From Clostridia bacterium (GTDB taxonomy: Bacteria > Bacillota > Clostridia > Christensenellales > Aristaeellaceae): 64,000 bases of DNA. The stretch covers positions 1 through 64,000 of the forward strand of contig JAFUDS010000026.1 in the NCBI GenBank assembly GCA_017464305.1. The letters are read 5' to 3'. The notes beneath the pieces were generated by a model, which searched no databases, was not told where the DNA came from, and saw nothing but the letters and a program-made list of their open reading frames with translations. Positions 1-64,000 of the stretch are shown piece by piece. Numbering within the stretch: the stretch's first letter is position 1; each line of letters starts with the position of its first letter. A program made the translations under genes and the position numbers.

Positions 1-357
1 AAGCAGCGCATCGCCATCGCCCGGGCGATTGTGAAGGACGCACCGATCTTAATTCTGGACGATTCCCTTTCCGCCGTGGACACGGACACGGAGGAGCGGA
101 TCCTGGGCCGGTTGAAGCAGATTCGAAAGGACAAAACCACGATCATCGTGGCCCATCGGATCTCCACCATCCAGGGAGCGGACCATATCCTGGTGCTGGA
201 GGATGGACATCAGGCGGAATACGGCACCCATGAGGAGCTCTTGGCCATGGGCGGGCTGTATAAATCCCTATACGAAAAGCAGCTGCTGGAAAAACAGCTG
301 CAGGAGGAGCATCCGGCGGAGCCGGAGCAGATCCCGAGGAAGGGAGGCGAGGCGTGA
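1..357 (+). CDS. ABC exporter half-subunit, C-terminal end (partial)
   Basis: This is the last 118 residues of an ABC exporter subunit, cut by the window edge. Visible are the end of the nucleotide-binding domain after the signature (KQRIAIARAI), Walker B, the D-loop (SAVD) and the switch histidine (IIVAHR). Walker B reads ILILDDSLSAVD, so the catalytic glutamate expected after the Walker B Asp is an Asp. In heterodimeric exporters such as BmrC/BmrD and TM287/TM288 that change marks the subunit carrying the degenerate ATP site. Its stop codon overlaps the start of the next gene, which has the canonical Glu, so the two very probably form one heterodimeric exporter in the membrane. The substrate cannot be told. 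Confidence 0.9.
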   Translation, partial: KQRIAIARAIVKDAPILILDDSLSAVDTDTEERILGRLKQIRKDKTTIIVAHRISTIQGADHILVLEDGHQAEYGTHEELLAMGGLYKSLYEKQLLEKQLQEEHPAEPEQIPRKGGEA

Positions 358-2240
358 TGACGATGAACGCGAAGAATCAGCCTTCCTGGAAGGAGCGTTT
401 CCTGAATTTATTCCGGCCCCAGGAGGAAGAGCGAGAGGACATTCATTATCACGGCAAGCCCATGGCCCGACTGATGACCTATCTGAAGCCTCATCGGAAG
501 GTTTTCGCGATCTGCCTGGTGCTGGTGCTGATGCTGACGGGGCTGGAACTGGTACGGCCCATTATCATCGGGGACGCCATCGACCAGTACATCACCGGAG
601 AAACGGCGAAGAGCGTGATCGAATCGGGCCGGGAACACTGGGAGGCCGGAGAAGCGGCGGCGGAGCGTTTCGCCGGCGTGCTCCGGGCGGCCGGACTCTA
701 TATCGCGACGCTGCTGCTGCTGTTTTTCTGCAACCGAAAGCAGACGCTGCTTTTGCAGCAGATGGGCCAGGATATCGTATACCGCATGCGGAACGACCTG
801 TTCCAGCATGTGGAAAGCCTGACCATGCGCTTCTTTGACACCACGCCGGTAGGAAAGATCGTCACCCGATTGACCAACGACGTGGAAGCCATCAACGAGG
901 TCTTTGCCAACATTCTGGTCAAGCTGTTCCGCAACATCGTCAAGATGGTGGGGCTGGCGGTGATCATGGTCAGCCTGAATCCCCGCATGGCGCTGTACAG
1001 CTTTTTGCTGCTGCCCCTGGTGGCGGCGCTGACCCTGTTTTTCCGCATGCTGAGCCGGAAGGCCTATCGCCTGTCCCGGACTCGGCTGACGGCGCTGAAT
1101 ACCTTCCTCAGCGAGCATTTGTCCGGCATGAAGGTGATCCAGGTCTTTGGCCGGGAAGCACGGAAGTATCAGGAATTCGAAGAGAAGAATAAAGCCCTAT
1201 ACCAAGCCAGCAACCGGGAGATGATGGTCTTCGCGATTTTCCGGCCGGGCATCTATCTGCTGAGCGTGGTGGCGTTGATGATCATCATGCTGGTGGGCGG
1301 TTTCTCCGTGCTGGATGGCACGATTACTTTAGGGACCCTGTACATTTTCCTGCAATACATCAATTCCTTCTTCGAGCCCATTCAGGAGCTGGCGGAGCAG
1401 TTTACCACCCTGCAGAGCGCCATCTCTGCTGCGGAGAAAATCTTTACCCTGATGGATACCCAGCCCCTGATCCAGGAGGAGGAAAATCCGGTGTGTCTGC
1501 CAAAGGTTCGGGGGAAAATCACCTTCGACCACGTCTGGTTCTCCTACACGGGAAAAGAGGAGGACTGGGTGCTGAAGGACGTCAGCTTTACCATCGAGCC
1601 GGGACAATCCGTGGCCTTCGTGGGCGCCACCGGGGCGGGGAAAAGCTCCATCCTGAACCTGATCGGCCGATATTATGACATTCAAAAGGGTGCCATCCTG
1701 CTGGACAATGTGGACATCAGGCAGCTGAGCCGGGAGCAGATTCGCCGGGCAGTGGGCCAGGTGCAGCAGGATGTGTTCCTGTTCACGGGGGATGTCGCTT
1801 CCAATATCCGCTTGCGGGATGAAACCATCTCGGACGAAAAGGTAAAGGAGGCCGCCCGGGAGGTCAACGCCGCCCGGTTTATCGAGAGATTGCCGGAGGG
1901 ATACGCCTCCCGGGTCACGGAGCGGGGCTCCACCTTCTCGGCGGGGGAAAGGCAGCTGCTGTCCTTCGCCCGGACCTTGGCGTATGATCCCGCGATCCTG
2001 ATTTTGGACGAAGCCACGGCGAACATAGACACGGAGACGGAACAATGGATTCAGGAGGCGGTGGCCCGGCTGATGCGGGGACGGACCAGTATCATGGTGG
2101 CCCATCGGCTGTCCACCATTCAGCATTGCGACCGCATCATCGTGATGCATCATGGACGCATCCGGGAGAGCGGCACCCATCAGGAGCTGCTGGCCCAGAA
2201 CGGAATTTACAAAAAGCTTTACGAGCTGCAGCTGACCTAA
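354..2240 (+). CDS. ABC exporter, fused permease/ATPase subunit
   Basis: This 628-residue protein has an N-terminal six-helix ABC exporter membrane domain (about residues 35-340) and a C-terminal ATPase domain. The ATPase domain shows Walker A (GATGAGKSS), a Q-loop (GQVQQDVFLF), the signature (FSAGERQ), Walker B with catalytic Glu (ILILDEATANID) and the switch His (MVAHR). It is the catalytically complete partner of the upstream subunit and overlaps it by four bases with a GTG start; the ATG three bases later is an equally possible start. The long membrane-domain insert between the first two helices (about residues 85-110) resembles the YheH-type partner of Bacillus. Probable role is export of a drug, lipid or peptide. 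A strong terminator follows. Confidence 0.93.
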   Translation: MMTMNAKNQPSWKERFLNLFRPQEEEREDIHYHGKPMARLMTYLKPHRKVFAICLVLVLMLTGLELVRPIIIGDAIDQYITGETAKSVIESGREHWEAGEAAAERFAGVLRAAGLYIATLLLLFFCNRKQTLLLQQMGQDIVYRMRNDLFQHVESLTMRFFDTTPVGKIVTRLTNDVEAINEVFANILVKLFRNIVKMVGLAVIMVSLNPRMALYSFLLLPLVAALTLFFRMLSRKAYRLSRTRLTALNTFLSEHLSGMKVIQVFGREARKYQEFEEKNKALYQASNREMMVFAIFRPGIYLLSVVALMIIMLVGGFSVLDGTITLGTLYIFLQYINSFFEPIQELAEQFTTLQSAISAAEKIFTLMDTQPLIQEEENPVCLPKVRGKITFDHVWFSYTGKEEDWVLKDVSFTIEPGQSVAFVGATGAGKSSILNLIGRYYDIQKGAILLDNVDIRQLSREQIRRAVGQVQQDVFLFTGDVASNIRLRDETISDEKVKEAAREVNAARFIERLPEGYASRVTERGSTFSAGERQLLSFARTLAYDPAILILDEATANIDTETEQWIQEAVARLMRGRTSIMVAHRLSTIQHCDRIIVMHHGRIRESGTHQELLAQNGIYKKLYELQLT

Positions 2241-2255
2241 ACAGACTTGAAGAAA

Positions 2256-2290
2256 GGCCCTCCTGCGAAAGCGGGAGGGCCAAAACTTCT
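2256..2290 (+). terminator. Intrinsic terminator after the ABC exporter operon
   Basis: An 8-bp GC stem (GGCCCTCC with GGAGGGCC) is extended by three pairs, including a G-U wobble, to a GAAA tetraloop. A weak T-containing stretch follows. It sits 15 bases after the exporter stop codon. Confidence 0.8.
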
Positions 2291-2350
2291 TTGCAGCAAA
2301 GGATATCGGGGGATTCTTGTATGCAGAAGGGCACCTGTTAGCGCTCATCA

Positions 2351-2374
2351 GCTCCATTTTTTGCTCCATTTTTT
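2351..2374 (+). repeat. Perfect 12-bp tandem duplication upstream of tRNA-Lys promoter
   Basis: GCTCCATTTTTT occurs twice back to back. It lies 22 bases before the -35 box of the tRNA promoter. On the other strand it is an A-tract-containing repeat, so it could bend DNA or act as an upstream activator for the strong tRNA promoter. No function is shown. Confidence 0.6.
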
Positions 2375-2396
2375 CGAAAAAAGTGAATAAAAGGGG

Positions 2397-2424
2397 TTGA
2401 CATTGGGGAAAAAACGAGTATAAT
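2397..2424 (+). promoter_or_regulatory. Consensus sigma-A promoter of tRNA-Lys
   Basis: TTGACA (2397-2402) and TATAAT (2419-2424) are both perfect matches, separated by 16 bp. The tRNA begins 28 bases after the -10 box. The leader contains GTTCGCTTGAGAGAGC (2432-2447), which can form a small CGCT/AGCG hairpin and recurs at 8016-8031. Confidence 0.9.
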
Positions 2425-2452
2425 GTCTCTTGTTCGCTTGAGAGAGCGATGA

Positions 2453-2525
2453 GCACCATTAGCTCAGTTGGTAGAGCACCTGACTCTTAATCAGGGTGTC
2501 TAGGGTTCGAGTCCCTAATGGTGTA
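2453..2525 (+). tRNA. tRNA-Lys, anticodon CTT
   Basis: The full cloverleaf folds. It has a 7-bp acceptor stem (GCACCAT with ATGGTGT, the first pair being G-U), D-stem GCTC/GAGC and anticodon stem CCTGA/TCAGG. The anticodon CTT is at 2486-2488 in the loop CTCTTAA. The T-stem is TAGGG/CCCTA and the discriminator is A. The CCA tail is not encoded. The 3' part from 2491 on is duplicated at 8149-8184, which marks this gene as the integration site of the island that follows. Confidence 0.95.
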
Positions 2526-2526
2526 C
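2491..2526 (+). repeat. Left attachment site (attL) inside tRNA-Lys 3' end
   Basis: The 36 bases from the 3' strand of the anticodon stem to one base past the discriminator are repeated in direct orientation at 8149-8184 with a single mismatch (T at 2512, C at 8170). Tyrosine integrases commonly use exactly this part of tRNA genes as crossover site and rebuild an intact tRNA at one end. That matches the intact tRNA here and the fragment at the far end. Confidence 0.8.
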
Positions 2527-2529
2527 TTT

Positions 2530-2564
2530 CCGAAGCCTTGAAAATCAACGGCTTCGGATTTTTT
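2530..2564 (+). terminator. Terminator of tRNA-Lys
   Basis: A perfect 8-bp stem, CCGAAGCC with GGCTTCGG, has a 12-base loop. It is followed by ATTTTTT. It begins five bases after the tRNA. Confidence 0.85.
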
Positions 2565-2579
2565 CTATCTTAACTAAAG

Positions 2580-2609
2580 TGCTCCCCGTGTCAAGGACAA
2601 ATGAATTTA
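2580..2609 (+). repeat. IS terminal inverted repeat, orfB-side end
   Basis: It begins with TG and contains CCCCGT, GGACA and GAATTTA in register with the reverse complement of 4398-4427. It lies downstream of orfB on the minus strand. Confidence 0.8.
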
Positions 2610-2817
2610 CGACCCTTGCACACGCCAGAAATATTCAGTAAACTTCAGATGCCAGCGATCGGAGGATAGGGCAACGCAGGGATGCGACCTGAGCGCCGAC
2701 TGGCTTCCGAGGGGGCGATGCTGTACGGTATCGTCTCTTTTTCTCGTTCAACAAGTGCTGACCGCAGATGATACTGGCAGTGAAGCCCCTGAGGAACAAT
2801 GCGATAAATCCCAGGGT

Positions 2818-3780
2818 TCAAGGGGCAGAGCCCCTTGGCGTAGCTTCTTCCGGTTTGCCGGGGAGAGGATACTCTCCCGTGGTTATATACCGGTAATACT
2901 GACTCGGGGAGAGCTTTGCCAGCTGCCACTGGTAGCGCTCGTTATTGTAGTAATCGAACCAGTCATCAACGTCCCGCTTTGCATCTTCGAAAGTTTGCCA
3001 CATTGCCATTTTGTCGGCAAGCTCATCCTTCATGTGGCCATAGAAGCTTTCCTGTGGAGCGTTATCCCAGCAATTTCCCCTGCGGGACATACTCTGGCGA
3101 AGTCCACTGTCCTTCACCAAGGCAATGAACTGGAGACAGGTGTAATGACAGCCTTGGTCGCTGTGAATCATCGTTTCAGCAGTCAAAGCAACGCCGTAGT
3201 TCTCTTTCATTTGCATTACCGTCTGCAGTACGAAGTCCTCCTCCAGGCTTTCACTCAGCACATGGGCTAACGCCTCCTTTGTGAATGCGTCCAGGATCGT
3301 TGACAGGTAAAGAAAGCTTCCCTTGAATCGCATGTAAGTGATGTCTGTCAGCAACACCGTCCGCGCGCCGTGCGCTTCGAATTCCCGATTCAGCAGGTTC
3401 GGCGTTACGTTGCTGCTTTTCAGTGCCTTGGCCATCCTACGGTAAGGGTTGGCCTTCCGGATCGGGCAAGTCAGATTGTACTTCCGCATCAATCGGCGTA
3501 TCTTTTTGATGTTCATGCTAACGCCTGTATGAAGTAGCCTCATGTGAATGCTGCGGGCACCTTTTTTGTAGCCCCGAAAGTTGTATGCATCCAGAATCAA
3601 CTGGAAGTCTTTCCGATCCTGTTCCTCCCTTGCTCTCCGGACATTCTCGGCCTTTACCCATCTGTAATAGCCGGATCGGGAAACTCCGGCAATCTCGCAT
3701 AGCATGCTGATATTGAGTACCTGCTCCTTGCTATTCAGTGACTCGTGGATAATCGCAAATACCGAATCCTGCACGCCCAT
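2818..3780 (-). CDS. IS3-family transposase OrfB (DDE integrase)
   Basis: This 320-residue protein has an N-terminal HTH_21-like region followed by an rve integrase core. The catalytic triad can be read as TDITYM (first Asp), HSDQG (second Asp) and QESFYGHMKDE (Glu), along with the family hallmark SRRGNCWDNAP. It cuts and joins the element ends. The frame stays open upstream of its ATG as far as an A7 run at 3821-3827, so the active protein is probably an OrfA-OrfB fusion made by -1 frameshifting. No internal stop or deletion is visible, so the transposase looks functional. Confidence 0.95.
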   Translation of the reverse strand: MGVQDSVFAIIHESLNSKEQVLNISMLCEIAGVSRSGYYRWVKAENVRRAREEQDRKDFQLILDAYNFRGYKKGARSIHMRLLHTGVSMNIKKIRRLMRKYNLTCPIRKANPYRRMAKALKSSNVTPNLLNREFEAHGARTVLLTDITYMRFKGSFLYLSTILDAFTKEALAHVLSESLEEDFVLQTVMQMKENYGVALTAETMIHSDQGCHYTCLQFIALVKDSGLRQSMSRRGNCWDNAPQESFYGHMKDELADKMAMWQTFEDAKRDVDDWFDYYNNERYQWQLAKLSPSQYYRYITTGEYPLPGKPEEATPRGSAP

Positions 3781-4222
3781 CGCTACTTGCCTCGCTTCCC
3801 GGATATCGCCTGTTGTGAGATTTTTTTAAGAATTCCATTTCGGCACGCAGGTAGACGACCTCATTCTTGAGCTTGATAATGGAAGCCTCATCCGTTTCCA
3901 GATCTTTGATCTCTTCTGTGGAAAGCCGCTTTCGCTTGGCTGTTCTCACGTATCCCTCATGCAGGCCATGCTCAGATTCTGACTCGGCCTGGATATTCTT
4001 GGCAATGCTCTTCAGTCGTCCCTTTCCAAGAACATCCGGATCATACCCCAGATCTTTGATCACCTGACGCATGCTTTTTCCGGCTCCATATTGCTCCAGA
4101 ATCGTGCGCTTCGCTTCCAGCGTAAAGGAAATTCGATTCTCGGTCACGCTCAGCGTATGCGGATTCTTCGCAAGTGTTTGGATCTCCTCTTCAGTAAACT
4201 TCTTGCTCGTTCCCACTTTCAA
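3731..4222 (-). CDS. IS3-family OrfA (helix-turn-helix protein)
   Basis: The 163-residue protein has two helix-turn-helix-like segments, the clearest at about residues 38-70 (RTILEQYGAGKSMRQVIKDL). A C-terminal leucine-zipper-like stretch (IIKLKNEVVYLRAEMEFLKK) follows, as used for OrfA/OrfAB multimerisation in the family. It ends 50 bases inside orfB in another frame. The A7 run lies just after the LEU-LYS-LYS codons, so part of the ribosomes should continue into orfB. It is longer than the roughly 100-residue OrfA of classic IS3 elements. Confidence 0.9.
   Translation of the reverse strand: MKVGTSKKFTEEEIQTLAKNPHTLSVTENRISFTLEAKRTILEQYGAGKSMRQVIKDLGYDPDVLGKGRLKSIAKNIQAESESEHGLHEGYVRTAKRKRLSTEEIKDLETDEASIIKLKNEVVYLRAEMEFLKKSHNRRYPGSEASSDGRAGFGICDYPRVTE
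3821..3827 (-). other. Programmed -1 frameshift site (A7) between orfA and orfB
   Basis: On the coding strand the sequence is CTT AAA AAA ATC. OrfA reads TTA AAA AAA TCT. Slipping back one base gives AAA AAA AAT CTC and an open path of 14 further codons (beginning NLTTGDIREARQVA) into the orfB ATG. This is the standard IS3 arrangement. Confidence 0.8.
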
Positions 4223-4280
4223 CAGTCCTTCCTTTCGTTTAGTATACCACCTCCATTCGGTATCGTCATATGAAATTCAC

Positions 4281-4427
4281 TGTCTACTTTCCAGATTCGG
4301 CCGTTTATTCCGTATCCACATTGCGGAATCGGTCTTTTTTCTGTGTCTACATTCCGGGTTTGGAGCTAATTTGAATGTCCACTTTCCGGGATGAGGCTAA
4401 ATTCCCGTGTCCATTCTACGGGGTACA
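4281..4427 (+). repeat. Five degenerate 20-bp repeats at one IS end
   Basis: Related 20-bp units start at 4281, 4313, 4344, 4376 and 4408, which is a spacing of 31-32 bp or about three helical turns. The rough consensus is TGTCYACWTTCCGGGWTSGG. The last unit is the terminal inverted repeat itself. They lie upstream of orfA, between its start and the IS end, and look like phased transposase-binding sites. Confidence 0.75.
4398..4427 (+). repeat. IS terminal inverted repeat, orfA-side end
   Basis: It ends in CA. Its reverse complement matches 2580-2609 at CCCCGT, GGACA and GAATTTA. Confidence 0.8.
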
Positions 4428-4451
4428 TTTTAAACACCGAAGGCCCAAAAT

Positions 4452-4485
4452 GGAACAAAATTGAGCAAAATTAAGCAAAATTAAG
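4452..4485 (+). repeat. Three 10-bp A-rich tandem repeats
   Basis: Units of the type GCAAAATTAA repeat with a 10-bp period just outside the IS and directly before the arm-like repeat at 4489. Phased A-tracts like this often accompany recombinase or IHF/HU-type bending sites; that role is inferred. Confidence 0.5.
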
Positions 4486-4488
4486 TTC

Positions 4489-4510
4489 TACTACCCACAT
4501 TACTACCTAC
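4489..4510 (+). repeat. Arm-type direct repeat, left side of island
   Basis: TACTACCCAC followed after two bases by TACTACCTAC forms a double 10-bp repeat. A nearly identical pair lies at 8084-8107 beside the right attachment site. Without the IS, this copy would be about 115 bp from attL. Paired short repeats near both ends are typical arm-binding sites of tyrosine integrases. Confidence 0.6.
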
Positions 4511-4522
4511 AAGTAAACGGCT

Positions 4523-4825
4523 CTACTCGATGGACTTTACATTTTTTGCAAGGTCTTCCAGGGAGGTGGATTGGTAGCGGTGTTTGGCGAAGCCATAGTC
4601 CATATGCATGATCAGTGCGGTCGTGTTCTTGTTGTCACCATCGGCATGCTTCAGCTTGTCTGAATAGGGTATGTCTGGAAAAGCAGGAAGCTTTGTCTTT
4701 AATCCAAGTTTTTCCATCATCGGCTAGAAGCAGAAATAATTGTGTGTCATCAGCTCGTAAACTGCAAATACGTCTTTCCTGCTGTGACAGCCCATAGGGA
4801 AATCAGATCTGCCTTCAGCACTTTC
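4523..4825 (-). pseudogene. Decayed ORF next to the left arm repeats
   Basis: A 65-codon ORF (4523-4720, starting MMEKLGLKTK) is preceded in the same frame by about 32 more codons (ending VYELMTHNYFCF), separated by one TAG at 4724-4726. The joined reading looks protein-like, and there is no start codon with a ribosome binding site. I do not recognise the family. Its position, with the 3' end against the arm repeats and attL, is where an integrase gene would end. The residues do not show a recognisable HxxR...GH...Y pattern, so integrase origin is only a guess. Confidence 0.35.
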
Positions 4826-5697
4826 TTACGCTCCTATATACTCATAACTTTACGGAGTATGATTTGAAAAGAGTAGATCTGATTCACTTTGCCGATTATC
4901 TAGTGGCTTTGTGCTGGAATGATGATTTTTCCTTCTATTATTCCCATGTAATGCAGTGATGAGGGGTTGGAATGTGGTCTGTCTATGCTTTGAAGAAACG
5001 GATGAATGTAATCGGGGGTACACTGATGAGACTGATCCTGTGCTTGTAACACTCTATCACCTTGCTATGGAATTCGTGGGAAAGTTTGCTGACTTTTCTC
5101 TCCTTTTCCATAGCATCCAATGGTTTTTGGCACACTGTTTAACTTCGTGATGTTTTTTTTGTGTATGTCCTCTTGCGAGGTTTTAAGGGATACATTAGTA
5201 TATGAATTGTGTTGATGTTAAGATATCGATGAATACAATGGAGAGACCGGCAGAAAGGAGTGAAAACAGGAGAATCAGAGCATAAGGTAAATGTGGAAGG
5301 AAGGGCATGGAAAACATATGGACGGGGGCCGGCTGGGGAAATTATTTCTATGTTATGCGGATTTCTTAACCATCCGCCAGGAAGGATAGGGGATATCATC
5401 AGCGCTGAGGATACTCCCATGGTAATCAGTGGTTTTCTTGGTTTTTTCCAGATAGGAAGAGAAGTCGTCGGGACGGGCGGTTCATCTTTTCCTTGATCGG
5501 TCGCCAAAGGTAGCCGCAAATTTTGCGGATTTTGTTAAGAGCTTTTTATGTGGTTCTGATTTTATTATCAGGAGAGTGCGTGCATAAAACTGATAGAAAT
5601 TGTTGAGAGACATAAAAACAAGCTCCCCTGATCGCTTGTGGATCAAGTGGTTGGAATTCCGAATGGATATGATACATTGTGAGGAGGGATGATTATT
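4826..5697. other. Intergenic stretch of the island, no supported gene
   Basis: About 870 bases of AT-richer DNA. Short open frames on either strand (for example 4956-5150 and 5260-5496 plus, 5139-5519 minus) lack ribosome binding sites, recognisable domains and any consistent neighbour. A short hairpin, CCGCAAA with TTTGCGG, occurs around 5510-5530 and is followed by a T-rich run. The region looks like decayed mobile DNA plus the leader of the next gene. Confidence 0.5.
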
Positions 5698-6978
5698 ATG
5701 AAAAAAACAACCAGCTTTCTAATTCTGTTTCTTCTGTGTGTGAGTATGGCTATAGGTGGGATCGCTGAGTCCTTTGATGAGCAGACGCTGATCCAGACAT
5801 TCGAAGGGTTCACGATTGAAGAACTGGAGAACACCACAGAGATTCTAAAGAACGTGCTGAACCAAAAACGGCTGGAAAACGCGAAGATTGCTTTCAATAC
5901 GTCTTCGCTGATTGTTCCGAAGGCTCAACAGGCTAAAGTGACCTATGTTACTGAAGGCCGAGAGGGGATTAAAGAGACAAAGGTGGAGTGGAGTTGCTCG
6001 GATGAAACGATTGCAACGGTTCAAAAAGGACTGATCACAGCAAAAACGCCTGGTACTGCAACTGTGACATGTGCGATCACATATGAAGATGAAGCGATAT
6101 TGACCGGAGAGCTGGATGTTACTGTTGTGGATCCGGTAAAGACGGTTACCATGAGCGAGAAGAGTATGACCTTTTTCCCTGGAGATACTATGGGTATCAA
6201 TTCTGTAGCAACTGTAACGCCGGAGACGGCTTCCATTAAAACACTTACATGGGAAAGCAGCGATGAATCTGTTGCCATGGTCAGTGAAAAGGGAATACTG
6301 ACTGCGGTCTCTTCCGGTGTCTGTACATTAACGGCCAGGACAGTAGATGGTTCAAACAAATCTGCGTCTTTCAAAGCCATTGTTAGCTCTATCAAGACGG
6401 AAGAGAGCACTTATACCATTACGGAGAGAACAGGATTGACAATTCCGCTCATCTATGCAGGCAGCGATCCGTCTGGAATCAAAGCAACGGTGAAGGGAAG
6501 CGTTACAGCACAGTTATCTGTGGACGGAGATCAGGTCAGTCTGTTCCTGTTGCCAACAAAAGATGGCGAGGCGGTGGTGACACTGGAAGACAGCTCCTTC
6601 AAAGAGAATAAGTACAGCTTTGCGGCTATTGTGGATAAAAGCGCTTCTCCCGCGCCAGTGAGTTATACCGCGGAAGAAGTCTTTGACAATCAAGATTCCA
6701 TCATTCTTTATTCCGGGGATACCATCGTGTCAAAGAACGGAACATACCTTGAAGTATATTTCCGTTACCAAGAAGGGATATCCTGGAGCTTCGTTGAGCA
6801 TTTTGGTCCGAAGAAAAATAACGTGAAGATATCGACCTATGAAGTTTTAGGCAAGCAAGTATCTGCATGGAAGGTCAGAACAGCGCAAAATGAGGATAGA
6901 TATGGGAATCAGCGTTTTTCCGGAACGTTAAGTCCCTATTATTATTTTGACCTGATTGATGTGGATGCAGAAGACTAA
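5698..6978 (+). CDS. Secreted protein with bacterial Ig-like (Big2) domains
   Basis: The chosen start is the ATG at 5698, nine bases after GAGGAGGG. The ATG at 5689 directly touches that ribosome binding site and is unlikely. The 426-residue product starts with a signal peptide (MKKTTSFLILFLLCVSMAI). Two Big2-type Ig-like domains follow, at about residues 55-140 and 145-230, with the hallmark pattern of WSCSDETIATVQ...G and WESSDESVAMVS...G followed by GTATVT or GVCTLTA. The C-terminal half is not recognised. No LPXTG or membrane anchor is seen, so it is probably released or bound non-covalently. It lies in the tRNA-Lys island, and its codon use is more AT-rich than that of the flanking chromosome. 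Confidence 0.8.
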   Translation: MKKTTSFLILFLLCVSMAIGGIAESFDEQTLIQTFEGFTIEELENTTEILKNVLNQKRLENAKIAFNTSSLIVPKAQQAKVTYVTEGREGIKETKVEWSCSDETIATVQKGLITAKTPGTATVTCAITYEDEAILTGELDVTVVDPVKTVTMSEKSMTFFPGDTMGINSVATVTPETASIKTLTWESSDESVAMVSEKGILTAVSSGVCTLTARTVDGSNKSASFKAIVSSIKTEESTYTITERTGLTIPLIYAGSDPSGIKATVKGSVTAQLSVDGDQVSLFLLPTKDGEAVVTLEDSSFKENKYSFAAIVDKSASPAPVSYTAEEVFDNQDSIILYSGDTIVSKNGTYLEVYFRYQEGISWSFVEHFGPKKNNVKISTYEVLGKQVSAWKVRTAQNEDRYGNQRFSGTLSPYYYFDLIDVDAED

Positions 6979-7114
6979 GCTGGATCTCAAAGACTCTCTG
7001 GGATGGTTGCATTTTCAGAGACTATTTGATTGGCATCGAGCAGAGGAAGTATGAGGATGCGAAGAGCATCTGTACCGAATGTATTTTTTTCACTTTTTAG
7101 GAGGGGTGTGACTT

Positions 7115-7765
7115 ATGAAAAAGTTTGTTTCTTTGGTTCTCTCATTTGCTTGCATGGTATGCATTATGTCCATTGCTTGTGGTGAAGGAGATGGAGCTTC
7201 TTATGTAGAGGGGTTGAAACCATATTTGTTTAAGATAGGAACGCCCAAGGAGGAAGTAGAGGAAAAGCTATTTGAACTTTTAGGAGAATATAAAGAAGAG
7301 TATATGCAAGTTTTATATAACTCGGATTCAAGTCGTATAACGGGTAATTATGTTTGCTTTATCGACAATCGATTGACGACTGCTGAATATGAATATAAGG
7401 ATGGGAATCTCTATGGAATACATTTTCGTCTGTGGACTAAGATGTATGATGATGATGAACGATTGATTAATTCGGTGTACGAAACCATTTCGTTTCCGGA
7501 TGTTTATATTCCTTTTGATGAAGAGTTTTGTGAAGAGGTATTTAACAAGCTTACCGAAACGTTTGGTGCTCCGAGGTTCGAAATAACCCGGGAACAGGCA
7601 GAACAGCTAGTTAATACAACGGGGCCGTATCCCGATCTTTTTTTGAGTATAAGTAAAGATTATGTGTCTGATGATTTCGACTTAATCGTTTCAGAAGGTG
7701 TGCCGATTACTGAAGGTTATTATTTAAACCTGTTTATCTCAGTCGGAGATTATTATGTTAATTAA
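7115..7765 (+). CDS. Small secreted protein of unknown function
   Basis: This 216-residue product starts after AGGAGGGG and has a hydrophobic signal segment (KKFVSLVLSFACMVCIMSIA) with Cys just after it. It could be a lipoprotein, although the site (IACG) is not a perfect lipobox. The rest is acidic, with many Glu, Asp and Tyr and no domain I recognise. It shares the AT-rich composition and signal-peptide design of the Big2 protein 136 bases upstream and may be co-expressed with it. It is island cargo of unknown role. Confidence 0.75.
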   Translation: MKKFVSLVLSFACMVCIMSIACGEGDGASYVEGLKPYLFKIGTPKEEVEEKLFELLGEYKEEYMQVLYNSDSSRITGNYVCFIDNRLTTAEYEYKDGNLYGIHFRLWTKMYDDDERLINSVYETISFPDVYIPFDEEFCEEVFNKLTETFGAPRFEITREQAEQLVNTTGPYPDLFLSISKDYVSDDFDLIVSEGVPITEGYYLNLFISVGDYYVN

Positions 7766-7980
7766 TCAATAACATCCAGTTTGGAACGTTGCTGCCTCGC
7801 CTTTGAGATCTGGCCATCGTCCTTCTTGTCGCTTTGCCCTACATTTATATCATCTCACAGATCTGATTTATATGGCGCAGAGAGATAACGAGCTCGTTGC
7901 TGGTTATGGTACCGGACTGCTGGAGGTGGAGCAGGAGAATGGTGGAGAATGATGAGAGGGGCCGAATCGCCTGAAGAAAC

Positions 7981-8009
7981 TTGACTTTTCAGCGGAAGGG
8001 TGGTATAAA
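7981..8009 (+). promoter_or_regulatory. Second tRNA-type promoter inside the island
   Basis: TTGACT (7981-7986) and TATAAA (8004-8009) are 17 bp apart. Six bases later comes GTTCGCTTGAGAGAGC (8016-8031), identical over 16 bp to the tRNA-Lys leader at 2432-2447. The tRNA body that should follow is absent; 117 other bases separate the leader from the tRNA 3' fragment. It may still drive a short RNA with the 8033-8056 hairpin, stopped by the 8188 terminator. Confidence 0.65.
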
Positions 8010-8015
8010 ATGGGC

Positions 8016-8031
8016 GTTCGCTTGAGAGAGC
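8016..8031 (+). repeat. 16-bp copy of the tRNA-Lys leader
   Basis: GTTCGCTTGAGAGAGC is identical to 2432-2447 and is placed at nearly the same distance from its -10 box (6 against 7 bases). It can form a short CGCT/AGCG-like hairpin only partly here, because the last base differs. Confidence 0.75.
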
Positions 8032-8083
8032 CCTTGCAAAACGGCATGTTTGCAAGATTCTTCTGTGGGGCGTAAGAACCCTT

Positions 8084-8107
8084 TTACTACCCACTTACTA
8101 CCCACTA
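8084..8107 (+). repeat. Arm-type direct repeat, right side of island
   Basis: TTACTACCCAC is followed by TTACTACCCACTA. It is the same double motif as 4489-4510 and lies about 42 bp before the right attachment site. Confidence 0.6.
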
Positions 8108-8148
8108 GAGACCTGTAACCCTTGATTCTGAACGAAAAACCCTTTTAC

Positions 8149-8184
8149 TCAGGGTGTCTAGGGTTCGAGCCCCTAATGGTGTAC
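8149..8184 (+). repeat. Right attachment site (attR), tRNA-Lys 3' fragment
   Basis: This is a 36-bp direct copy of 2491-2526 with one mismatch in the T-loop. It lacks the acceptor 5' strand, D-arm and anticodon, so it is not a tRNA. It marks the right edge of the island. Confidence 0.8.
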
Positions 8185-8187
8185 GAA

Positions 8188-8218
8188 GCCGGAAGCTTTG
8201 TCAAGCTTCCGGCTTTTT
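8188..8218 (+). terminator. Terminator after attR
   Basis: A perfect 11-bp stem, GCCGGAAGCTT with AAGCTTCCGGC, has a 4-base loop and is followed by TTTTT. It is probably the terminator of a tRNA unit, and it insulates mrnC from the island. Confidence 0.88.
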
Positions 8219-8270
8219 CTTAGTTTTCTCTTAGGCGGGTAGTATGTTGCTTTCGCAAGGAGAAAACCGC

Positions 8271-8666
8271 GTGCTCGAGACGCCAAAGATGGAGGCCAAG
8301 GAGGCTGCGCTGCTCAATCCGTTGCAGCTGGCCTATATGGGGGATTCCGTATGGGAGATGCTGGTTCGAAGCCGGCTGATCTTTCAGAAGAAGAATGTGC
8401 ATCACATGCACACGGAGTGCGTGCAGCGGGTGAACGCTGCTGCCCAGGCCCAAGCCATGGAGCTGATTCACCCCATGCTGACTGAGGAGGAGTCTTCCAT
8501 CTTCCAGCGTGGGAGGAATGCCCACGCCCGGCATCCCAGCCCCCGGCATCAGGCCCCAGCGGATTACGCGGAAGCCACTGGCTTTGAAGCGCTGATGGGT
8601 TACCTGTATCTGACGGGAGCGCTGGAGCGGATTCGCCAGCTGGCGGACGTGATTTTTGAGAAATAA
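8271..8666 (+). CDS. mrnC: Mini-ribonuclease 3
   Basis: This is a 131-residue RNase III-type catalytic domain without a dsRNA-binding domain. The signature LAYMGDSVWEMLVR matches Mini-III, which matures 23S rRNA in Bacillota. The chosen start is the GTG at 8271, nine bases after AAGGAG; an upstream ATG at 8244 lies before that ribosome binding site. It heads the mrnC-thyX-rlmB-sigH cluster, the equivalent of the Bacillus mrnC-rlmB-yacP-sigH order. The usual upstream neighbour cysS is absent, replaced by the tRNA-Lys island. No clear promoter is visible between the 8188 terminator and this gene. Confidence 0.9.
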   Translation: MLETPKMEAKEAALLNPLQLAYMGDSVWEMLVRSRLIFQKKNVHHMHTECVQRVNAAAQAQAMELIHPMLTEEESSIFQRGRNAHARHPSPRHQAPADYAEATGFEALMGYLYLTGALERIRQLADVIFEK

Positions 8667-8687
8667 AAGGGAAGGATTATTCACAGA

Positions 8688-9437
8688 ATGCCAGAAAAGA
8701 AAAGCCTGAAGGTGGAGCTGATTCGGCACACCCTGCGCCCGGAGGAGACCATTGCCCTGGGGGCGAAGCTGTGCTATTCCAAGGCTACCATTGAGGATTT
8801 GAAAAACAAAGTGGAGGAAAAGGACCAGGCGGCCTTCATTGAACGACTGCTGAGCATGGGGCATGAATCCGTTTTTGAGCATGCCTGCTTTACCTTCGGC
8901 GTGGAGGGCGTCAGCCGGGTGCTGTTGGCTCAGCTGACGCGGCATCGGATGGCCAGCTTCTCCGTCCAGAGCCAGCGGTATGTCAGCTATGAAAAGGGCT
9001 TTGGATACATTCTTCCGCCGAAGATTGAAGCCCTGGGGCCGGAAGCGGTGGCGGAATTCCAGCAGCAGATGGACCAGATGCAGGAATGGTACCTGGGCTG
9101 GCAGGAAAAGCTGGGGAGCGGCGAAGGGGGCAACGAGGACGCCCGCTTCGTGTTGCCCAACGCCTGCGAAACCCGGGCGCTGATTACCATGAACGTACGG
9201 GAGCTGCGGCATTTCTTTAGCCTACGGATGTGCAACCGCGCACAATGGGAAATTCGGGCCATGGCGACGGAGATGCACCGGCTGTGCCTGGAGGTGGCGC
9301 CAGCCCTTTTTGCGGACGCGGGGCCGGCCTGCCTGCGGGGAAAATGTGCAGAAGGGGAAAAGACCTGCGGCAAAATGAAGGAAATACGCGCGGAGCGGGA
9401 ACAGCTGCTCCAGAATATACGTAAAGGGGAAGAATAA
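8688..9437 (+). CDS. thyX: Flavin-dependent thymidylate synthase
   Basis: ThyX converts dUMP to dTMP using methylene-tetrahydrofolate, FAD and NADPH, without DHFR-coupled oxidation of folate. The ThyX motif RHRxxSxxxxSxR is present as RHRMASFSVQSQR near residue 85. The C-terminal half has the second conserved block (LRHFFSLRMCNRAQWEIR). At 249 residues its length is normal. A Cys-containing tail (CLRGKCAEGEKTCGK) follows, common in Clostridia homologues. It lies 21 bases after mrnC and five before rlmB, so it has been placed inside a cluster that normally concerns rRNA maturation. Confidence 0.95.
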   Translation: MPEKKSLKVELIRHTLRPEETIALGAKLCYSKATIEDLKNKVEEKDQAAFIERLLSMGHESVFEHACFTFGVEGVSRVLLAQLTRHRMASFSVQSQRYVSYEKGFGYILPPKIEALGPEAVAEFQQQMDQMQEWYLGWQEKLGSGEGGNEDARFVLPNACETRALITMNVRELRHFFSLRMCNRAQWEIRAMATEMHRLCLEVAPALFADAGPACLRGKCAEGEKTCGKMKEIRAEREQLLQNIRKGEE

Positions 9438-9442
9438 GGACC

Positions 9443-10600
9443 ATGGCATATTATCAGAACGCGCCGAAGAAAAAGAAGAAGATCAATTATGGCGAGACCG
9501 GCTCCTGGGACGAGGAAGGCAGCCATTACAGCGACCGGCGGGAGCGCCCCTCCCGGGGAAAAAGCACATACGAATCAGGCAGCAGAAAGGGATCCGGTAG
9601 GAGAGACGATTCCTATTCCAATCGGGGCGATCGAAACGGTTCTAAGCGCTACGAAGAGCGGGATTCCAGCGGATATGACCGGAAACGTACCGATGGTTCT
9701 CGGGCGCCTGGCGGGCGGCCAGATCGGGGAGAGGGATATTCCTCCCGTTCTGCTGGCCCTCGCAGGGAGGATTTTTCTCCTCGGAAGCCTCAGCCCCCGC
9801 GGGAGGAAGAGGGCTATCGTAGCTATGAATATCGGAAGCCTGGCCCGGAAACCTTCGACCAAAATGTGGAGAATGATCACATTCTCTGCGGCAGAAACCC
9901 CATTCGGGAGGCGCTGCGCAGCGGCCGGGAGATTGAGAAGCTGCTGGTGCAGAAGGGCGAGCTGAGCGGCAGCGCCAAAGAGATCGTAATGGAAGCCCGG
10001 GAAAAGAAGATCATGGTGCAGGAGGTGGACAAGCGCCGCCTGGACGAGATCGCGCTGCACCATCAGGGCCTCATCGCCTTTGCTTCCGCCTATCATTACG
10101 CGGAAATCGACGAGATGCTGGACGAGGCGGAGAGAAAACAGGAAGCCCCCTTCCTGGTGATTTTGGATGGGGTGACCGACCCGCATAATCTGGGCGCCAT
10201 TATCCGGACAGCGGAATGCGTCGGCGCTCATGGGGTGATTATTCCCATCCATCGCAGCGTCGGGCTGACGCCGGCCGCGGTGAAGGCCTCTGCCGGCGCC
10301 ATCGAGCATATGAAGGTGGCGCGGGTGACCAACCTGAACCGGACCATCGATGATTTGAAGCGCCAGGGCGTCTGGACCTACGCCGTCACCATGGATGGCA
10401 AGGACTACGAAAAGGTGGATTTCCGCGGCGGCTGCGCGCTGGTGATCGGGGCCGAAGGGGAAGGCATCAGCCGGTTGACGGCGGAGAAATGCGACCTGAG
10501 CGTTAGCCTGCCCATGAAGGGCGAGCTGGACAGCCTGAACGCCTCCGTGGCCGCGGGCGTCATGATGTATCGAGTTTTGAGCAGCAGAAGAAAAGGATAA
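9443..10600 (+). CDS. rlmB: 23S rRNA (guanosine-2'-O)-methyltransferase RlmB, with long basic N-terminus
   Basis: The C-terminal 245 residues are a SpoU/TrmH family methyltransferase that modifies G2251 of 23S rRNA. It shows the substrate-binding domain (ILCGRNPIREAL), the knot motifs NLGAIIRTAE and GAEGEGISRL, and LPMKGELDSLNASVAAGVM. The first roughly 135 residues are a low-complexity tail rich in Arg, Ser, Gly, Asp and Tyr, resembling RGG-type RNA-binding regions and absent from E. coli RlmB (243 residues). The start ATG follows TAAGGA. The gene is co-transcribed with sigH six bases downstream. Confidence 0.93.
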   Translation: MAYYQNAPKKKKKINYGETGSWDEEGSHYSDRRERPSRGKSTYESGSRKGSGRRDDSYSNRGDRNGSKRYEERDSSGYDRKRTDGSRAPGGRPDRGEGYSSRSAGPRREDFSPRKPQPPREEEGYRSYEYRKPGPETFDQNVENDHILCGRNPIREALRSGREIEKLLVQKGELSGSAKEIVMEAREKKIMVQEVDKRRLDEIALHHQGLIAFASAYHYAEIDEMLDEAERKQEAPFLVILDGVTDPHNLGAIIRTAECVGAHGVIIPIHRSVGLTPAAVKASAGAIEHMKVARVTNLNRTIDDLKRQGVWTYAVTMDGKDYEKVDFRGGCALVIGAEGEGISRLTAEKCDLSVSLPMKGELDSLNASVAAGVMMYRVLSSRRKG

Positions 10601-10605
10601 AGAGC

Positions 10606-11406
10606 ATGGATCGGGACTGGAATGGAATGCAAGACCCGGAGGATGAGGAACAGCAGGTCTATGATGACGCACGCATCCTCCGCCTCAGCGAGGAGCAGGA
10701 GGAAGAATACCTGCGCCAGCAGGAGGTCAACCGGGCCCTGGAAAGCGAAATCGACGAGGGATATGATTTAGGGGACCAGCAGGAGGACTTGCTTCGCCGC
10801 TACAGCGATTTAAGCGACGAAGAGGTGGTGGCGCTGTGCCACGAGGGCGAAAAGCTGGCAGAGGAATATCTGCTGGATAAATATAAGAATTTCGTTCGAT
10901 CCAAGGCCCGGAGCTATTTCCTCATCGGCGCGGATCATGAGGACATCGTACAGGAAGGGATGATCGGCCTGTATAAGGCCATCCGGGATTTTCGGCCGGA
11001 GCGGCTCAGCTCCTTCCATGCCTTCGCGGAGCTGTGCATCACCCGGCAGATCATTACCGCCATCAAGACCGCCACCCGGCAGAAGCATATCCCCTTGAAT
11101 AGCTACATCAGCTTAAACAAGCCTCTCTATGACGAGGAAAGCGACCGGACGCTGATGGACGTAATCATGGAGGGCCGGGTTTCCAATCCAGAGGAGATCA
11201 TTATCAATCGGGAGGATCTGGTCAACATCAACGACAAGATCAAGGAGGTGCTCTCCGGGCTGGAACAGGACGTGCTGAACGCCTACCTGGACGGGAAAAG
11301 CTATGTGGAGATCGCGGAATCGCTAGGGCGGCATGTGAAATCCATCGATAATGCCCTGCAGCGAGTGAAACGAAAACTGGAAAAATATCTGGAGGAAGAG
11401 GAGTAA
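10606..11406 (+). CDS. sigH: RNA polymerase sigma factor SigH (Spo0H-like)
   Basis: This sigma-70 family factor has region 2 (LAEEYLLDKYKNFVRSKARS, then HEDIVQEGMIGLYKAIRDF) and region 4 (LDGKSYVEIAESLGRHVKSIDNALQRVKRKL). Gene position after mrnC and rlmB matches Bacillus sigH, which runs transition-state and early sporulation genes. The product has 266 residues against about 218 in B. subtilis. The excess is an acidic N-terminal extension of about 65 residues (many Glu, Asp and Gln) before region 1.2/2. The yacP (NYN nuclease) gene that usually lies between rlmB and sigH is missing. Confidence 0.93.
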   Translation: MDRDWNGMQDPEDEEQQVYDDARILRLSEEQEEEYLRQQEVNRALESEIDEGYDLGDQQEDLLRRYSDLSDEEVVALCHEGEKLAEEYLLDKYKNFVRSKARSYFLIGADHEDIVQEGMIGLYKAIRDFRPERLSSFHAFAELCITRQIITAIKTATRQKHIPLNSYISLNKPLYDEESDRTLMDVIMEGRVSNPEEIIINREDLVNINDKIKEVLSGLEQDVLNAYLDGKSYVEIAESLGRHVKSIDNALQRVKRKLEKYLEEEE

Positions 11407-11425
11407 GCTTTTCCTCCCGGAGGAA

Positions 11426-11451
11426 GGTCAGAGGTCTCTGGCCTTTTCTTT
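11426..11451 (+). terminator. Terminator after sigH
   Basis: An 8-bp stem, GGTCAGAG with CTCTGGCC including one G-U pair, is followed by TTTTCTTT. It lies 20 bases after the sigH stop. Confidence 0.75.
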
Positions 11452-11528
11452 ATTTATCGGCGAAATTTCTGACGACGGGGGTGATTTGACGCAGGGATAG
11501 GCCTCCCACACAAGATGAAAATTTCTGC

Positions 11529-11557
11529 TTGACGAAAACAGTACAAAACGGTAGAAT
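11529..11557 (+). promoter_or_regulatory. Probable glgC promoter
   Basis: TTGACG (11529-11534) and TAGAAT (11552-11557) are separated by 17 bp. They lie about 90 bases before the glgC start, in an otherwise empty 240-base gap. Confidence 0.7.
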
Positions 11558-11648
11558 ATAGCCCAGATGCACAGGACTTTTCCGTTAGCTATTTTGCCTG
11601 TGCTTATTATGGGAGCAAAAGAATAATTTTTAAGGAGCGTGTGGATCT

Positions 11649-12839
11649 GTGTTAAGAAAGAAGACTTGCGTTGCTATGCTTTTGGCGGGCGGCCAGGGGA
11701 GCCGCCTGGGGATTTTGACCAAGGAGGTTGCGAAGCCGGCGGTGCCCTATGGCGGAAAGTATCGGATTATCGACTTCCCCCTGAGCAACTGCACCAACAG
11801 CGGCATCGACACCGTGGGCGTGCTGACGCAGTATCAGCCCCTGGAGCTGAACTCCTACATCGGAAGCGGCGCCCCGTGGGATCTGGACATCAGCAACGGC
11901 GGCGTGTTCGTCCTGCCTCCCTACCAGACGGTAAAGGGCAGCGAGTGGTACCGGGGCACAGCCAACGCCATCTATCAGAACATGGCCTTCATCGAGGAAT
12001 ATAACCCGGACTATGTGCTGATCCTCAGCGGTGATCACATCTACAAGATGGACTACAACGCCATGCTGAACGATCATATCCGCAACGGCGCGGACGCGAC
12101 CATCGCCGTGCGCCCCGTGCCGTGGGAGGAAGCCCCCCGCTTCGGCATCATGAACACCGACGCCGAGAACCGCATCATCGAATTCGAAGAAAAGCCGAAG
12201 AAGCCGAAGAGCAACAAGGCTTCCATGGGCGTATATATCTTTACCTGGGAAAAGCTGCGGAAATACCTGATCGACGATGAAGCCGACAAGAAGAGCAGCA
12301 ACGACTTTGGTAAGAACATCATTCCAACCATGCTGGCGGATCAGCAGCGCATGTTTGCCTACAACTTCGAGGGATACTGGAAGGACGTGGGAACCATCGA
12401 GAGCCTGTGGGAAGCGAATATGGACCTGCTGAGCAAGCCCGCGCCCATCGACATGCACGACAAGAGCTGGCGCATCTATGCCCGGACTCAGGGCCTGCCT
12501 CCGCATTACATCGCCAAGGGCGCGGAGGTGACGGACAGCCTGGTCAGCGAAGGCAGCAGCATCTATGGCCATGTGACCCACAGCGTCATCTTCGGTGGCG
12601 TGACCATCGAAGAGGGCGCCAGCGTGACGGACAGCGTCATCATGCCCGGCAGCATCATTAAGCGGGGAGCCGTGGTCCGGCGGACCATCGTGGCCGAAGG
12701 CGCCACCATCGGCGCGGGCTCCTTCATCGGCGAAGAGACGGGGAACATCGCCGTGGTGGGCCACAGCGTTTCCGTGCCGGCCGGCGTGAATGTAGCGGCA
12801 GGCGTACAGGTAGACGCGGAGACCACCTTTGAAGCCTGA
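11649..12839 (+). CDS. glgC: Glucose-1-phosphate adenylyltransferase, catalytic subunit
   Basis: GlgC makes ADP-glucose from ATP and glucose-1-phosphate, the committed step of glycogen synthesis. The nucleotidyltransferase start [20 protein letters not shown], the [16 protein letters not shown] block and the HIYKMDY motif are all present, followed by a left-handed beta-helix with hexapeptide repeats from about residue 290. At 396 residues it has the usual length. It starts at GTG 11649 behind AAGGAG. GlgD follows; in Bacillota the two proteins form a mixed enzyme in which GlgC is the catalytic partner. Confidence 0.97.
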
Positions 12840-12917
12840 GGAAGCACTGATTCGCGTTTTCCCCAGACGGGGAGAACAGGAATGACCGGAAAGAAAACGG
12901 TATATCATCAACATTTT

Positions 12918-12941
12918 ACACTGATTGAGGACGATCAGTGT
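12918..12941 (+). repeat. Perfect inverted repeat in the glgC-glgD gap
   Basis: ACACTGAT and ATCAGTGT are separated by eight bases. They sit 44 bases before the glgD start without a T-run, so this could be an mRNA-processing hairpin or an operator that sets different levels of GlgC and GlgD. Confidence 0.5.
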
Positions 12942-12984
12942 TTCCCGAAGACCGGAATATGAGAGACGAAAGGACGAATCGAAC

Positions 12985-14106
12985 ATGAAAGATGTCATGG
13001 GAATTATCTATACAGGCGAGAATGATACCCGCCTGCGGGAACTGACGATGCTTCGGGCCATTGCCGCGCTGCCGGTGGCTGCCCGTTTCCGGGTGATTGA
13101 CTTCCAGGTCAGCAGCATGGTCAATGCCGGGATCAAAAATATCGGCGTCATCATGCAGAAGAATTACCACAGCCTGATGGATCATCTGGGCAGCGGCAAG
13201 GAATGGGACCTGCACGGAAAGAACGAGGGTCTGCATATTCTGCCCCCCTTCCTGACCCGGGAAAATGTGGGCGTTTACACCGGTCTGCTGGACGCCATCC
13301 GCAGCAATACCAACTATCTGGAGCGCAGCAAGCAGAGCACCCTGGTGCTCAGCGGCAGCGACATTATCTACAACGCCCGGCTGGATGAAGTGTTAAAGTT
13401 CCATCAGGACACGGGCGCCGGTGTTACCCTGATGTACACCAAGGATCCCTCCATGAAGCGGGACGAGCTGGGCACCTATCTGAGCCTGGACGAGGCGGGC
13501 AATGTGGTGGATATGGAAATTCAGCCCACCCATCCCAGCTATGAAAACGCCTACATGAAGGTGATGATCATCAAGCGGGAGCTGATGCTGAGCCTGGTGG
13601 ACAAGGCTGTCAGCCACGGCCTGCATGACCTGGACCGGGATTTCCTGATGAAGATGGTGCGGGAGAAGCAGTACACCGTCAATGCCTATGAATACAAGGG
13701 TGAATGCTGGCGCATCGACAGCGTGCAGAGCTTCTTCAAATTCAACATGGACATTCTGGATCCGGCAAAGATGAAGGGCATCTTCCGGGATGATCTGCCA
13801 GTCTACACCAAGGTGCGGGACGAAATGCCCACCTATTACGGCGATGATGCGGCGGTGGTAAACAGCCTGATCGCTGATGGATGCCAGATCGAGGGCCGGG
13901 TGGAAAACAGCATCCTGTTCCGGGGGGTTCGGGTCGCGCCGGACGCCTATGTAAAGAACTGCATCATCATGCAGGACGGCCAGGTGCACAGCGGCGCGCA
14001 TATTGAAAACTGTATTCTGGACAAGCAGAGCGTCATCAAGCGCAACGCCAAGCTGATTGGGCCTGATGCTTATCCCATCGTGATTGGAAAGAACGTAGTC
14101 ATCTGA
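12985..14106 (+). CDS. glgD: Glucose-1-phosphate adenylyltransferase subunit GlgD
   Basis: This is a 373-residue paralogue of GlgC that acts as its non-catalytic or regulatory partner in Bacillota. The start ATG at 12985 follows AAAGGACG and gives the typical MKDVMGIIYTGEND start. The GlgC catalytic loop GGQGSRL is replaced by TGENDTRLRELT, as expected for GlgD. The C-terminal beta-helix is present (NSLIADGCQIEGRVENSILF). The gene lies 145 bases after glgC and 70 before glgA. Confidence 0.95.
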   Translation: MKDVMGIIYTGENDTRLRELTMLRAIAALPVAARFRVIDFQVSSMVNAGIKNIGVIMQKNYHSLMDHLGSGKEWDLHGKNEGLHILPPFLTRENVGVYTGLLDAIRSNTNYLERSKQSTLVLSGSDIIYNARLDEVLKFHQDTGAGVTLMYTKDPSMKRDELGTYLSLDEAGNVVDMEIQPTHPSYENAYMKVMIIKRELMLSLVDKAVSHGLHDLDRDFLMKMVREKQYTVNAYEYKGECWRIDSVQSFFKFNMDILDPAKMKGIFRDDLPVYTKVRDEMPTYYGDDAAVVNSLIADGCQIEGRVENSILFRGVRVAPDAYVKNCIIMQDGQVHSGAHIENCILDKQSVIKRNAKLIGPDAYPIVIGKNVVI

Positions 14107-14118
14107 TCATAAAATTTG

Positions 14119-14150
14119 ACGGCTGCCGCGTTGCCGGTAGCCGTTTATTT
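14119..14150 (+). terminator. Weak hairpin between glgD and glgA
   Basis: CGGCTGCCG pairs with CGGTAGCCG (one G-U pair) and is followed by TTTATTTAA. It may be a partial terminator that lowers glgA expression. Confidence 0.45.
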
Positions 14151-14176
14151 AAAACATGAGGGAGGGATTTCTCGAT

Positions 14177-15670
14177 ATGAAAATTCTTTTTACAGCCAGC
14201 GAGAGCGTGCCTTTTATTAAGACCGGCGGACTGGCGGACGTAGTGGGCGCCCTGGCGCCAGTGCTGGCCAAGGAAGGGCACGATGTTCGGGTGGTGATTC
14301 CGCTGTTCAGCGCCATTCCCAAGGAATGGGTGGACAAGATGGAGCATGTGACCGATTTCGAGGTGCAGCTGGGATGGCGCAGACAGTATTGCGGCATTGA
14401 AGCCTTGAAAAAGGACGGGGTCACCTGGTACTTTATCGACAACAAATTCTATTTTGGCCGACCCTATGTGTATGGCATGGGCGGGGATGAATACGAACGG
14501 TTTGGGTTCTTCTGCCGCAGCGTGCTGAACATGCTGTCGCTGATCGATTTCCAGCCGGACGTGATCCATGCGCACGACTGGCAGAGCGGCATGGTGCCGG
14601 CGTTGTTGAAGATTCAGTATGCGCATTTGCCCTTCTACGCCGGGATCAAGACCCTGTTCACCATCCACAACCTGCAGTATCAGGGTATTTTCGGCATCCG
14701 GGAGGTGCAGGATGTGCTGGGGCTGGGGGATAGCCTGTGGACCGATGACAAGCTGGAATGCTATGGCTGCGCCAACTTCATGAAGGCAGCCTTGGTTTAC
14801 AGCGATCTGATTACCACCGTCAGCCCCAGCTACAGCGAGGAAATTCAGACCGCCTATTATGGCGAGCGGCTGGATGGCCTGCTGCGGGCTCGGAAGCACG
14901 AGCTGTTTGGCGTGCTGAACGGCATCGACATGGCGGATTATAACCCCGCTACAGACCGGAACATCGCCGCCAACTATTCTCCGGAAGACTTGGCGGGGAA
15001 AGCGGCCTGCAAGAAGGCTTTGCAGGAAAGCCTGGGATTGGAGGTTCGCCCGGATGTGCCCATCATCGGCATGGTGGGCCGGCTGAGCAACCAGAAGGGG
15101 CTGGACCTGGTGGATTATATCATTGCCGACATCATGCGGCAGGATGTGCAGCTGGTGGTGCTGGGCATGGGCGAAGGGCGATACTTCAACCTGTTCAGCT
15201 GGGCGGAAGGCGAATACAAGGGCCGGGTGGCCGCTCGTTTCACCATGGATCATGCCCTGGCGCATCAGATCTACGCCGGGTGCGATCTGTTCCTGATGCC
15301 CAGCCAGTTTGAACCCTGCGGACTGAGCCAGATGATCGCCATGCGGTATGGTACGCTGCCCATCGTCCGGGAGACCGGCGGCCTTCGGGATACCGTGCTG
15401 AGCTACAATGAGGATACTGGAGACGGCAATGGCTTCTCCTTCTTCAACTACAATGCTCACGATATGCTGCATACTATCGAACGGGCCATCGGATACTACA
15501 AGCAGGAGCCGGAAATCTGGAAGCTGCTGCAGCACCGGGGCATGACCGGGGATTACAGCTGGGATCACTCTGCGGGGGACTATCTGCGGCTGTACGAAAA
15601 GCTGTTCGAGGAAAAGCAGCCCGTGGAGGAAAAGGAAGAGGAACCTAATCCAGTAGTTGTAGAAATCTAA
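14177..15670 (+). CDS. glgA: Glycogen synthase (ADP-glucose)
   Basis: GlgA extends alpha-1,4-glucan chains from ADP-glucose. The GT5 motifs are the N-terminal KTGGLADVVGALA loop that binds ADP-glucose and the C-terminal GT1-type site (MVGRLSNQKGLDLV, then MPSQFEPCGLSQMIAMRYG). The start ATG at 14177 follows GGGAGGG; an upstream in-frame ATG (14156) precedes the ribosome binding site. The product has 497 residues, with a short acidic tail rich in Glu. It completes the glgC-glgD-glgA cluster; branching enzyme GlgB and phosphorylase GlgP are not in the window. Confidence 0.96.
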   Translation: MKILFTASESVPFIKTGGLADVVGALAPVLAKEGHDVRVVIPLFSAIPKEWVDKMEHVTDFEVQLGWRRQYCGIEALKKDGVTWYFIDNKFYFGRPYVYGMGGDEYERFGFFCRSVLNMLSLIDFQPDVIHAHDWQSGMVPALLKIQYAHLPFYAGIKTLFTIHNLQYQGIFGIREVQDVLGLGDSLWTDDKLECYGCANFMKAALVYSDLITTVSPSYSEEIQTAYYGERLDGLLRARKHELFGVLNGIDMADYNPATDRNIAANYSPEDLAGKAACKKALQESLGLEVRPDVPIIGMVGRLSNQKGLDLVDYIIADIMRQDVQLVVLGMGEGRYFNLFSWAEGEYKGRVAARFTMDHALAHQIYAGCDLFLMPSQFEPCGLSQMIAMRYGTLPIVRETGGLRDTVLSYNEDTGDGNGFSFFNYNAHDMLHTIERAIGYYKQEPEIWKLLQHRGMTGDYSWDHSAGDYLRLYEKLFEEKQPVEEKEEEPNPVVVEI

Positions 15671-15732
15671 TTTTGCAGAAAATGATCGGAATGCGCGGAG
15701 ATTACCTCTCCGCCATTCTCTTTTTAAGCGCT

Positions 15733-16479
15733 ATGAATGAAATTGAAATCAGAGAAGATGAAACCTTAGAGGATCTGCAGCTGCGAGGGTTGCGATTGAT
15801 CCAGAAAAAGAATGGATTCCGGTTCGGGATGGACAGCGTACTGCTGGCGGATTTTGCCCAGGCCAAGCCGGGTGACACGGTGGCAGATTTCGGATGCGGC
15901 ACGGGAATCCTGCCGCTGCTGATGATTGGCCGGGACAAGGGAAAACAGTATATTGGCGTGGAGATTCAGGAGGCCATGGCGGAAATGGCCCAGCGAACCA
16001 TGGCGCTGAACGGATTGTCAGATCGCGTAAAGATTATTCATGCTGACCTGGCCCAGGCGGAAGAACAGCTTCCTCCCTGCAGCGTGGAGGTGATCGTGTG
16101 TAATCCACCCTATGGCATGCCGGGCCAGGTGCTGCGGAATCAGGCGGAAACTATCGCCACCGCACGACATCAGGAACAGCATACCCTGTCCACCTTCTTC
16201 CACGCGGCGTTTCGCTTGCTGAAGGGAAAAGGACGAATCTTTCTGGTTTATCCTGCCGCCCAGATGTTCAGCCTGATGACGGAGTTAAAGAAGGAACGGC
16301 TGGAGCCAAAGCGGTTCCGATTGGTCTATCCCAACCTGCGCCAGGGGGCGAATTTGGTGCTGTTGGAAGCGGTCAAGGACGCAAAGCCCCGGCTCCATCC
16401 CATGCCCCCCCTGATCATCTATGAAGAAAATGGAATCTTGACAAAAGAACTCAAGTCCATTTATCATATGGAAGAATAA
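15733..16479 (+). CDS. TrmN6-type SAM-dependent tRNA/rRNA adenine methyltransferase
   Basis: This class I methyltransferase shows motif I (VADFGCGTGILPLLM) and the N6-adenine catalytic motif NPPYG, which is followed by the insert found in YfiC/TrmN6 proteins. Members of the family methylate A37 of tRNA1-Val in E. coli; the target here is inferred. The start is uncertain. ATG 15733 gives a normal N-terminus (MNEIEIREDETLEDL) but has a poor ribosome binding site, and the frame is open back to a TTG at 15673. It lies only 62 bases after glgA. In Bacillota this gene is often beside a GIY-YIG protein, which is absent here. Confidence 0.85.
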   Translation: MNEIEIREDETLEDLQLRGLRLIQKKNGFRFGMDSVLLADFAQAKPGDTVADFGCGTGILPLLMIGRDKGKQYIGVEIQEAMAEMAQRTMALNGLSDRVKIIHADLAQAEEQLPPCSVEVIVCNPPYGMPGQVLRNQAETIATARHQEQHTLSTFFHAAFRLLKGKGRIFLVYPAAQMFSLMTELKKERLEPKRFRLVYPNLRQGANLVLLEAVKDAKPRLHPMPPLIIYEENGILTKELKSIYHMEE

Positions 16480-16513
16480 ACCGGATTTTGTTTTTAGGGA
16501 GAGGGAGGCAGGC

Positions 16514-17737
16514 ATGGAGCAGGCGGCGGATGTCATCGTGATTGGGGGCGGAGCCTCCGGGATGGTGGCTGCCATCGCCGCCGCTCGATGCGGAGATCGG
16601 GTGCTCATGCTGGAAAAAGCGCCTGCCTTGGGGAAAAAGCTGCTGGCCACGGGAAACGGGCGATGCAACTTGATGAACAGAAATCCGGGCCGATACTATG
16701 GGGAAAAGGATTTTGCTGCCCAGGTCATGGGCGCGGATCCTGTTTCGACGCTGACAGCCTTCTGGCGCAGCCTGGGGCTCCTGATCGTTTATGACGGGGA
16801 AGGCCGAGGTTACCCCTGCACCTATCTGGCCAGCACGGTGGCGGACTGCCTGAAGGCGGAGCTTCGACGCCAGGGCGTCCAGGCCATGACCGGTCAGTGC
16901 GTCACGGAGCTTCAACCTCACTCAGGCGCCTTTCGGGCCCGAACCTCGGAAGGGACGGTGTACAGCGCCCCTCGGGTCATTCTGGCCACCGGGGGAGCCG
17001 CGCAGCCAAAGCTGGGGGGGAATCAGGATGCCTGGCCCTGGCTGGCAAGGCTGGGGCATACGCTGGTGGCTGGCAGGCCCTCCCTGACCCCGCTGCGGAC
17101 GGATCGGAGATCCATCTCTGGCCTGGCGGGGCTGCGGGTGAAGGGGGAGGTGACCCTTTTTCGCCAAGGGGAGGCCCTGGAAAAGGAACGGGGAGAAATC
17201 CTCTTCACGGAGACGGGAATCAGTGGGATCTGCGTGATGCAGCTCTCCCGATTTGCCCAGCCGGGGGATGAAATTTCTATTCGGCTGCTGGGAGGTCTAT
17301 TTGAGGAAGAATCGCAGCTGCGGGAGGAATTGATCCGGCGAAGGGATGTATATGGCGCTGAACCGCCGGAAAACCTTTGGCGGGGGATGCTGGCCCCCAA
17401 GCTGGGATACGCCGTGTGCAAGCAGGCCGGTTTAGCCCTGCGGGGGGAAGCCTGTCGGGACTTGGATGAGCAACAGCTGAATCGCCTGGCGAAGGCGGCC
17501 ATGGGATATCGGGTTCAGGTGGAGGCCTTGGAGGGCTTTGACCGGGCCCAGGTGATGGCCGGGGGTGTCCGAGGTCAGGAGTTAGATGGGCGGACCATGG
17601 TTTCCCGGCTTTGGCCGGGGCTCCACATCGCCGGGGAATTGACCAACGTGGACGGGGAATGCGGCGGGTATAACCTGATGTACGCGGCCATGAGCGGGCT
17701 AAAGGCTGGATGGAACGGGAGGATGGAAGCGGAATGA
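16514..17737 (+). CDS. HI0933/BaiN-family flavoprotein
   Basis: The 407-residue protein has an N-terminal FAD Rossmann motif (VIVIGGGASGMVAAIAAAR) followed by the family signature GKKLLATGNGRCNLMN. The C-terminal FAD-binding strand is GELTNVDGECGGYNLMYA. The family (annotated as aminoacetone oxidase-like, YhiN or BaiN) is a NAD(P)/FAD oxidoreductase; BaiN was linked to bile acid reduction in Clostridium, but general substrates are not settled. A good ribosome binding site (GGGAGAGGGAGG) precedes it. A four-base overlap couples it to the TetR gene. Confidence 0.9.
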   Translation: MEQAADVIVIGGGASGMVAAIAAARCGDRVLMLEKAPALGKKLLATGNGRCNLMNRNPGRYYGEKDFAAQVMGADPVSTLTAFWRSLGLLIVYDGEGRGYPCTYLASTVADCLKAELRRQGVQAMTGQCVTELQPHSGAFRARTSEGTVYSAPRVILATGGAAQPKLGGNQDAWPWLARLGHTLVAGRPSLTPLRTDRRSISGLAGLRVKGEVTLFRQGEALEKERGEILFTETGISGICVMQLSRFAQPGDEISIRLLGGLFEEESQLREELIRRRDVYGAEPPENLWRGMLAPKLGYAVCKQAGLALRGEACRDLDEQQLNRLAKAAMGYRVQVEALEGFDRAQVMAGGVRGQELDGRTMVSRLWPGLHIAGELTNVDGECGGYNLMYAAMSGLKAGWNGRMEAE

Positions 17738-18429
17738 TCAAGGGCGAGCTGCGGAAGAAACAGATTTTGGAAACCTCGGAGCGGCTTTTTGGCGAACGGG
17801 GATACGAAGCGACAGGGGTGCAGGACATTCTGGATGCCCTGAAGCTGAGCAAGGGCAGCTTCTATCATCACTACGAGAGCAAGGAGCAGGTGCTGCAGAC
17901 CATCTGCGAAAACCGGGCGGACGCGGCGGCGGAAAAGCTGAAGGGGCAGACCTTTGAAAACGGGCTGGCCTGGATGAATGCCCTGATCACGGGGATGATT
18001 CCCTTCCAGGGGGAAGGGATGACCTTTTTGAAGATCATTCTGCCGGTGTTCGTGCTGCCAGAAGGGAAGAGCGTCCGCCGGAGCTATCAGGAAGCCTTGA
18101 AGCGCAGCTGGCTCAATATGGCGCAGGAGGCGCTGGAACAGATGATTCAGGAGGGGGATGCCTATACCCCCTATCCCACCAAGACGGCGGAAATCGCCCT
18201 GGACCTGGTGAATAACCTTTGGGCGGAAATCAGCGAAGCCATTATCTGGAAGGAGAAAAATGACCGGCAGAAGATTTCTCCCGCGGAGCTGCTGAACCTA
18301 GTAGAGCCCTATCGCCCCGCGCTGGAAAACCTTTTCAGCGCTCCCTACGGCTCCATCGAGATTATTCAGCTGGAGGCGCTAACGAAGATGGTAAACGACA
18401 TTCACAATTGGTGGATGGTTGATCAATAA
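17734..18429 (+). CDS. TetR/AcrR-family transcription regulator
   Basis: This is a 231-residue regulator with an N-terminal TetR helix-turn-helix (ILETSERLFGERGYEATG, then LSKGSFYHHYESKEQ). The ligand-binding half is not assignable. The start ATG at 17734 overlaps the stop of the flavoprotein gene as ATGA, with GGGAGG upstream; the ATG at 17710 is less likely. Translational coupling suggests it controls the flavoprotein gene or senses its substrate, which is an inference from position. Confidence 0.9.
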   Translation: MIKGELRKKQILETSERLFGERGYEATGVQDILDALKLSKGSFYHHYESKEQVLQTICENRADAAAEKLKGQTFENGLAWMNALITGMIPFQGEGMTFLKIILPVFVLPEGKSVRRSYQEALKRSWLNMAQEALEQMIQEGDAYTPYPTKTAEIALDLVNNLWAEISEAIIWKEKNDRQKISPAELLNLVEPYRPALENLFSAPYGSIEIIQLEALTKMVNDIHNWWMVDQ

Positions 18430-18447
18430 GAAGGAGGAACTGACTCT

Positions 18448-19158
18448 ATGAATCCCAATATTCCAACCCCGCATATCAATGCCCCGGAGGGCGCCTTTGC
18501 CGACACCGTGCTGATGCCTGGCGACCCGCTGCGGTCCCAATTTATCGCGGAAAACTTCCTGGAAAACGCGGAGCTGGTGAACAATGTCCGCGGCGTACAG
18601 GGTTACACCGGTACCTATCAGGGGAAACGGGTTTCTGTCATGGCCAGCGGCATGGGCATGCCCTCCATCGGCATTTACAGCTATGAGCTGTTCAACTTCT
18701 ATGACGTGAAAAACATCATCCGCATCGGCAGCGCTGGCGCTATGAGTGAGAAGCTGAAGCTGATGGACATCGTGGCGGGCATGAGCGCCTATACGGACTC
18801 CCACTTCGGCGATCAGTTCGGCGTTCGGGGCAACCTGGCCCCCTGCTGCAGCTATGAGCTGCTGCACAAAGCGGTGGAGGCGGGGAAAAAGATCGGCCGG
18901 GAGGTTGTCTGCGGGCCCATCTATTCCTCCGATGTGTTCTACGACGAAGGGAAAAACAGCGCCGCCCTGCGGATATTAGGGGTGCTGGCGGTTGAAATGG
19001 AAAGCGCGGCCCTCTATCTGAACGCTGCCCGATGTGGGAAAAACGCGCTGTGCCTATGCACCATCTCCGACAGCATTGTGACGGGAGAGAGCATGCCCGC
19101 GGAGCAGCGGCAGATCAGCTTCCGCGAGATGATGCAAATCGCGCTGGAAATTGCATAA
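18448..19158 (+). CDS. deoD: Purine nucleoside phosphorylase DeoD
   Basis: DeoD splits purine ribo- and deoxyribonucleosides with phosphate in nucleotide salvage. This is the hexameric PNP type, with 236 residues, MPGDPLRS near the N-terminus, the phosphate loop region RIGSAGAM, and VEMESAALYLNA with the nucleoside-binding Met-Glu. AAGGAGG precedes the ATG. It lies 18 bases after the TetR gene and is closed by a strong shared terminator. Confidence 0.96.
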   Translation: MNPNIPTPHINAPEGAFADTVLMPGDPLRSQFIAENFLENAELVNNVRGVQGYTGTYQGKRVSVMASGMGMPSIGIYSYELFNFYDVKNIIRIGSAGAMSEKLKLMDIVAGMSAYTDSHFGDQFGVRGNLAPCCSYELLHKAVEAGKKIGREVVCGPIYSSDVFYDEGKNSAALRILGVLAVEMESAALYLNAARCGKNALCLCTISDSIVTGESMPAEQRQISFREMMQIALEIA

Positions 19159-19165
19159 TAAAAAA

Positions 19166-19198
19166 GAAGCCTGGAAGCGTTCAAAGCTTCCAGGCTTC
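19166..19198. terminator. Bidirectional terminator between deoD and the yigZ-like gene
   Basis: A perfect 13-bp stem, GAAGCCTGGAAGC with GCTTCCAGGCTTC, has a 7-base loop. A-rich DNA on the left and T-rich on the right allow use from both strands. Its right half overlaps the last codons of the minus-strand gene. Confidence 0.88.
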
Positions 19199-19810
19199 AA
19201 ATTTTTCCTCCTCCGGCAGGGTTTCCAGGGTTCGGCTGGAGGCCTTCATCAGCTCGGACAACACTTGCTCCGTATCCGCCACCCGGGTAAGCAGCGTAAA
19301 GGAAACGGCGGAGCCGAAGGATACCTCCTCCGCCCAAGCTGGCAGGCGATCCAGGGCGTAGCGGACGGAATCCCAGGCGCTGTAGGGCACCTCGCAGAGA
19401 TGGGAAAGGGTTCGCTCCATGCGGACGATGCCCGCCGCGTCCAATGCCACCCGACAGGCCTGGGTATACGCGCGAACCAGCCCCCCTGTGCCCAGGAGAA
19501 TGCCGCCAAAATACCGGGTCACCACCACGCAGCAGTTGACCAGGGATTCAGCGCGCACCAGGCTCAGCATGGGCATGCCAGCGGTGCCCCCAGGCTCCCC
19601 ATCATCCGAATAGCGGATGATGCCCTCATTCTGCCCAATGACATAGGCATAGCAATGGTGCCGGGCATCCCGCATGGATTCCCGGACGGATTTCAGATGG
19701 GCCAGAGCCTCCTCTTCCGAATCGCAGGGCCAGGCCTGCCCGATAAAGCGGCTGCGCTGGATGGTGATTTCATCCCGGCCAGGCCCAGCCAGGGTTATAT
19801 AGCTATCCAT
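19181..19810 (-). CDS. YigZ/IMPACT-family protein
   Basis: The 209-residue protein has the UPF0029 (IMPACT) N-terminal domain with the signature DGEPGGTAGMPML and VVVTRYFGGILLGTGGLVRAY, plus a C-terminal DUF1949 domain. YigZ relatives are linked to translation stress and peptide or ribosome interactions; the precise role is not established. The chosen start is the ATG at 19810, six bases after GGAG; the frame extends upstream without a ribosome binding site. It follows tyrS on the same strand and probably belongs to the Tyr T-box operon. Confidence 0.9.
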   Translation of the reverse strand: MDSYITLAGPGRDEITIQRSRFIGQAWPCDSEEEALAHLKSVRESMRDARHHCYAYVIGQNEGIIRYSDDGEPGGTAGMPMLSLVRAESLVNCCVVVTRYFGGILLGTGGLVRAYTQACRVALDAAGIVRMERTLSHLCEVPYSAWDSVRYALDRLPAWAEEVSFGSAVSFTLLTRVADTEQVLSELMKASSRTLETLPEEEKFEAWKL

Positions 19811-19869
19811 GATTTCTCCCGAAAAGGGCAGGGTGGAGGAAACACCCTCCACCCCGCGAAGCATATTGA

Positions 19870-21096
19870 TTATTTCAGCACGATGCGGCAATAGCCCTTT
19901 TTACCTTTTCTCAGCAGCAGGCCTTCGCCGATTTGATCCGCGGCGATCTGGGCGGCGACGTCGGTTACCTTTTTCCCCTCCAGGGAAACGGCGTTTTGCT
20001 CAATCTGTTTGCGGGCGTCGGACTGGGATTTGCACAGGCCGGAGCGCACCAGCAGGGTGGAAACCCGGCCGTCCGCTGCCAGCTCCTCCGCCGTGACCTC
20101 CAGGGAAGGGACACTGGCGGCGTCTGCGCCGCCGGCAAACAGGGCGGCGGCGGCGGCGGCGGCCTTTTCCGCCTCCTCCTCGCCATGGACCAGCTTGGTC
20201 ACCTCATAGGCCAGGACCTTCTTCGCCTCGTTGATCTCTGCCCCTTCCAGCGCGCCCAGGCGGCGCACCTCGTCCATGGGCAGGAAGGTCAGCAGCGCCA
20301 GGCACTTCTGCACATCCTGATCATCCACATTCCGCCAGTACTGGTAGAAATCGTAGGGGCTGGTCTTGACGGGATCCAGCCACAGGGCGCCGGCCTCCGT
20401 TTTACCCATCTTGCGGCCATCGTGGGTCAGCAGCAGCTGGAAGGTGCAGGCAAAAGCCTTTTCACACAGCTTGCGCCGCACCAGATCCGCGCCGCCCAGC
20501 ATGTTGGACCACTGGTCGTTGCCGCCCATCTCCAGCCGGCAGCCATAGCGCTGGAACAGCTCCAGGAAGTCATAGCTCTGCATCAGCATATAGGTGAACT
20601 CCAGGAAGGACAGGCCGTTTTCCGTGGCCATGCGGGCCTTGTAGCAATCCGCCGTCAGCATGCGGTTGACGTTGAACATGGATCCGATATCCCGCATGAA
20701 TTCGATGAAATTCAGATGACGCAGCCAGTCGCCATTGTTGACGATGATGGCCTGGTCCGGCCCGAAATCCAGAAAACGGGACATCTGCGCCTTGATGCAT
20801 TCCACGTTGTGATCGATGGTCTCCACCGTCATCATCTTCCGCATGTCCGTTTTCCCGGAGGGATCGCCAATCATAGCGGTGCCTCCGCCCATGAGGGCGA
20901 TGGGCTTATGGCCGGCCCTTTGCATATGGGCCATGGCCATGATCGGAATGTAATGGCCAATATGCAGGCTGTCGGCGGTGGGATCGAAGCCGACATAGAA
21001 GGTGGTAGGGGATTTCAGCTGCTCATACAGCTCGTCCTCAAAGGTGGTCTGGGCGATGAAGCCCCGCTCCTTTAATATATCCAGAATGTGTTCCAT
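19870..21096 (-). CDS. tyrS: Tyrosyl-tRNA synthetase
   Basis: TyrS charges tRNA-Tyr. This 408-residue class I synthetase has the HIGH motif as LHIGHY (about residue 45), the KMSKS loop as KMGKTEAG, tyrosine-pocket residues around [10 protein letters not shown], and a C-terminal S4 RNA-binding domain ([20 protein letters not shown]). Its start ATG has AGGAGG upstream. It lies 16 bases after the aminotransferase gene, downstream of a T-box leader whose specifier reads TAC (Tyr). Confidence 0.97.
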
Positions 21097-21112
21097 GGGA
21101 AGATACCTCCTT

Positions 21113-22288
21113 TTATTTTTGAATGAGATCCTTCAAAATCGACATGCCCTGATCGATCTGGGCCAGGGTACTGCCGGAGAAGTTTAACCGCAGGGTGTTT
21201 TCATGGCCGCCATCGGCAAAGAAATGGGTGCCGGGAACGAAGGCGACCTTTTGTTCAATGGCCTGGTTCAGCAGCTCTTTGGCGTTGAGGCCCTCCGGCA
21301 GCTCCACCCAGATAAAGAGACCGCCTTCCGGCCGGGTATAGGATACGCCGGCAGGGAAGGACGCCAGATGGGAAAGCATGGCGTCGCACTGCTGGGCATA
21401 GTCAGCGGAGATGCGGCGGATATGATCCGTCAAGAGATCCTGCCGTAGGAATTGATCCACGATGGCCTGGGAAAGATTCGCCGTGTGCACATCGGAGGAC
21501 TGTTTCCCAATCGTGCATTTCCGCAGAATCCCCGCATCCCCCGCCATGTAGCCGACCCGCAGGCCGGGGGAGATGACCTTGGAGAAGCTGCCCAGGAAGA
21601 CGACCCAGCCATTTTCGTCGAAGGACTTAATGGTGGGCAGCTCCTGGCCCCGATAGCGCAGATCCCGATAAGGGTCATCCTCCGCCACCACGACGCCATA
21701 CTGATTGGCCAGCTCCGCCACCCGCTTTCTCCGGGGCAGGGACAGCGTCCGCCCGGTGGGGTTCTGGAAGGTGGGAATGGTGTAAATCAGCTTCGGCTTC
21801 GTTTCCTGAATCAGGCGCTCCAGATGATCCGGATCCAGCCCCTCCTCATCGCTGTTTACGGGCACCAGCTCCGCCTCATAGAGCTTCATGCATTGCAGAT
21901 TGCCTAGAAAGGATGGATTCTCCACAATGATGCGGTCTCCAGGGTTGATGAGGGCCTTGCAGAGCAGATCCATGGCCTGGGTGGAGCCTGTTACCGGCAG
22001 CACCGAGGGGGGATCCAGCTGCAGATGGGATTTGACATAGGCGCGAAGGCTTTCCACAAAGGCGGGATAGCCCTCCGTGGCGCCATATTGCAAAATGGCC
22101 TTGCCATTGTCCTGCAGCACCTGCTTGGCGATGGGGGCGACGATGTCGTCCGGCAGGGCGGCCAGGGAAGGATTTCCCCCGGCGAAGGAAATCATGCCCG
22201 GCTGGGCGATGACCTTGAAGATCTCTCGAATGGCGCTGCCGGATACATGATCAAAACGGGACGCATAAGAAAGGGATGATAAATCCAT
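21113..22288 (-). CDS. PLP-dependent aminotransferase (2-aminoadipate/aromatic type, fold I)
   Basis: The 391-residue class I/II aminotransferase shows the family start [26 protein letters not shown], the GATEGYPAF block, the cofactor-binding NPTGRTLS, and the PLP lysine in [16 protein letters not shown]. It resembles the LysN/aromatic aminotransferase-like family without the GntR domain of MocR proteins. The ATG at 22288 has AAAGGAGG upstream; the longer frame to 22366 runs into the T-box terminator. Because it shares a Tyr-type T-box with tyrS, a tyrosine or phenylalanine transaminase role is likely but inferred. Confidence 0.9.
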
Positions 22289-22309
22289 CCTGCTCAACCT
22301 CCTTTTGCA

Positions 22310-22560
22310 CAAAACAAAAATCCTCCTCCGCCCGGAAGGCGGGGAGGACCGCGGTACCACTTCCATTCAGCCACAGACAGCCTGAAAACAACCCTGCGGA
22401 AACAGGCACCGTGACTCTTATCAAAACGCTGTAACCGGCGCACCGGCCCGATCTTACTGGGGAGGGGAACCTCCTTTTCTGGGCGGGAGCTCAGGGGCGT
22501 ATATCCGGCACCTTCCGAACCCCTCACACCAAACGGGGCCTCTCTGGACGGGAGAAAAAC
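22310..22560 (-). promoter_or_regulatory. T-box riboswitch, probable Tyr specifier (TAC)
   Basis: On the minus strand the T-box sequence GTGGTACCGCGG (22349-22360) is followed by a terminator stem (CCTCC...GGAGG class) and TTTTTGTTTT. Stem I begins with AGAGAG near 22545 and has an apical loop with TGGTGTGA. Aligning its 3' side with the second T-box in this window at CCTGAG places the triplet TAC (22499-22501) in the specifier position. The variable T-box base is T, matching a tRNA with discriminator A. It should turn on the aminotransferase-tyrS-yigZ operon when tRNA-Tyr is uncharged. Confidence 0.85.
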
Positions 22561-22590
22561 CGGCTTCTTCCCTTCATCGCGACAGCAATG

Positions 22591-22619
22591 ATTATATTTT
22601 TTTGCCTTCGGGATGTCAA
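22591..22619 (-). promoter_or_regulatory. Consensus promoter of the Tyr T-box operon
   Basis: TTGACA (22619-22614) and TATAAT (22596-22591) on the minus strand are both perfect, with a 17-bp spacer. Confidence 0.92.
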
Positions 22620-22638
22620 GGGCATTTTTCGAAAAAGC

Positions 22639-22667
22639 TTGCTTAATAAAGGATTATCCTGTATAAT
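22639..22667 (+). promoter_or_regulatory. Promoter of asp23/gls24-fakA-recG
   Basis: TTGCTT (22639-22644) and TATAAT (22662-22667) are 17 bp apart. They lie 74 bases before the first gene and are divergent from the T-box promoter. Confidence 0.8.
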
Positions 22668-22740
22668 TCGATGGTCCTTTGGAAACAGACGGGCTCCTTG
22701 CCAGGGGGCGGAGCCGGCGGAACGGGAGGGATGATTACCA

Positions 22741-23091
22741 ATGGAATGCAAGGTTAAAAATAATGAAGGCACGATCTACATCTCTGAGGACGTCATGATG
22801 AAGGTGGTCGGCTATGCGGCGCTGGAATGCTACGGCATTGTGGCCATGTGCGGCAAGCGGGCGACGGATGGGCTGGTGGAATGGCTGGGCCGGGAAAACC
22901 TCAGCAAGGGCGTCCAGATTCGCAACGTGGGCGACATGCTGGATGTGGATCTGTTCATCATCGTGGAATACGGCGTGTCCATCGCGGAAGTGTGCAAGAC
23001 CATCGTGGATACCGTCCGTTACAAGCTGGAGGCCATGACGGGCGTGAAGGTGCGGAAGGTCAGCATCTCCGTAGAGGGGATCCGGATCTGA
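22741..23091 (+). CDS. Asp23/Gls24-family envelope stress protein
   Basis: A 116-residue protein of the Asp23/Gls24 family (YloU type), recognised from the start EGTIYISEDVMMKVVGYAALECYGIV, the central DVDLFIIVEYGVSIAEVCKTI and the end VRKVSISVEGIRI. Members associate with the cell membrane and respond to envelope stress in Bacillota. It lies directly before fakA and recG, the order seen in Bacillus (yloU-yloV-recG). GGGAGGG lies ten bases before the ATG. Confidence 0.92.
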   Translation: MECKVKNNEGTIYISEDVMMKVVGYAALECYGIVAMCGKRATDGLVEWLGRENLSKGVQIRNVGDMLDVDLFIIVEYGVSIAEVCKTIVDTVRYKLEAMTGVKVRKVSISVEGIRI

Positions 23092-23166
23092 TTTACCCAC
23101 ATCCCGGTGAGCCGGGAGGGGCAGGACGGAAGCTGAGAAAAGATTGATTGAACGGAGGGACATCCT

Positions 23167-24846
23167 TTGATACAGTTCAAGACCATTGACGGCCTGATGC
23201 TGCGCGACATGGTCATGGCCGGAACCGCGCTGCTGGAAAAGAATCGCGAGCTGGTGGACGCGCTGAACGTTTTCCCCGTGCCGGATGGCGATACGGGGAC
23301 GAATATGTCCTTGACCATGCAGAGCGCCATTCGCGAAATTAACAGCCAGGAGTTTCTGCGGGCGGACGAGGCGGCCAACGCCCTGAGCAAGGGGGCCCTG
23401 AAGGGGGCCCGGGGGAACAGCGGCGTCATTACCAGCCAGCTCTTCCGTGGCTTTGCCAAGGCGCTGAAGGGCGTAGAGAAGATTACTCCCCTGCAGTTTG
23501 CCGAGGCCCTGGGCAAGGGGGCCGAGGTGGCCTATAAAGCGGTCATGAAGCCCAAGGAAGGGACGATTTTGACCGTGGCCCGGGTGGTGGCGGAAGACGC
23601 GCTGAAGCAGGCCCAGAAGGATCCGGAGGATTATGACGCGCTGATCTCCGTGATGCTGAAAAGCGGCGAAGCCATTTTGAAAAAGACGCCGGACATGCTC
23701 CCCGCCCTGAAACAGGCGGGCGTGGTGGACTCCGGCGGCCGGGGGCTGCTGTTCATCTATCAGGGATACGCGGCGGTGCTGCGGGGGGAGGACATCTCCC
23801 AGATCACAGCCGGGGAGGAAGAATCCGCCGCCGACCAAGGGGACGACTGGCATGACCTTTCCCGGGAGCTGACCCACACCTATTGCGTCAATTTCGAAAT
23901 CACCCGTTTCCGGGAGGATTGCGACGAGCACGATCTGGACTCCTTCCGTCGCCGCTTGAACCGCATTGGTGATTGCGTTCAGGTGCAGGGGGATCTAAAG
24001 GGGGCGCAGGTTCATGCCCATACGGATAATCCGGGCAGCGCGCTGGAATACGGCGTCGAGCTGGGAGAGATCACCAATGTAAGGATCGACAACCTGGCCG
24101 AGATGAAGCGGGCGCTGGAAAAGGAAAACACGCCCGCCGAGCCGGAAGAAGCGCCGCTGGAGGAGCCTGTGGAAGCCGCGGCGCCGGAGAAGGAATACGG
24201 CATGGTAGCCATCAGCATGGGCGAAGGGTTTACCAGCTTTTTCCAGGATTTGAACGTGGACCAGATTGTGGAAGGCGGGCAGACCATGAATCCCTCCGTG
24301 GATGACATTCTGCACGCCATGAACAAGGTTAACGCGGAGCACATCTTTATCCTGCCCAACAACGGCAACATCATCTTCGCCGCCAATCAGGCCGCGAAAA
24401 TGAGCAGCCGGGATGTGCGGGTCGTGCCGACAAAGAACGTGGCCATGGGGATCGCCGCGGCCATCGCCTTCCAGGCGGACCAGACAGTGGACGAAAACAT
24501 GGCCCGCATGGGTGAGGCGGCGGAGCATGTAAAGACCGCCACCATCACCTATGCTATCCGGGACAGTGAGTATAACGGCATCGACATCAAGGAAGGGGAT
24601 ATCATCGGCCTGCATAACGGACAGATTGAGTTCTCCGGCGAAAGCATCGAAGAAGTGGCCCTGGAAACCATGAAGAACGTAGTGACGGAAGAGGACGAGC
24701 TGATCACGGTGTACTACGGCGCCGATGTGCAGGAGGCGGAGGCGGAAGCCTTGGCGGAAAAGCTGTCCGAGGAATATGGCGACTGCGACGTGGAATACCA
24801 CAGCGGCGGCCAGCCCCTGTATTATTATCTGATTTCCGTGGAATAA
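23167..24846 (+). CDS. fakA: DAK2/FakA-type fatty acid kinase family protein
   Basis: The 559-residue protein has an N-terminal DAK2 (DhaL-like) nucleotide-binding domain (NVFPVPDGDTGTNMSLTM; GARGNSGVITSQL) and a C-terminal FakA/YloV domain (FILPNNGNIIFAANQAA, then YYGADVQEAEAEALAEKL). FakA phosphorylates fatty acids delivered by FakB so that PlsX/PlsY can use them; plsY occurs at 30407. The start is TTG at 23167, six bases after GGAGGG. The long Glu/Pro/Ala linker near residue 330 separates the domains. FakB is not in the window. Confidence 0.92.
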   Translation: MIQFKTIDGLMLRDMVMAGTALLEKNRELVDALNVFPVPDGDTGTNMSLTMQSAIREINSQEFLRADEAANALSKGALKGARGNSGVITSQLFRGFAKALKGVEKITPLQFAEALGKGAEVAYKAVMKPKEGTILTVARVVAEDALKQAQKDPEDYDALISVMLKSGEAILKKTPDMLPALKQAGVVDSGGRGLLFIYQGYAAVLRGEDISQITAGEEESAADQGDDWHDLSRELTHTYCVNFEITRFREDCDEHDLDSFRRRLNRIGDCVQVQGDLKGAQVHAHTDNPGSALEYGVELGEITNVRIDNLAEMKRALEKENTPAEPEEAPLEEPVEAAAPEKEYGMVAISMGEGFTSFFQDLNVDQIVEGGQTMNPSVDDILHAMNKVNAEHIFILPNNGNIIFAANQAAKMSSRDVRVVPTKNVAMGIAAAIAFQADQTVDENMARMGEAAEHVKTATITYAIRDSEYNGIDIKEGDIIGLHNGQIEFSGESIEEVALETMKNVVTEEDELITVYYGADVQEAEAEALAEKLSEEYGDCDVEYHSGGQPLYYYLISVE

Positions 24847-24853
24847 AACGAGC

Positions 24854-26872
24854 ATGCAATTATCCGATTTAAAAGGGCTGGGGCCCACCAGGCTCGCCCG
24901 ACTTCGCGCAATGGGAATTAGCTCATTGCGCGATTTGTTGTATTTCTTCCCCATTCGCTATGAGGATCATGTCCATGTGACTCCCATTGGGGCCGCCCAG
25001 GCCGGGGAGATCATGATTCAGGGAAAAATACTGGAAAAGCCGAAAATTGCCTATTTTCACGGCATGAGCCGAGTGACGGCTACCATCGCGGACGCCTCGG
25101 GCCGGCTGGGGATCAGCTGGTTTAACGAGCCCTGGATGACGCAGCAGGCCCCTGTGGGGATCGAGATTACCCTCTATGGCCGGCTGCAGGAAAAGAATGG
25201 ACGACGGAGTCTGGTTAACCCTCGGATCATCACGGAGCGGGGCTGGGCGCCGATTTATCGGCCGATCAAAGGTTTTCCGGGGAAGAGCTTTCTGGCCATG
25301 ATGCAGGAGGCCCTGAGCGCCGTGGAGGAGATTTGCCCGGAGACCCTGCCCCGCAGCTTTCGGGAAAGGCATGGGTTGATTCCCCTGAGGGACGCGATTC
25401 GGGAAACCCATTTTCCTCGGGAATTGGAAAGCCTGAAGGCGGCCCGGCGGCGGCTGGATTTCGAGAGCATGCTGATGTACCTGATGGGGGTTCAGATTTT
25501 TCAGCAGCAGAAGCAGCCAGGCTTCGCCATGGAGATTCCGGCAGGGGAACCGGACGCCTTCTGGCAGCAGATGCCCTTTCCGCCTACGGGCGCTCAACGA
25601 CGGGTGATGGAGGAGATCGCGGCCGATATGCGCCAGGGAGAAGCCATGAGCCGCCTGGTACAGGGAGACGTGGGCTGCGGGAAAACCATCCTGGCATTTG
25701 GGGCGATCTACCTGGCCTGGAAGGCAGGCTATCAAAGCGCCATGATGGCTCCGACGGAGGTGCTGGCCCGGCAGCATTATGAGAATGCCAAAGCTCAGCT
25801 GGAGCCCCTGGGGATTGCCTGCGGGCTGCTGACTGGCAGCACCCGGGCGGCGGAGCGAAGAAAAATATTGAAAGCCCTGGCGGAAGGGGAGTGCCAGGCC
25901 GTCTTCGGCACCCATGCCCTGATCAGCGAGGGGGTGGAATATGCCAGGTTGGGCTTGGCCATTACGGACGAGCAGCATCGCTTTGGGGTCCGTCAGCGGA
26001 GCCGACTGCAGGAAAAGGGCTTCGACGGGCAGCAGGAGAACCCCGCGCCCCATGTGCTGGTCATGAGCGCGACGCCTATTCCCCGGACCCTGGCGCTGAT
26101 CCTTTACGGCGACCTGAACCTAAGCCTGGTGGATGAATTGCCGCCGGGGCGGCAGCCGGTGAAAACCCGCATGGTGCCGGCGGAAAAGCGGGCGGGGATG
26201 TATCAATTTTTGCGCCAGCAGGTGGAGCAAAAAGGCCAGCAGGCATATGTGGTGTGCCCCCTGGTGGAGGACAGCGAAACCCTGGAGAATGTGAAGAGTG
26301 CCCAATCCCTGTACGAGGAATTGAAGGAAAACGAATTACAGGGGCTCCGGGTAGGGAAAACCTGGGGTACCCAGAAAAGCGAGGAGAAGGTAGAGACCCT
26401 GCGGCAGTTCGCGGCAGGGGAGCTGGACGTGCTGGTGGCCACCACGGTGATCGAGGTAGGGGTCAACGTGCCCAATGCCACCATCATGATCATAGAGAAC
26501 GCGGAGCGATACGGCCTGAGCCAGCTGCACCAGCTGCGGGGCCGCGTAGGCCGGGGGAGCGAGGAAAGCTGGTGCTTCCTGATGGCGGACGGCATAAAAA
26601 AACTCCGGATTCTCTGCGAAACCAACGATGGATTCCTTGTGGCGCAGAAGGATCTGGAGATTCGGGGCCCGGGGGATCTGATGGGCACCCGGCAGAGCGG
26701 CGAGGCGGCCCAGCGAATCGTAGGCGGCGGAGATGTGGCCCTGCTGGAGGAGGCGCAAAGGGCGGTCCAAGCGCTGGTTTCCGACCCCGGGCAGGCCCAG
26801 GAACGGCAGGCCATCGAGGCCCTGACCAGAAAAGTCTTCTCGGAAAAGGATTTCAAAATCGCGCTGAATTGA
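24854..26872 (+). CDS. recG: ATP-dependent DNA helicase RecG
   Basis: RecG remodels stalled replication forks and Holliday junctions. The 672-residue protein has an N-terminal wedge/OB domain, helicase motif I (GDVGCGKT), motif II in the form DEQHRFG, motif III MSATPIPRT, and C-terminal motifs V and VI (TTVIEVGVNVPNA; QLHQLRGRVGRG). Length and motif order are normal. It ends the asp23-fakA-recG operon, and only 13 bases separate it from the convergent hemW gene. Confidence 0.97.
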   Translation: MQLSDLKGLGPTRLARLRAMGISSLRDLLYFFPIRYEDHVHVTPIGAAQAGEIMIQGKILEKPKIAYFHGMSRVTATIADASGRLGISWFNEPWMTQQAPVGIEITLYGRLQEKNGRRSLVNPRIITERGWAPIYRPIKGFPGKSFLAMMQEALSAVEEICPETLPRSFRERHGLIPLRDAIRETHFPRELESLKAARRRLDFESMLMYLMGVQIFQQQKQPGFAMEIPAGEPDAFWQQMPFPPTGAQRRVMEEIAADMRQGEAMSRLVQGDVGCGKTILAFGAIYLAWKAGYQSAMMAPTEVLARQHYENAKAQLEPLGIACGLLTGSTRAAERRKILKALAEGECQAVFGTHALISEGVEYARLGLAITDEQHRFGVRQRSRLQEKGFDGQQENPAPHVLVMSATPIPRTLALILYGDLNLSLVDELPPGRQPVKTRMVPAEKRAGMYQFLRQQVEQKGQQAYVVCPLVEDSETLENVKSAQSLYEELKENELQGLRVGKTWGTQKSEEKVETLRQFAAGELDVLVATTVIEVGVNVPNATIMIIENAERYGLSQLHQLRGRVGRGSEESWCFLMADGIKKLRILCETNDGFLVAQKDLEIRGPGDLMGTRQSGEAAQRIVGGGDVALLEEAQRAVQALVSDPGQAQERQAIEALTRKVFSEKDFKIALN

Positions 26873-26885
26873 AGGGAACGTTTTG

Positions 26886-28040
26886 CTAATCTTCCATCAA
26901 GTCTACCAACACCATATTTTGCAGATCCATGCCTTGGCGGGTCAAACGCCAGGCATGGTCTTTCTGATAGACCAGATCTCTGGAGGCCAATAGGCGAAGC
27001 TGGTCTCCAAAGCAGCTTTCCAGGGAGACGCCATGGAGGCGGACGAAGTCCTCCTCCGCTACCCCAGCGTTCATCCGCAGCCCCAGCATCATGGTTTCGA
27101 AGCGGGCTTCCGCGGGGGAAATAAGCTCCTCCTCCTGGAGGACAGGCGCATGATTTTGCATGCCGGACAGATAATCTTGTAGGGAGCGGGTGTTGGTGCG
27201 GCGCAGATAGGTCATCCCCGGGGCGGAATGGGGGCGGAGCAGCATGGAAGCTGCAGAGACCCCCAGGCCCAGATAAGGCACCTGACGCCAATAGCCGATG
27301 TTGTGCTGACAGGCATATCCCGGGCGGGCAAAATTGGAAATCTCATATTGCTCCAGGCCCTGTTTCGCGGCGGATTGAAGCAGCGTCTCGTACATGTCCC
27401 GCTCCTCCTCCACCGCCGGCAAAGCGAGCTTCCCGGCTTCCAAATCCGCCAGCAGCGGGGTTCCTGGCTCGGGGATGAGCCCATAGGCGCTGAGATGCTG
27501 GATCCCCAGAGAAAAAGCCGCTTCCAGCGTTTCCTGCCACTCTGCCTTGGTTTGGGTGGGCAGGCCGAAGATCAGATCCAGATTCAGGTTTTCAAAGCCC
27601 GCCTTCCGGGCCAAATCCACGCTGGCTTGCACCTGCTGGAAGCTGTGAATCCGCCCCAGCAGGGAAAGCAGACGGGGCTGCGCCGCCTGCATGCCCAGGG
27701 ACAAGCGATTGACGCCTTCCTGCCGGGCGGCTTCCAGCCAGGGGCGGGTCAAGGTGCCGGGGTTCGCTTCCACCGTCCATTCCTGAACCTCATCCAGGGG
27801 GAGAAGCGTTTTCAAGCCCTGGATCAGCCGGGTCAGCGTGGGAGCCGGGAGCAGGGAAGGCGTGCCTCCGCCGAAATAGACCGTGGAAATAGGAGATTGA
27901 ACCTCGTGGGCAAAGAAAGAAGCCTCCCGCAGCAAAGCATCCGCGTAAGGCTCCATCAAATGCGCTTGCCCCGGGTAGGAGGCGAAGTCGCAATACCTGC
28001 ATTTTTGCGCGCAGAAGGGGAAATGAACGTATAATTCCAT
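26886..28040 (-). CDS. hemW: Radical SAM heme chaperone HemW-like protein
   Basis: The 384-residue protein carries the radical SAM cluster motif CAQKCRYC at residues 10-17 and the HemW/HemN features YFGGGTPSLL, VEANPGTL and NLDLIFGLP. HemW delivers heme to membrane respiratory proteins in other bacteria; many anaerobe homologues are misannotated as coproporphyrinogen oxidase. The C-terminal HemN-type wing is present (MMLGLRMNAGVAEEDF). It lies after lepA, as in Bacillus, and is the last gene of the minus-strand operon. Confidence 0.92.
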   Translation of the reverse strand: MELYVHFPFCAQKCRYCDFASYPGQAHLMEPYADALLREASFFAHEVQSPISTVYFGGGTPSLLPAPTLTRLIQGLKTLLPLDEVQEWTVEANPGTLTRPWLEAARQEGVNRLSLGMQAAQPRLLSLLGRIHSFQQVQASVDLARKAGFENLNLDLIFGLPTQTKAEWQETLEAAFSLGIQHLSAYGLIPEPGTPLLADLEAGKLALPAVEEERDMYETLLQSAAKQGLEQYEISNFARPGYACQHNIGYWRQVPYLGLGVSAASMLLRPHSAPGMTYLRRTNTRSLQDYLSGMQNHAPVLQEEELISPAEARFETMMLGLRMNAGVAEEDFVRLHGVSLESCFGDQLRLLASRDLVYQKDHAWRLTRQGMDLQNMVLVDLMED

Positions 28041-28046
28041 GGAAAT

Positions 28047-28559
28047 TTAATCTTTCTCCAGGGCCAGATTTCGAATGCGCCGGCCTAGATCATAAGCATA
28101 GGAAACGGTGTACCAGGTGCCGCCCCGGCAATGGGTCAGATAAGCAAAGCAGAGATCCGCATGCTCCACGAGAAATCGATTCCGCTTCTGCATGCATCCG
28201 GGGAAGTAGTCCTCGGAGACATAGACCACCTGATCCGCCTCCCCCAGGAGGGACTGATAGATGGCTTGATCTGCCGGGGCCCATCGGGAGGCCTGGGAGC
28301 GGCAGGGCAGGGCGAGAATCAGCTTTACCTCCGGGTGAATGCGCCGCAGGGAAAGCACCTCCTGGGCCGCCAGGGTATCGAACCCCAGGGCGGCGCCGGA
28401 AAGGAAAACCCGCTTGCCGCCTTGATAGGCTTCCTCTAGCCACCTACGAAGCCGCAACGCGATGCGCGACCGTTCCTGGGGGGAGAGATGGCGATGCCCG
28501 GTAAAGCTGACGCAAAATACCGGATCATAGGGGAAGCCATCCCCCTGGGGATAGGTCAG
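28047..28559 (-). CDS. SLOG-fold (DUF1273/YpsA-like) protein with unusual start
   Basis: The recognisable protein begins near [11 protein letters not shown] and continues through [18 protein letters not shown] and [10 protein letters not shown], the glycine-rich nucleotide or ligand-binding pattern of the DUF1273/YpsA branch of the SLOG superfamily. Its function is not established. No ATG, GTG or TTG lies in frame between 28691, deep inside lepA, and the domain. The nearest candidate is a CTG at 28559-28557, which overlaps the lepA stop as CTGA. I give that start, 170 residues, as the best guess; the alternative is an ATG at 28691 with a 45-residue tail encoded inside lepA. Confidence 0.7.
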
Positions 28560-30355
28560 GAATCCATCTTCAGCACGGCTATGAAGGCTTCGCTGGGCAC
28601 CTGGACGGTACCGAATTGACGCATCCGCTTTTTGCCTTCTTTTTGCTTTTCTAACAATTTCTTCTTTCGCGTGATGTCGCCACCGTAGCATTTCGCCAAA
28701 ACATCCTTTCGCATCGCTTTCACCGTTTCCCGGGCGATCACCTTGCCCCCAATGGCGGCCTGGATTGGAATTTCGAACTGCTGCCGCGGGATGACATCCT
28801 TCAGCTTCTCCGCGATGGAGCGGCCTCGGGCATAGGCCTTATCCCGATGCACAATGATAGAAAAGGCGTCGCACAGCTCCCCGTTCAGCAGGATATCCAG
28901 CTTCACCAGGTCGGACCGGCGATAATCCTTCATTTCATAATCGAAGGAAGCATAGCCCCGGCTGCGGCTCTTGATCTGATCGAAGAAATCGAAGATGATT
29001 TCGTTTAGCGGAAGCTCATAATTCAGCTTCACGCGGTTGCCTTCATACTGCATATCCAGGAAGACGCCCCGCTTGTCCTGGCAGAGATCCATCAGCGTAC
29101 CCACTGCGTCCTGAGGGGTATAGATGGTGGCATGGACAAAGGGCTCCTCCATGGATTCGATCTCCGTGACTGCCGGCAGATTGGTGGGGTTATCGATCAT
29201 CAGGGTTTCCCCGCTGGTTTTGTTCACCTTGTAGATGACGCTGGGGGCGGTGGTGACCAAATTCAGGTCAAATTCCCGCTCTAAGCGGGTGGTCATGATA
29301 TCCATATGCAGCAGCCCCAGGAAGCCACAGCGGAACCCATAGCCCAGGGCCACGGAGGTTTCCGGCTCGAAGGACAGGGAGGCGTCGTTCATCCGCAGCT
29401 TCTCCAGGGCGTCCTTCAGGGCGGGATAATCCGCGCCGTCCGCCGGATAGATGCCGCAATACACCATGGGGGTTACATGGCGATAGCCAGGCAGCGGTTC
29501 CGGCGCGGGGCGAGCCGCGTCGGTAATGGTGTCGCCTACCCGGGTGTCGCTGACATCCTTGATGGAGGCGGCTACATAGCCCACATCCCCGGCCTTCAGC
29601 TCCTGCCGGGGGGAATAGCCCGGGGCAAAGATGCCCACCTCCACCACGTCGAATTCGCCGCCAGTGGCCATGAGGCGCATGCGCATGCCGGGGCGGATGG
29701 TTCCTTCCTTCACCCGGACAAAGCAGATGGCGCCTCGATAATTATCATAGAAGGCATCAAAGATCAACGCCTGCAGCGGAGCGGAAGGATCCCCCTCCGG
29801 CGCGGGAATATGCTCCACAATGGCTTCCAGCACCTGATCTACATTCAGCCCCGTCTTGGCGGAAACGCAGGGAGCGAAGCTGGCGTCCAGGCCGATGACA
29901 TCCTCAATCTCCTGCCGAACCTCCTCCGGCCGAGCGGAAGGCAAATCGATCTTGTTGATGACGGGGATGATCTCCAGATCATGCTCCAGGGCCAGATACA
30001 CATTGGCCAGAGTTTGCGCTTCGATGCCCTGGGTGGCATCCACCACCAGCAGCGCTCCTTCGCAGGCGGCCAGCGCCCGGGAAACCTCATAGGTAAAGTC
30101 CACATGGCCGGGGGTATCGATCAGGTTCAGAATATACTCCTGGCCGTCCTTCGCCCGATAGCGCATATGGACGGCCTTGCTTTTGATGGTAATGCCCCGC
30201 TCCCGCTCCAGCTCCATGCTGTCCAGAATCTGCTCCACCATCTCCCGCTGCTCAAAGACCCCGGTCTGCTCCAGAATGCGATCCGCCAGGGTGCTCTTTC
30301 CATGGTCGATATGGGCGATGATGCAAAAATTACGTACGCGGCTTGCGTTCGACAA
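28556..30355 (-). CDS. lepA: Elongation factor 4 (LepA)
   Basis: LepA is a ribosome-associated GTPase that acts in initiation and back-translocation under stress. The 599-residue protein shows G1 AHIDHGKS, G3 DTPGHVDF, G4 NKID, domain III/V homology to EF-G, and the LepA-specific C-terminal domain ([25 protein letters not shown]). The start is TTG 30355 with AAGGAG upstream. It is in an operon after plsY. Confidence 0.97.
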
Positions 30356-30406
30356 GGTGATTTGCTCCTTCCTGTGAAAGGGTATGGGAAAACCAAAGGG
30401 GGAAAG

Positions 30407-31021
30407 CTATGATTTGATCTTCTGGCCCAGGCGATTCTCCGTACCACGCAGCAGGCGGCTGATGTTGGCGCGATGCCGAATCAGACAGAGAACAGCCAGC
30501 AGAACCGCCCAGAGGATGATCCAGATATCCCCGCCGCTGTAGAAGAGGGAGACCAGCACGGCATAGAGGCATAGCAGGCTCATGGAGGCCAGGGAGATAT
30601 ACTTGGTGAGCAGGATGATGACCACCCCCAGCCCAAAGCAGATCAGCGCAGGGATCGGAAAGCAGAAGAGCATGACACCGCAGCTGCTGGCGACCCCTTT
30701 TCCGCCCTGGAAGTGAAAAAACACGGGCCAGTTATGCCCCAGCACCACCAGGAGGCCGCCCAGCAGCGCGCCATAAAAGGAGCCAGTGATCAACTGGCCC
30801 AGATAGCAGGCCAGCACCGCCTTCAGGGAATCCCCGGCAAAGGTGATGAGCCCCGGCACCCAGCCCATGGTCCGCTGAACATTGGTGGCGCCGGTGTTAT
30901 GGCTGCCCACCGTATGCAGATCGGGCCCGTGCATGGCCCGGGAAACCAGGATGCCGGTGGAGATGGAGCCCAGGCAGTAGGCCAGGACCCCCGCCAGGAC
31001 ATATAACAACCAGGTTGGCAT
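30407..31021 (-). CDS. plsY: Glycerol-3-phosphate acyltransferase PlsY
   Basis: PlsY transfers acyl groups from acyl-phosphate to glycerol-3-phosphate, the first membrane step of phospholipid synthesis. Its conserved motifs are GSISTGIL, the phosphate-binding HNTGATNVQR and the GHNWPVFFHFQGGKGVA loop. About five membrane helices are visible. The 204-residue length is normal. Together with the FakA-like kinase elsewhere in the window it could serve incorporation of external fatty acids. It lies seven bases after der. Confidence 0.96.
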   Translation of the reverse strand: MPTWLLYVLAGVLAYCLGSISTGILVSRAMHGPDLHTVGSHNTGATNVQRTMGWVPGLITFAGDSLKAVLACYLGQLITGSFYGALLGGLLVVLGHNWPVFFHFQGGKGVASSCGVMLFCFPIPALICFGLGVVIILLTKYISLASMSLLCLYAVLVSLFYSGGDIWIILWAVLLAVLCLIRHRANISRLLRGTENRLGQKIKS

Positions 31022-31028
31022 GGCAGAA

Positions 31029-32363
31029 TTACGCCTCCTCTCGCTTCCGGGGCCGCAGGATGAACCGGATGGGGGTGCCCGTGAAATCGAAAGCTTTGCG
31101 GAAATAGTTTTCCAGATAGCGCTCGTAGGCGAAGAACATCAGCTCCACGTCGTTGACGAAGAGGATAAAGGTGGGCGGACAGACGGACTGCTGGGTGGCG
31201 TAATAAATCTTCAGCCGGCGCCCTCCCTGCAGCGGGGGCTGGAGAGCGTTGGTGGCTTCGTTGAGCACATCGTTCAGCACGCCGGTGGTAATCCGCTTGC
31301 TGGCCTGGGCATACACCGCAGCCACCTGATCCAGAATGGTATGGACCCGCTGCCCGGTCAGGGCGGAAACGAAGAGCACCGGGCAGTAATCCATGAATTT
31401 CAGATCCGAGAGAATCTGTTTCTTGGTTTTTTCCAGGGTGCCGGTTTCCTTCTCCACCGCGTCCCACTTGTTGATCAGCAAAATGGCGGCTTTGCCTTCG
31501 TCATGAATCAGGCCGGCGATCTTGGTATCCTGCTCCGTGACCCCGTCATTGGCGTCAATGATAAGAATGGCCACATCGCAGCGGCGGATGGCCGCAATGG
31601 AGCGCAAAACGCTGTAGCGCTCCAGGCTTTCATCCTCGATGGCCCGCTTCCGGCGGATGCCAGCGGTGTCGATGATGTTGACGGGGGAACCATCCGGCAT
31701 CGTGTGCAGGGTATCGATGGCGTCCCGGGTGGTGCCGGCGATCTCCGAGACCATGGTCCGCTTCTGGCCCAGGAGCCGATTGGTGAGGGAGCTTTTTCCA
31801 ACATTGGGCCGGCCCACAATGGCCAGCTGCAGGATATGCTCCTCCTCCTCTTCCTCCGGAGGAAGCTCCGGCAGGCAATGGAAGATTTCGTCCAATAAAT
31901 CGCCAAAGCCCAGCATGTTCACCGCGCTGATGCCCACCGGATCTCCTAAGCCCAGCTCGTAGAATTCATACAGATGATTGCTAAGGCCGGGATAATCAAT
32001 TTTGTTTACCACCAGGATCACGGGCTTATGGGTGCGGCGAAGCATATTCGCCACCTCCCGGTCATCATCCGTCAAGCCATCCCGGGCGTCTGTGAAGAAG
32101 CAGATCACGTCCGCTGTGTCCATGGCGATCTCCGCCTGCTCCCGCATCTGGGACAGCAGCACATCCTCGCTGCGGGGGTCGATGCCGCCGGTGTCGATCA
32201 GGGTCAGCCCCCGTCCCAGCCATTCCACATCGGCATAGATTCGATCCCGGGTGACCCCGGGAAGATCATCCACGATGCTGATGCGCCGGCCGGCCATTTT
32301 ATTGAAAAAGGTGGATTTGCCCACATTGGGGCGGCCGATGATGGCGACCAAAGGTTTTGCCAT
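31029..32363 (-). CDS. der: Ribosome assembly GTPase Der (EngA)
   Basis: Der has two GTPase domains in tandem and helps 50S assembly. G1 motifs GRPNVGKST (residue 8) and GRPNVGKSS (near 185), two DTxG motifs (DTGGIDP; DTAGIRRK) and two NKxD motifs (NKID; NKWD) are visible, with a C-terminal KH-like domain. The product is 444 residues. An acidic stretch of five Glu (PPEEEEEEHI) links the domains. AGGAGG precedes the ATG. Confidence 0.97.
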   Translation of the reverse strand: MAKPLVAIIGRPNVGKSTFFNKMAGRRISIVDDLPGVTRDRIYADVEWLGRGLTLIDTGGIDPRSEDVLLSQMREQAEIAMDTADVICFFTDARDGLTDDDREVANMLRRTHKPVILVVNKIDYPGLSNHLYEFYELGLGDPVGISAVNMLGFGDLLDEIFHCLPELPPEEEEEEHILQLAIVGRPNVGKSSLTNRLLGQKRTMVSEIAGTTRDAIDTLHTMPDGSPVNIIDTAGIRRKRAIEDESLERYSVLRSIAAIRRCDVAILIIDANDGVTEQDTKIAGLIHDEGKAAILLINKWDAVEKETGTLEKTKKQILSDLKFMDYCPVLFVSALTGQRVHTILDQVAAVYAQASKRITTGVLNDVLNEATNALQPPLQGGRRLKIYYATQQSVCPPTFILFVNDVELMFFAYERYLENYFRKAFDFTGTPIRFILRPRKREEA

Positions 32364-32403
32364 GTATCTAAAACCTCCTGAAAGTAAGCTTCATAATGAA
32401 AAA

Positions 32404-33708
32404 CTAAATCCCATAAAGGGCCCGGACAAAATCCTCTCCCCGATTTTGCACCACCCGGAAGGGGAGGCCGGTCAAGGCCTGCAACTGGGGGACGGTGAAA
32501 TCATCCAGGAAGGAATCCTCGTTTTCCCGCAGCATGCTGCTGGAAATCAGCACCTGATCCGCCTTTTTGTCGGCCAGGGCGTCCATCAAATCCTGCCCGG
32601 TGATCAACCCTGTCACCGTGACAGAGGGGCCGAAGAACTGATTGGGCACGGCGAAGACATCTACAGAGGTGCCAGCCGGGGCGAAACGCTCCGCCAGATC
32701 CTGAATATAGGGAAGGGCGGAGACCCCAGTAGGAATCAACAGATGGCGAGGCGGGGGAGCGGGCGACAGACTTTGCACCAGGGGCAAGGCATTTTCACAT
32801 TCCTGAGCCAGGAGCCGAAGCATGCCAATGCCATTTTCGATCTGAGGATAACCTTCATAGGCCTCCTCCGAGGGCACGGGCAGGTGGGCAATGCTGTAAA
32901 ACTCGTCGGCCGGGAAGATGAATCGCGTCCCCAGCGTTTTCAGATAATAAGCCTGGATCAGCTCGAAATCCCGTACCAGCTCCTGGGCTTCCTCCTCCCG
33001 GAACAGGCGCAGGGGGTACAGGCGATCCCGATGGTCCGTCAGCCCGATGGGCACGATGGCCAGGCTCTGGGCAGCGGGATACAGATTAGCCAGGTCCACA
33101 ATGGTCTGGTGCAAAATAGGCCCATCGTTCTCCCCCGGGCAGAGCACCACCTGGCAGTGAAACTTGAGCCCGTTTTCCGCCATGCGCTGCAGTCGGGGAA
33201 GCAGATTCCCGGCGGTGGGATTTTTCAGTATGCGAACCCGGGTAGCCGGGTCCGTGGCATGGACGGAGATATAGAGGGGAGAAGCCTTCCGGCGCAGGAT
33301 GCGCTCGAATTCCTGATCGTCCACATTGGTCAGGGTGACAAAATTGCCCATCATCAGGCTCAGCCGCCAATCGTCGTCCTTTACATAGAGGGTGGACCGC
33401 ATACCCTTGGGCATCTGGTCCACAAAGCAAAAGATGCAGTGATTTTTGCAGGGACGGGGCTCCAGGATCGCCCGTTCATCCAGCTTCAGCCCCAGGGGGG
33501 CGGAAACACCCTTGTGGAGGGAGAGGACTCTGGTTTGCCCCTCTGCATCCGCCAGCTCCACCTTTAGGCGGGAGGACATGGAGAGGGCCTGATAATCAAT
33601 TTCATCAATCACGTCCTCGCCATTGATCTTCAGCAGCGTTTCCCCAGGCTGAATCCCTGCCCGGGCGGCCATGGAGCCTCGGGCTACTGAAAGGATCCTG
33701 ATGGACAA
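32404..33708 (-). CDS. DUF512-type protein with PDZ and radical SAM-like domains
   Basis: The 434-residue protein starts with a PDZ-like domain (GSMAARAGIQPGETLLKINGE). A cysteine cluster CKNHCIFCF near residue 96 is of radical SAM type, and the C-terminal DUF512 domain follows. The family is conserved in Clostridia, usually beside der as here, but its reaction is unknown. The start is TTG 33708 with GGAGGGG upstream; an earlier start is ruled out by the divergent MreB-like promoter region. It heads the der-plsY-lepA operon. Confidence 0.9.
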   Translation of the reverse strand: MSIRILSVARGSMAARAGIQPGETLLKINGEDVIDEIDYQALSMSSRLKVELADAEGQTRVLSLHKGVSAPLGLKLDERAILEPRPCKNHCIFCFVDQMPKGMRSTLYVKDDDWRLSLMMGNFVTLTNVDDQEFERILRRKASPLYISVHATDPATRVRILKNPTAGNLLPRLQRMAENGLKFHCQVVLCPGENDGPILHQTIVDLANLYPAAQSLAIVPIGLTDHRDRLYPLRLFREEEAQELVRDFELIQAYYLKTLGTRFIFPADEFYSIAHLPVPSEEAYEGYPQIENGIGMLRLLAQECENALPLVQSLSPAPPPRHLLIPTGVSALPYIQDLAERFAPAGTSVDVFAVPNQFFGPSVTVTGLITGQDLMDALADKKADQVLISSSMLRENEDSFLDDFTVPQLQALTGLPFRVVQNRGEDFVRALYGI

Positions 33709-33779
33709 AGCTTCCCCTCCCTTCCCTCGAAATCACAACATTATATTATGGCGAAATCAGCCGGGATTGTCAAGAAAAC

Positions 33780-33808
33780 TTGAATTTGAGGCAGGATCAT
33801 GGTATGAT
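33780..33808 (+). promoter_or_regulatory. Promoter of the MreB-like gene
   Basis: TTGAAT (33780-33785) and TATGAT (33803-33808) are 17 bp apart and lie 84 bases before the ATG. Confidence 0.7.
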
Positions 33809-33892
33809 GCACCGGGAAACGCTTTCGCCTTGTCTGCATGGGTCAGCGTTTCTGGAACAGCCCGGAAGCATGGGCGTGAAAGGGATTTTTGC

Positions 33893-34897
33893 ATGGCGCA
33901 GATTAACGATATTGCGATCGATTTAGGGACCTCCAATGTGGTCATCTATATGAAGGGCCAGGGCGTGGTGCTGCGGGAGCCCGCCGCCGTTTCTGTAGAT
34001 CAGGAAACGCGGCGCATCCTGGCCTTCGGGACGGAGGCTTGGCGCATGATTGGCCGGACCCCGGCCAATATCCAGGTGATCCGCCCCCTGGCTCAAGGCG
34101 AAATGATCGATTTTGACCTGACGGGGAATATGCTGCGCTTCTTCGTAGCCCGAGTGACGGGCGGCCGGCGTCTCAGCCGGCCTCGGGCGATTCTTTCTAC
34201 GCCCAGCGGAGTGAAGGATATTGAGCAGAAGGCCCTGATGACCACGCTGTTTGATGCGGGGGTGCGGCGGACCCAGATGCTGGATCGCAGCATTGCCACC
34301 GCCCTAGGGGCGCAGCTGAATTTTCTGGGTGAATACGGCTGCATGATTGCGGATATCAGCGCAGGGGGGACGGATCTGGCCGTGCTGTATAACGGGACGC
34401 CTACGGTGGTCAGCAGCCTGCACGTAGGGGGCGATCAGCTGGACGACGCGGTGATCCGCTTCCTCCGCCGGAAATACAATATGCTGATCGGCGAGCACAC
34501 GGCGGAACAGGTAAAGATTACCCTGGGCAGCGCCATCCGCCGTCAGGAGCGGATCAGCATGGACATTACCGGGCGGAATTTGATCTCCGGGCTGCCCAAG
34601 ACCATGACCATAGAATCCGATGAGATTTATGAATCGCTGATCGACTGCGTGAATGATCTGATCGAAGGCATCCAGATGCTGATCGAAAAGACGCCGCCCC
34701 AGCTGGCCTCCGATATTTTCGAGAGTGGCATTACCCTGACTGGAGGCGGCGCTCAGCTGTACGGGCTGGCAGAGGCGGTGGGCGCGGCGCTGAGAGTGCC
34801 CTGCCGAGTAGCGGATGAAGCCCGGGACTGTACGGTGCTGGGCTGCGCCCGGGTGCTGGAGGATCCCGCTCAATATAAGTATCTGCTGAATATTTAA
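33893..34897 (+). CDS. MreB/Mbl-like actin homologue with altered ATPase motifs
   Basis: The 334-residue protein aligns with MreB throughout: phosphate-1 loop IAIDLGTSNVVIYMKG, IGRTPANIQVIRP, SGLPKTMTIESDEI and adenosine motif TGGGAQLYGL. Two catalytic features differ. The phosphate-2 loop is ADISAGGTDLA instead of VDIGGGTTE, and the glutamate of the usual EEPFAAAIG segment is missing (LDRSIATALG). It may therefore bind but hardly hydrolyse ATP. MreC and MreD do not follow; it is a single-gene unit closed by a terminator. The start ATG follows AAAGGGA. A cell-shape role is inferred from homology. Confidence 0.88.
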   Translation: MAQINDIAIDLGTSNVVIYMKGQGVVLREPAAVSVDQETRRILAFGTEAWRMIGRTPANIQVIRPLAQGEMIDFDLTGNMLRFFVARVTGGRRLSRPRAILSTPSGVKDIEQKALMTTLFDAGVRRTQMLDRSIATALGAQLNFLGEYGCMIADISAGGTDLAVLYNGTPTVVSSLHVGGDQLDDAVIRFLRRKYNMLIGEHTAEQVKITLGSAIRRQERISMDITGRNLISGLPKTMTIESDEIYESLIDCVNDLIEGIQMLIEKTPPQLASDIFESGITLTGGGAQLYGLAEAVGAALRVPCRVADEARDCTVLGCARVLEDPAQYKYLLNI

Positions 34898-34916
34898 CCT
34901 CTTTAGAGATGAAAAG

Positions 34917-34947
34917 AAATCCCCTGGGAATTGCTCCCGGGGGATTT
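34917..34947. terminator. Bidirectional terminator after the MreB-like gene
   Basis: AAATCCCC and GGGGATTT, extended by GGGA/TCCC around a 5-base loop, give a stem of about 13 bp with one G-U pair. GTTTT follows on the plus strand and TCTTTTC on the minus strand. It serves both convergent genes. Confidence 0.85.
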
Positions 34948-34958
34948 GTTTTCATCGT

Positions 34959-37472
34959 TTATTGTTTTCCCTTTGCGGTATCGATGCCCGCGGCATTCTG
35001 CAGGTTCAGCTGCTCAATGGCCGCCTCCCGCATCTTGTATTTCAGCACCTTGCCCGCGGCGTTCATGGGGAAGGAGGACACGAAGTCGATGTATTGGGGG
35101 ACCTTATGCCGGGCCATGTGGCTGGCGATATATTCCGTCATCTCCTCCTTGGAAACCTGCTGTCCCTCCTTCAGGATGATACAGGCCATGACCGCTTCGC
35201 CATACTTCTTATCGGGCACGCCGATGACCTGGACATCCTCCACCGCGGGATGGGTGTAAATAAATTCCTCAATCTCCTTGGGATAGATATTTTCTCCGCC
35301 GCGGATGATCATATCCTTCAGCCGCCCGGTGATGACATAGGTGCCATCCGGATTTCGCCTGGCCAGGTCCCCGGAATGGAGCCAGCCCTCCGCGTCGATG
35401 GTGGCAGCGGTGGCCTCCGGCATTTTGTAATATCCCTTCATAATGTTATAGCCCCGGGAGCAGAACTCGCCGTCTATGCCATCCGGCAGGATATTTCCGG
35501 TCTCGGGATCCACCACCTTGCATTCCACATTGGGAAAATCATATCCGACCGTTTCCGTCCGGAGCATCAGATCATCCTGCCAGGCGGACATGGTGCTGCC
35601 GGGGGAGGATTCCGTCTGTCCATAGACGCTGACGATGCCTTGCATGTTCATTTCGTCCGGCTGGGCGGCCCGGCGCATAAGCTCCGGCGGGCAGCCGGCG
35701 CCAGCCATGATGCCTGTCCGCATATGGGAGAAATCCGTTTTGCGATAATCCTCATGGTTAAACATGGCGATGAACATGGTGGGCACGCCGTTGAAGCAGG
35801 TGATCCGCTCCTGATGGATGCAGGCCAGGGAGTTCTTCGCGGAGAAATAAGGCATGGGGCACAGGGTAGCGCCATGGGTCATGGACGAGGTCATGGAAAG
35901 CACCATGCCAAAGCAATGGAACATGGGCACCTGAATCATCATCCGATCCGCCGTGGAAAGCCCCATGCGATCACCGATGCACTTGCCATTATTCACCACA
36001 TTATAGTGCGTCAGCATGACGCCCTTGGGGAAACCGGTGGTGCCAGAGGTGTACTGCATATTGCACACATCGTCCACCTTGACCCGGGAGGCGTATTCCC
36101 GCAGCTTTTCCTCCGGCACGCTGTCCGCCCGCTCCATGGCCTCGTCGAAGGTGAGGCAGCCGGGCTGACGGAAGCCCACGGTGATCACATTCCGCAGGAA
36201 GGGCAGCTTCTTGCTGTGCAGAGGTTCGCCGGGCTTGGTGGCGGCGATCTCTGGGCACAGCTCGTTGATGATGGCCCGATAATCGCTGTCCAGGCAGGAT
36301 TCGATCATCACCAGGGTATGGGTATCGCTCTGGCGCAGCAGATACTCCGCCTCGTGAATCTTATAGGCGGTGTTCACCGTCACCAGCACCGCGCCGATCT
36401 TGGTGGCGGCCCAGAAGGTAATGTACCAGGCGGGGACGTTGGTAGCCCAGATGGCGACCTTGCTGCCGGGGCGGACGCCCAGGGAGATCAGGGCCCGGGC
36501 AAAGTTATCCACATCGTCCCGGAATTCGGCATAGGTGCGGGTATAATCCAGGGTGGTGTACCGGAAGGCGTACTGGTCCGGGAATTCCGCCACCACCTGA
36601 TCCAGCACCTGGGGGAAGGTCAGGTCGATGAGCTCATCCTTCTTCCAAATATACCGGCCGGTGCCATCATGGTTGGGATAAAGCACCTTGCGCTTTCCCC
36701 GGGGATTGTCGAAGCGATTCATATAGTTGATGAAATAGGGCAGAATCACGTCCCGCAGCGGAAGATCCGGCATCCAGTCTGGCTTCCATTCCATGGACAG
36801 GAAGCCATCATAGTCAATGGAGCTCAGGGCCCGCATCAGCTCCTGGATGGGCAGGGTTCCTTCGCCGATCAGGTTATACTCCCCGGCGTCATCAGAATCC
36901 CGCAGATGGACATGGCGCACATAGGCGCCCAGGTTTCGGATAGTGGCGTCCGGGGTTTCCTTGAAATCCCGGTATGGATGGTGCATATCCCAAAGGGCCG
37001 CCAGCTCATCCCGGGCGTAATCATCCAGCAGGTTGCGCAGCCGCTCCGTGTTGGCATAAATCCCTACGGTTTTGATCAGCAGGGTTACCTCCAGGCCGGA
37101 AAGCAGGGGCAGAATGCGATCCAAATTCCGGTGTACCGCCCCCTCATCCTCCTTCAGGGCGCAGACAGCCACATAGGGCGCCCGCAAGGCGACGGCGGAC
37201 TGAAACAGCTGCTGGAATTCCTCCAGATCCGCCTCGTCCTTGCTCAGGTCGATGGGCGTATCCAGGCAGGAAAGGGACAGGTGCTTCTCCTTCAGCCCAC
37301 GCAGGGTTTCATTCAAATGATACTGGTGGAAGGGGCCGCTGCGATCCGTCAGAGCAGGGGTACGGCTCAGGTTATAGAGCTCGATGCCCTGAAAATGGTA
37401 TTCCTCCGCGTCGCGAATCTGCTGATCCCAGGGGAGATCATTCCAGCCCCGGGTAGAAAATGAAAGATTCAT
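34959..37472 (-). CDS. Fusion: xylose-isomerase-like TIM barrel plus acyl-CoA ligase
   Basis: The 837-residue protein joins two enzymes. Residues 1 to about 265 are an AP-endonuclease-2/sugar isomerase-type TIM barrel with metal-site segments ALWDMHHPYRDF and HVHLRDSD and a glycine-rich GEGTLPIQELM. From about residue 285 a full AMP-forming acyl-CoA synthetase follows, with P-loop YTSGTTGFPKGV near residue 475, YGQTESSPG, GWLHSGDLARR and the catalytic lysine in AAGKVLKYKMRE. The join is continuous, with no frameshift. It overlaps the upstream gene by four bases and lies in the Leu T-box operon. Substrate unknown; a branched-chain acid or hydroxy acid would suit the operon but is inferred. Confidence 0.88.
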   Translation of the reverse strand: MNLSFSTRGWNDLPWDQQIRDAEEYHFQGIELYNLSRTPALTDRSGPFHQYHLNETLRGLKEKHLSLSCLDTPIDLSKDEADLEEFQQLFQSAVALRAPYVAVCALKEDEGAVHRNLDRILPLLSGLEVTLLIKTVGIYANTERLRNLLDDYARDELAALWDMHHPYRDFKETPDATIRNLGAYVRHVHLRDSDDAGEYNLIGEGTLPIQELMRALSSIDYDGFLSMEWKPDWMPDLPLRDVILPYFINYMNRFDNPRGKRKVLYPNHDGTGRYIWKKDELIDLTFPQVLDQVVAEFPDQYAFRYTTLDYTRTYAEFRDDVDNFARALISLGVRPGSKVAIWATNVPAWYITFWAATKIGAVLVTVNTAYKIHEAEYLLRQSDTHTLVMIESCLDSDYRAIINELCPEIAATKPGEPLHSKKLPFLRNVITVGFRQPGCLTFDEAMERADSVPEEKLREYASRVKVDDVCNMQYTSGTTGFPKGVMLTHYNVVNNGKCIGDRMGLSTADRMMIQVPMFHCFGMVLSMTSSMTHGATLCPMPYFSAKNSLACIHQERITCFNGVPTMFIAMFNHEDYRKTDFSHMRTGIMAGAGCPPELMRRAAQPDEMNMQGIVSVYGQTESSPGSTMSAWQDDLMLRTETVGYDFPNVECKVVDPETGNILPDGIDGEFCSRGYNIMKGYYKMPEATAATIDAEGWLHSGDLARRNPDGTYVITGRLKDMIIRGGENIYPKEIEEFIYTHPAVEDVQVIGVPDKKYGEAVMACIILKEGQQVSKEEMTEYIASHMARHKVPQYIDFVSSFPMNAAGKVLKYKMREAAIEQLNLQNAAGIDTAKGKQ

Positions 37473-38881
37473 TCCTCTTCCTCCTCATACACAATCTTAT
37501 TCAGCGCGTTGACATATGCCATGATGCTGGCGCCCACGATATCCGTGGACAGGCCGCGGCCGGAATAGAGCTTGCCTTCGGAGCGCAGGCGCACCACAGT
37601 TTCGCCCATGGCTTCCCGGCCTTCGGTGATGGCCTGAATCTGGAATTCATCCAGCTCAAAGTGCCGGCCAATGGCTTTTTCCAGGGCCAGGAAGGCCGCG
37701 TCGATGACGCCGTCTCCGGCGGAAATGCCGTCCAGCGTCTGGTCATGATACTTCAATTTCATATGGGCCATGGCGCCGATGTCGTTGCCAGAATTGAAGA
37801 CATAGCTGATGACCTGATAGGTGGGGGGCACCTGCATGGCCTCGGTGGCCACCAGGGCGTCCAGCTCCTTCAGGCTGATGCTTCCCTTCTTTTCCGCCAC
37901 ATTCAGGAAGGCCTGGTAGACCTTTTCCTGATCCTCCGTAGAAAGCAGATAGCCCAGCTGCTCCATGGAGCGAAGCACGCTCTCCTTGCTGTCATGGAAG
38001 CTGAGGCGCAGTTCCCCCTCCTGATCCTGGACGTCGGCGGCAAAGGAACGCTGGGCGGGAAGATTGGCCCGGCAGAGGGCTTCGATCTGCCCGGTAACCC
38101 GGCGGATCTCCTCCCGGCGAATCTGGCAATTCACGTCCATCTTTTCCCCCTTCAGCGCCAGTACCCGGACCACATGAGCCAGGGAGGCACAGTTGAGGGC
38201 AAAGGCGGCGGCTTTGACCTCGCGAATGCCGCAGCGAACAGATTCCACCGCGCAAGCGTCCGCCAAGCTCAGCTCGTTGGAGCAGTCAATGCCGAAAATG
38301 ACCTGTTCCGCCGCGCCAATGTCGGCCAGGATTTCTGCCAGCTCCTTGCGAAGCTCCTCCGGCAGAGAGACGCCCGCCGCTTCCTGGAAGGTAACATGGG
38401 AAGCGCCGGCGGCGATGGCCTGCTGAACCAGGGGCACCAGGAAATCCCGATCTCCGCGGAAGGCGTCTTCCGCGATCAGCTCCACCTGATCCGTATATTT
38501 CCGGCATTCGGCAATGGTTTCTACCACGCGGGCGGAGAGGGCAGCCGGCTTGAGATGAAACAGATACTCCATCTGGACGGAGCTGACGGGGACGCTGACC
38601 TGCAGCCGGGCGCCAGGGGCTTCCTTCAAGGCGTTCCAGGTCAGCTGGACGCTGTCCGCGTTCAGCTGGACGGGAACGGCAACCACCGCATGCTTCACGG
38701 CGGCGGAGATGGATTTGATCAGCAGTGGATCCACCTTTTGATTCTCAATGGCGGGCAGCTCCAGCGCGTCCACCTCCAGCCGGTCGATAAGCCGGCTCAG
38801 CTCGATTTTTTCCCGGAAGCTTAGGGGCATCTGTTTGCCGGATTGCTTGAGTGTTTTGTCTGAGATGAAAACTCTTCCCAT
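37469..38881 (-). CDS. Isopropylmalate synthase-like protein with degenerate active site and intact LeuA regulatory domain
   Basis: The 470-residue protein (ATG 38881 after GGAGGG) follows the LeuA layout: a DRE-TIM barrel (about 1-290), a linker, and a C-terminal LeuA dimer/allosteric domain (SGNDIGAMAHMKLKYHDQTL, then GRGLSTDIVGASIMAYVNALN). The catalytic signature DTTLRDGEQ is replaced by DKTLKQSGKQ. The metal-binding HCHND is DCSNE, and the NGIGERAGN loop is replaced by FALNCASLA. The SAEDATR block survives as IAEDAFR. It therefore probably does not make isopropylmalate but may still bind leucine. It lies under a T-box with a Leu-type specifier. Confidence 0.85.
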   Translation of the reverse strand: MGRVFISDKTLKQSGKQMPLSFREKIELSRLIDRLEVDALELPAIENQKVDPLLIKSISAAVKHAVVAVPVQLNADSVQLTWNALKEAPGARLQVSVPVSSVQMEYLFHLKPAALSARVVETIAECRKYTDQVELIAEDAFRGDRDFLVPLVQQAIAAGASHVTFQEAAGVSLPEELRKELAEILADIGAAEQVIFGIDCSNELSLADACAVESVRCGIREVKAAAFALNCASLAHVVRVLALKGEKMDVNCQIRREEIRRVTGQIEALCRANLPAQRSFAADVQDQEGELRLSFHDSKESVLRSMEQLGYLLSTEDQEKVYQAFLNVAEKKGSISLKELDALVATEAMQVPPTYQVISYVFNSGNDIGAMAHMKLKYHDQTLDGISAGDGVIDAAFLALEKAIGRHFELDEFQIQAITEGREAMGETVVRLRSEGKLYSGRGLSTDIVGASIMAYVNALNKIVYEEEEE

Positions 38882-38909
38882 TCTTTCTTTCCCTCCAACT
38901 GTAAAATAA

Positions 38910-39170
38910 AAATCCCTGAAGCCAAACTTGGCTACAGGGACGAAAACACAAAATTTCCGCGGTACCACCCAAATTGCCTCCTCCTCGCGGAGAAAGACCA
39001 TCTCTTGAGCTCCAACAAGCTCTCAGCCGATCACGGGGCGCCCGTGCCCCCTTACTGGCGGGAAGAAAAGGCCCGCGTTCAAAGGGCAAACTCAGGAAGC
39101 AGTCACTCTTCGCTTCGGTACCGGCTCACAGCAGCCGCCGGCTCTCTGAAACCTCCCTGAAGAGATTCCT
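38910..39170 (-). promoter_or_regulatory. T-box riboswitch, probable Leu specifier (CTG)
   Basis: The T-box sequence GGGTGGTACCGCGG (38957-38970, minus strand) precedes a terminator stem (CCCTGTAGCC/GGCTTCAGGG, 38914-38939) followed by ATTTTTATTTT. Stem I starts with AGAGAG near 39147 and has an apical loop with TGCTGTGA, matching the other T-box of the window. The triplet in the specifier position is CTG (39100-39102), a Leu codon. The variable T-box base T fits discriminator A of tRNA-Leu. Confidence 0.85.
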
Positions 39171-39202
39171 TCCATCATCGCTTTGCGTGTGAAATTGCGA
39201 GC

Positions 39203-39231
39203 ATGATAACACAGAAAAATGGAAACGTCAA
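39203..39231 (-). promoter_or_regulatory. Promoter of the Leu T-box operon
   Basis: TTGACG (39231-39226) and TATCAT (39208-39203) on the minus strand are separated by 17 bp. Confidence 0.8.
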
Positions 39232-39240
39232 CCGCTTTTA

Positions 39241-39268
39241 TTGACAAAAAAAAGATTTTGGATATGAT
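39241..39268 (+). promoter_or_regulatory. Promoter of phoH-pgpH-ybeY/cdd-era
   Basis: TTGACA (39241-39246) and TATGAT (39263-39268) are 16 bp apart. The two divergent promoters are only ten bases apart at their -35 boxes. Confidence 0.82.
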
Positions 39269-39322
39269 AAGAGAAGGGAATTAGCGCCGAAATGAATCTC
39301 GGTTTGAAAGGGAAGGACTGAA

Positions 39323-40321
39323 TTGCTGTTGAATCACGAGCTCGACCTGTCTGCGCAGTCGATGGACGCCTATATCTCGCTTTTTGGATTGAATGATCAA
39401 AATATCTCCCTGATCGAGCAGGAATGCCGGGTCAGCGTTTCCCTGCATGGAAACGCCCTCCTTATTTCCGGCGAGGAGGAGGAGGCCGCGCAGGCGGAAG
39501 AAGCCATCCAGCTGCTGTTGGAGATGATTACCCGGCATGAGCCGATGGACAGAATGAGGATTCGGTATGTTCTGTCCATGGTGAAGGAAGGGAAAGCTGA
39601 TTTAGTGGACGATGGACTGAAGTCTGTCATTGCGGTAACCCACCGGGGAAAACAGATTCGCTGCAAAACCGCCGGACAAATGCAATATGTGGACACCATC
39701 CGGCAACATGATTTAACCTTTGCCATCGGCCCGGCTGGCACGGGGAAAACTTACCTGGCTATGGCCCTGGCGGTGGTGGCGCTGAAGAACAAAGAAGTGG
39801 AGCGGATCATCCTGACCCGGCCCGCCGTGGAAGCGGGAGAGAAGCTTGGCTTCCTGCCCGGCGATTTGACCCAGAAGGTGGACCCCTATCTGCGCCCGCT
39901 TTTCGATGCGTTATACGATTTTATGGGGCCGGACGCCTATGCCCGGCTGGTGGAAAGGGGCATCGTGGAGGTGGCGCCGCTGGCCTATATGCGCGGGCGC
40001 ACGCTTTCAGACGCCTTCATTATTCTGGACGAAGCGCAGAACACCACCTCCGAACAAATGAAGATGTTCCTGACCCGGATGGGCTTTCACTCTCGCATGG
40101 TGGTGACGGGGGATATTACTCAGACGGACCTGCCAGGGGGCGTTCGATCCGGGCTAGCGGAAGCTATCGAAATTTTGAAGGGCATCGACACCATTGGCAT
40201 TGTGGAGCTTACCGCCAAGGATATCGTCCGGCACGAGCTGGTCATGCAAATTATCCAGGCCTATGACGCCCAGGCTAGAGAGCGGAAAAATCATCTGGCG
40301 GCCCGGGCGAGTGGAAGATGA
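39323..40321 (+). CDS. phoH: PhoH-family ATPase
   Basis: The 332-residue protein has a KH-like N-terminal part and a PhoH ATPase domain with Walker A GPAGTGKT, the family stretch LTRPAVEAGEKLGFLPGD, and Walker B-like DEAQNTT. It is linked to RNA metabolism and ribosome maturation together with YbeY, which is encoded two genes downstream. The start is TTG 39323, five bases after GGAAGGA. The order phoH-pgpH-ybeY-era is that of Bacillus. Confidence 0.93.
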   Translation: MLLNHELDLSAQSMDAYISLFGLNDQNISLIEQECRVSVSLHGNALLISGEEEEAAQAEEAIQLLLEMITRHEPMDRMRIRYVLSMVKEGKADLVDDGLKSVIAVTHRGKQIRCKTAGQMQYVDTIRQHDLTFAIGPAGTGKTYLAMALAVVALKNKEVERIILTRPAVEAGEKLGFLPGDLTQKVDPYLRPLFDALYDFMGPDAYARLVERGIVEVAPLAYMRGRTLSDAFIILDEAQNTTSEQMKMFLTRMGFHSRMVVTGDITQTDLPGGVRSGLAEAIEILKGIDTIGIVELTAKDIVRHELVMQIIQAYDAQARERKNHLAARASGR

Positions 40322-40338
40322 CAGAAAGGAGCGAACGC

Positions 40339-42648
40339 ATGGCAAAGGAAAAGAAGGCAGAGCCAGGAGCAGGGAAGAAAATCGCTAATTGGTTTCGGTC
40401 CGCGCATGCCCGGAATACCCTGATCATTTGCTGTTCCTATTTGATCATCTTTGGGCTGTACTGTCTCGTCTGCGCGCCGAAGCAATACGACCTGTCCGTG
40501 GGGTCCATTTCCCGGGAGACGATCAATGCCACCAAGGATGTGGTAGACGAGGTGACCACGGAAGAAAAACGGCAAGCCGCGGCCAACGCGATTGAGCCCA
40601 CCTATCGATTCCAGGAGGGGGTCAAGGAGGAGGTGCTTTCCTCCCTGAATGGTATCTTCAGCGAGCTACGGACGGTGCAGCAATATGCCCAGACCCTGCT
40701 GGATGAGAACGGGAAGCCCCAAAGCAGCTATACCGACGCCGAAATCGAATATGCCCAGGGGCTGGTGACCACGGTAAGCCTGAGCAGATATCAAATCAGC
40801 ACGCTGTTACGAACCCGGACGGAGGCCTTCGAGGACATGGTGTCTACGGTGTACACCGCGGTAGAAAATTCCCTGAACACCACGATTCGGGAAGGTCAGC
40901 TGAGCCAATCCATCCAGACCATCCTGCAGATTGTGGGCTTTAAGCTGGATGTTTCTCTGACGCAGAACATTGTTCCCACCGTGTTACGAGCCTGCTTAAA
41001 GCCCAATATGGTCATCGAGCAGGAGACGACGGAAATCGCCCGGACCGCAGCCATGGACGCGGTGGAGCCGATCGTCTATCTGCAGGGGCAAAATATCATT
41101 CGTTCCGGCGATCGCATCACTCGAAGCCAATTGGAAATGCTTCGGGCGTTAGGTCTGTTGAAGGACAACAAATACGATTTCTCCAGCTATCAGGGGGCGG
41201 CGCTCCTGGTGCTGCTGGCCATGGTCGGCTACGTCATGTCCCTGCGGCTGGTGGCGAAGCAGTCCCTGTATGATTCCCGCAAGCTGCTGGTGGTCATGAT
41301 TGTATCCATCTTAGGTGTAGGAGTTTCGGTGCTGTTTCATTTGTATTTCAGCGCTTATTTTGTGCCCATGGCCTTTGCCCCCATCCTGCTCAGCGTGCTG
41401 CTGGGCTCCAGAACAGGGTATGCCAGCGTGGCGCCCATGGCGATATTGATTTCAGGCCTGGCGGCGGGGAATAATTCCACCTATCTTTATGAGATGATTC
41501 TGCTGTTGATCATGAGCCTCAGCGGGGGGATTTGCTCCGTTCGCTTCATGAAGGCTCATCCCCAGCGGATCCGGGTCCTATTGGCAGGGTTGATTTCCGC
41601 GGTGGTGAATGGCGTGACCATACTGGCCATTCGCTGGATGACCTCCACCGAGACGGTGGATCTGCTGTCCACGGAGCTATACGCCATGGGTGGCGGTCTG
41701 CTCAGCAGTGTGCTGGCAGCGAGCCTGCAGCCAGTCTTTGAGGCCCTGTTCCATCTGCCCACCCCCAGCAAGCTGTTGGAGCTGTGCAATCCCAATCAGC
41801 CCCTGCTGCGCCGGCTGCAGATTGAGGCGCCAGGAACCTATCATCACTCCCTGATTGTGGCCAATCTGGCGGAAGCCGCGGCGGAGCGGGTGGACGCCAA
41901 TCCATATCTGGCCAGGGCCGCAGGGTATTACCATGACATCGGCAAGCTGAAGCGGCCCCAGTACTTCAAAGAGAACCAGATCGGAGATAACCTGCATAAC
42001 AACCTGGATCCCTATGTGTCCGCTGCCATTTTGACCAGCCACGCCAAGGATGGATATCAGATGGCCCTGAAGCAGCGCATGCCCCAGGAGGTGGCGAATA
42101 TCATTTTGCAGCACCATGGGGATACGCCCGTCATGTTCTTTTACCACAAGGCCCTGCAGATGTCCAACGGATCCCCTGTGGACATCGATGAATTCCGCTA
42201 CGAAGGCCCTCGTCCCAATACCCGGGAGGCGGCCATCGTCATGCTGGCGGATACCATTGAGGCTGCGGTTCGCTCCATGCCGGATCCGACCCCCAAGGCT
42301 ATCGACCAGTTCATCGAGCGCCTGGTTCGGGGAAAGCTGGAGGATGGACAGCTCAGCGATTCTCCCTTGACCCTGCGGGATATCGACGAAATCTGCGCCG
42401 CCTTCTCCAGCGTGCTGCGGGGCGTATTCCACGAACGGATTGAGTATCCCGAGGTGAAGCATCGGATTCCGGTTCAGCCGGTGGCTTCGGAGAAAGCGGA
42501 AGAAAAGACTGTTGAAAAGCCCGTGGAAGCGGCGGAAAAACTCACAGAAAAAGCCGAAGAAAGACCTGCGGAGAAGCCCGCGGAAGCGGAGATTGCAGGG
42601 GCTGATTCTTCCGAAGCTGGAAAGGATGCCACTGCCCATGAAGCTTGA
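40339..42648 (+). CDS. pgpH: 7TM-HD family cyclic-di-AMP phosphodiesterase PgpH-like
   Basis: The 769-residue membrane protein has an extracytoplasmic 7TMR-HDED domain, about seven membrane helices (residues 290-480) and a cytosolic HD phosphohydrolase domain with HHSLIVANLAEAAAERV and YHDIGKLKRP. PgpH hydrolyses c-di-AMP in Listeria and relatives; the assignment here is by family. The last 50 residues are a Glu/Lys/Ala/Pro-rich tail (repeats of the type EKPVEAAEK). The ATG at 40339 has AAAGGAG upstream; the ATG at 40318 inside phoH lacks it. Confidence 0.92.
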   Translation: MAKEKKAEPGAGKKIANWFRSAHARNTLIICCSYLIIFGLYCLVCAPKQYDLSVGSISRETINATKDVVDEVTTEEKRQAAANAIEPTYRFQEGVKEEVLSSLNGIFSELRTVQQYAQTLLDENGKPQSSYTDAEIEYAQGLVTTVSLSRYQISTLLRTRTEAFEDMVSTVYTAVENSLNTTIREGQLSQSIQTILQIVGFKLDVSLTQNIVPTVLRACLKPNMVIEQETTEIARTAAMDAVEPIVYLQGQNIIRSGDRITRSQLEMLRALGLLKDNKYDFSSYQGAALLVLLAMVGYVMSLRLVAKQSLYDSRKLLVVMIVSILGVGVSVLFHLYFSAYFVPMAFAPILLSVLLGSRTGYASVAPMAILISGLAAGNNSTYLYEMILLLIMSLSGGICSVRFMKAHPQRIRVLLAGLISAVVNGVTILAIRWMTSTETVDLLSTELYAMGGGLLSSVLAASLQPVFEALFHLPTPSKLLELCNPNQPLLRRLQIEAPGTYHHSLIVANLAEAAAERVDANPYLARAAGYYHDIGKLKRPQYFKENQIGDNLHNNLDPYVSAAILTSHAKDGYQMALKQRMPQEVANIILQHHGDTPVMFFYHKALQMSNGSPVDIDEFRYEGPRPNTREAAIVMLADTIEAAVRSMPDPTPKAIDQFIERLVRGKLEDGQLSDSPLTLRDIDEICAAFSSVLRGVFHERIEYPEVKHRIPVQPVASEKAEEKTVEKPVEAAEKLTEKAEERPAEKPAEAEIAGADSSEAGKDATAHEA

Positions 42649-43531
42649 ATGGAATCTTGATTTTCCGGTGGAATCCTCGCTGCTGTCCCTGATGGAATCT
42701 GCCGCCAGCCAGGCGGTGCGAACAGAGGGCATCACCTTTCCCTGCTATGCCAGTGTTCGTATCTGTGATGATGCGGCGATTCAAGAGTTGAATCGTATGT
42801 ATCGGGGCCTGGATCAATCGACGGATGTGCTTTCCTTTCCCAGCGTTCAATGGGCCCATGGACGCACAGCCCGGCAGCAGCCCGAGCGGTTAAAGCGGGA
42901 ATATGACGAAATGATGGGGGCTTGTTTCCTGGGGGATGTGGTGATCTCCCTGGATCATTTGAAAGCACAGGCCCGGGAATTCGGCCATTCCCAGCAACGG
43001 GAAGCGGCTTATTTGCTGGTGCATTCCCTGTGCCATCTTATGGGATATGATCATATGGAGGAGGAGGAAAAAAAGATCATGCGTGCAAGGGAAGAGGAAA
43101 CCCTGTCCGCCCTGGGCATTACGCGAGAAGAGGGGGGAGCGGCCGTTTCGGATGAGACCCTGCTGGCCCTGGCCCGGGAAGCCATGGAAAGAAGCTATTC
43201 GCCCTATTCTCATTACCCCGTAGGCGCAGCGCTGCACGCGAAGGATGGGCGGATTTTTCTGGGATGCAACATTGAAAACGCTTCCTTCGGGGCGACCATT
43301 TGCGCGGAGCGGACCGCCATGGTGAAGGCGGTCAGCGAGGGTGCCCGAGAATTCGATGTCATCGCCATCTCCACGAAGGACACGCCCGGCTGGCCCTGCG
43401 GCATCTGCCGGCAGTTTATGAGCGAGTTTTCCCCAGATATTCGGGTCATCGTTACCTGGGGAGATGGCGCCCACGTGGAGGAGTCCACCCTGGGCCAGAT
43501 TCTGCCCCATCAGTTTGAATTGAAAGGATAA
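42638..43531 (+). CDS. ybeY-cdd: Fusion: YbeY endoribonuclease plus cytidine deaminase
   Basis: One 297-residue ORF encodes two normally separate enzymes. Residues 1 to about 165 are YbeY, which matures the 16S rRNA 3' end, with zinc motif HSLCHLMGYDH near residue 129. Residues about 168-297 are a full cytidine deaminase, with CAERTA near 222 and PCGICRQ near 254 as zinc and catalytic motifs. No stop, frameshift or ribosome binding site separates them. In Bacillus, dgkA lies between ybeY and cdd; here it is absent. The ATG at 42638 overlaps pgpH by 11 bases behind GGAAAGGA; ATG 42626 is an alternative start. Confidence 0.92.
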   Translation: MKLEWNLDFPVESSLLSLMESAASQAVRTEGITFPCYASVRICDDAAIQELNRMYRGLDQSTDVLSFPSVQWAHGRTARQQPERLKREYDEMMGACFLGDVVISLDHLKAQAREFGHSQQREAAYLLVHSLCHLMGYDHMEEEEKKIMRAREEETLSALGITREEGGAAVSDETLLALAREAMERSYSPYSHYPVGAALHAKDGRIFLGCNIENASFGATICAERTAMVKAVSEGAREFDVIAISTKDTPGWPCGICRQFMSEFSPDIRVIVTWGDGAHVEESTLGQILPHQFELKG

Positions 43532-43541
43532 AAGCAAAACC

Positions 43542-44441
43542 ATGTCAGCGGAAAAGAAATTTCATTCCGGATTCATTCCGATCGTAGGGAAGCCCAATGT
43601 CGGTAAATCTTCCATCATGAACGCCCTGATCGGGGAAAAGGTAGCCATTGTATCCAATCGCCCGCAAACCACCCGGAATCGCATCATGGGCGTCGTCACC
43701 ACCGAAGAGAGCCAATTCGTGTTCCTGGATACCCCCGGTATTCATGATCCCCGAACCAGGCTGGGAGAATATATGATGCACTCCGTGAAGGACGCCATGG
43801 AGGGCATGGACTGCGTGCTCATGGTGGTGGATGTGACCTACATTCGGGAGAAGGATCTGGACATCGCCCGCTCGCTTACGGACAAAAAAGTGCCCAAGGT
43901 ATTGGCTATCAATAAGATCGATTTGGTGAAGCCGGAGGAGATTCTCCGGGTGACGGCGGAATTCGCGGACATGGGCTTCGACGAAATCATCCCTGTCAGT
44001 GCGGTCAGCGGCAGCGGGCTTACGGAGCTGTCCCAGAGCCTGACAAATCATCTGCCGGAAGGGCCGAAATATTTCCCGGAGGATATGATGACCGATCAGC
44101 CGGAGCGGCTGCTGTGCGCGGAGATCATTCGGGAGAAAACCCTGCGCCATCTGCGGGATGAAATTCCCCACGGCATCGGCGTGGAGATGATGCAGATTGA
44201 AAAGCTCAGCGAGGATCTGACGGAGATTCATGCCACCCTGTATTGCGAACGGGATTCCCATAAGCGAATCATCATTGGCAAGCAGGGGAGCATGCTGAAG
44301 GTCATCGGGTCGGAAGCTCGGACGGATATCGAAAATCTGCTGGGAACTCATGTGAATCTGAAGCTGTGGGTTAAGATTCGGCCGGATTGGCGGAATAATC
44401 TTTCCGACCTGAAGACCCTGGGCTACGACGCGAAGCAGTAA
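43542..44441 (+). CDS. era: GTPase Era
   Basis: Era binds the 3' end of 16S rRNA during 30S assembly. The 299-residue protein shows G1 GKPNVGKSS, G3 DTPGIHDP and G4 NKID, and a C-terminal KH domain with GKQGSMLKVIG. It lies ten bases after the YbeY fusion gene, which acts on the same rRNA end. Confidence 0.97.
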   Translation: MSAEKKFHSGFIPIVGKPNVGKSSIMNALIGEKVAIVSNRPQTTRNRIMGVVTTEESQFVFLDTPGIHDPRTRLGEYMMHSVKDAMEGMDCVLMVVDVTYIREKDLDIARSLTDKKVPKVLAINKIDLVKPEEILRVTAEFADMGFDEIIPVSAVSGSGLTELSQSLTNHLPEGPKYFPEDMMTDQPERLLCAEIIREKTLRHLRDEIPHGIGVEMMQIEKLSEDLTEIHATLYCERDSHKRIIIGKQGSMLKVIGSEARTDIENLLGTHVNLKLWVKIRPDWRNNLSDLKTLGYDAKQ

Positions 44442-44447
44442 TAAAAT

Positions 44448-44485
44448 GCGCAGCGCGATGAAGAACATCGGGCTGCGCGCGTTTC
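44448..44485 (+). terminator. Terminator after era
   Basis: GCGCAGC and GCTGCGC, with an inner GATG/CATC pairing, are followed by GCGTTT. The T-run is weak. Confidence 0.6.
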
Positions 44486-44521
44486 GAGAAACGAATTGTA
44501 ATTGTTTGCTGAGATAGGGGA

Positions 44522-44707
44522 TTACTGTAGTCTCTCCGGAAGCTGGACCTGAATGCTGTCGATGGAAACCGCGCGATATTCCGCGTCCCCCTGAACACAT
44601 TTCATGCAGTTGTCGCAGATTTTATTCGGATCCAGATCGCACCGGTCGCATTCTCCGCAGCCGATGCATTCCCGATCGTAAAGAACGCACATTTTGTGCA
44701 GCGCCAT
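44522..44707 (-). CDS. Small cysteine-rich (ferredoxin-like) protein
   Basis: The 61-residue protein has eight cysteines, seven of them in two clusters, CIGCGECDRC and CDNCMKC. The spacing is close to a 4Fe-4S or zinc site but is not a standard ferredoxin. The ATG at 44707 follows GGGAGG. Such short proteins occur in Clostridia next to era or methyltransferase genes; the function is unknown. It stands alone and divergent from the GNAT gene. Confidence 0.75.
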   Translation of the reverse strand: MALHKMCVLYDRECIGCGECDRCDLDPNKICDNCMKCVQGDAEYRAVSIDSIQVQLPERLQ

Positions 44708-44763
44708 GGATTCATTCCTCCCTGTGGATTTCCTTCTGCCCATTATACCTCCCCAAGGAAAGG

Positions 44764-45297
44764 ATGGTCAACCCCGTGAAAACGCTCCTCAGACCTTTTT
44801 CGGAGCCGGAATATCATCGCTTTTTTCAGGATTATGAGCCAGATCCAGTGATGGAGCCTGGGACCTATCGTTATAACGCAGAGGTGGTTTCCCGGTCCTA
44901 TCACTATAACTATCATGTGCGGCAAAATTACGCGCATTATGGCATTTTCCTGCCGGACGGTACGCCGGTGGGCTGCTTTCAGCTGAAAAGAATGGATGAA
45001 TCCCGCAAGTATTGCGAATTCGGCATCATCCTGCAAAATGAGCGCTGGGTGAATCAGGGGATTGGCACGGAGGCAATTCGACAGGGGCTGAGCATCGCTC
45101 GGGATCAATTCGGGATGGCTACGGTGATGGGGGACACCTCCAGCCGAAACGGCCGGATGATTCGGGTGTTCGAAAAATTAGGATTTCATCTGGTGGAAAG
45201 TGTAAAGGATGCATTCTTCCTGGTCAATGGCCAGCCAGGGGATCGACTGGTCTACGAAATTGAATTATCTACCATGCAAGGAGCTGTAAACGAATGA
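44764..45297 (+). CDS. GNAT-family N-acetyltransferase
   Basis: The 177-residue protein fits the RimJ/RimL-like acetyltransferase group, with the acetyl-CoA loop NQGIGTEAIRQGLSIA and the end motif SRNGRMIRVFEKLGFHLVE. The substrate is unknown. GGAAAGG lies very close to the ATG. Its stop overlaps the next gene's start as ATGA, so it is coupled to the rRNA methyltransferase gene. Confidence 0.85.
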   Translation: MVNPVKTLLRPFSEPEYHRFFQDYEPDPVMEPGTYRYNAEVVSRSYHYNYHVRQNYAHYGIFLPDGTPVGCFQLKRMDESRKYCEFGIILQNERWVNQGIGTEAIRQGLSIARDQFGMATVMGDTSSRNGRMIRVFEKLGFHLVESVKDAFFLVNGQPGDRLVYEIELSTMQGAVNE

Positions 45298-46469
45298 GCA
45301 AAGCAGTTTTGATCCCGGGAAAGGAAAAACGCGTATACTCCCGGCACCCCTGGATCTTCCGCAGCGATATCGCCCGGGTGGAAGGGGAGTTTACGCCCGG
45401 GGATGTGCTGGATATCTATTCCAGCAAGGGGAAGTTCCTGGCCCGGGGGTTCTATAATCCTGCCAGCCAGATTGCCCTGCGCGTCATGACCTATCATGAG
45501 GAGCCGGTGGATCGGGATTTCATCTTTCGTCGGGTCCATGAGGCCATTGATTATCGCCGTAGCTTTGCCGATCTGCGCTCCTGCCGCTTGATTTTCGCGG
45601 AAAGCGACCGGCTGCCCGCCATGATTGTGGACGCCTTTGGCGACGTGCTGGTGCTGCAGTGCTTGGCCCTAGGCATGGAGCGATTTAAGCAGGATGTGGT
45701 GGACGCGCTGGTGGAAGAATTGCATCCCGTCGGCATCTGGGAGCGAAACGATGTGCCCGTCCGCCGGCTGGAAGGTCTGGAGATGCAAACTGGCCTGCTG
45801 TATGGCCAGGTGCCGGATCGGGCCCTGATGGTGGAAAATGGCATTAAATTTCTGGTGGATGTGAAGGAAGGCCAAAAAACGGGCTTTTTCCTGGACCAGA
45901 AGGAGAACCGGGCCGCCATTGCCCCCTTTGTGAAGGGAAAGCGGGTGCTGGATTGCTTTACCCATACCGGTTCCTTCGCCCTGCACGCGGGATACTATGG
46001 CGCCCGAGAAGTCATTGGCGTGGATATCAGTGAATTTGCCTGCCAGTTCGCAGAAGAGAACGCAAAGCTGAATGGATTGGAGGATCGGGTGCGCTTTGTG
46101 ACGGCCAACGCTTTTGATCTCCTGGCGGAAAAGAGCCGGGCGGGGGAAAAATACGATGTGGTGATTCTGGACCCGCCGGCTTTCACCAAATCCCGTTCCA
46201 CGGTGGACAGCGCCAAGCGGGGATACAAGGAAATCAATCTGCGGGCCATGAAAATGATCGAGCCCGGCGGTTATTTAATTACCTGCTCCTGCAGCCAGCA
46301 TATCTCTCCAGAACTGTTCCAGGAGATCGTGTGGGATGCGGCCGCGGACGCCCGGGTGCTGCTGCGGCAGGTGGAATTTCGCACCCAGGGCAAGGACCAT
46401 CCGATTTTGCCGGCTTCGCCAGAAACGCAGTATCTGAAATGTGGCATCTATCAGGTTTTCCCGGTATAA
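45294..46469 (+). CDS. RlmI-type 23S rRNA cytosine-C5 methyltransferase
   Basis: The 391-residue protein has an N-terminal PUA domain (VYSRHPWIFRSDIARVEG), a beta-barrel region (KTGFFLDQKENR) and a methyltransferase domain with motif I VLDCFTHTGSFALHA, catalytic region LDPPAFTKSR and CSCSQHI. E. coli RlmI makes m5C1962 in 23S rRNA; the same target is likely but not shown. A strong terminator follows. Confidence 0.92.
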   Translation: MSKAVLIPGKEKRVYSRHPWIFRSDIARVEGEFTPGDVLDIYSSKGKFLARGFYNPASQIALRVMTYHEEPVDRDFIFRRVHEAIDYRRSFADLRSCRLIFAESDRLPAMIVDAFGDVLVLQCLALGMERFKQDVVDALVEELHPVGIWERNDVPVRRLEGLEMQTGLLYGQVPDRALMVENGIKFLVDVKEGQKTGFFLDQKENRAAIAPFVKGKRVLDCFTHTGSFALHAGYYGAREVIGVDISEFACQFAEENAKLNGLEDRVRFVTANAFDLLAEKSRAGEKYDVVILDPPAFTKSRSTVDSAKRGYKEINLRAMKMIEPGGYLITCSCSQHISPELFQEIVWDAAADARVLLRQVEFRTQGKDHPILPASPETQYLKCGIYQVFPV

Positions 46470-46479
46470 ACCAGCATAT

Positions 46480-46512
46480 GAACAAAAGCCGCTGAAAAAG
46501 CGGCTTTTGTTC
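46480..46512. terminator. Bidirectional terminator between the rRNA methyltransferase and recombinase genes
   Basis: A perfect 13-bp stem, GAACAAAAGCCGC with GCGGCTTTTGTTC, has a 7-base A-rich loop. It ends both convergent genes. Confidence 0.9.
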
Positions 46513-46518
46513 ATGCAC

Positions 46519-47682
46519 TCAATTCTGATCAAACTCCGGGTCTCCGGGCAAATGCACATGTTCCGCGGCCATGCGCCGCCGGGCGTCCGTCATGTCGGCA
46601 TAGTGTTTCCGGGTGGTATCCACGGAGGTATGGCCCAACACGTCCGCCACCAGATAAATATCGCCCGTTTCCTGATACAGGTTGGTGGCATAGGTACTGC
46701 GCAGCTTGTGGGGACTGATGCGAGGCTTCAGGGGCGCGGCGATGGCGGCATATTTTTTCACTAAATTCTGTACCGCCCGCTGGGAGATTCGTTTTTTCTG
46801 CAGGCTTAAAAACAGCGCGTCCTCATGGCCGGGCAGGGCTTCGATCTCCTGGCGCTCCGCCAGGTATTCGCCCAGGGCGTCGGCGGTTTCCGGAGGAAAA
46901 TAAAGCACCACCTGGTTTCCGCCCTTGCGGGTTACCAAGACCGCGTTGTTTTCCATGTCCAAATCACGCAGATTGATGCCTACCAGCTCGCTGACCCGCA
47001 TCCCAGTGCCCAGGAAGAGAATCAGCATAGCATAATCCCGCCGGGCTGTGATCTTTTGAAAGCGCTGTTGCCCCTTGCTCATTTCTGCGCCGTCCTGGGC
47101 GGTGGACAGCAGCTTCTCTAATTCCTCCTTGCTGAGGCGCAAAATGGGTTTTTCATGAATTTTCGGCAGCGGCACCAGCTCCGTCACGTTGGATCCAATC
47201 CGCTGATTCTTGAACAGATAGTCATAGAAAGATCTTATGGAACAGAGCTTTCGCTTAATGGACAGATCGTGATTCACCAGAACCCGGTCTGGTTCTGCAT
47301 GGTTTTCGTCGCTTTTCAGATAATAAGTCAGATATTCCGTATAAGCCGTCAGGTCAGATTGGGTTAAATGATCCAGATCCTGATCATCCAGCAGGGTGAT
47401 GGGCTTCTGGGCGTAATAGACCCGTTCCGCATGAAGAAACTCAAAGAAGGTGTTTAGATCGATGGCGTAAGCCAGCCGTGTTAAGGTGGAAGTGGTCACC
47501 GCGATGGCTCGCAGAAAATCACCGCAGGCCTGGGGCAGCCCCCGGGAGATTTCGCGAATCTGCGTAATTCGTTTCGCGTCCACTTCATCACGATATTTAT
47601 TATTTCGAATCTCCGCCAAAGCTTTTCTAAACTCCTTCCAATGGGTAAATCTTCCTCCAAGGATTGTCCGCGGGCCTATCAA
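46519..47682 (-). CDS. Xer-type tyrosine recombinase (XerS-like length)
   Basis: The 387-residue protein has an N-terminal core-binding SAM-like domain and a catalytic domain with the Arg in LGTGMRVSELV, HKLRSTYATNL (HxxR), GHTS and the nucleophile in KHYAD. It is longer than XerC/XerD (about 300) and close to streptococcal XerS (about 356). It shares with XerS an extended N-terminus and the style LTQSDLTAYTEYLTYYL. The start is TTG 47682 behind GGGGAGG. A 36-bp palindrome lies 26 bases upstream. It may resolve chromosome dimers as a single-recombinase system; that is inferred. Confidence 0.85.
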   Translation of the reverse strand: MIGPRTILGGRFTHWKEFRKALAEIRNNKYRDEVDAKRITQIREISRGLPQACGDFLRAIAVTTSTLTRLAYAIDLNTFFEFLHAERVYYAQKPITLLDDQDLDHLTQSDLTAYTEYLTYYLKSDENHAEPDRVLVNHDLSIKRKLCSIRSFYDYLFKNQRIGSNVTELVPLPKIHEKPILRLSKEELEKLLSTAQDGAEMSKGQQRFQKITARRDYAMLILFLGTGMRVSELVGINLRDLDMENNAVLVTRKGGNQVVLYFPPETADALGEYLAERQEIEALPGHEDALFLSLQKKRISQRAVQNLVKKYAAIAAPLKPRISPHKLRSTYATNLYQETGDIYLVADVLGHTSVDTTRKHYADMTDARRRMAAEHVHLPGDPEFDQN

Positions 47683-47708
47683 AGCCTCCCCCTGAAAGAA
47701 AGTAAGCT

Positions 47709-47744
47709 CAACTATTCGTAAAACTGTGGTTTAGCGAATAGTTG
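47709..47744. repeat. 36-bp palindrome upstream of the recombinase gene
   Basis: CAACTATTCG (47709-47718) and CGAATAGTTG (47735-47744) are perfect inverted arms. After two mismatched positions, AAAC/GTTT continue the arms around TGTG. The layout can be read as two 11-bp arms around a 6-bp centre (47712-47739), like a dif site. It is not followed by a T-run, so a terminator is less likely. Confidence 0.6.
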
Positions 47745-47809
47745 GAACAATATTCCCCTCTCGCTGGAAGCCGATATTTCCGACGACATCCCGGGGTTTA
47801 CCCATCTTT

Positions 47810-48961
47810 TCAGTTAAAATAATCCCATACGGCTGCGAAGGCTTTTCGCGTCAAATGACCTACATGGTTCGACATCTGATTGTTGCAGCCATTGGTGCAC
47901 AGCACAAAGACCAGCTCCGTCTCCGGATCAAAATACATATTGCACAGAACGGCGCCACTCATGCCCTGATGACCATAGAGCACCTTTCCTGGCAGGAGGG
48001 TTTCTTCCCGATGGGTGCAAAGGCCATAGGGCGTTTTTGCGGTGATATCTCCCTTGCCCTCCTGGGATTCCATCATCTGGGCCACGGTGTCCTCCTCCAG
48101 GAGCCGAACGCCGTCCAATTCACCGGCATTCAGCATCAGCATCCCAATTCGGCATAAATCGGTGGGTTTCATCCACAGCGAGCCTACCGTCAATCGATAA
48201 TGCTTATCCGGATTTACGGAGGAATCCCAGGCCTTCTCAATGGAATACTTATAGGACACGGCGGTGGAGCCATCCACCTTGTAGAGGCCGGCAACGTTTT
48301 CCGGATCCTGCAGCAATCCCGCATTATAGGCTGCGTTGATTTTCAAGGGCTGGAATACATTATTGTATACAGAATCCTGAACGTTGATCTGATCCACTGC
48401 CTCGATCAAAGACCCCATGATTCCCGCGCCGAAATTGGAATAGCGATACTTGGAGCCAGGAACCTCCTTATACCAGTTTCCCCGCTTCACCTTGTCGGTG
48501 GAGATCAGCGAGCGCAGTGTATTGGATTCCCGGGCATATCCGCCGCCCTGATTTAAGGAGGAGGTGTGTGTCATCAGCATGCGAAGGGTAATCTTCTGCT
48601 TTTTATAATACGGATTCTGCACCTCGTAGCCCAGATACTGGGATATATCCGCGTCCAGGTCCAATTGCCCGGACTCCACCAGCTGCATGACCCGGAGGGC
48701 GGAAACCAGCTTTGTTACGGAGGCGATTTTAAAATAGGTATCCGCGGAGACTGGGATCTTCTTGGATTTCACCGCGGTGCCATAATAATGCTCAAAAATG
48801 ATTTCATCGCCTCGGGCGACAATAATCGCGCCGCCGGTTGTTTTATGGCTCTTGAAGGTCTGATTCAGAGCTGTACGCAGCTCTGCGTCGGTTTCTTCCC
48901 CAAAGGCCAAAGCCGGAAACAGGAAAACAAACAGCAGAAAAATACTCAGAACTTTTCGCAT
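47810..48961 (-). CDS. Secreted serine hydrolase of the beta-lactamase class C/PBP4-like family
   Basis: The 383-residue protein has a signal peptide (RKVLSIFLLFVFLFPALAFG) and the SxxK active-site motif in FKIASVTKLVS near residue 80. The YxN motif is in YRYSNFGAG, and HQGMSG is near the C-terminus in place of the usual KTG box. It may be a D-alanyl-peptidase, esterase or peptidoglycan hydrolase rather than an antibiotic-degrading enzyme. GGAGG lies before the ATG. It follows rnhA by 36 bases. Confidence 0.85.
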   Translation of the reverse strand: MRKVLSIFLLFVFLFPALAFGEETDAELRTALNQTFKSHKTTGGAIIVARGDEIIFEHYYGTAVKSKKIPVSADTYFKIASVTKLVSALRVMQLVESGQLDLDADISQYLGYEVQNPYYKKQKITLRMLMTHTSSLNQGGGYARESNTLRSLISTDKVKRGNWYKEVPGSKYRYSNFGAGIMGSLIEAVDQINVQDSVYNNVFQPLKINAAYNAGLLQDPENVAGLYKVDGSTAVSYKYSIEKAWDSSVNPDKHYRLTVGSLWMKPTDLCRIGMLMLNAGELDGVRLLEEDTVAQMMESQEGKGDITAKTPYGLCTHREETLLPGKVLYGHQGMSGAVLCNMYFDPETELVFVLCTNGCNNQMSNHVGHLTRKAFAAVWDYFN

Positions 48962-48997
48962 GGGGGAACCTCCGGATCAAATCAATCAAGATGCACG

Positions 48998-49489
48998 TTA
49001 CTTGCTTTGTTCGCTCTCCTCCGCGGGGGTGTTTATTCGCCGATATTCTTCAATTGCCGCCCGGGCCAGCTCATCGCAGCGGTTATTCTGCGGATGATCC
49101 GCGTGGCCCTTGACTTTGTAGAATTCCACATGATGCTTCCGGGTTTGGGCGGCCAGGATAAACCAAAGATCCTGATTTTCCACCGGCTCCCCATCCGCCT
49201 TTTTCCAGCCCTTTCGCTTCCAGCTGTCGATCCAGTGATCGTTGAAAGCGTTGACCAGGTAAGCGCTGTCGGAATACAGTTTAACGTCGCAGGGTTCCTT
49301 CAGGGCGCCCAGGCCGCTGATGGCGGCGAAGAGCTCCATTCGGTTGTTGGTGGTGCCGGCCATGAAGCCGGAGATCTCCTTGGTATGGGGCCCAAATTCC
49401 AGAATCGCCGCCCAGCCGCCGGGGCCTGGATTACCGCTGCAGGCGCCGTCGGTATAGATATTCACCTGTTTTCTTGCTGCTTCCGCCAT
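48998..49489 (-). CDS. rnhA: Ribonuclease HI
   Basis: The 163-residue enzyme removes RNA from RNA-DNA hybrids. Catalytic residues are visible in [16 protein letters not shown] (Asp), RMELFAAI (Glu), YSDSAYLVN (Asp) and CDELARAA (Asp), with the basic handle WKRKGWKK. It lies six bases after proC. The window also contains rnhB at its far end. Confidence 0.96.
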
Positions 49490-49495
49490 CTTCCC

Positions 49496-50305
49496 TTACC
49501 TCGACATTTCCCGGCTCTTTTTCGCGCAGGCCGCCATGGCTTCCAGGATAGCGTTCCGGAAGCCATTCTTCTCCAGCTCCGCCACGGCTTCAATGGTGGT
49601 TCCTCCAGGAGAGCACACCGCGTCCTTCAGCGCCGCGGGATGAGTGCCGGAGGATAAGACCATCAGGGCGCTGCCCAGCACGCTCTGGGCGGCCATTTCA
49701 TAGGCATAGGTGCGGGGCAGCCCTTCCCGAACGCCAGCATCCGCCATGGCTTCAATCATCATATACACATAGGCCGGGCTGCTGCCGCTGATGGCAATAA
49801 CGCCGTCAAACAGCCGCTCCGGCAGGACGCGGGTTTTTCCCACCGCGTCGAAGATTCCCTTGGCGAAATCAAAATCCTCCTGGGAGAAGGTGGTGTCATC
49901 ACAAATGGCCGTCATGCCCTCGCCCACTAAAGCGGGGGTGTTGGGCATCACCCGCAGCCAGGCGGCGCCGGTATCCTTCAGCGCCTTCTCCAGCATATCC
50001 ACCGTCCAGCCGGCAGCGATGCTGAGCACGGACTTCCCTCTCAGTCCCGGTTTGATCTCATCGATCACTTCCTGGATGTACAGGGGTTTGACGGCCAGGA
50101 TGATCAGATCGGAATTTTCCGCCACCTCCAGGCAGTCCCGCGCCTCTAAAATACCGGGCAGATCCTCCCGGATTTCCCGCAGCTTGCGCTTACTGACGTC
50201 GAAAACCGTCAGCTGGGATGCTTTTACATATCCTGCGTCCACGATGCCGCGGAGGATGGCGGAGCCCATATTGCCCACGCCAATCATCCCGATGGTTCTG
50301 ATCAT
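49496..50305 (-). CDS. proC: Pyrroline-5-carboxylate reductase
   Basis: ProC makes proline from pyrroline-5-carboxylate with NAD(P)H. The 269-residue protein starts with the Rossmann motif IGMIGVGNMGSAILRG and ends with the substrate-binding region SPGGTTIEAVAELE. GGGAGGG lies before the ATG. It sits between hslU and rnhA, an unusual neighbour for a proline gene, and is likely just part of the same operon. Confidence 0.96.
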   Translation of the reverse strand: MIRTIGMIGVGNMGSAILRGIVDAGYVKASQLTVFDVSKRKLREIREDLPGILEARDCLEVAENSDLIILAVKPLYIQEVIDEIKPGLRGKSVLSIAAGWTVDMLEKALKDTGAAWLRVMPNTPALVGEGMTAICDDTTFSQEDFDFAKGIFDAVGKTRVLPERLFDGVIAISGSSPAYVYMMIEAMADAGVREGLPRTYAYEMAAQSVLGSALMVLSSGTHPAALKDAVCSPGGTTIEAVAELEKNGFRNAILEAMAACAKKSREMSR

Positions 50306-50321
50306 CTTCTTCCCTCCCCTT

Positions 50322-51704
50322 TTAGATGATATATTTCTTCAGATCAACAGGCTTGTTCTCGTCCTTCAGGTGCTCCTCCACATACTTGGCGTCGATGGAA
50401 AGGCTGAAGGGGGGCATGTTTTCATCCCCGGCGTTGAAGCTGATATCCTCCAGCAGCTGCTCAAAGATGGCGTGGAGCCGCCTGGCGCCGATATCCTCCT
50501 GATTTTCATTGGCGTTGCAGGCTGCCTCAGCGATGGCGGTAATGGCGGAGGGCTCGAAATCCAGCAGCACCTTGTCCACCTCCAGCAGCGCCTTATACTG
50601 CCGGGTCAGGGCGTTTTCAGGCTCCGTAAGGATGCGCTCAAAATCCTGCCGGGACAGGCTGTTCAGCTGTACATGCACCGGGAAGCGACCCTGCAGTTCG
50701 GGAATCAGATCCGACACCTTGCTGACATGGAAGGCGCCGGCGGCGATAAACAGCATGTAATCGGTCTTCACGGCGCCATACTTCGTGTTCACCGTGCTGC
50801 CCTCCACGATGGGCAGAATATCCCGCTGGACGCCTTCCCGGCTTACATCCGGCCCGTGGCCGGAATTGCCGGAAGCGATCTTGTCGATTTCGTCGATGAA
50901 GACCATGCCATTCTGCTCCGTGCGGCGAATGGCCTCCTCCTGCACGGCGTCATTGTCAATCAGCTTGGCGGCTTCCTGCTCCGTCAAAATCTTGCGGGCT
51001 TCCTTTACCTTCACGTGGCGCAGGCGGGTCTGCCGGGGCATCATGTTGCCCATCATATCCCCCAGAGAGATGCTGTTTCCGCCCACCTCCAGCTTGGGCA
51101 TCTCCTCCTCGACCTCAATCTCAATCTCGTTTTCCTCAATCTCACCGCGCATCAGCTGGCCCCGGATATCCTCCTTTTTTCGGGCCAGGGCGGTGGTTTC
51201 CTCGCTGGAGGGCGATTGTTCCTTCTGCTTTCCCAGCAGATAGTCCAAGGGATTGTTCATAAAGCCATTTCCCGCCTTTTTCGGCGGATGCACCAACAGC
51301 TCCGCCAGGGCTTCCTCCGCCAGCACCTTGGCCCGGGGCATGACCTTTTCCTCATGCTCCTTGCGGACCATGCGAATGGCATTTTCCGTCAAGTCCCGAA
51401 TAATGCTTTCCACATCCCGGCCCACATAGCCTACCTCGGTGAATTTCGTGGCTTCCACCTTGATGAAGGGCGCGTTGACCAGCTTAGCCAGCCGCCGGGC
51501 GATCTCCGTCTTGCCCACGCCGGTGGGTCCGATCATCAGAATATTCTTCGGGCTGATCTCCTCCCGCAGGTCCTCCGAAACCCGGCTGCGACGGTAACGA
51601 TTCCGCAGGGCAATGGCCACGGATTTTTTCGCTTCCTCCTGACCTACGATATATCGATCCAGCTCATGCACGATCTGTCTGGGCGTCAATTCCATCTGAG
51701 GCAC
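50322..51704 (-). CDS. hslU: HslU (ClpY) ATPase subunit of the HslUV protease
   Basis: HslU unfolds proteins and feeds them to HslV. The 460-residue AAA+ protein has Walker A GPTGVGKTE, an intermediate I-domain (about residues 110-240) and Walker B MVFIDEIDKI. It also has the sensor region FIAAGAFHVSKVSDLIPELQGRFP, and the C-terminal hydrophobic tail KKYII needed to activate HslV. It lies 12 bases after hslV. Confidence 0.97.
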   Translation of the reverse strand: MPQMELTPRQIVHELDRYIVGQEEAKKSVAIALRNRYRRSRVSEDLREEISPKNILMIGPTGVGKTEIARRLAKLVNAPFIKVEATKFTEVGYVGRDVESIIRDLTENAIRMVRKEHEEKVMPRAKVLAEEALAELLVHPPKKAGNGFMNNPLDYLLGKQKEQSPSSEETTALARKKEDIRGQLMRGEIEENEIEIEVEEEMPKLEVGGNSISLGDMMGNMMPRQTRLRHVKVKEARKILTEQEAAKLIDNDAVQEEAIRRTEQNGMVFIDEIDKIASGNSGHGPDVSREGVQRDILPIVEGSTVNTKYGAVKTDYMLFIAAGAFHVSKVSDLIPELQGRFPVHVQLNSLSRQDFERILTEPENALTRQYKALLEVDKVLLDFEPSAITAIAEAACNANENQEDIGARRLHAIFEQLLEDISFNAGDENMPPFSLSIDAKYVEEHLKDENKPVDLKKYII

Positions 51705-51716
51705 TCCCCTTCCGCT

Positions 51717-52256
51717 TTACACATCTTCCACGATGATATTGTCATTGGTAAACACGCAGATTCCCGCCGCGATGCGCAGAGCCTTCTCCGCGATTTCGTG
51801 GGCGGATAGCTCCGTGTTCTGCACCAGGGCTCTGGCCGCCGCCAGGGCATAATTGCCGCCGGAGCCGATGGCCGCGACGCCCTCGTCCGGGTCGATGACC
51901 TCGCCGGTGCCGCTGAGAATCAGTAAATGATCCTTGTTGGCCACAATCATCATGGATTCCAGCTGACGCATGCTCTGATCCCCCCGCCAGGTTTGGGCCA
52001 GGGAAACCGCCGCCCTTTCCAGGTTGCCGTTGCATTGCTGCAGCTTTTCCTCGAATTTTTCGCATAGGGTAAAGGCGTCCACCACGCTGCCGGCGAACCC
52101 CACGGCGACCTCTCCATGATACAGCCGGCGAACCTTTTTCGCGGTGGTTTTAAAGATCGTGTTTTCTCCCATGGTCACCTGTCCATCGCCAGCGATGGCA
52201 ATATGGCCATTTTTCTTCACAGCACAGATGGTGGTGCCCCGAAAAGGACTACTCAT
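51717..52256 (-). CDS. hslV: HslV (ClpQ) peptidase subunit
   Basis: This proteasome-like peptidase is made as a proenzyme. The start ATG at 52256 overlaps the trmFO stop as ATGA and gives a seven-residue propeptide (MSSPFRG) before the catalytic Thr ([20 protein letters not shown]). In B. subtilis ClpQ the nucleophile is a Ser; here it is Thr as in E. coli HslV. The 179-residue length is normal. Confidence 0.95.
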
Positions 52257-53581
52257 TGGCAATTCATTCCTTCCATAATGATTTCTTGATTCTCCGCCCA
52301 GTAGCTCAGGGCCCGGGCCGCGATGGCTTCATAGCGCTCCACTTTGTTTCGGATGCGCTTTTTCCCCGGCTCCACAGGCAGGGGATCAATCAGCCCGAAG
52401 GCGCAATTCATGGGCTGAAAGCGCTCGTTGGGGGTGGAGATATACCTGCCCATGGCGCCCAGGGCGGTCAGCCCGGGAAAAGTCAGGGGCTTTAGACCCA
52501 GTAGATCCCGAGCCAGGCTGATGCCTGCTACCAGACCGCTGGCAGCGCTTTCCACATACCCCTCCACCCCGGTCATCTGGCCGGCAAAGTAAGTTCGGGG
52601 CCGGTGGATCATTTCAAAATGATCGTTCAGAAAGCCGGGGCTGGCAAGAAAGGTGTTTCGATGCATGACGCCGTAGCGGGCAAATTCCGCCTGCTCCAGG
52701 CCGGGAATCATGCCGAAAACTCGCCTCTGCTCCGGAAATTTCAGGCGGGTTTGAAACCCGACGATATTATACAGGGTATCCGCCGCGTCATCCTGGCGCA
52801 GCTGCACCACGGCGAAGGGAGGCTTCTCCCCTTCCTGCCGCAAGCCTACGGGCTTCATGGGCCCGAAGGCGGGCACCATGCGCCCCCGCTTGGCCATGCT
52901 CTCGATGGGCATGCAGCCCTCGAAAACCTTCTTCTCCTCGAAACCATGAATCTCGGCGGTTTCCGCGGCGATCAGGGCGTCTACGAAGGCATTGTATTGC
53001 GCCTCGTCCATGGGGCAGTTCAGGTAATCCTCCCCCCGGCCATAGCGGCTCATCCGGTATACCTTGGACATATCCAGGGACTCCCGGGTGACCACCGGGG
53101 CGGCAGCATCATAAAAATTCAGGGTTTCCAGCCCTGGCAGCGCCTGAATGGCGGCGGCCATTTTCTCGCTGGTTAAGGGGCCGGTGGCAATGATGACGGG
53201 GGCTTCCGGGATCTCGTCCATCTCCTGGGAGACCACGGTAATCAGGGGGTGCTGTTCAATTCGTGCTGTTACCTGCCTGGAAAAGCCCTCCCGATCCACT
53301 GCTAAAGCGCCTCCCGCGGGCACCCTGCAGGCGTCCGCCACGGAAAGGATCAAGGAATGGAACTGGCGCATTTCCTCCTTCAGGAGCCCTACGGCATTGC
53401 TGAGCCGATCGCCCCGGAAGCTGTTGGAGCAAACCAACTCCGCGAAATTCGGGGAATGATGGGCGGGAGAATACTGCTGCGGTTTCATCTCGTATAAGGT
53501 AACGGAGATTCCCCGCTGGGCCAGCTGCCAAGCCGCCTCGCATCCCGCCAGGCCGGCGCCGATGACGATTGCTTTATTCAT
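52253..53581 (-). CDS. trmFO: tRNA (uracil-54-C5)-methyltransferase, folate dependent
   Basis: TrmFO makes the T54 of tRNAs from methylene-tetrahydrofolate and FAD. The 442-residue protein has the Rossmann motif [17 protein letters not shown], the family block [21 protein letters not shown] and the end [15 protein letters not shown]. It overlaps topA by eight bases and hslV by four. Confidence 0.97.
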
Positions 53582-55700
53582 CTTCCGCCTCGCTGAGGTT
53601 CACGGTTTCCCGATAGTGACAGCTTTCGTTGGCGCAGAGGTGCACCACGCCGCGGCGGCTGTTCCGCTTCTCCACCATATAGCTGCCGCACTGGGGACAT
53701 TTCTGGGCGATGGGCATATCCCAGCTGACAAAATCGCACTCCGGATACCCCTCGCAGCCATAAAATTTCCGATTCTTGCGGCTGATCTTTTCCAGCAGGC
53801 GCTTGCCGCATTTGGGGCAGGGCGCTTCAATATAGGTCAGGATGGGCTTGGTGTTCCGGCAGGCCGGGAAATTGGGACAGGCCAGGAATTTTCCATACCG
53901 GCCCATCTTGTACACCATCAGGGAGCCGCACTGGTCGCACACCACGTCGCTGACCTCATCCTTGATTTCGACCTTTTCAATCTCCTGCTCGGCGACTGCC
54001 AGTTCCTTTTCGAAATCAGGATAGAAATCCCGCAGCACCTGTTTCCAGTCCTGCTCCCCCTCTTCCACCTGATCCAGGCGGTTTTCCATCTCCGCGGTAA
54101 ACTCCGTATCCACGATATCCTGGAAATAATCCTGCATCAGGTTGGTGACCATGATGCCCAGCTCTGTGGGATAGATCCGCTTCTTTTCCCGGGTCACATA
54201 TCCCCGGGAAATGATGGTAGAGATGGTGGGGGCATAGGTGGAGGGGCGGCCAATGCCGTTTTCCTCCAGGGTTTTCACCAGGCTGGCCTCTGTAAATCGG
54301 CTGGGGGGCTGGGTGAAATGCTGCTGGGGATCGATTTTCTCGATCTTGATGGGCTGCTTTTCTTTCAAGTCCGGCAGATTGGTTTCTTTTTTCTGTACAG
54401 TTTCTTCGTCGGTGCCTTCCTCGTAGAGGCTGGTAAACCCGGCGAAAACCTTATGCTCGCCATAATACCGCAGACCCACCTGATCATCGCCAATCTCGGC
54501 GGTCAGGGTTTGATAAACCGCGGGGGCCATCTGGCTGGAAACGAAGCGGTTATAAATCAGCCGATATAACAGTAATTGATCCCGGGTCAGGGAGGCCTTG
54601 ATGGATTCCGGCGTCCGGCTCACATCCGTGGGCCGAATGGCTTCATGGGCATCCTGGGCATTTTTCCGTCCCCGATATTCCAGCGGCTCGGCAGGCAGGA
54701 ATTCGGGCCCAAACTGGGCGGGAATCCATTCCCGCAGCGCCTGCAGCGCTTCATCGCTGATGCGGACGGAGTCAGTCCGGATATAGGTTACCAGACCCTG
54801 GGTGCCTTCCCCAGCCAGGTCAATGCCTTCATACAGCTGCTGCACCACCTGCATGGTGCGGGAGGTGGTAAAGGATAGCTTCCGGCTGGCCTCCTGCTGC
54901 AGGCTGGAGGTGGTAAAGGGAGGGGCGGGCATCCGCTTCCGTTCCTTGGCGCGAACCTCCTGAATCTGCAGCTTCGCCTGCTGAATCCGCTGCACCGCTG
55001 CTTCCGCCTCCTGCTGGCTGGCAATCTTGACCTTTTTGCCGTCCAGGGTGGATAAACGGGTGTCCAGCTTCAGGGATTTTCCGCCCTGGGCAGGGGTGCA
55101 GGTTACATTGATATCCCAGAACTCCTCGGGAATGAACTCATCGATTTCCTTTTCCCGATCCACCACCATCTTGGTGGCCACGCTCTGGACCCGACCGGCG
55201 GAGAGGCCCTTCTTGATCTTTGCCCATAAAAGGGGGCTGATCTTATAGCCCACCAGCCGGTCCAGGGCCCGCCGAGCCTGCTGGGCGTCCACCAGGCCCA
55301 TATCCAATTGGCGGGGGTGCTTGATGGCGTTTTGAACCGCCTTCTTGGTCACCTCGTGAAATTCGATCCGGCAGGGTTCTTTCTCATCCACCCCCAGCAC
55401 ATGGTACAGGTGCCAGCTGATGGCTTCGCCTTCCCGGTCCGGGTCAGTGGCGAAGTAAATTTCTTTGGCGTTCTTCGCTTCCTTCCGAATCCGGCCCAGA
55501 ATCTCTCCCCGACCGCGGATGGTAATATACTTCATCTCGAAATCATTGGCGGGATCCACGCCCAATTGGGACTTGGGCAAATCGCACACATGGCCCTGGG
55601 AGGCTTCCACCTTATACCCCTTGCCCAGGTAGCGGCTGATGGCCTTCGCCTTGGCGGGGGATTCCACAATGACCAGCTTCTTTTTTGTTTCCGTTGGCAT
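53574..55700 (-). CDS. topA: DNA topoisomerase I
   Basis: TopA relaxes negative supercoils. The 708-residue protein shows the TOPRIM domain ([30 protein letters not shown]), the active-site Tyr region [14 protein letters not shown], and a C-terminal series of zinc ribbons (CDQCGS...[15 protein letters not shown]...[15 protein letters not shown]...CANESC). It lies between dprA and trmFO as in Bacillus. Confidence 0.97.
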
Positions 55701-55828
55701 TTTTCCGTTCTCTTCCTATCCTGTATTCTTTCGAGGGAAAGCCCGATTTCCGAATTCGGAGGCAGGGAGTTTCCCCCTGCTGGTTCACTTTCCCTTTGGT
55801 TTCCATCTGACTATGGAAGCGCTCCTTT

Positions 55829-56950
55829 TCAGGCCTTCCTTTGGTAGATCTTCCCCGGCAGCGCTTCCACCAGGCCCTGAATCTGCAGCATGGACAGCGT
55901 CGCGTTCAGCATGGCCGCTGGCATCCCCAGCGCTTTGCAAAGCTGATCAAAGCTCTGCTCCCCTTTTTCCAGCTGATTCAGCACCTGCTGCTCCGTGGCG
56001 GACACGGGAGGCAGCGGGGCGGGCGCCGGGCTTTCGATATTTTGCCCCACATCCTGCCGCTTGTCAAGCCAGCCCATATCCTCCATGATATCTTCCGCGG
56101 TGGTAAAATAAATCGCCCCCTCCCGCAGCAGCTGGTGATTGGCCTCGGATTTGGGGTTCCCTGGCTCGCCAGGATATACGAAAACGTCCTTGCCCTGATT
56201 CAGGGCGTGCTGCACCGTGGTCATGGAGCCGCTGCGAATCCGGGCCTCCATGAGGATCAGGCAATCTGCCAGGCCGCTGATGATTCGATTCCGATAAGGG
56301 AAATGCCACCCCAAGGGCTTTTCTCCCGGCGTATATTCGCTGAGGGTCAATCCTCCCTGCGCCATGATTTGACGGCGCAAAGAGGCGTTCTCTGCTGGAT
56401 AATCCTGATCCAGGCCGCAACCTAACACAGCGATGGTGGGACTCTTCCCCTTCAGGCATCCCTGATGGGCGGCGGCGTCAATGCCATGGGCCAGGCCGCT
56501 GATAATGGCTATGCCGGCGTTGCTCAATCGTTCCGCAATCTGACGGGTCGCCTCCAGGCCCTTATAGGTCGCGCTGCGGCTGCCCACCATGGCGGCGGAG
56601 GCCTGCCTCAGCGCCTGGATATTTCCCTGATAGAAGAGGATGGCCGGGGCTTCCGGTAAATCCTTCAACTGGGCTGGATAGTCCGGGTCCAGGCAGCACA
56701 GGGCTTGAATGCCATGCTGTTCCAGCAGCCTTTCCCATCGGCCCATCGCTGCTGACTGGCTGTTTGCAAACAGGGTTTGGGCGATTTTCTCCGGGCAGTT
56801 CATTTCCGCTGGAATGCTTCTGGTCCGCTGAAAGCTTTCGTAAATCTGAACCGGATCCGGTTCGTTTTCCAGCCAGATTCGAATCTGATCCGGTGATAGC
56901 CCCGCGCTGGAAAGCCAGCAAAGGCTCAATGGACGGGAAATGGTCTCCAA
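55829..56950 (-). CDS. dprA: DNA-processing protein DprA
   Basis: DprA loads RecA on incoming single-stranded DNA in transformation. The 373-residue protein has the Rossmann-like DprA core (VGSRSATYKGLEATRQIAERL; SGLAHGIDAAAHQGCL; TIAVLGCGLDQDYPAEN) and a C-terminal winged-helix domain (LEKGEQSFDQLCKALGMPAAMLNATLSMLQ region). The start is TTG 56950 with AGGAGG eight bases upstream. Confidence 0.95.
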   Translation of the reverse strand: METISRPLSLCWLSSAGLSPDQIRIWLENEPDPVQIYESFQRTRSIPAEMNCPEKIAQTLFANSQSAAMGRWERLLEQHGIQALCCLDPDYPAQLKDLPEAPAILFYQGNIQALRQASAAMVGSRSATYKGLEATRQIAERLSNAGIAIISGLAHGIDAAAHQGCLKGKSPTIAVLGCGLDQDYPAENASLRRQIMAQGGLTLSEYTPGEKPLGWHFPYRNRIISGLADCLILMEARIRSGSMTTVQHALNQGKDVFVYPGEPGNPKSEANHQLLREGAIYFTTAEDIMEDMGWLDKRQDVGQNIESPAPAPLPPVSATEQQVLNQLEKGEQSFDQLCKALGMPAAMLNATLSMLQIQGLVEALPGKIYQRKA

Positions 56951-57025
56951 GGAAGACGCCTCCTGTAGTATAGTCAGTAATAATGCGGGTGGGAGGGAAA
57001 TATCCCTTCGCGTAACCAGGTCCTA

Positions 57026-58579
57026 TCAGCTTCGCCAATATTTTTGATCCAGCTCCCGATATTGGATGGCTTCCGCGATTTCCGCGGTACCAATTTCATC
57101 AGCTCCCTGCAAATCAGCGATGGTACGGGCGACCTTAATGACCCGATGATAGGCCCGCATGCTTAAATTCATCCGGTCCACTGCCATGTGGAGCAGATTT
57201 TCCGCCTCCGGCGTGAGGGGACAGAATTCCTTGATACCCGCGTTGTCCAATTGAGCATTGCAATGGAAGCCTTTTCCTTGGTATCTGTCCAGCTGAATCT
57301 CCCGGGCCCGGGCCACTCTTTCTGCTACCTGGGCGGAGCTTTCCGCCGGGGCAGCGGTACGAATCTCCTGCACAGGGACGGAATCCACCTCGACCTGCAG
57401 ATCAATCCGGTCCAGCAGGGGCCCGGAGACCTGATCCAGATAGCGACGAATCTCCTGCGGGGTACACCGGCACTGCCGCTGCCGGCTGCCATAATAGCCG
57501 CAGGGACAGGGATTCATGCCGGCGATGAGCATAAAAGAGGATTGGTATCGCGCCTGATGCCGAACCCGGGTGACGGTGACCATGCCGTCCTCCAGGGGCT
57601 GCCGCAGGGATTCCAGAGCGGAGCGGCTGAATTCCGGCAGTTCATCGAGAAACAGGACCCCATTGTGCGCCAAGGACACCTCCCCGGGGCTGGCATTGGC
57701 GCCGCCGCCCACCAGGGAGGCTACGGAGGCGCTGTGGTGGGGCGAGCAGAATGGCCGCTCCACCATCAGCCCGCTGCCGGGCTCCAGCTTGCCGGCGATG
57801 GAGAAGATGCGGGTGGTTTCCAGGGATTCCTGAAAGCTCAGGGGTGGCAGAATGCCGGGCAGACACCGGGCCAGCATGGTTTTGCCGCTGCCCGGCGCGC
57901 CAATCATCAGCATATTGTGCCCTCCGGCGGCGGCCACCTCCAGGGCGCGGCGGGCGCCCTGCTGGCCTTTGACCTGGCTTAGATCCATGGCCAGCGACCG
58001 ATGCCGGCGCAGCTCCTCATAGCTGACCTGCCCCTGGGGCTGAATCAGATGGGTACCCTCCAGATGATCGATCACCTCGGTCAAATGCCGGGCGGGGAAA
58101 ATGCGCATGCCTTGAATGCAGGCCACCTCCAGGGCATTTTCTGCCGGAAGAATGACATCTGTCAGCCCCTGCTCGCTGGCGGAAATTACCATGGCCAGGG
58201 CGCCGTGCACCGGTTGAATCCGTCCGTCCAGGCTCAATTCACCGAAGATTACCGTCCGGGTCAGATCCAATTCCGGCCGAACATTGATCTGCAGATTCGC
58301 CACCAGCAGCCCCACCGCGATGGGCAGATCGAAGGAGGGCCCTTCTTTTTTCGTGTCCGCCGGAGCCAGGTTGATGGTAATCCGCCGAGGGGGCATTTGC
58401 TTTCCGCTGGTCAGCACCGCCGCGTTCACCCGCTCCTTGCTTTCCCGCACGGAGGCGTCCGGCAGGCCGATGATTTCCATGCCGGGCATGCCCCCGGTAG
58501 AAAAGACCTCCACCTGAACCGGGAAGCCGCTGACGCCGCTGACGCCAAAGCTCAGGGCCTGAGCCATCATTTCGTTCAT
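57026..58579 (-). CDS. comM: YifB/ComM-family Mg-chelatase-like AAA+ ATPase
   Basis: The 517-residue protein has an N-terminal Lon protease-like subdomain (GLPDASVRESKERVNAAV) and an AAA+ core with Walker A GAPGSGKTML and Walker B LFLDELPEF. A small zinc-binding segment, CPCGYYGSRQRQCRC, follows and then a C-terminal lid (RAYHRVIKVARTIADLQG). ComM homologues help branch migration in transformation. The start ATG at 58579 follows GAGGA. Its position beside dprA suggests shared use in DNA uptake. Confidence 0.93.
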   Translation of the reverse strand: MNEMMAQALSFGVSGVSGFPVQVEVFSTGGMPGMEIIGLPDASVRESKERVNAAVLTSGKQMPPRRITINLAPADTKKEGPSFDLPIAVGLLVANLQINVRPELDLTRTVIFGELSLDGRIQPVHGALAMVISASEQGLTDVILPAENALEVACIQGMRIFPARHLTEVIDHLEGTHLIQPQGQVSYEELRRHRSLAMDLSQVKGQQGARRALEVAAAGGHNMLMIGAPGSGKTMLARCLPGILPPLSFQESLETTRIFSIAGKLEPGSGLMVERPFCSPHHSASVASLVGGGANASPGEVSLAHNGVLFLDELPEFSRSALESLRQPLEDGMVTVTRVRHQARYQSSFMLIAGMNPCPCGYYGSRQRQCRCTPQEIRRYLDQVSGPLLDRIDLQVEVDSVPVQEIRTAAPAESSAQVAERVARAREIQLDRYQGKGFHCNAQLDNAGIKEFCPLTPEAENLLHMAVDRMNLSMRAYHRVIKVARTIADLQGADEIGTAEIAEAIQYRELDQKYWRS

Positions 58580-58609
58580 TGTGTCATCATTCCTCATTTT
58601 GACGATAGA

Positions 58610-61600
58610 TCAATACCAAATTTTCAGCAGCCCCTTCCCCAGATCCAGCCAGGAAACAGGGGCCATGATCCCACTGACATAGGGGAACAGCAGCGTCATG
58701 GCACCGAAGGCCAGCAGAGTCAGCGCGATCATACAGATGTGCCCTGTTTTCCGGTCACGCAGCCGAAGCTGATCCATCAGCAGCGTCAGGGCCAGAATCA
58801 GGAAGGGCACGCTGGCAAAGTAGTGATAGATATAGGTCCCTCGGGGAACCAACGTCCAGGGCAGATATTGGGCCAGGAATCCGATCAGCAGGAAAACCAA
58901 ATTGGTATCCAGGCTGGCGGGGGCCAGGACGGATTGCGGCTGGAGAGAAATGATTTCATTTCGGTTCCGAATCCAGCACCAGCAGCAGAGCACCAGCGCT
59001 GGGATGCCACCCCACCAGATGACCGGATTTCCGAAGGCGAAGATGCTGAAGGACAGTTCATTGTTAAAGATATATTGCTTGGTGGAATAGAACATGGGTT
59101 TTCCCATGACGGGCCATTCATACCAGGGGGAATAGAAGGGATGATCCATGCCCAGCCCCGGGGTGGAATGGTAGTTGAACATCCCCTGCTGGCTTTGGAT
59201 CAAAGCATGTAGGTAATCCCCGATGTTCGTGAAATGCCGATACGCGAAATAGGGCAGATAGCTGATGACATAAATGACTGCGGGCACGGCTACGAAGAAC
59301 AGCAGGCACCAAAGGCATAGCTGCAGGAAAACACGAAGGGGCGGCTTCACTGTTTCTTTGGCTTTCGCGTTCCCCTCCCCATGGGCCCGCAGCACCCGGA
59401 ACCCATGCCAGAAATAGAGCACGGCCAGCCCTGCGCCAGCATAAATTCCAATCCATTTGCTGGCAATGGAAAGCCCCATGCCCAGTCCGCTGAGCCCCAG
59501 GTCCGTCAGAACCCTGCCGCGCTTTTCCACCGTCCAATCCGTCTGGAGGAAGCGGAGCATGAAGAAGAAGGCCATCAGGATAAAGAGCACCGGAAAGCTG
59601 TCGATGGTCGCGATCTGGGTTTGGGTCAGATGCATGCAATCCAGCGCGAACAGACCGCAGGCAAAGGCTGCGACAGCGGTGGATTTGGTCATCTGTTTGG
59701 CGATCAAGTAAATCAGCGCCAACATGGCGACACCGGCCACCGCTCCGGCGAAACGCCACCCGAAGGGCGTCATGCCAAACAAAGCGACGCCCCAGCTCAT
59801 AAGCACTTTTCCCAGGGGCGGATGGCTGGTTTCATAGGGGGCGGAGCCTTGCAGGAATTCCCAGGCGGTTCTGGCATGGTAAATCTCATCAAAATAGGTG
59901 GAATTCCACCAGGAGGGCTGTGCCACCGCGGGGTTTTCTTCCCCTTCCGCCTCCAGCGCCTCGGCGGAGAAATAGATGGGAATGGCTTCAAAGGTGTCCT
60001 GTTCGTCAATCAGCGCGGAAGGATCGGAATAAAGGGAGGATTCTAAGTCTCCTTCCCGACGATCTACCAGGCTCACGGGCAGGATGCGTCCTTCCGCGTC
60101 CCGGAAGAGCACTTCGCAAAGGGCCAGATTGATCTGATGGGCGGTAATACGCACATATCTTCCGGAGAACCAGTGGCGATTGTTGCCATAGCTGCGGGTT
60201 CCATCCCCTTGCTGGGTGCTGTCGGTCACATACTTCCACTTCCAGCATTGTCCCTGATCCATCTGGGCCCAGGTTTCATCCGCCCAGGATTGTCCATCCT
60301 CGCTGACGGCGACGCTGAAGTCATATCGGCTGACCCGGGCAAAATAGAGCATGGCGAAATTATCCCGGTGTTCTCCCAGATCCAGCACTACATTCTCGGT
60401 GTATTCCGAGGAGGTCCAGGAGGTTTGAGGCGCCTTGCGGCTTCCCAGGGTGGAGAAGGAGATCAGGGAATAAACCACCAGGATCCCGCACAGCGCCGCT
60501 GTATCCCACCGCCGCCAATGCAGCCGGTTATCCTGGGGCATAGCGTCCCGCATCCATCGGACTAGCTGTCTTTCCGGCGCTTCCGCCGGGGAGCGGGCCA
60601 GATCCAGCCCGACCCAAACAGCATACAGCGTGACGAGGCAATTGATGGCGGATAGAATCATGGCCAGCACATAGGTGTCCTGATTCAGATGCCCCAGGCT
60701 GGACCCCAGCCGAATGCTGTTGTCCAAAACGACGCCTTCATTGACGAACATGGTGCAGGTCACCGTCAGCAGGATGACCAGAATACGACGATCCCGCTGT
60801 AGCCCCAAGGCCAGGGCGAAGAGCAGGAAGGCGGGGAAAAGATACCGTTCATGCATTTTGACGCCGAAGACGTACAGCATCAGGAATAGCAGCCCGCCTA
60901 GATAAGGCAGGAAGCGAATCTCCCCTTTACGCAGGTACAGGCTCAGGACCACCAGAAAGGCGAAGACCATGGCTCCCGTGCCCACCTGCCCCCAGCTTCC
61001 ACCGGAAAAAGCACAGAAAAGGAACCATCCACATTCCGCCAGGGAAAGGGATAATTCTACCCAGGTATATTTCCAGCGTTTCCGGCACAGGAGAAAATAG
61101 CAGACGCCATAGAGCGCAGCGCTCGCGGCCAAAAGAAGGGAGGCGGCCAGAGGCGCTTTGTTGCCAATGGCGTTCCAGTTCCCCTTTAGCAGATAATAGA
61201 AGTTCGCGGTATTGACTGTGGCATAGGGATAAGAAGCCAGGGTTCCAGCGTATTGGTCGATTAACCAGAAGGGATCTTGCCGCAGGCTGAAGGGAATGAC
61301 CACCACCAGCAGCACGGCGATGGCTGCGATGATTCCTCGAACCATTCGCTTCCGGGCTGTCTTCTCCCGAACCCAAATCAGAATCATCGCCGCCAGGCCC
61401 AGAAAGCCCAGCATCAATGATTGAGGCTTGACCAGGGCGGAGAGCATATAGCAAGGCAGGCATAGTTCCCATTTTCCTTCGATGGCATAGATGGCCACCA
61501 GCAAAATCAGCAGCGTCAGCGTGCTATCCATCTGACCCCAGGCGGCGCTGTTGAGAATCGTCACCGGATGGAACGCCAGCAGCAGCAGATAAACCCGGCG

Positions 61601-62728
61601 CGTCAGATTTGAAATCTCCGGCTTTTTCCGGGCCAGGAACCGATCCAGCACCACGCAGCTGAGGACATCGCACAGCGCTGGGAAAAAGCGATAGACCACC
61701 CGGACCATGCCGTTGCTGATGCCAGGAATCCACTGGCAGATCAGGGCGTTCAAGCCCAGAATATAGGTATAGGCCGGAGGGTAATCGCAGAAGCTGGTTT
61801 CTGGATAGAACCCTACCGGGCCATAGGCAGCCATGGTGCCGCCCCAGGAGGTGAAGCAGTTCACATCCACCATATATCCCAGGACGAAGAAGCTGATCAC
61901 CAGCCGCAGCAGGAAGGAGAACGCCAGACCAACATAAAATAAACCGCGGTATGTTTTGCTTGCTTGAACGGTAGTTTTGGTTTGTTTTTTTCGCAGCCAT
62001 TGCGCCAGCAAAATGGCTGCCAGGGTATAGGCCAGCGCCAGCATGATCAGCCGGGGCCAGGCCGGGGACGCAGCGCTTTCCTGAGAAATCTCCTCCTCGG
62101 CATAATAGCTGACGCTTTGTGGCTGATACCATCGATCAGCGATGCCGTCCCCCGGGACCACGTTGACCTGCTCCAGTCGCAAATCATCGAACCAGGCTTT
62201 TCCCCGGCTTTCCCCGCTGTATCCCCCTAACCGGGCATACAGGGTGACGGAGGTTTGATCCTCCCCCGTCTCTCCGTACCATTCGATATATTGCCAGCCA
62301 TCGCTGGTATCAAATATGCCTTCACTGAAAGCATACAGCCCTTCAATGGACAGATTGGCGCCCCGACCATCCTCCACCCCTTCGGTACGGACATAGCCGC
62401 TGAAGCGATAAAGGCTCTCCGGTTCTACCGAAACTTTTTGAGAGAAACGGGCATCATTTTCTCCGATATTCCGGATCGCCGCCGCTAGGGACCCTTCCAC
62501 AGCGTCCTCCTGGGAAACGGAGAAGACAGTATACCCCTCGTCCAGCACATAGGCATCCGCCTGCCAGCCGGCAGGCATTCCTTCGCTATCCAGGATTTCA
62601 AAGCTGCCGTTCTCCAGCAGGTTTTCCGCCCCGGCCGCGCCCAGGAGGGCAAGAAGCAGGCCCCAAAGCGCAACAAAAAGAACGGAAACTCGATGAATCC
62701 GTGAAAAATGTCCATGCAGTAATTTCAA
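58610..62728 (-). CDS. Giant GT-C glycosyltransferase with two catalytic modules and sugar-binding domains
   Basis: The 1,372-residue membrane protein has a signal segment (1-34) and an extracytoplasmic CBM4/9-like domain (about 35-190, starting ENLLENGSFE). A first multi-pass GT-C module follows (about 220-740, with FCDYPPAYTYILG near 311 and AAWGQMDSTLTLL near 394). A discoidin-like beta region comes next (about 765-930), then a second GT-C module of the PMT/GT39 type (about 940-1372, with YFDEIYHARTAWEF and SHPPLGK). It probably transfers sugars from a lipid carrier to proteins or envelope polymers outside the membrane. The start is TTG 62728 after GGAGG. The gene interrupts the yraN-yifB neighbourhood. 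Confidence 0.85.
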   Translation of the reverse strand: MKLLHGHFSRIHRVSVLFVALWGLLLALLGAAGAENLLENGSFEILDSEGMPAGWQADAYVLDEGYTVFSVSQEDAVEGSLAAAIRNIGENDARFSQKVSVEPESLYRFSGYVRTEGVEDGRGANLSIEGLYAFSEGIFDTSDGWQYIEWYGETGEDQTSVTLYARLGGYSGESRGKAWFDDLRLEQVNVVPGDGIADRWYQPQSVSYYAEEEISQESAASPAWPRLIMLALAYTLAAILLAQWLRKKQTKTTVQASKTYRGLFYVGLAFSFLLRLVISFFVLGYMVDVNCFTSWGGTMAAYGPVGFYPETSFCDYPPAYTYILGLNALICQWIPGISNGMVRVVYRFFPALCDVLSCVVLDRFLARKKPEISNLTRRVYLLLLAFHPVTILNSAAWGQMDSTLTLLILLVAIYAIEGKWELCLPCYMLSALVKPQSLMLGFLGLAAMILIWVREKTARKRMVRGIIAAIAVLLVVVIPFSLRQDPFWLIDQYAGTLASYPYATVNTANFYYLLKGNWNAIGNKAPLAASLLLAASAALYGVCYFLLCRKRWKYTWVELSLSLAECGWFLFCAFSGGSWGQVGTGAMVFAFLVVLSLYLRKGEIRFLPYLGGLLFLMLYVFGVKMHERYLFPAFLLFALALGLQRDRRILVILLTVTCTMFVNEGVVLDNSIRLGSSLGHLNQDTYVLAMILSAINCLVTLYAVWVGLDLARSPAEAPERQLVRWMRDAMPQDNRLHWRRWDTAALCGILVVYSLISFSTLGSRKAPQTSWTSSEYTENVVLDLGEHRDNFAMLYFARVSRYDFSVAVSEDGQSWADETWAQMDQGQCWKWKYVTDSTQQGDGTRSYGNNRHWFSGRYVRITAHQINLALCEVLFRDAEGRILPVSLVDRREGDLESSLYSDPSALIDEQDTFEAIPIYFSAEALEAEGEENPAVAQPSWWNSTYFDEIYHARTAWEFLQGSAPYETSHPPLGKVLMSWGVALFGMTPFGWRFAGAVAGVAMLALIYLIAKQMTKSTAVAAFACGLFALDCMHLTQTQIATIDSFPVLFILMAFFFMLRFLQTDWTVEKRGRVLTDLGLSGLGMGLSIASKWIGIYAGAGLAVLYFWHGFRVLRAHGEGNAKAKETVKPPLRVFLQLCLWCLLFFVAVPAVIYVISYLPYFAYRHFTNIGDYLHALIQSQQGMFNYHSTPGLGMDHPFYSPWYEWPVMGKPMFYSTKQYIFNNELSFSIFAFGNPVIWWGGIPALVLCCWCWIRNRNEIISLQPQSVLAPASLDTNLVFLLIGFLAQYLPWTLVPRGTYIYHYFASVPFLILALTLLMDQLRLRDRKTGHICMIALTLLAFGAMTLLFPYVSGIMAPVSWLDLGKGLLKIWY

Positions 62729-63090
62729 AATCTCATGCCTCCTGGCTGAAATGCGTTAGGAACATGGAGGATCCCCTCCTGGTTGATCTCGATGACATCG
62801 AAGCGCATATTCCGCTGCAGCCATCCATGTTTCATCAAATAGATCATGGCGGTGCGAGCGATTTTTCGCTGCTTGGCCGGGGTTACGGAGCTCAGGCCCT
62901 GCCCCGCCTGGGGGGCAGAAAACCGAGCCTTTACCTCCACAAAAACCAGGGTGCCCCCCTCTTCCATGATCAGATCAATTTCTCCGCTCTTTTCCCGATA
63001 GCGCCGCTCCAGACATCGCATCCCCTTTTCGCAAAGGAACTGCTCAGCGATTTCTTCCCCTCGGAGCCCGGTTTCATAGGTTGCTTTCAT
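62725..63090 (-). CDS. YraN/UPF0102 endonuclease-like protein
   Basis: The 121-residue protein has a restriction endonuclease-like fold, with the conserved GLRGEEIAEQFL start, EIDLIMEEGGTLVFVEVKAR (PD-(D/E)xK-type core) and AKQRKIARTAMIYL. Its exact role is unsettled. Its ATG overlaps the rnhB stop, and its own stop overlaps the next start, so translation is coupled. Confidence 0.92.
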   Translation of the reverse strand: MKATYETGLRGEEIAEQFLCEKGMRCLERRYREKSGEIDLIMEEGGTLVFVEVKARFSAPQAGQGLSSVTPAKQRKIARTAMIYLMKHGWLQRNMRFDVIEINQEGILHVPNAFQPGGMRF

Positions 63091-63698
63091 GACACAAAAT
63101 GCCCAATAAAGGTCCTCCGATGCAGAGGGGTCGGCCCCTTCTCCCGCAGGGCGGCGATATGCTCCGCGGTTCCGTAACCCTTGTTTTTTGCGAAGCCGTA
63201 TCCGGGATAAACCTCGTCCAGGGCGCGCATCTCCCGATCGCGGGTCACTTTGGCCACGATACTGGCCGCCGCGATGGCATAGGAGGTGGCATCCCCTTTG
63301 ATGATGGCGACTTCCCGCCCGGGCAGTCCCAGGCCCTTTACCGCGTCCACCAGAAAAATCTCCGCTGGCGCACCGGCAGCCGCCTGGCGCATGGCCGCTT
63401 TGGTGGCCTCCAGAATGTTCATCTCGTCGATCTGTGCGGGGGAGCAGCGGCCGATGCCCACAAAAAGGGCGGCTTGCATAATCTCCTCGTACACTTTTTC
63501 CCGCCGGCTTTCGCTCAGCTTTTTGCTGTCGTCAATCCAGGGGATGACTGGCGTAGGGGGCATAATGACACAGGCCGTGACCACATCCCCCGCCAGGGGC
63601 CCGCGACCCACTTCGTCCATTCCGGCCACCACGCTCCCGAACTGGGCATCATAGGCCATCAGGGTCTGGCTCCGGGCCAGATGATCGATCTTCCCCAT
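63087..63698 (-). CDS. rnhB: Ribonuclease HII
   Basis: RNase HII excises ribonucleotides from DNA. The 203-residue core has GMDEVGRGPLAGDVV (Asp-Glu), DDSKKLSESRRE, FLVDAVKGL and the KGDATSYAIAAASIVAKVTRD block. The ATG at 63698 follows GGAGAGGAG; longer upstream starts lie inside rbgA. It overlaps rbgA by 50 bases. Confidence 0.95.
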   Translation of the reverse strand: MGKIDHLARSQTLMAYDAQFGSVVAGMDEVGRGPLAGDVVTACVIMPPTPVIPWIDDSKKLSESRREKVYEEIMQAALFVGIGRCSPAQIDEMNILEATKAAMRQAAAGAPAEIFLVDAVKGLGLPGREVAIIKGDATSYAIAAASIVAKVTRDREMRALDEVYPGYGFAKNKGYGTAEHIAALREKGPTPLHRRTFIGHFVS

Positions 63699-64000
63699 GG
63701 GGCATGCTCCTCTCCTGCGGCGCTTCCAGGCTGATCCGGCCCAGCTTTCCGCCGCGAAACTCATCCAGCACCACGCTGCAGCAGCGATCATAATCCAGCT
63801 CATTTCCCCGCAGCAGGAACCCCCTTCCCCGACAAACCGCGTCCATGAGCTCTACGCCCCGTAGGGAAGAATCCGTCACGTGGAATCGATCCGCCAGGCT
63901 CTGGGGCGCGATCTCCGCCAGATCGTTCAGCAGGGCAAGGGTTAAATCATCCAGATTCAGCACGTCATCCTTGATGGTTCCCAGATAGCTGAGCCGCCGG
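63649..64000 (-). CDS. rbgA: Ribosome biogenesis GTPase RbgA (YlqF), C-terminal part
   Basis: The last about 117 residues of RbgA continue beyond the window. The region reads RLSYLGTIKDDVLNLDDL, then LALLNDLAEIAPQSLADRF, then GRGFLLRGNELDYDRCCSVVLDEFRGGKLGRISLE, which matches the RbgA C-terminal helical domain that docks on the 50S subunit. The GTPase domain is outside the window. The 3' end runs 50 bases into rnhB in another frame, with a Pro/Glu/Asp-rich tail. Confidence 0.9.
   Translation of the reverse strand, partial: RRLSYLGTIKDDVLNLDDLTLALLNDLAEIAPQSLADRFHVTDSSLRGVELMDAVCRGRGFLLRGNELDYDRCCSVVLDEFRGGKLGRISLEAPQERSMPHGEDRSSGPEPDPDGL

Follow-up and report, generated by a model that had tools for sequence, protein, structure and literature searches.

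The locus described here raised the question of why a leucine-type T-box leader should stand before a gene for a LeuA-like protein without catalytic motifs and a gene for an acyl-CoA ligase. We examined this question in a 64,000-nucleotide stretch of DNA from a Clostridia bacterium, which as a whole is referred to below as the window, and in related loci and genomes.

Leader and gene arrangement

All features of the operon lie on the minus strand. A putative sigma-70-like promoter (39203..39231; TTGACG, 17 nt, TATCAT) was identified by a consensus scan with 10/12 matches; the interval 34959-39231 given in the original prediction has the stop of the second gene at one end and the start of this promoter-like site at the other. 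The leader (38933..39187) matched the Rfam T-box model RF00230 at 95.0 bits against a gathering score of 93, and our own stem-I model, R1, scored it at 95.1 bits, the window leader being one of the 23 training rows of that model. Alignment of the window leader with 22 other leaders placed the specifier codon, CTG (Leu), at 39100..39102, while the conserved T-box sequence GGGTGGTACCGCGG, on the antiterminator side, was located at 38957..38970 from the sequence and the cmscan alignment. An intrinsic terminator hairpin followed by a U-rich tail was found at 38912..38941 (fold of -19.3 kcal/mol, z = -6.27), with equal stability reached in 0 of 200 shuffles; a simple terminator scan did not have this hairpin among its matches. 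Covariance-model match, CTG specifier, conserved sequence and terminator were thus all present, in agreement with the T-box leader originally predicted, and the leader is predicted to bind uncharged tRNA-Leu and to act by antitermination.

Two genes that overlap by 4 nt follow the leader, as had also been anticipated: one for the LeuA-like protein, designated pLeuA (37469..38881, 470 aa), and one for a barrel-ligase fusion (34959..37472, 837 aa). A T-box leader upstream of leuA is described for Geobacter and Pelobacter in the available excerpt of PMC2494555, so that there, as here, a LeuA-type gene is under T-box control; however, the Geobacter and Pelobacter gene is annotated as 2-isopropylmalate synthase, whereas here the catalytic motifs are absent and a ligase follows.

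pLeuA and the barrel-ligase fusion

pLeuA has in common with LeuA (TIGR00973; solved chains 3rmj and 3ewb) the HMGL-like fold and the LeuA_dimer domain, with Pfam matches to the HMGL-like catalytic barrel (PF00682, E = 3.6e-22) and to the leucine allosteric domain (PF08502, E = 5.2e-29; 101.2 bits against a cut-off of 24.9). It differs from LeuA in the loss of the metal ligands, the catalytic Asp and the GERAGN loop, and scored far below the LeuA thresholds, reaching 225.6 bits with the LeuA equivalog TIGR00973 (cut-off 598.7) and falling under all of the NCBIfam LeuA cut-offs listed. The TLRDG Asp, the HxH His pair and the GERAGN loop are what we take to be the functional motifs of LeuA; in the window's protein TLRDG reads TLKQS, HCHND reads DCSNE and the GERAGN loop is deleted, and across 73 aligned pLeuA rows, of which the window is one, the catalytic Asp is preserved in a single row, as is each of the two His. 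All three motifs read originally as missing from the window's protein are thus missing, intact metal ligands being absent by sequence alignment, and this loss rules out pLeuA as a working LeuA. The claim that a LeuA-type C-terminal domain is kept was upheld by the PF08502 score, with 13 of the 38 positions invariant in the C-terminal part of LeuA lost in pLeuA. Because the LeuA_dimer domain is retained, pLeuA probably serves as a leucine gauge or sensor, and leucine binding is predicted on the same grounds.

Pfam domains likewise confirmed that the second gene joins a sugar-isomerase-type barrel to an AMP-forming acyl-CoA ligase, a fusion that its relatives also carry. Residues 276-837 (34962..36647) constitute the ligase (PF00501 and PF13193), in which both core and C-terminal domains are present and ten motif residues, the C-terminal Lys included, whose roles are presumably those of acyl-CoA ligases in general, were invariant in 26/26 rows; we propose that it acts as an isovalerate-CoA ligase. 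Residues 1-268 (36669..37472) form a xylose-isomerase-like TIM barrel (PF01261) with a degenerate metal site. By an assignment of ligands that is in part our assumption, the first one, a Glu, is replaced by Lys in the window's barrel and in 31 of the 37 nearer rows, and the Asp, His and Glu of the usual site are kept in 33, 37 and 37 of these 37 rows, while the ligand positions vary across the wider 26-row set. The barrel thus did not show the four ligands (Glu, Asp, His, Glu) used to recognize a xylose-isomerase-like isomerase or epimerase.

Linkage, neighbours and pathway genes

The barrel-ligase gene was found behind pLeuA in 120 survey loci (119 distinct, L042 and L109 being identical in sequence), wherever the contig extends far enough, and the pair recurred in 20/20 loci from a later set. 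Leaders of pLeuA carried a Leu specifier in 103/103 cases (102 distinct) and in 15/15 of a further set. Since pair and specifier recur in more than 100 distinct loci, the association exceeds chance; the survey and the 20 further loci rule out a fortuitous pairing and establish the regular linkage that the original prediction entailed. In one genome (G057) the barrel-ligase gene directly follows a Leu leader, without pLeuA. At E <= 1e-60, pLeuA was present in 2/398 genomes of the phylum sample and in 36/297 of the order sample, the window included in both.

Within the fetched stretches, a match to VOR (2-oxoacid:ferredoxin oxidoreductase) or PFOR was found in 65 of the 120 loci and no VOR or PFOR in the other 55; branched-chain aminotransferase (BCAT) was matched in 24. 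Ligase, 2-oxoacid:ferredoxin oxidoreductase and BCAT occurred together at loci L086, L218, L228 and L229, and L086, where VorB and BCAT exceed their NCBIfam cut-offs, presented the run XRE-ligase, ATPase, ferredoxin, VOR alpha-beta-gamma, BCAT, pLeuA and barrel-ligase. Among near-complete genomes, true LeuA was over cut-off in 2/38 carriers of the operon versus 22/41 non-carriers and LeuB in 1/38 versus 21/41, and all 38 carriers had BCAT; neither VorB alone nor IlvC alone separated carriers from non-carriers (p = 0.059 each, by Fisher tests that take genomes as independent, which relatives are not). The absence of LeuB is non-specific, as it is also missing in 20/41 non-carriers, and plain auxotrophy is therefore a possible reading of it. 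Two operon carriers (G048 and G120) have a true LeuA, and another (G115) has LeuB and IlvC. Among the nine carriers that have neither VorB nor XRE-ligase, eight encode a PFOR at a distance of 2.8-3.5 kb from pLeuA. The window's own genome, which is 68.6% complete, yielded neither VorB nor BCAT nor XRE-ligase, nor did any LeuB or IlvC exceed its cut-off there, and the pathway is for this reason inferred from relatives: nine near-complete relatives of the window's genus have VorB (9/9) and BCAT (9/9), VOR lying elsewhere in the genome, unlinked to the operon.

The frequent neighbour denoted XRE-ligase belongs to a second family, the XRE-cupin ligases, preceded by leaders with an Ile or a Val specifier (n = 68: 41 Ile, 26 Val and 1 misaligned). 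At locus L147, in Erysipelotrichaceae bacterium NK3D112, Leu, Ile and Val leaders are all present. In the window's genus, each of six genomes combines a single Val-leader copy with a single Ile-leader copy, and in a tree of 85 XRE-ligases one clade (support 1.0) held all 36 Val proteins, the misaligned-leader protein counted as Val, and 2 of the 49 Ile proteins. The window's three nearest relatives (G026, G149 and G175) each possess a closely similar Val-type ligase; for the next ligase match, identity is just 46-49%, and the Ile branch is therefore not demonstrated in them. The leader search gave no match for the Val-type copy of G026. In their T-box sequence, the sister-ligase leaders displayed have GAGTGG in place of GGGTGG. 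Among NCBIfam models, the XRE-ligases come nearest to MbcS (NF047394; 443 bits for the L086 protein, under the cut-off of 850), although they differ from Staphylococcus aureus MbcS in their helix-turn-helix and cupin domains and their T-boxes. MbcS handles isovalerate poorly, and the best model of the leucine ligase is PRK12583 instead. The preference of MbcS (methylbutyryl-CoA synthetase), according to the excerpted text of PMC10026030, is for 2-methylbutyrate and isobutyrate.

A route from isovalerate to leucine and its alternatives

From what was observed of the gene order, the leaders with their specifiers, the lost motifs, the neighbours and the co-occurrence in genomes, we consider it probable that the operon represents the leucine branch of a pathway by which anaerobic gut bacteria salvage branched-chain acids. 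The earlier suggestion of an undescribed leucine-tuned system, linked to a branched-chain acid or to CoA, is thereby supported and narrowed, the survey pointing to leucine made from isovalerate by reductive carboxylation. In the proposed scheme, uncharged tRNA-Leu would pair with the CTG specifier and prevent termination, so that the operon would be transcribed; the ligase would convert isovalerate to isovaleryl-CoA, VOR or the PFOR paralogue adjoining the operon would carboxylate this with reduced ferredoxin to 4-methyl-2-oxopentanoate, and the branched-chain aminotransferase would form leucine. Some bacteria of the gut and the rumen would in this way, under leucine shortage, recover leucine from isovalerate, a waste acid. 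From 2-methylbutyrate and isobutyrate, isoleucine and valine would be reached in the same manner by the XRE-cupin ligases, which have Ile and Val T-boxes. pLeuA would most likely bind leucine through LeuA_dimer and restrain the ligase by contact with it, perhaps through the barrel, as feedback inhibition.

Two other readings of the gene set are both less likely than this route. The ligases could provide the branched acyl-CoA with which the synthesis of branched-chain membrane fatty acids is primed, a leucine shortage being sensed because the usual leucine-derived primer then fails; MbcS, the model closest to the XRE-ligases, serves fatty-acid synthesis in S. aureus (excerpt of PMC10026030). 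The recurrent neighbours identified are, however, VOR, PFOR and BCAT, no fatty-acid gene was recognized by eye among the displayed clusters, and carriers are mostly without LeuA and LeuB yet keep BCAT, all of which leaves primer supply quite improbable. Because VOR and PFOR are reversible, leucine could instead be fermented through them to isovaleryl-CoA with the ligase running in reverse, but a T-box turns genes on when its amino acid is short, contrary to catabolic need, and AMP-forming ligases normally run towards acyl-CoA; we regard this direction as very improbable.

It also seems rather unlikely that pLeuA and the barrel, instead of acting as regulators, still work as enzymes, with altered chemistry. 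Both are conserved, pLeuA has newly fixed residues (E33 -> D in 73/73 rows; E223 -> K in 68/73) and three barrel ligands are mostly kept in the nearer rows; against this stand the lost metal and substrate motifs of pLeuA, the variable ligands of the wider barrel set, the G057 barrel-ligase without an adjoining pLeuA, and a proposed route to leucine that requires no additional step.

Carboxylation of isovalerate to leucine has been described in the rumen, as excerpted from PMC7356843, where it is credited to Allison and co-workers (1962 and 1966, as cited there), and the chemistry is that proposed here (isovalerate to leucine, 2-methylbutyrate to isoleucine, isobutyrate to valine). That account, to the extent of the excerpt, is one of physiology and biochemistry; what is added here is a set of candidate genes, their control by T-boxes and a partner derived from LeuA. 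None of the literature matches listed gave these genes in the text available, preprints and most subscription journals being outside the scope of the search. The chemistry, then, is long known in rumen bacteria, and candidate genes for it are the new part. We lean narrowly towards a wider reading, in which a catalytically dead LeuA now serves an isovalerate-CoA ligase as regulatory subunit and leucine sensor, the same feedback domain controlling a different, salvage route to leucine. Together with the two sister ligases it would make up a three-way system, gauged by tRNA, in which branched volatile acids are rebuilt into Leu, Ile and Val; this system would replace the leu pathway, and often the ilv pathway as well, in many gut anaerobes, and would move between phyla.

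Branched volatile fatty acids have been known since the 1960s as growth factors of rumen bacteria. If the proposal is true, this requirement would gain a genetic basis readable from the genome, with the T-box specifier suggesting each ligase's product without an assay, and apparent auxotrophy calls would be corrected. It would also predict gut bacteria that live on isovalerate, isobutyrate and 2-methylbutyrate produced by others, and pLeuA would show clearly how an enzyme of biosynthesis can become a regulator.

Leader and gene order of the operon

The element runs on the minus strand from 39231 to 34959 and opens with a promoter-like site found by sequence scan (39203-39231) and a T-box leader (38933-39187) that scored 95.0 bits against an Rfam gathering threshold of 93 and carries a CTG specifier, the conserved T-box sequence and a strong terminator hairpin. 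The leader precedes two genes that overlap by 4 nt: pLeuA, a LeuA-like protein of 470 aa with LeuA barrel and LeuA_dimer domain matches, and the 837-aa barrel-ligase, a single ORF with both a xylose-isomerase-like barrel and an AMP-forming acyl-CoA ligase. The original prediction of a CTG-specified T-box ahead of two overlapping genes, the second a fusion of this kind, was thus confirmed. A second T-box in the window (22332-22586, minus strand; 75.8 bits, under Rfam gathering) has the specifier TAC (Tyr) and precedes ORFs named by eye as aminotransferase-like (21113-22366) and TyrS-like (19870-21096), which suggests that the specifier position was correctly read. An early survey reports that T-box specifiers matched verified gene functions (PMC2494555).

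A covariance model of T-box stem I, built from 23 leaders that were all Leu, detected a leader 5' of pLeuA in 103 of 121 sources (120 survey loci and the window), 21 of the 103 having trained the model. Every one of these leaders had a Leu specifier (CTG 53, CTC 48, CTA 1, CTT 1; 102 distinct), and the same Leu-built model detected 68 leaders 5' of XRE-ligases, the sister XRE-cupin-AMP ligase family, with 41 Ile, 26 Val and one misaligned specifier (by eye Val). A later set of 20 loci yielded 15 pLeuA leaders, all 15 Leu, together with XRE-ligase leaders for Ile (6) and Val (5) and one further Val leader assigned to another ligase match. Among the 18 sources with no pLeuA leader, genes for 2-oxoacid:ferredoxin oxidoreductase (VOR) and branched-chain aminotransferase (BCAT) directly precede pLeuA in eight, six are titled as Bacteroidota, Abditibacteriota, Eggerthellaceae or Coriobacteriaceae, and the remaining four belong to neither group.

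Residues of pLeuA and the barrel-ligase

Despite its barrel and LeuA_dimer matches, the window's pLeuA scored far under the LeuA cut-offs. We aligned 9 true LeuA proteins of the same family with 73 pLeuA rows, the window's among them (47 from alignment A9 and 26 from A1), and compared the LeuA motifs TLRDG, HxH and GERAGN. The TLRDG Asp and each HxH His were kept in 1 of 73 rows apiece, and the GERAGN loop and another stretch rich in invariant residues were missing through deletion from every or almost every row, so that the predicted lack of these motifs was borne out. Of the positions that never vary among the 9 true LeuA, pLeuA has lost 60 of 104 in its catalytic part, where mean retention was 0.30, and 13 of 38 in its C-terminal part, where it was 0.58; a lost position is one kept in <15% of pLeuA rows. 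Judged by its residues, pLeuA is not a normal LeuA.

The 10 ligase motif residues checked, including the C-terminal-domain Lys, were invariant in 26 of 26 rows, and by sequence the ligase looks active. The barrel and pLeuA diverge far more from their relatives (24-78% and 35-72% identity, respectively) than does the ligase (67-91%); the barrel metal site is degenerate, with Lys for the first Glu in the window and ligands that vary across the wider family.

Spread and surroundings of the module

Matches to pLeuA were obtained in 160 of 200 same-family genomes at E 1e-3 and in 81 of 200 at E 1e-50 or better (window included; hand count), the remainder being weak, as expected of true LeuA and related synthases. 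With the window included in both, pLeuA occurred in 36 of 297 genomes of an order sample and 2 of 398 of a phylum sample. The 120 survey loci (119 distinct, one pair being identical in sequence) comprised 40 from same-family genomes and 80 from named genome contigs, where a scan at E 1e-3 that could also pick up true LeuA gave at least 584 stretches coding for a relative, the best 80 being used. With strand and gene order preserved, pLeuA is followed by the barrel in 119 of 120 loci and by the ligase in 114; in the six loci without the full set, the contig stops before the ligase start. The co-occurrence of the two genes, raised by the original prediction as a matter for a genome survey, was therefore found wherever the contig allows, and the order recurred in 20/20 later loci (one distant genome and 19 of 24 pLeuA carriers belonging to the order's other families).

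Among the best 80 of at least 584, record titles were mostly uncultured Clostridia, many of them ruminant-gut; one strain name is Erysipelotrichaceae bacterium NK3D112 (L147). Non-Clostridia titles were Bacteroidota (L113, L128, L129), Eggerthellaceae (L142), Coriobacteriaceae (L140) and Abditibacteriota (L134). At these six loci the module was present and a pLeuA leader was not detected. The module there looks as if transferred, or mis-binned assemblies may lie behind the titles.

The stretches fetched for the 120 loci contained matches to VOR alpha (39), ferredoxin (39), PFOR (26), XRE-ligase (50, one at 23% identity only), BCAT (24, two at 37% identity) and a ParA-like ATPase (41); VOR or PFOR was present in 65 and neither in 55. 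At locus L086, VOR alpha exceeded the VorB cut-off (541.9 vs 399 bits) and BCAT its own, and the XRE-ligase had MbcS as its nearest model at 443 bits, under the cut-off of 850. XRE-ligases (L086:709-2997 and relatives), whose T-boxes are of Val or Ile type, combine an acyl-CoA ligase with helix-turn-helix and cupin domains and possibly have a regulatory role as well. MbcS acts on 2-methylbutyrate and isobutyrate and handles isovalerate poorly (PMC10026030), which agrees with the Ile and Val leaders on XRE-ligases and a separate ligase for leucine. In a tree of 85 XRE-ligases, with the misaligned-leader protein scored as Val, one clade (support 1.0) held 36 Val-leader and 2 Ile-leader proteins, the other 47 Ile-leader proteins falling outside it. 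A ParA/CobQ-like ATPase (PF01656; L086:3015-3692) lies regularly between XRE-ligase and VOR ferredoxin; the L086 protein matched no NCBIfam model at E 1e-20. An amidohydrolase (PF04909; L086:11903-12721), matched in 12 of 120 loci, lies 3' of the barrel-ligase at several of them, often ahead of PFOR.

Genome context and a proposed route to leucine

We compared 38 near-complete carriers (≥90% complete, ≤5% contaminated) with 41 of ~55 eligible non-carriers, leaving out the window genome (68.6% complete). LeuB exceeded its cut-off in 1/38 carriers (3/38 counting fragments) vs 21/41 non-carriers, and true LeuA in 2/38 (3/38 counting a fragmented one) vs 22/41; full-length sub-cut-off matches occurred to the LeuA model (~175-237 bits) in four carriers (G026, G149, G175, G115) and to the LeuB model (~250 bits) in two (G091, G054). 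BCAT was over cut-off in 38/38 carriers. XRE-ligase was present in 29/38 carriers vs 3/41 non-carriers at a line of 900 bits, chosen post hoc at the gap of 905 vs 783 and with G146 added, its gene being in two pieces; some match at E 1e-100 was found in 49/80 genomes. The 29 carriers with XRE-ligase are exactly the 29 with VorB, and IlvC was found in 2/29 of them vs 7/9 of the others. In eight of these nine, PFOR shares a contig with pLeuA at a distance of 2.8-3.5 kb, with a second PFOR over cut-off elsewhere in six, a fragment only in G135 and none in G054; in the remaining one, G006, the contig ends close to pLeuA. Therefore, two forms can be distinguished: one for leucine only, with a linked PFOR and IlvC usually retained, and a fuller one with VOR, in which IlvC is usually missing.

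In the window's genus, each of the nine near-complete relatives encodes VorB, BCAT and an XRE-ligase copy close to the L086 protein (71-73% identity), with VOR at a locus separate from the operon; LeuA, LeuB and IlvC were over cut-off in 0/9. A second copy (61-62%) occurs in six, each with one Val-leader and one Ile-leader copy. In the relatives nearest to the window (G026, G149, G175) the second match is only 46-49% identical and a close Ile-type ligase was not found, an absence that bears on the sister branches, not the leucine branch; no leader match was obtained for the Val-type copy in G026. VorB, BCAT and XRE-ligase were not found in the window's own genome, whose incompleteness (68.6% complete) makes this neutral either way.

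The weakest step of the proposed mechanism is pLeuA as a leucine sensor, because genome G057 has a barrel-ligase (L189:799-3495) directly 3' of a Leu T-box (read by eye) and no pLeuA gene there. This locus, in which an XRE-ligase with an Ile leader follows the barrel-ligase, is a natural variant without the pseudo-LeuA; a true LeuA lies elsewhere in the genome. Among the titles and abstract openings listed in a literature search, with preprints and most subscription journals outside its scope, none described this gene set, the pseudo-LeuA or the three T-boxes; the isovalerate-to-leucine chemistry itself is already known from the rumen literature (PMC7356843). In the operon, leucine shortage would leave tRNA-Leu uncharged and cause antitermination, so that the ligase is made; it would convert isovalerate to isovaleryl-CoA, which reductive carboxylation and transamination would then turn into leucine.
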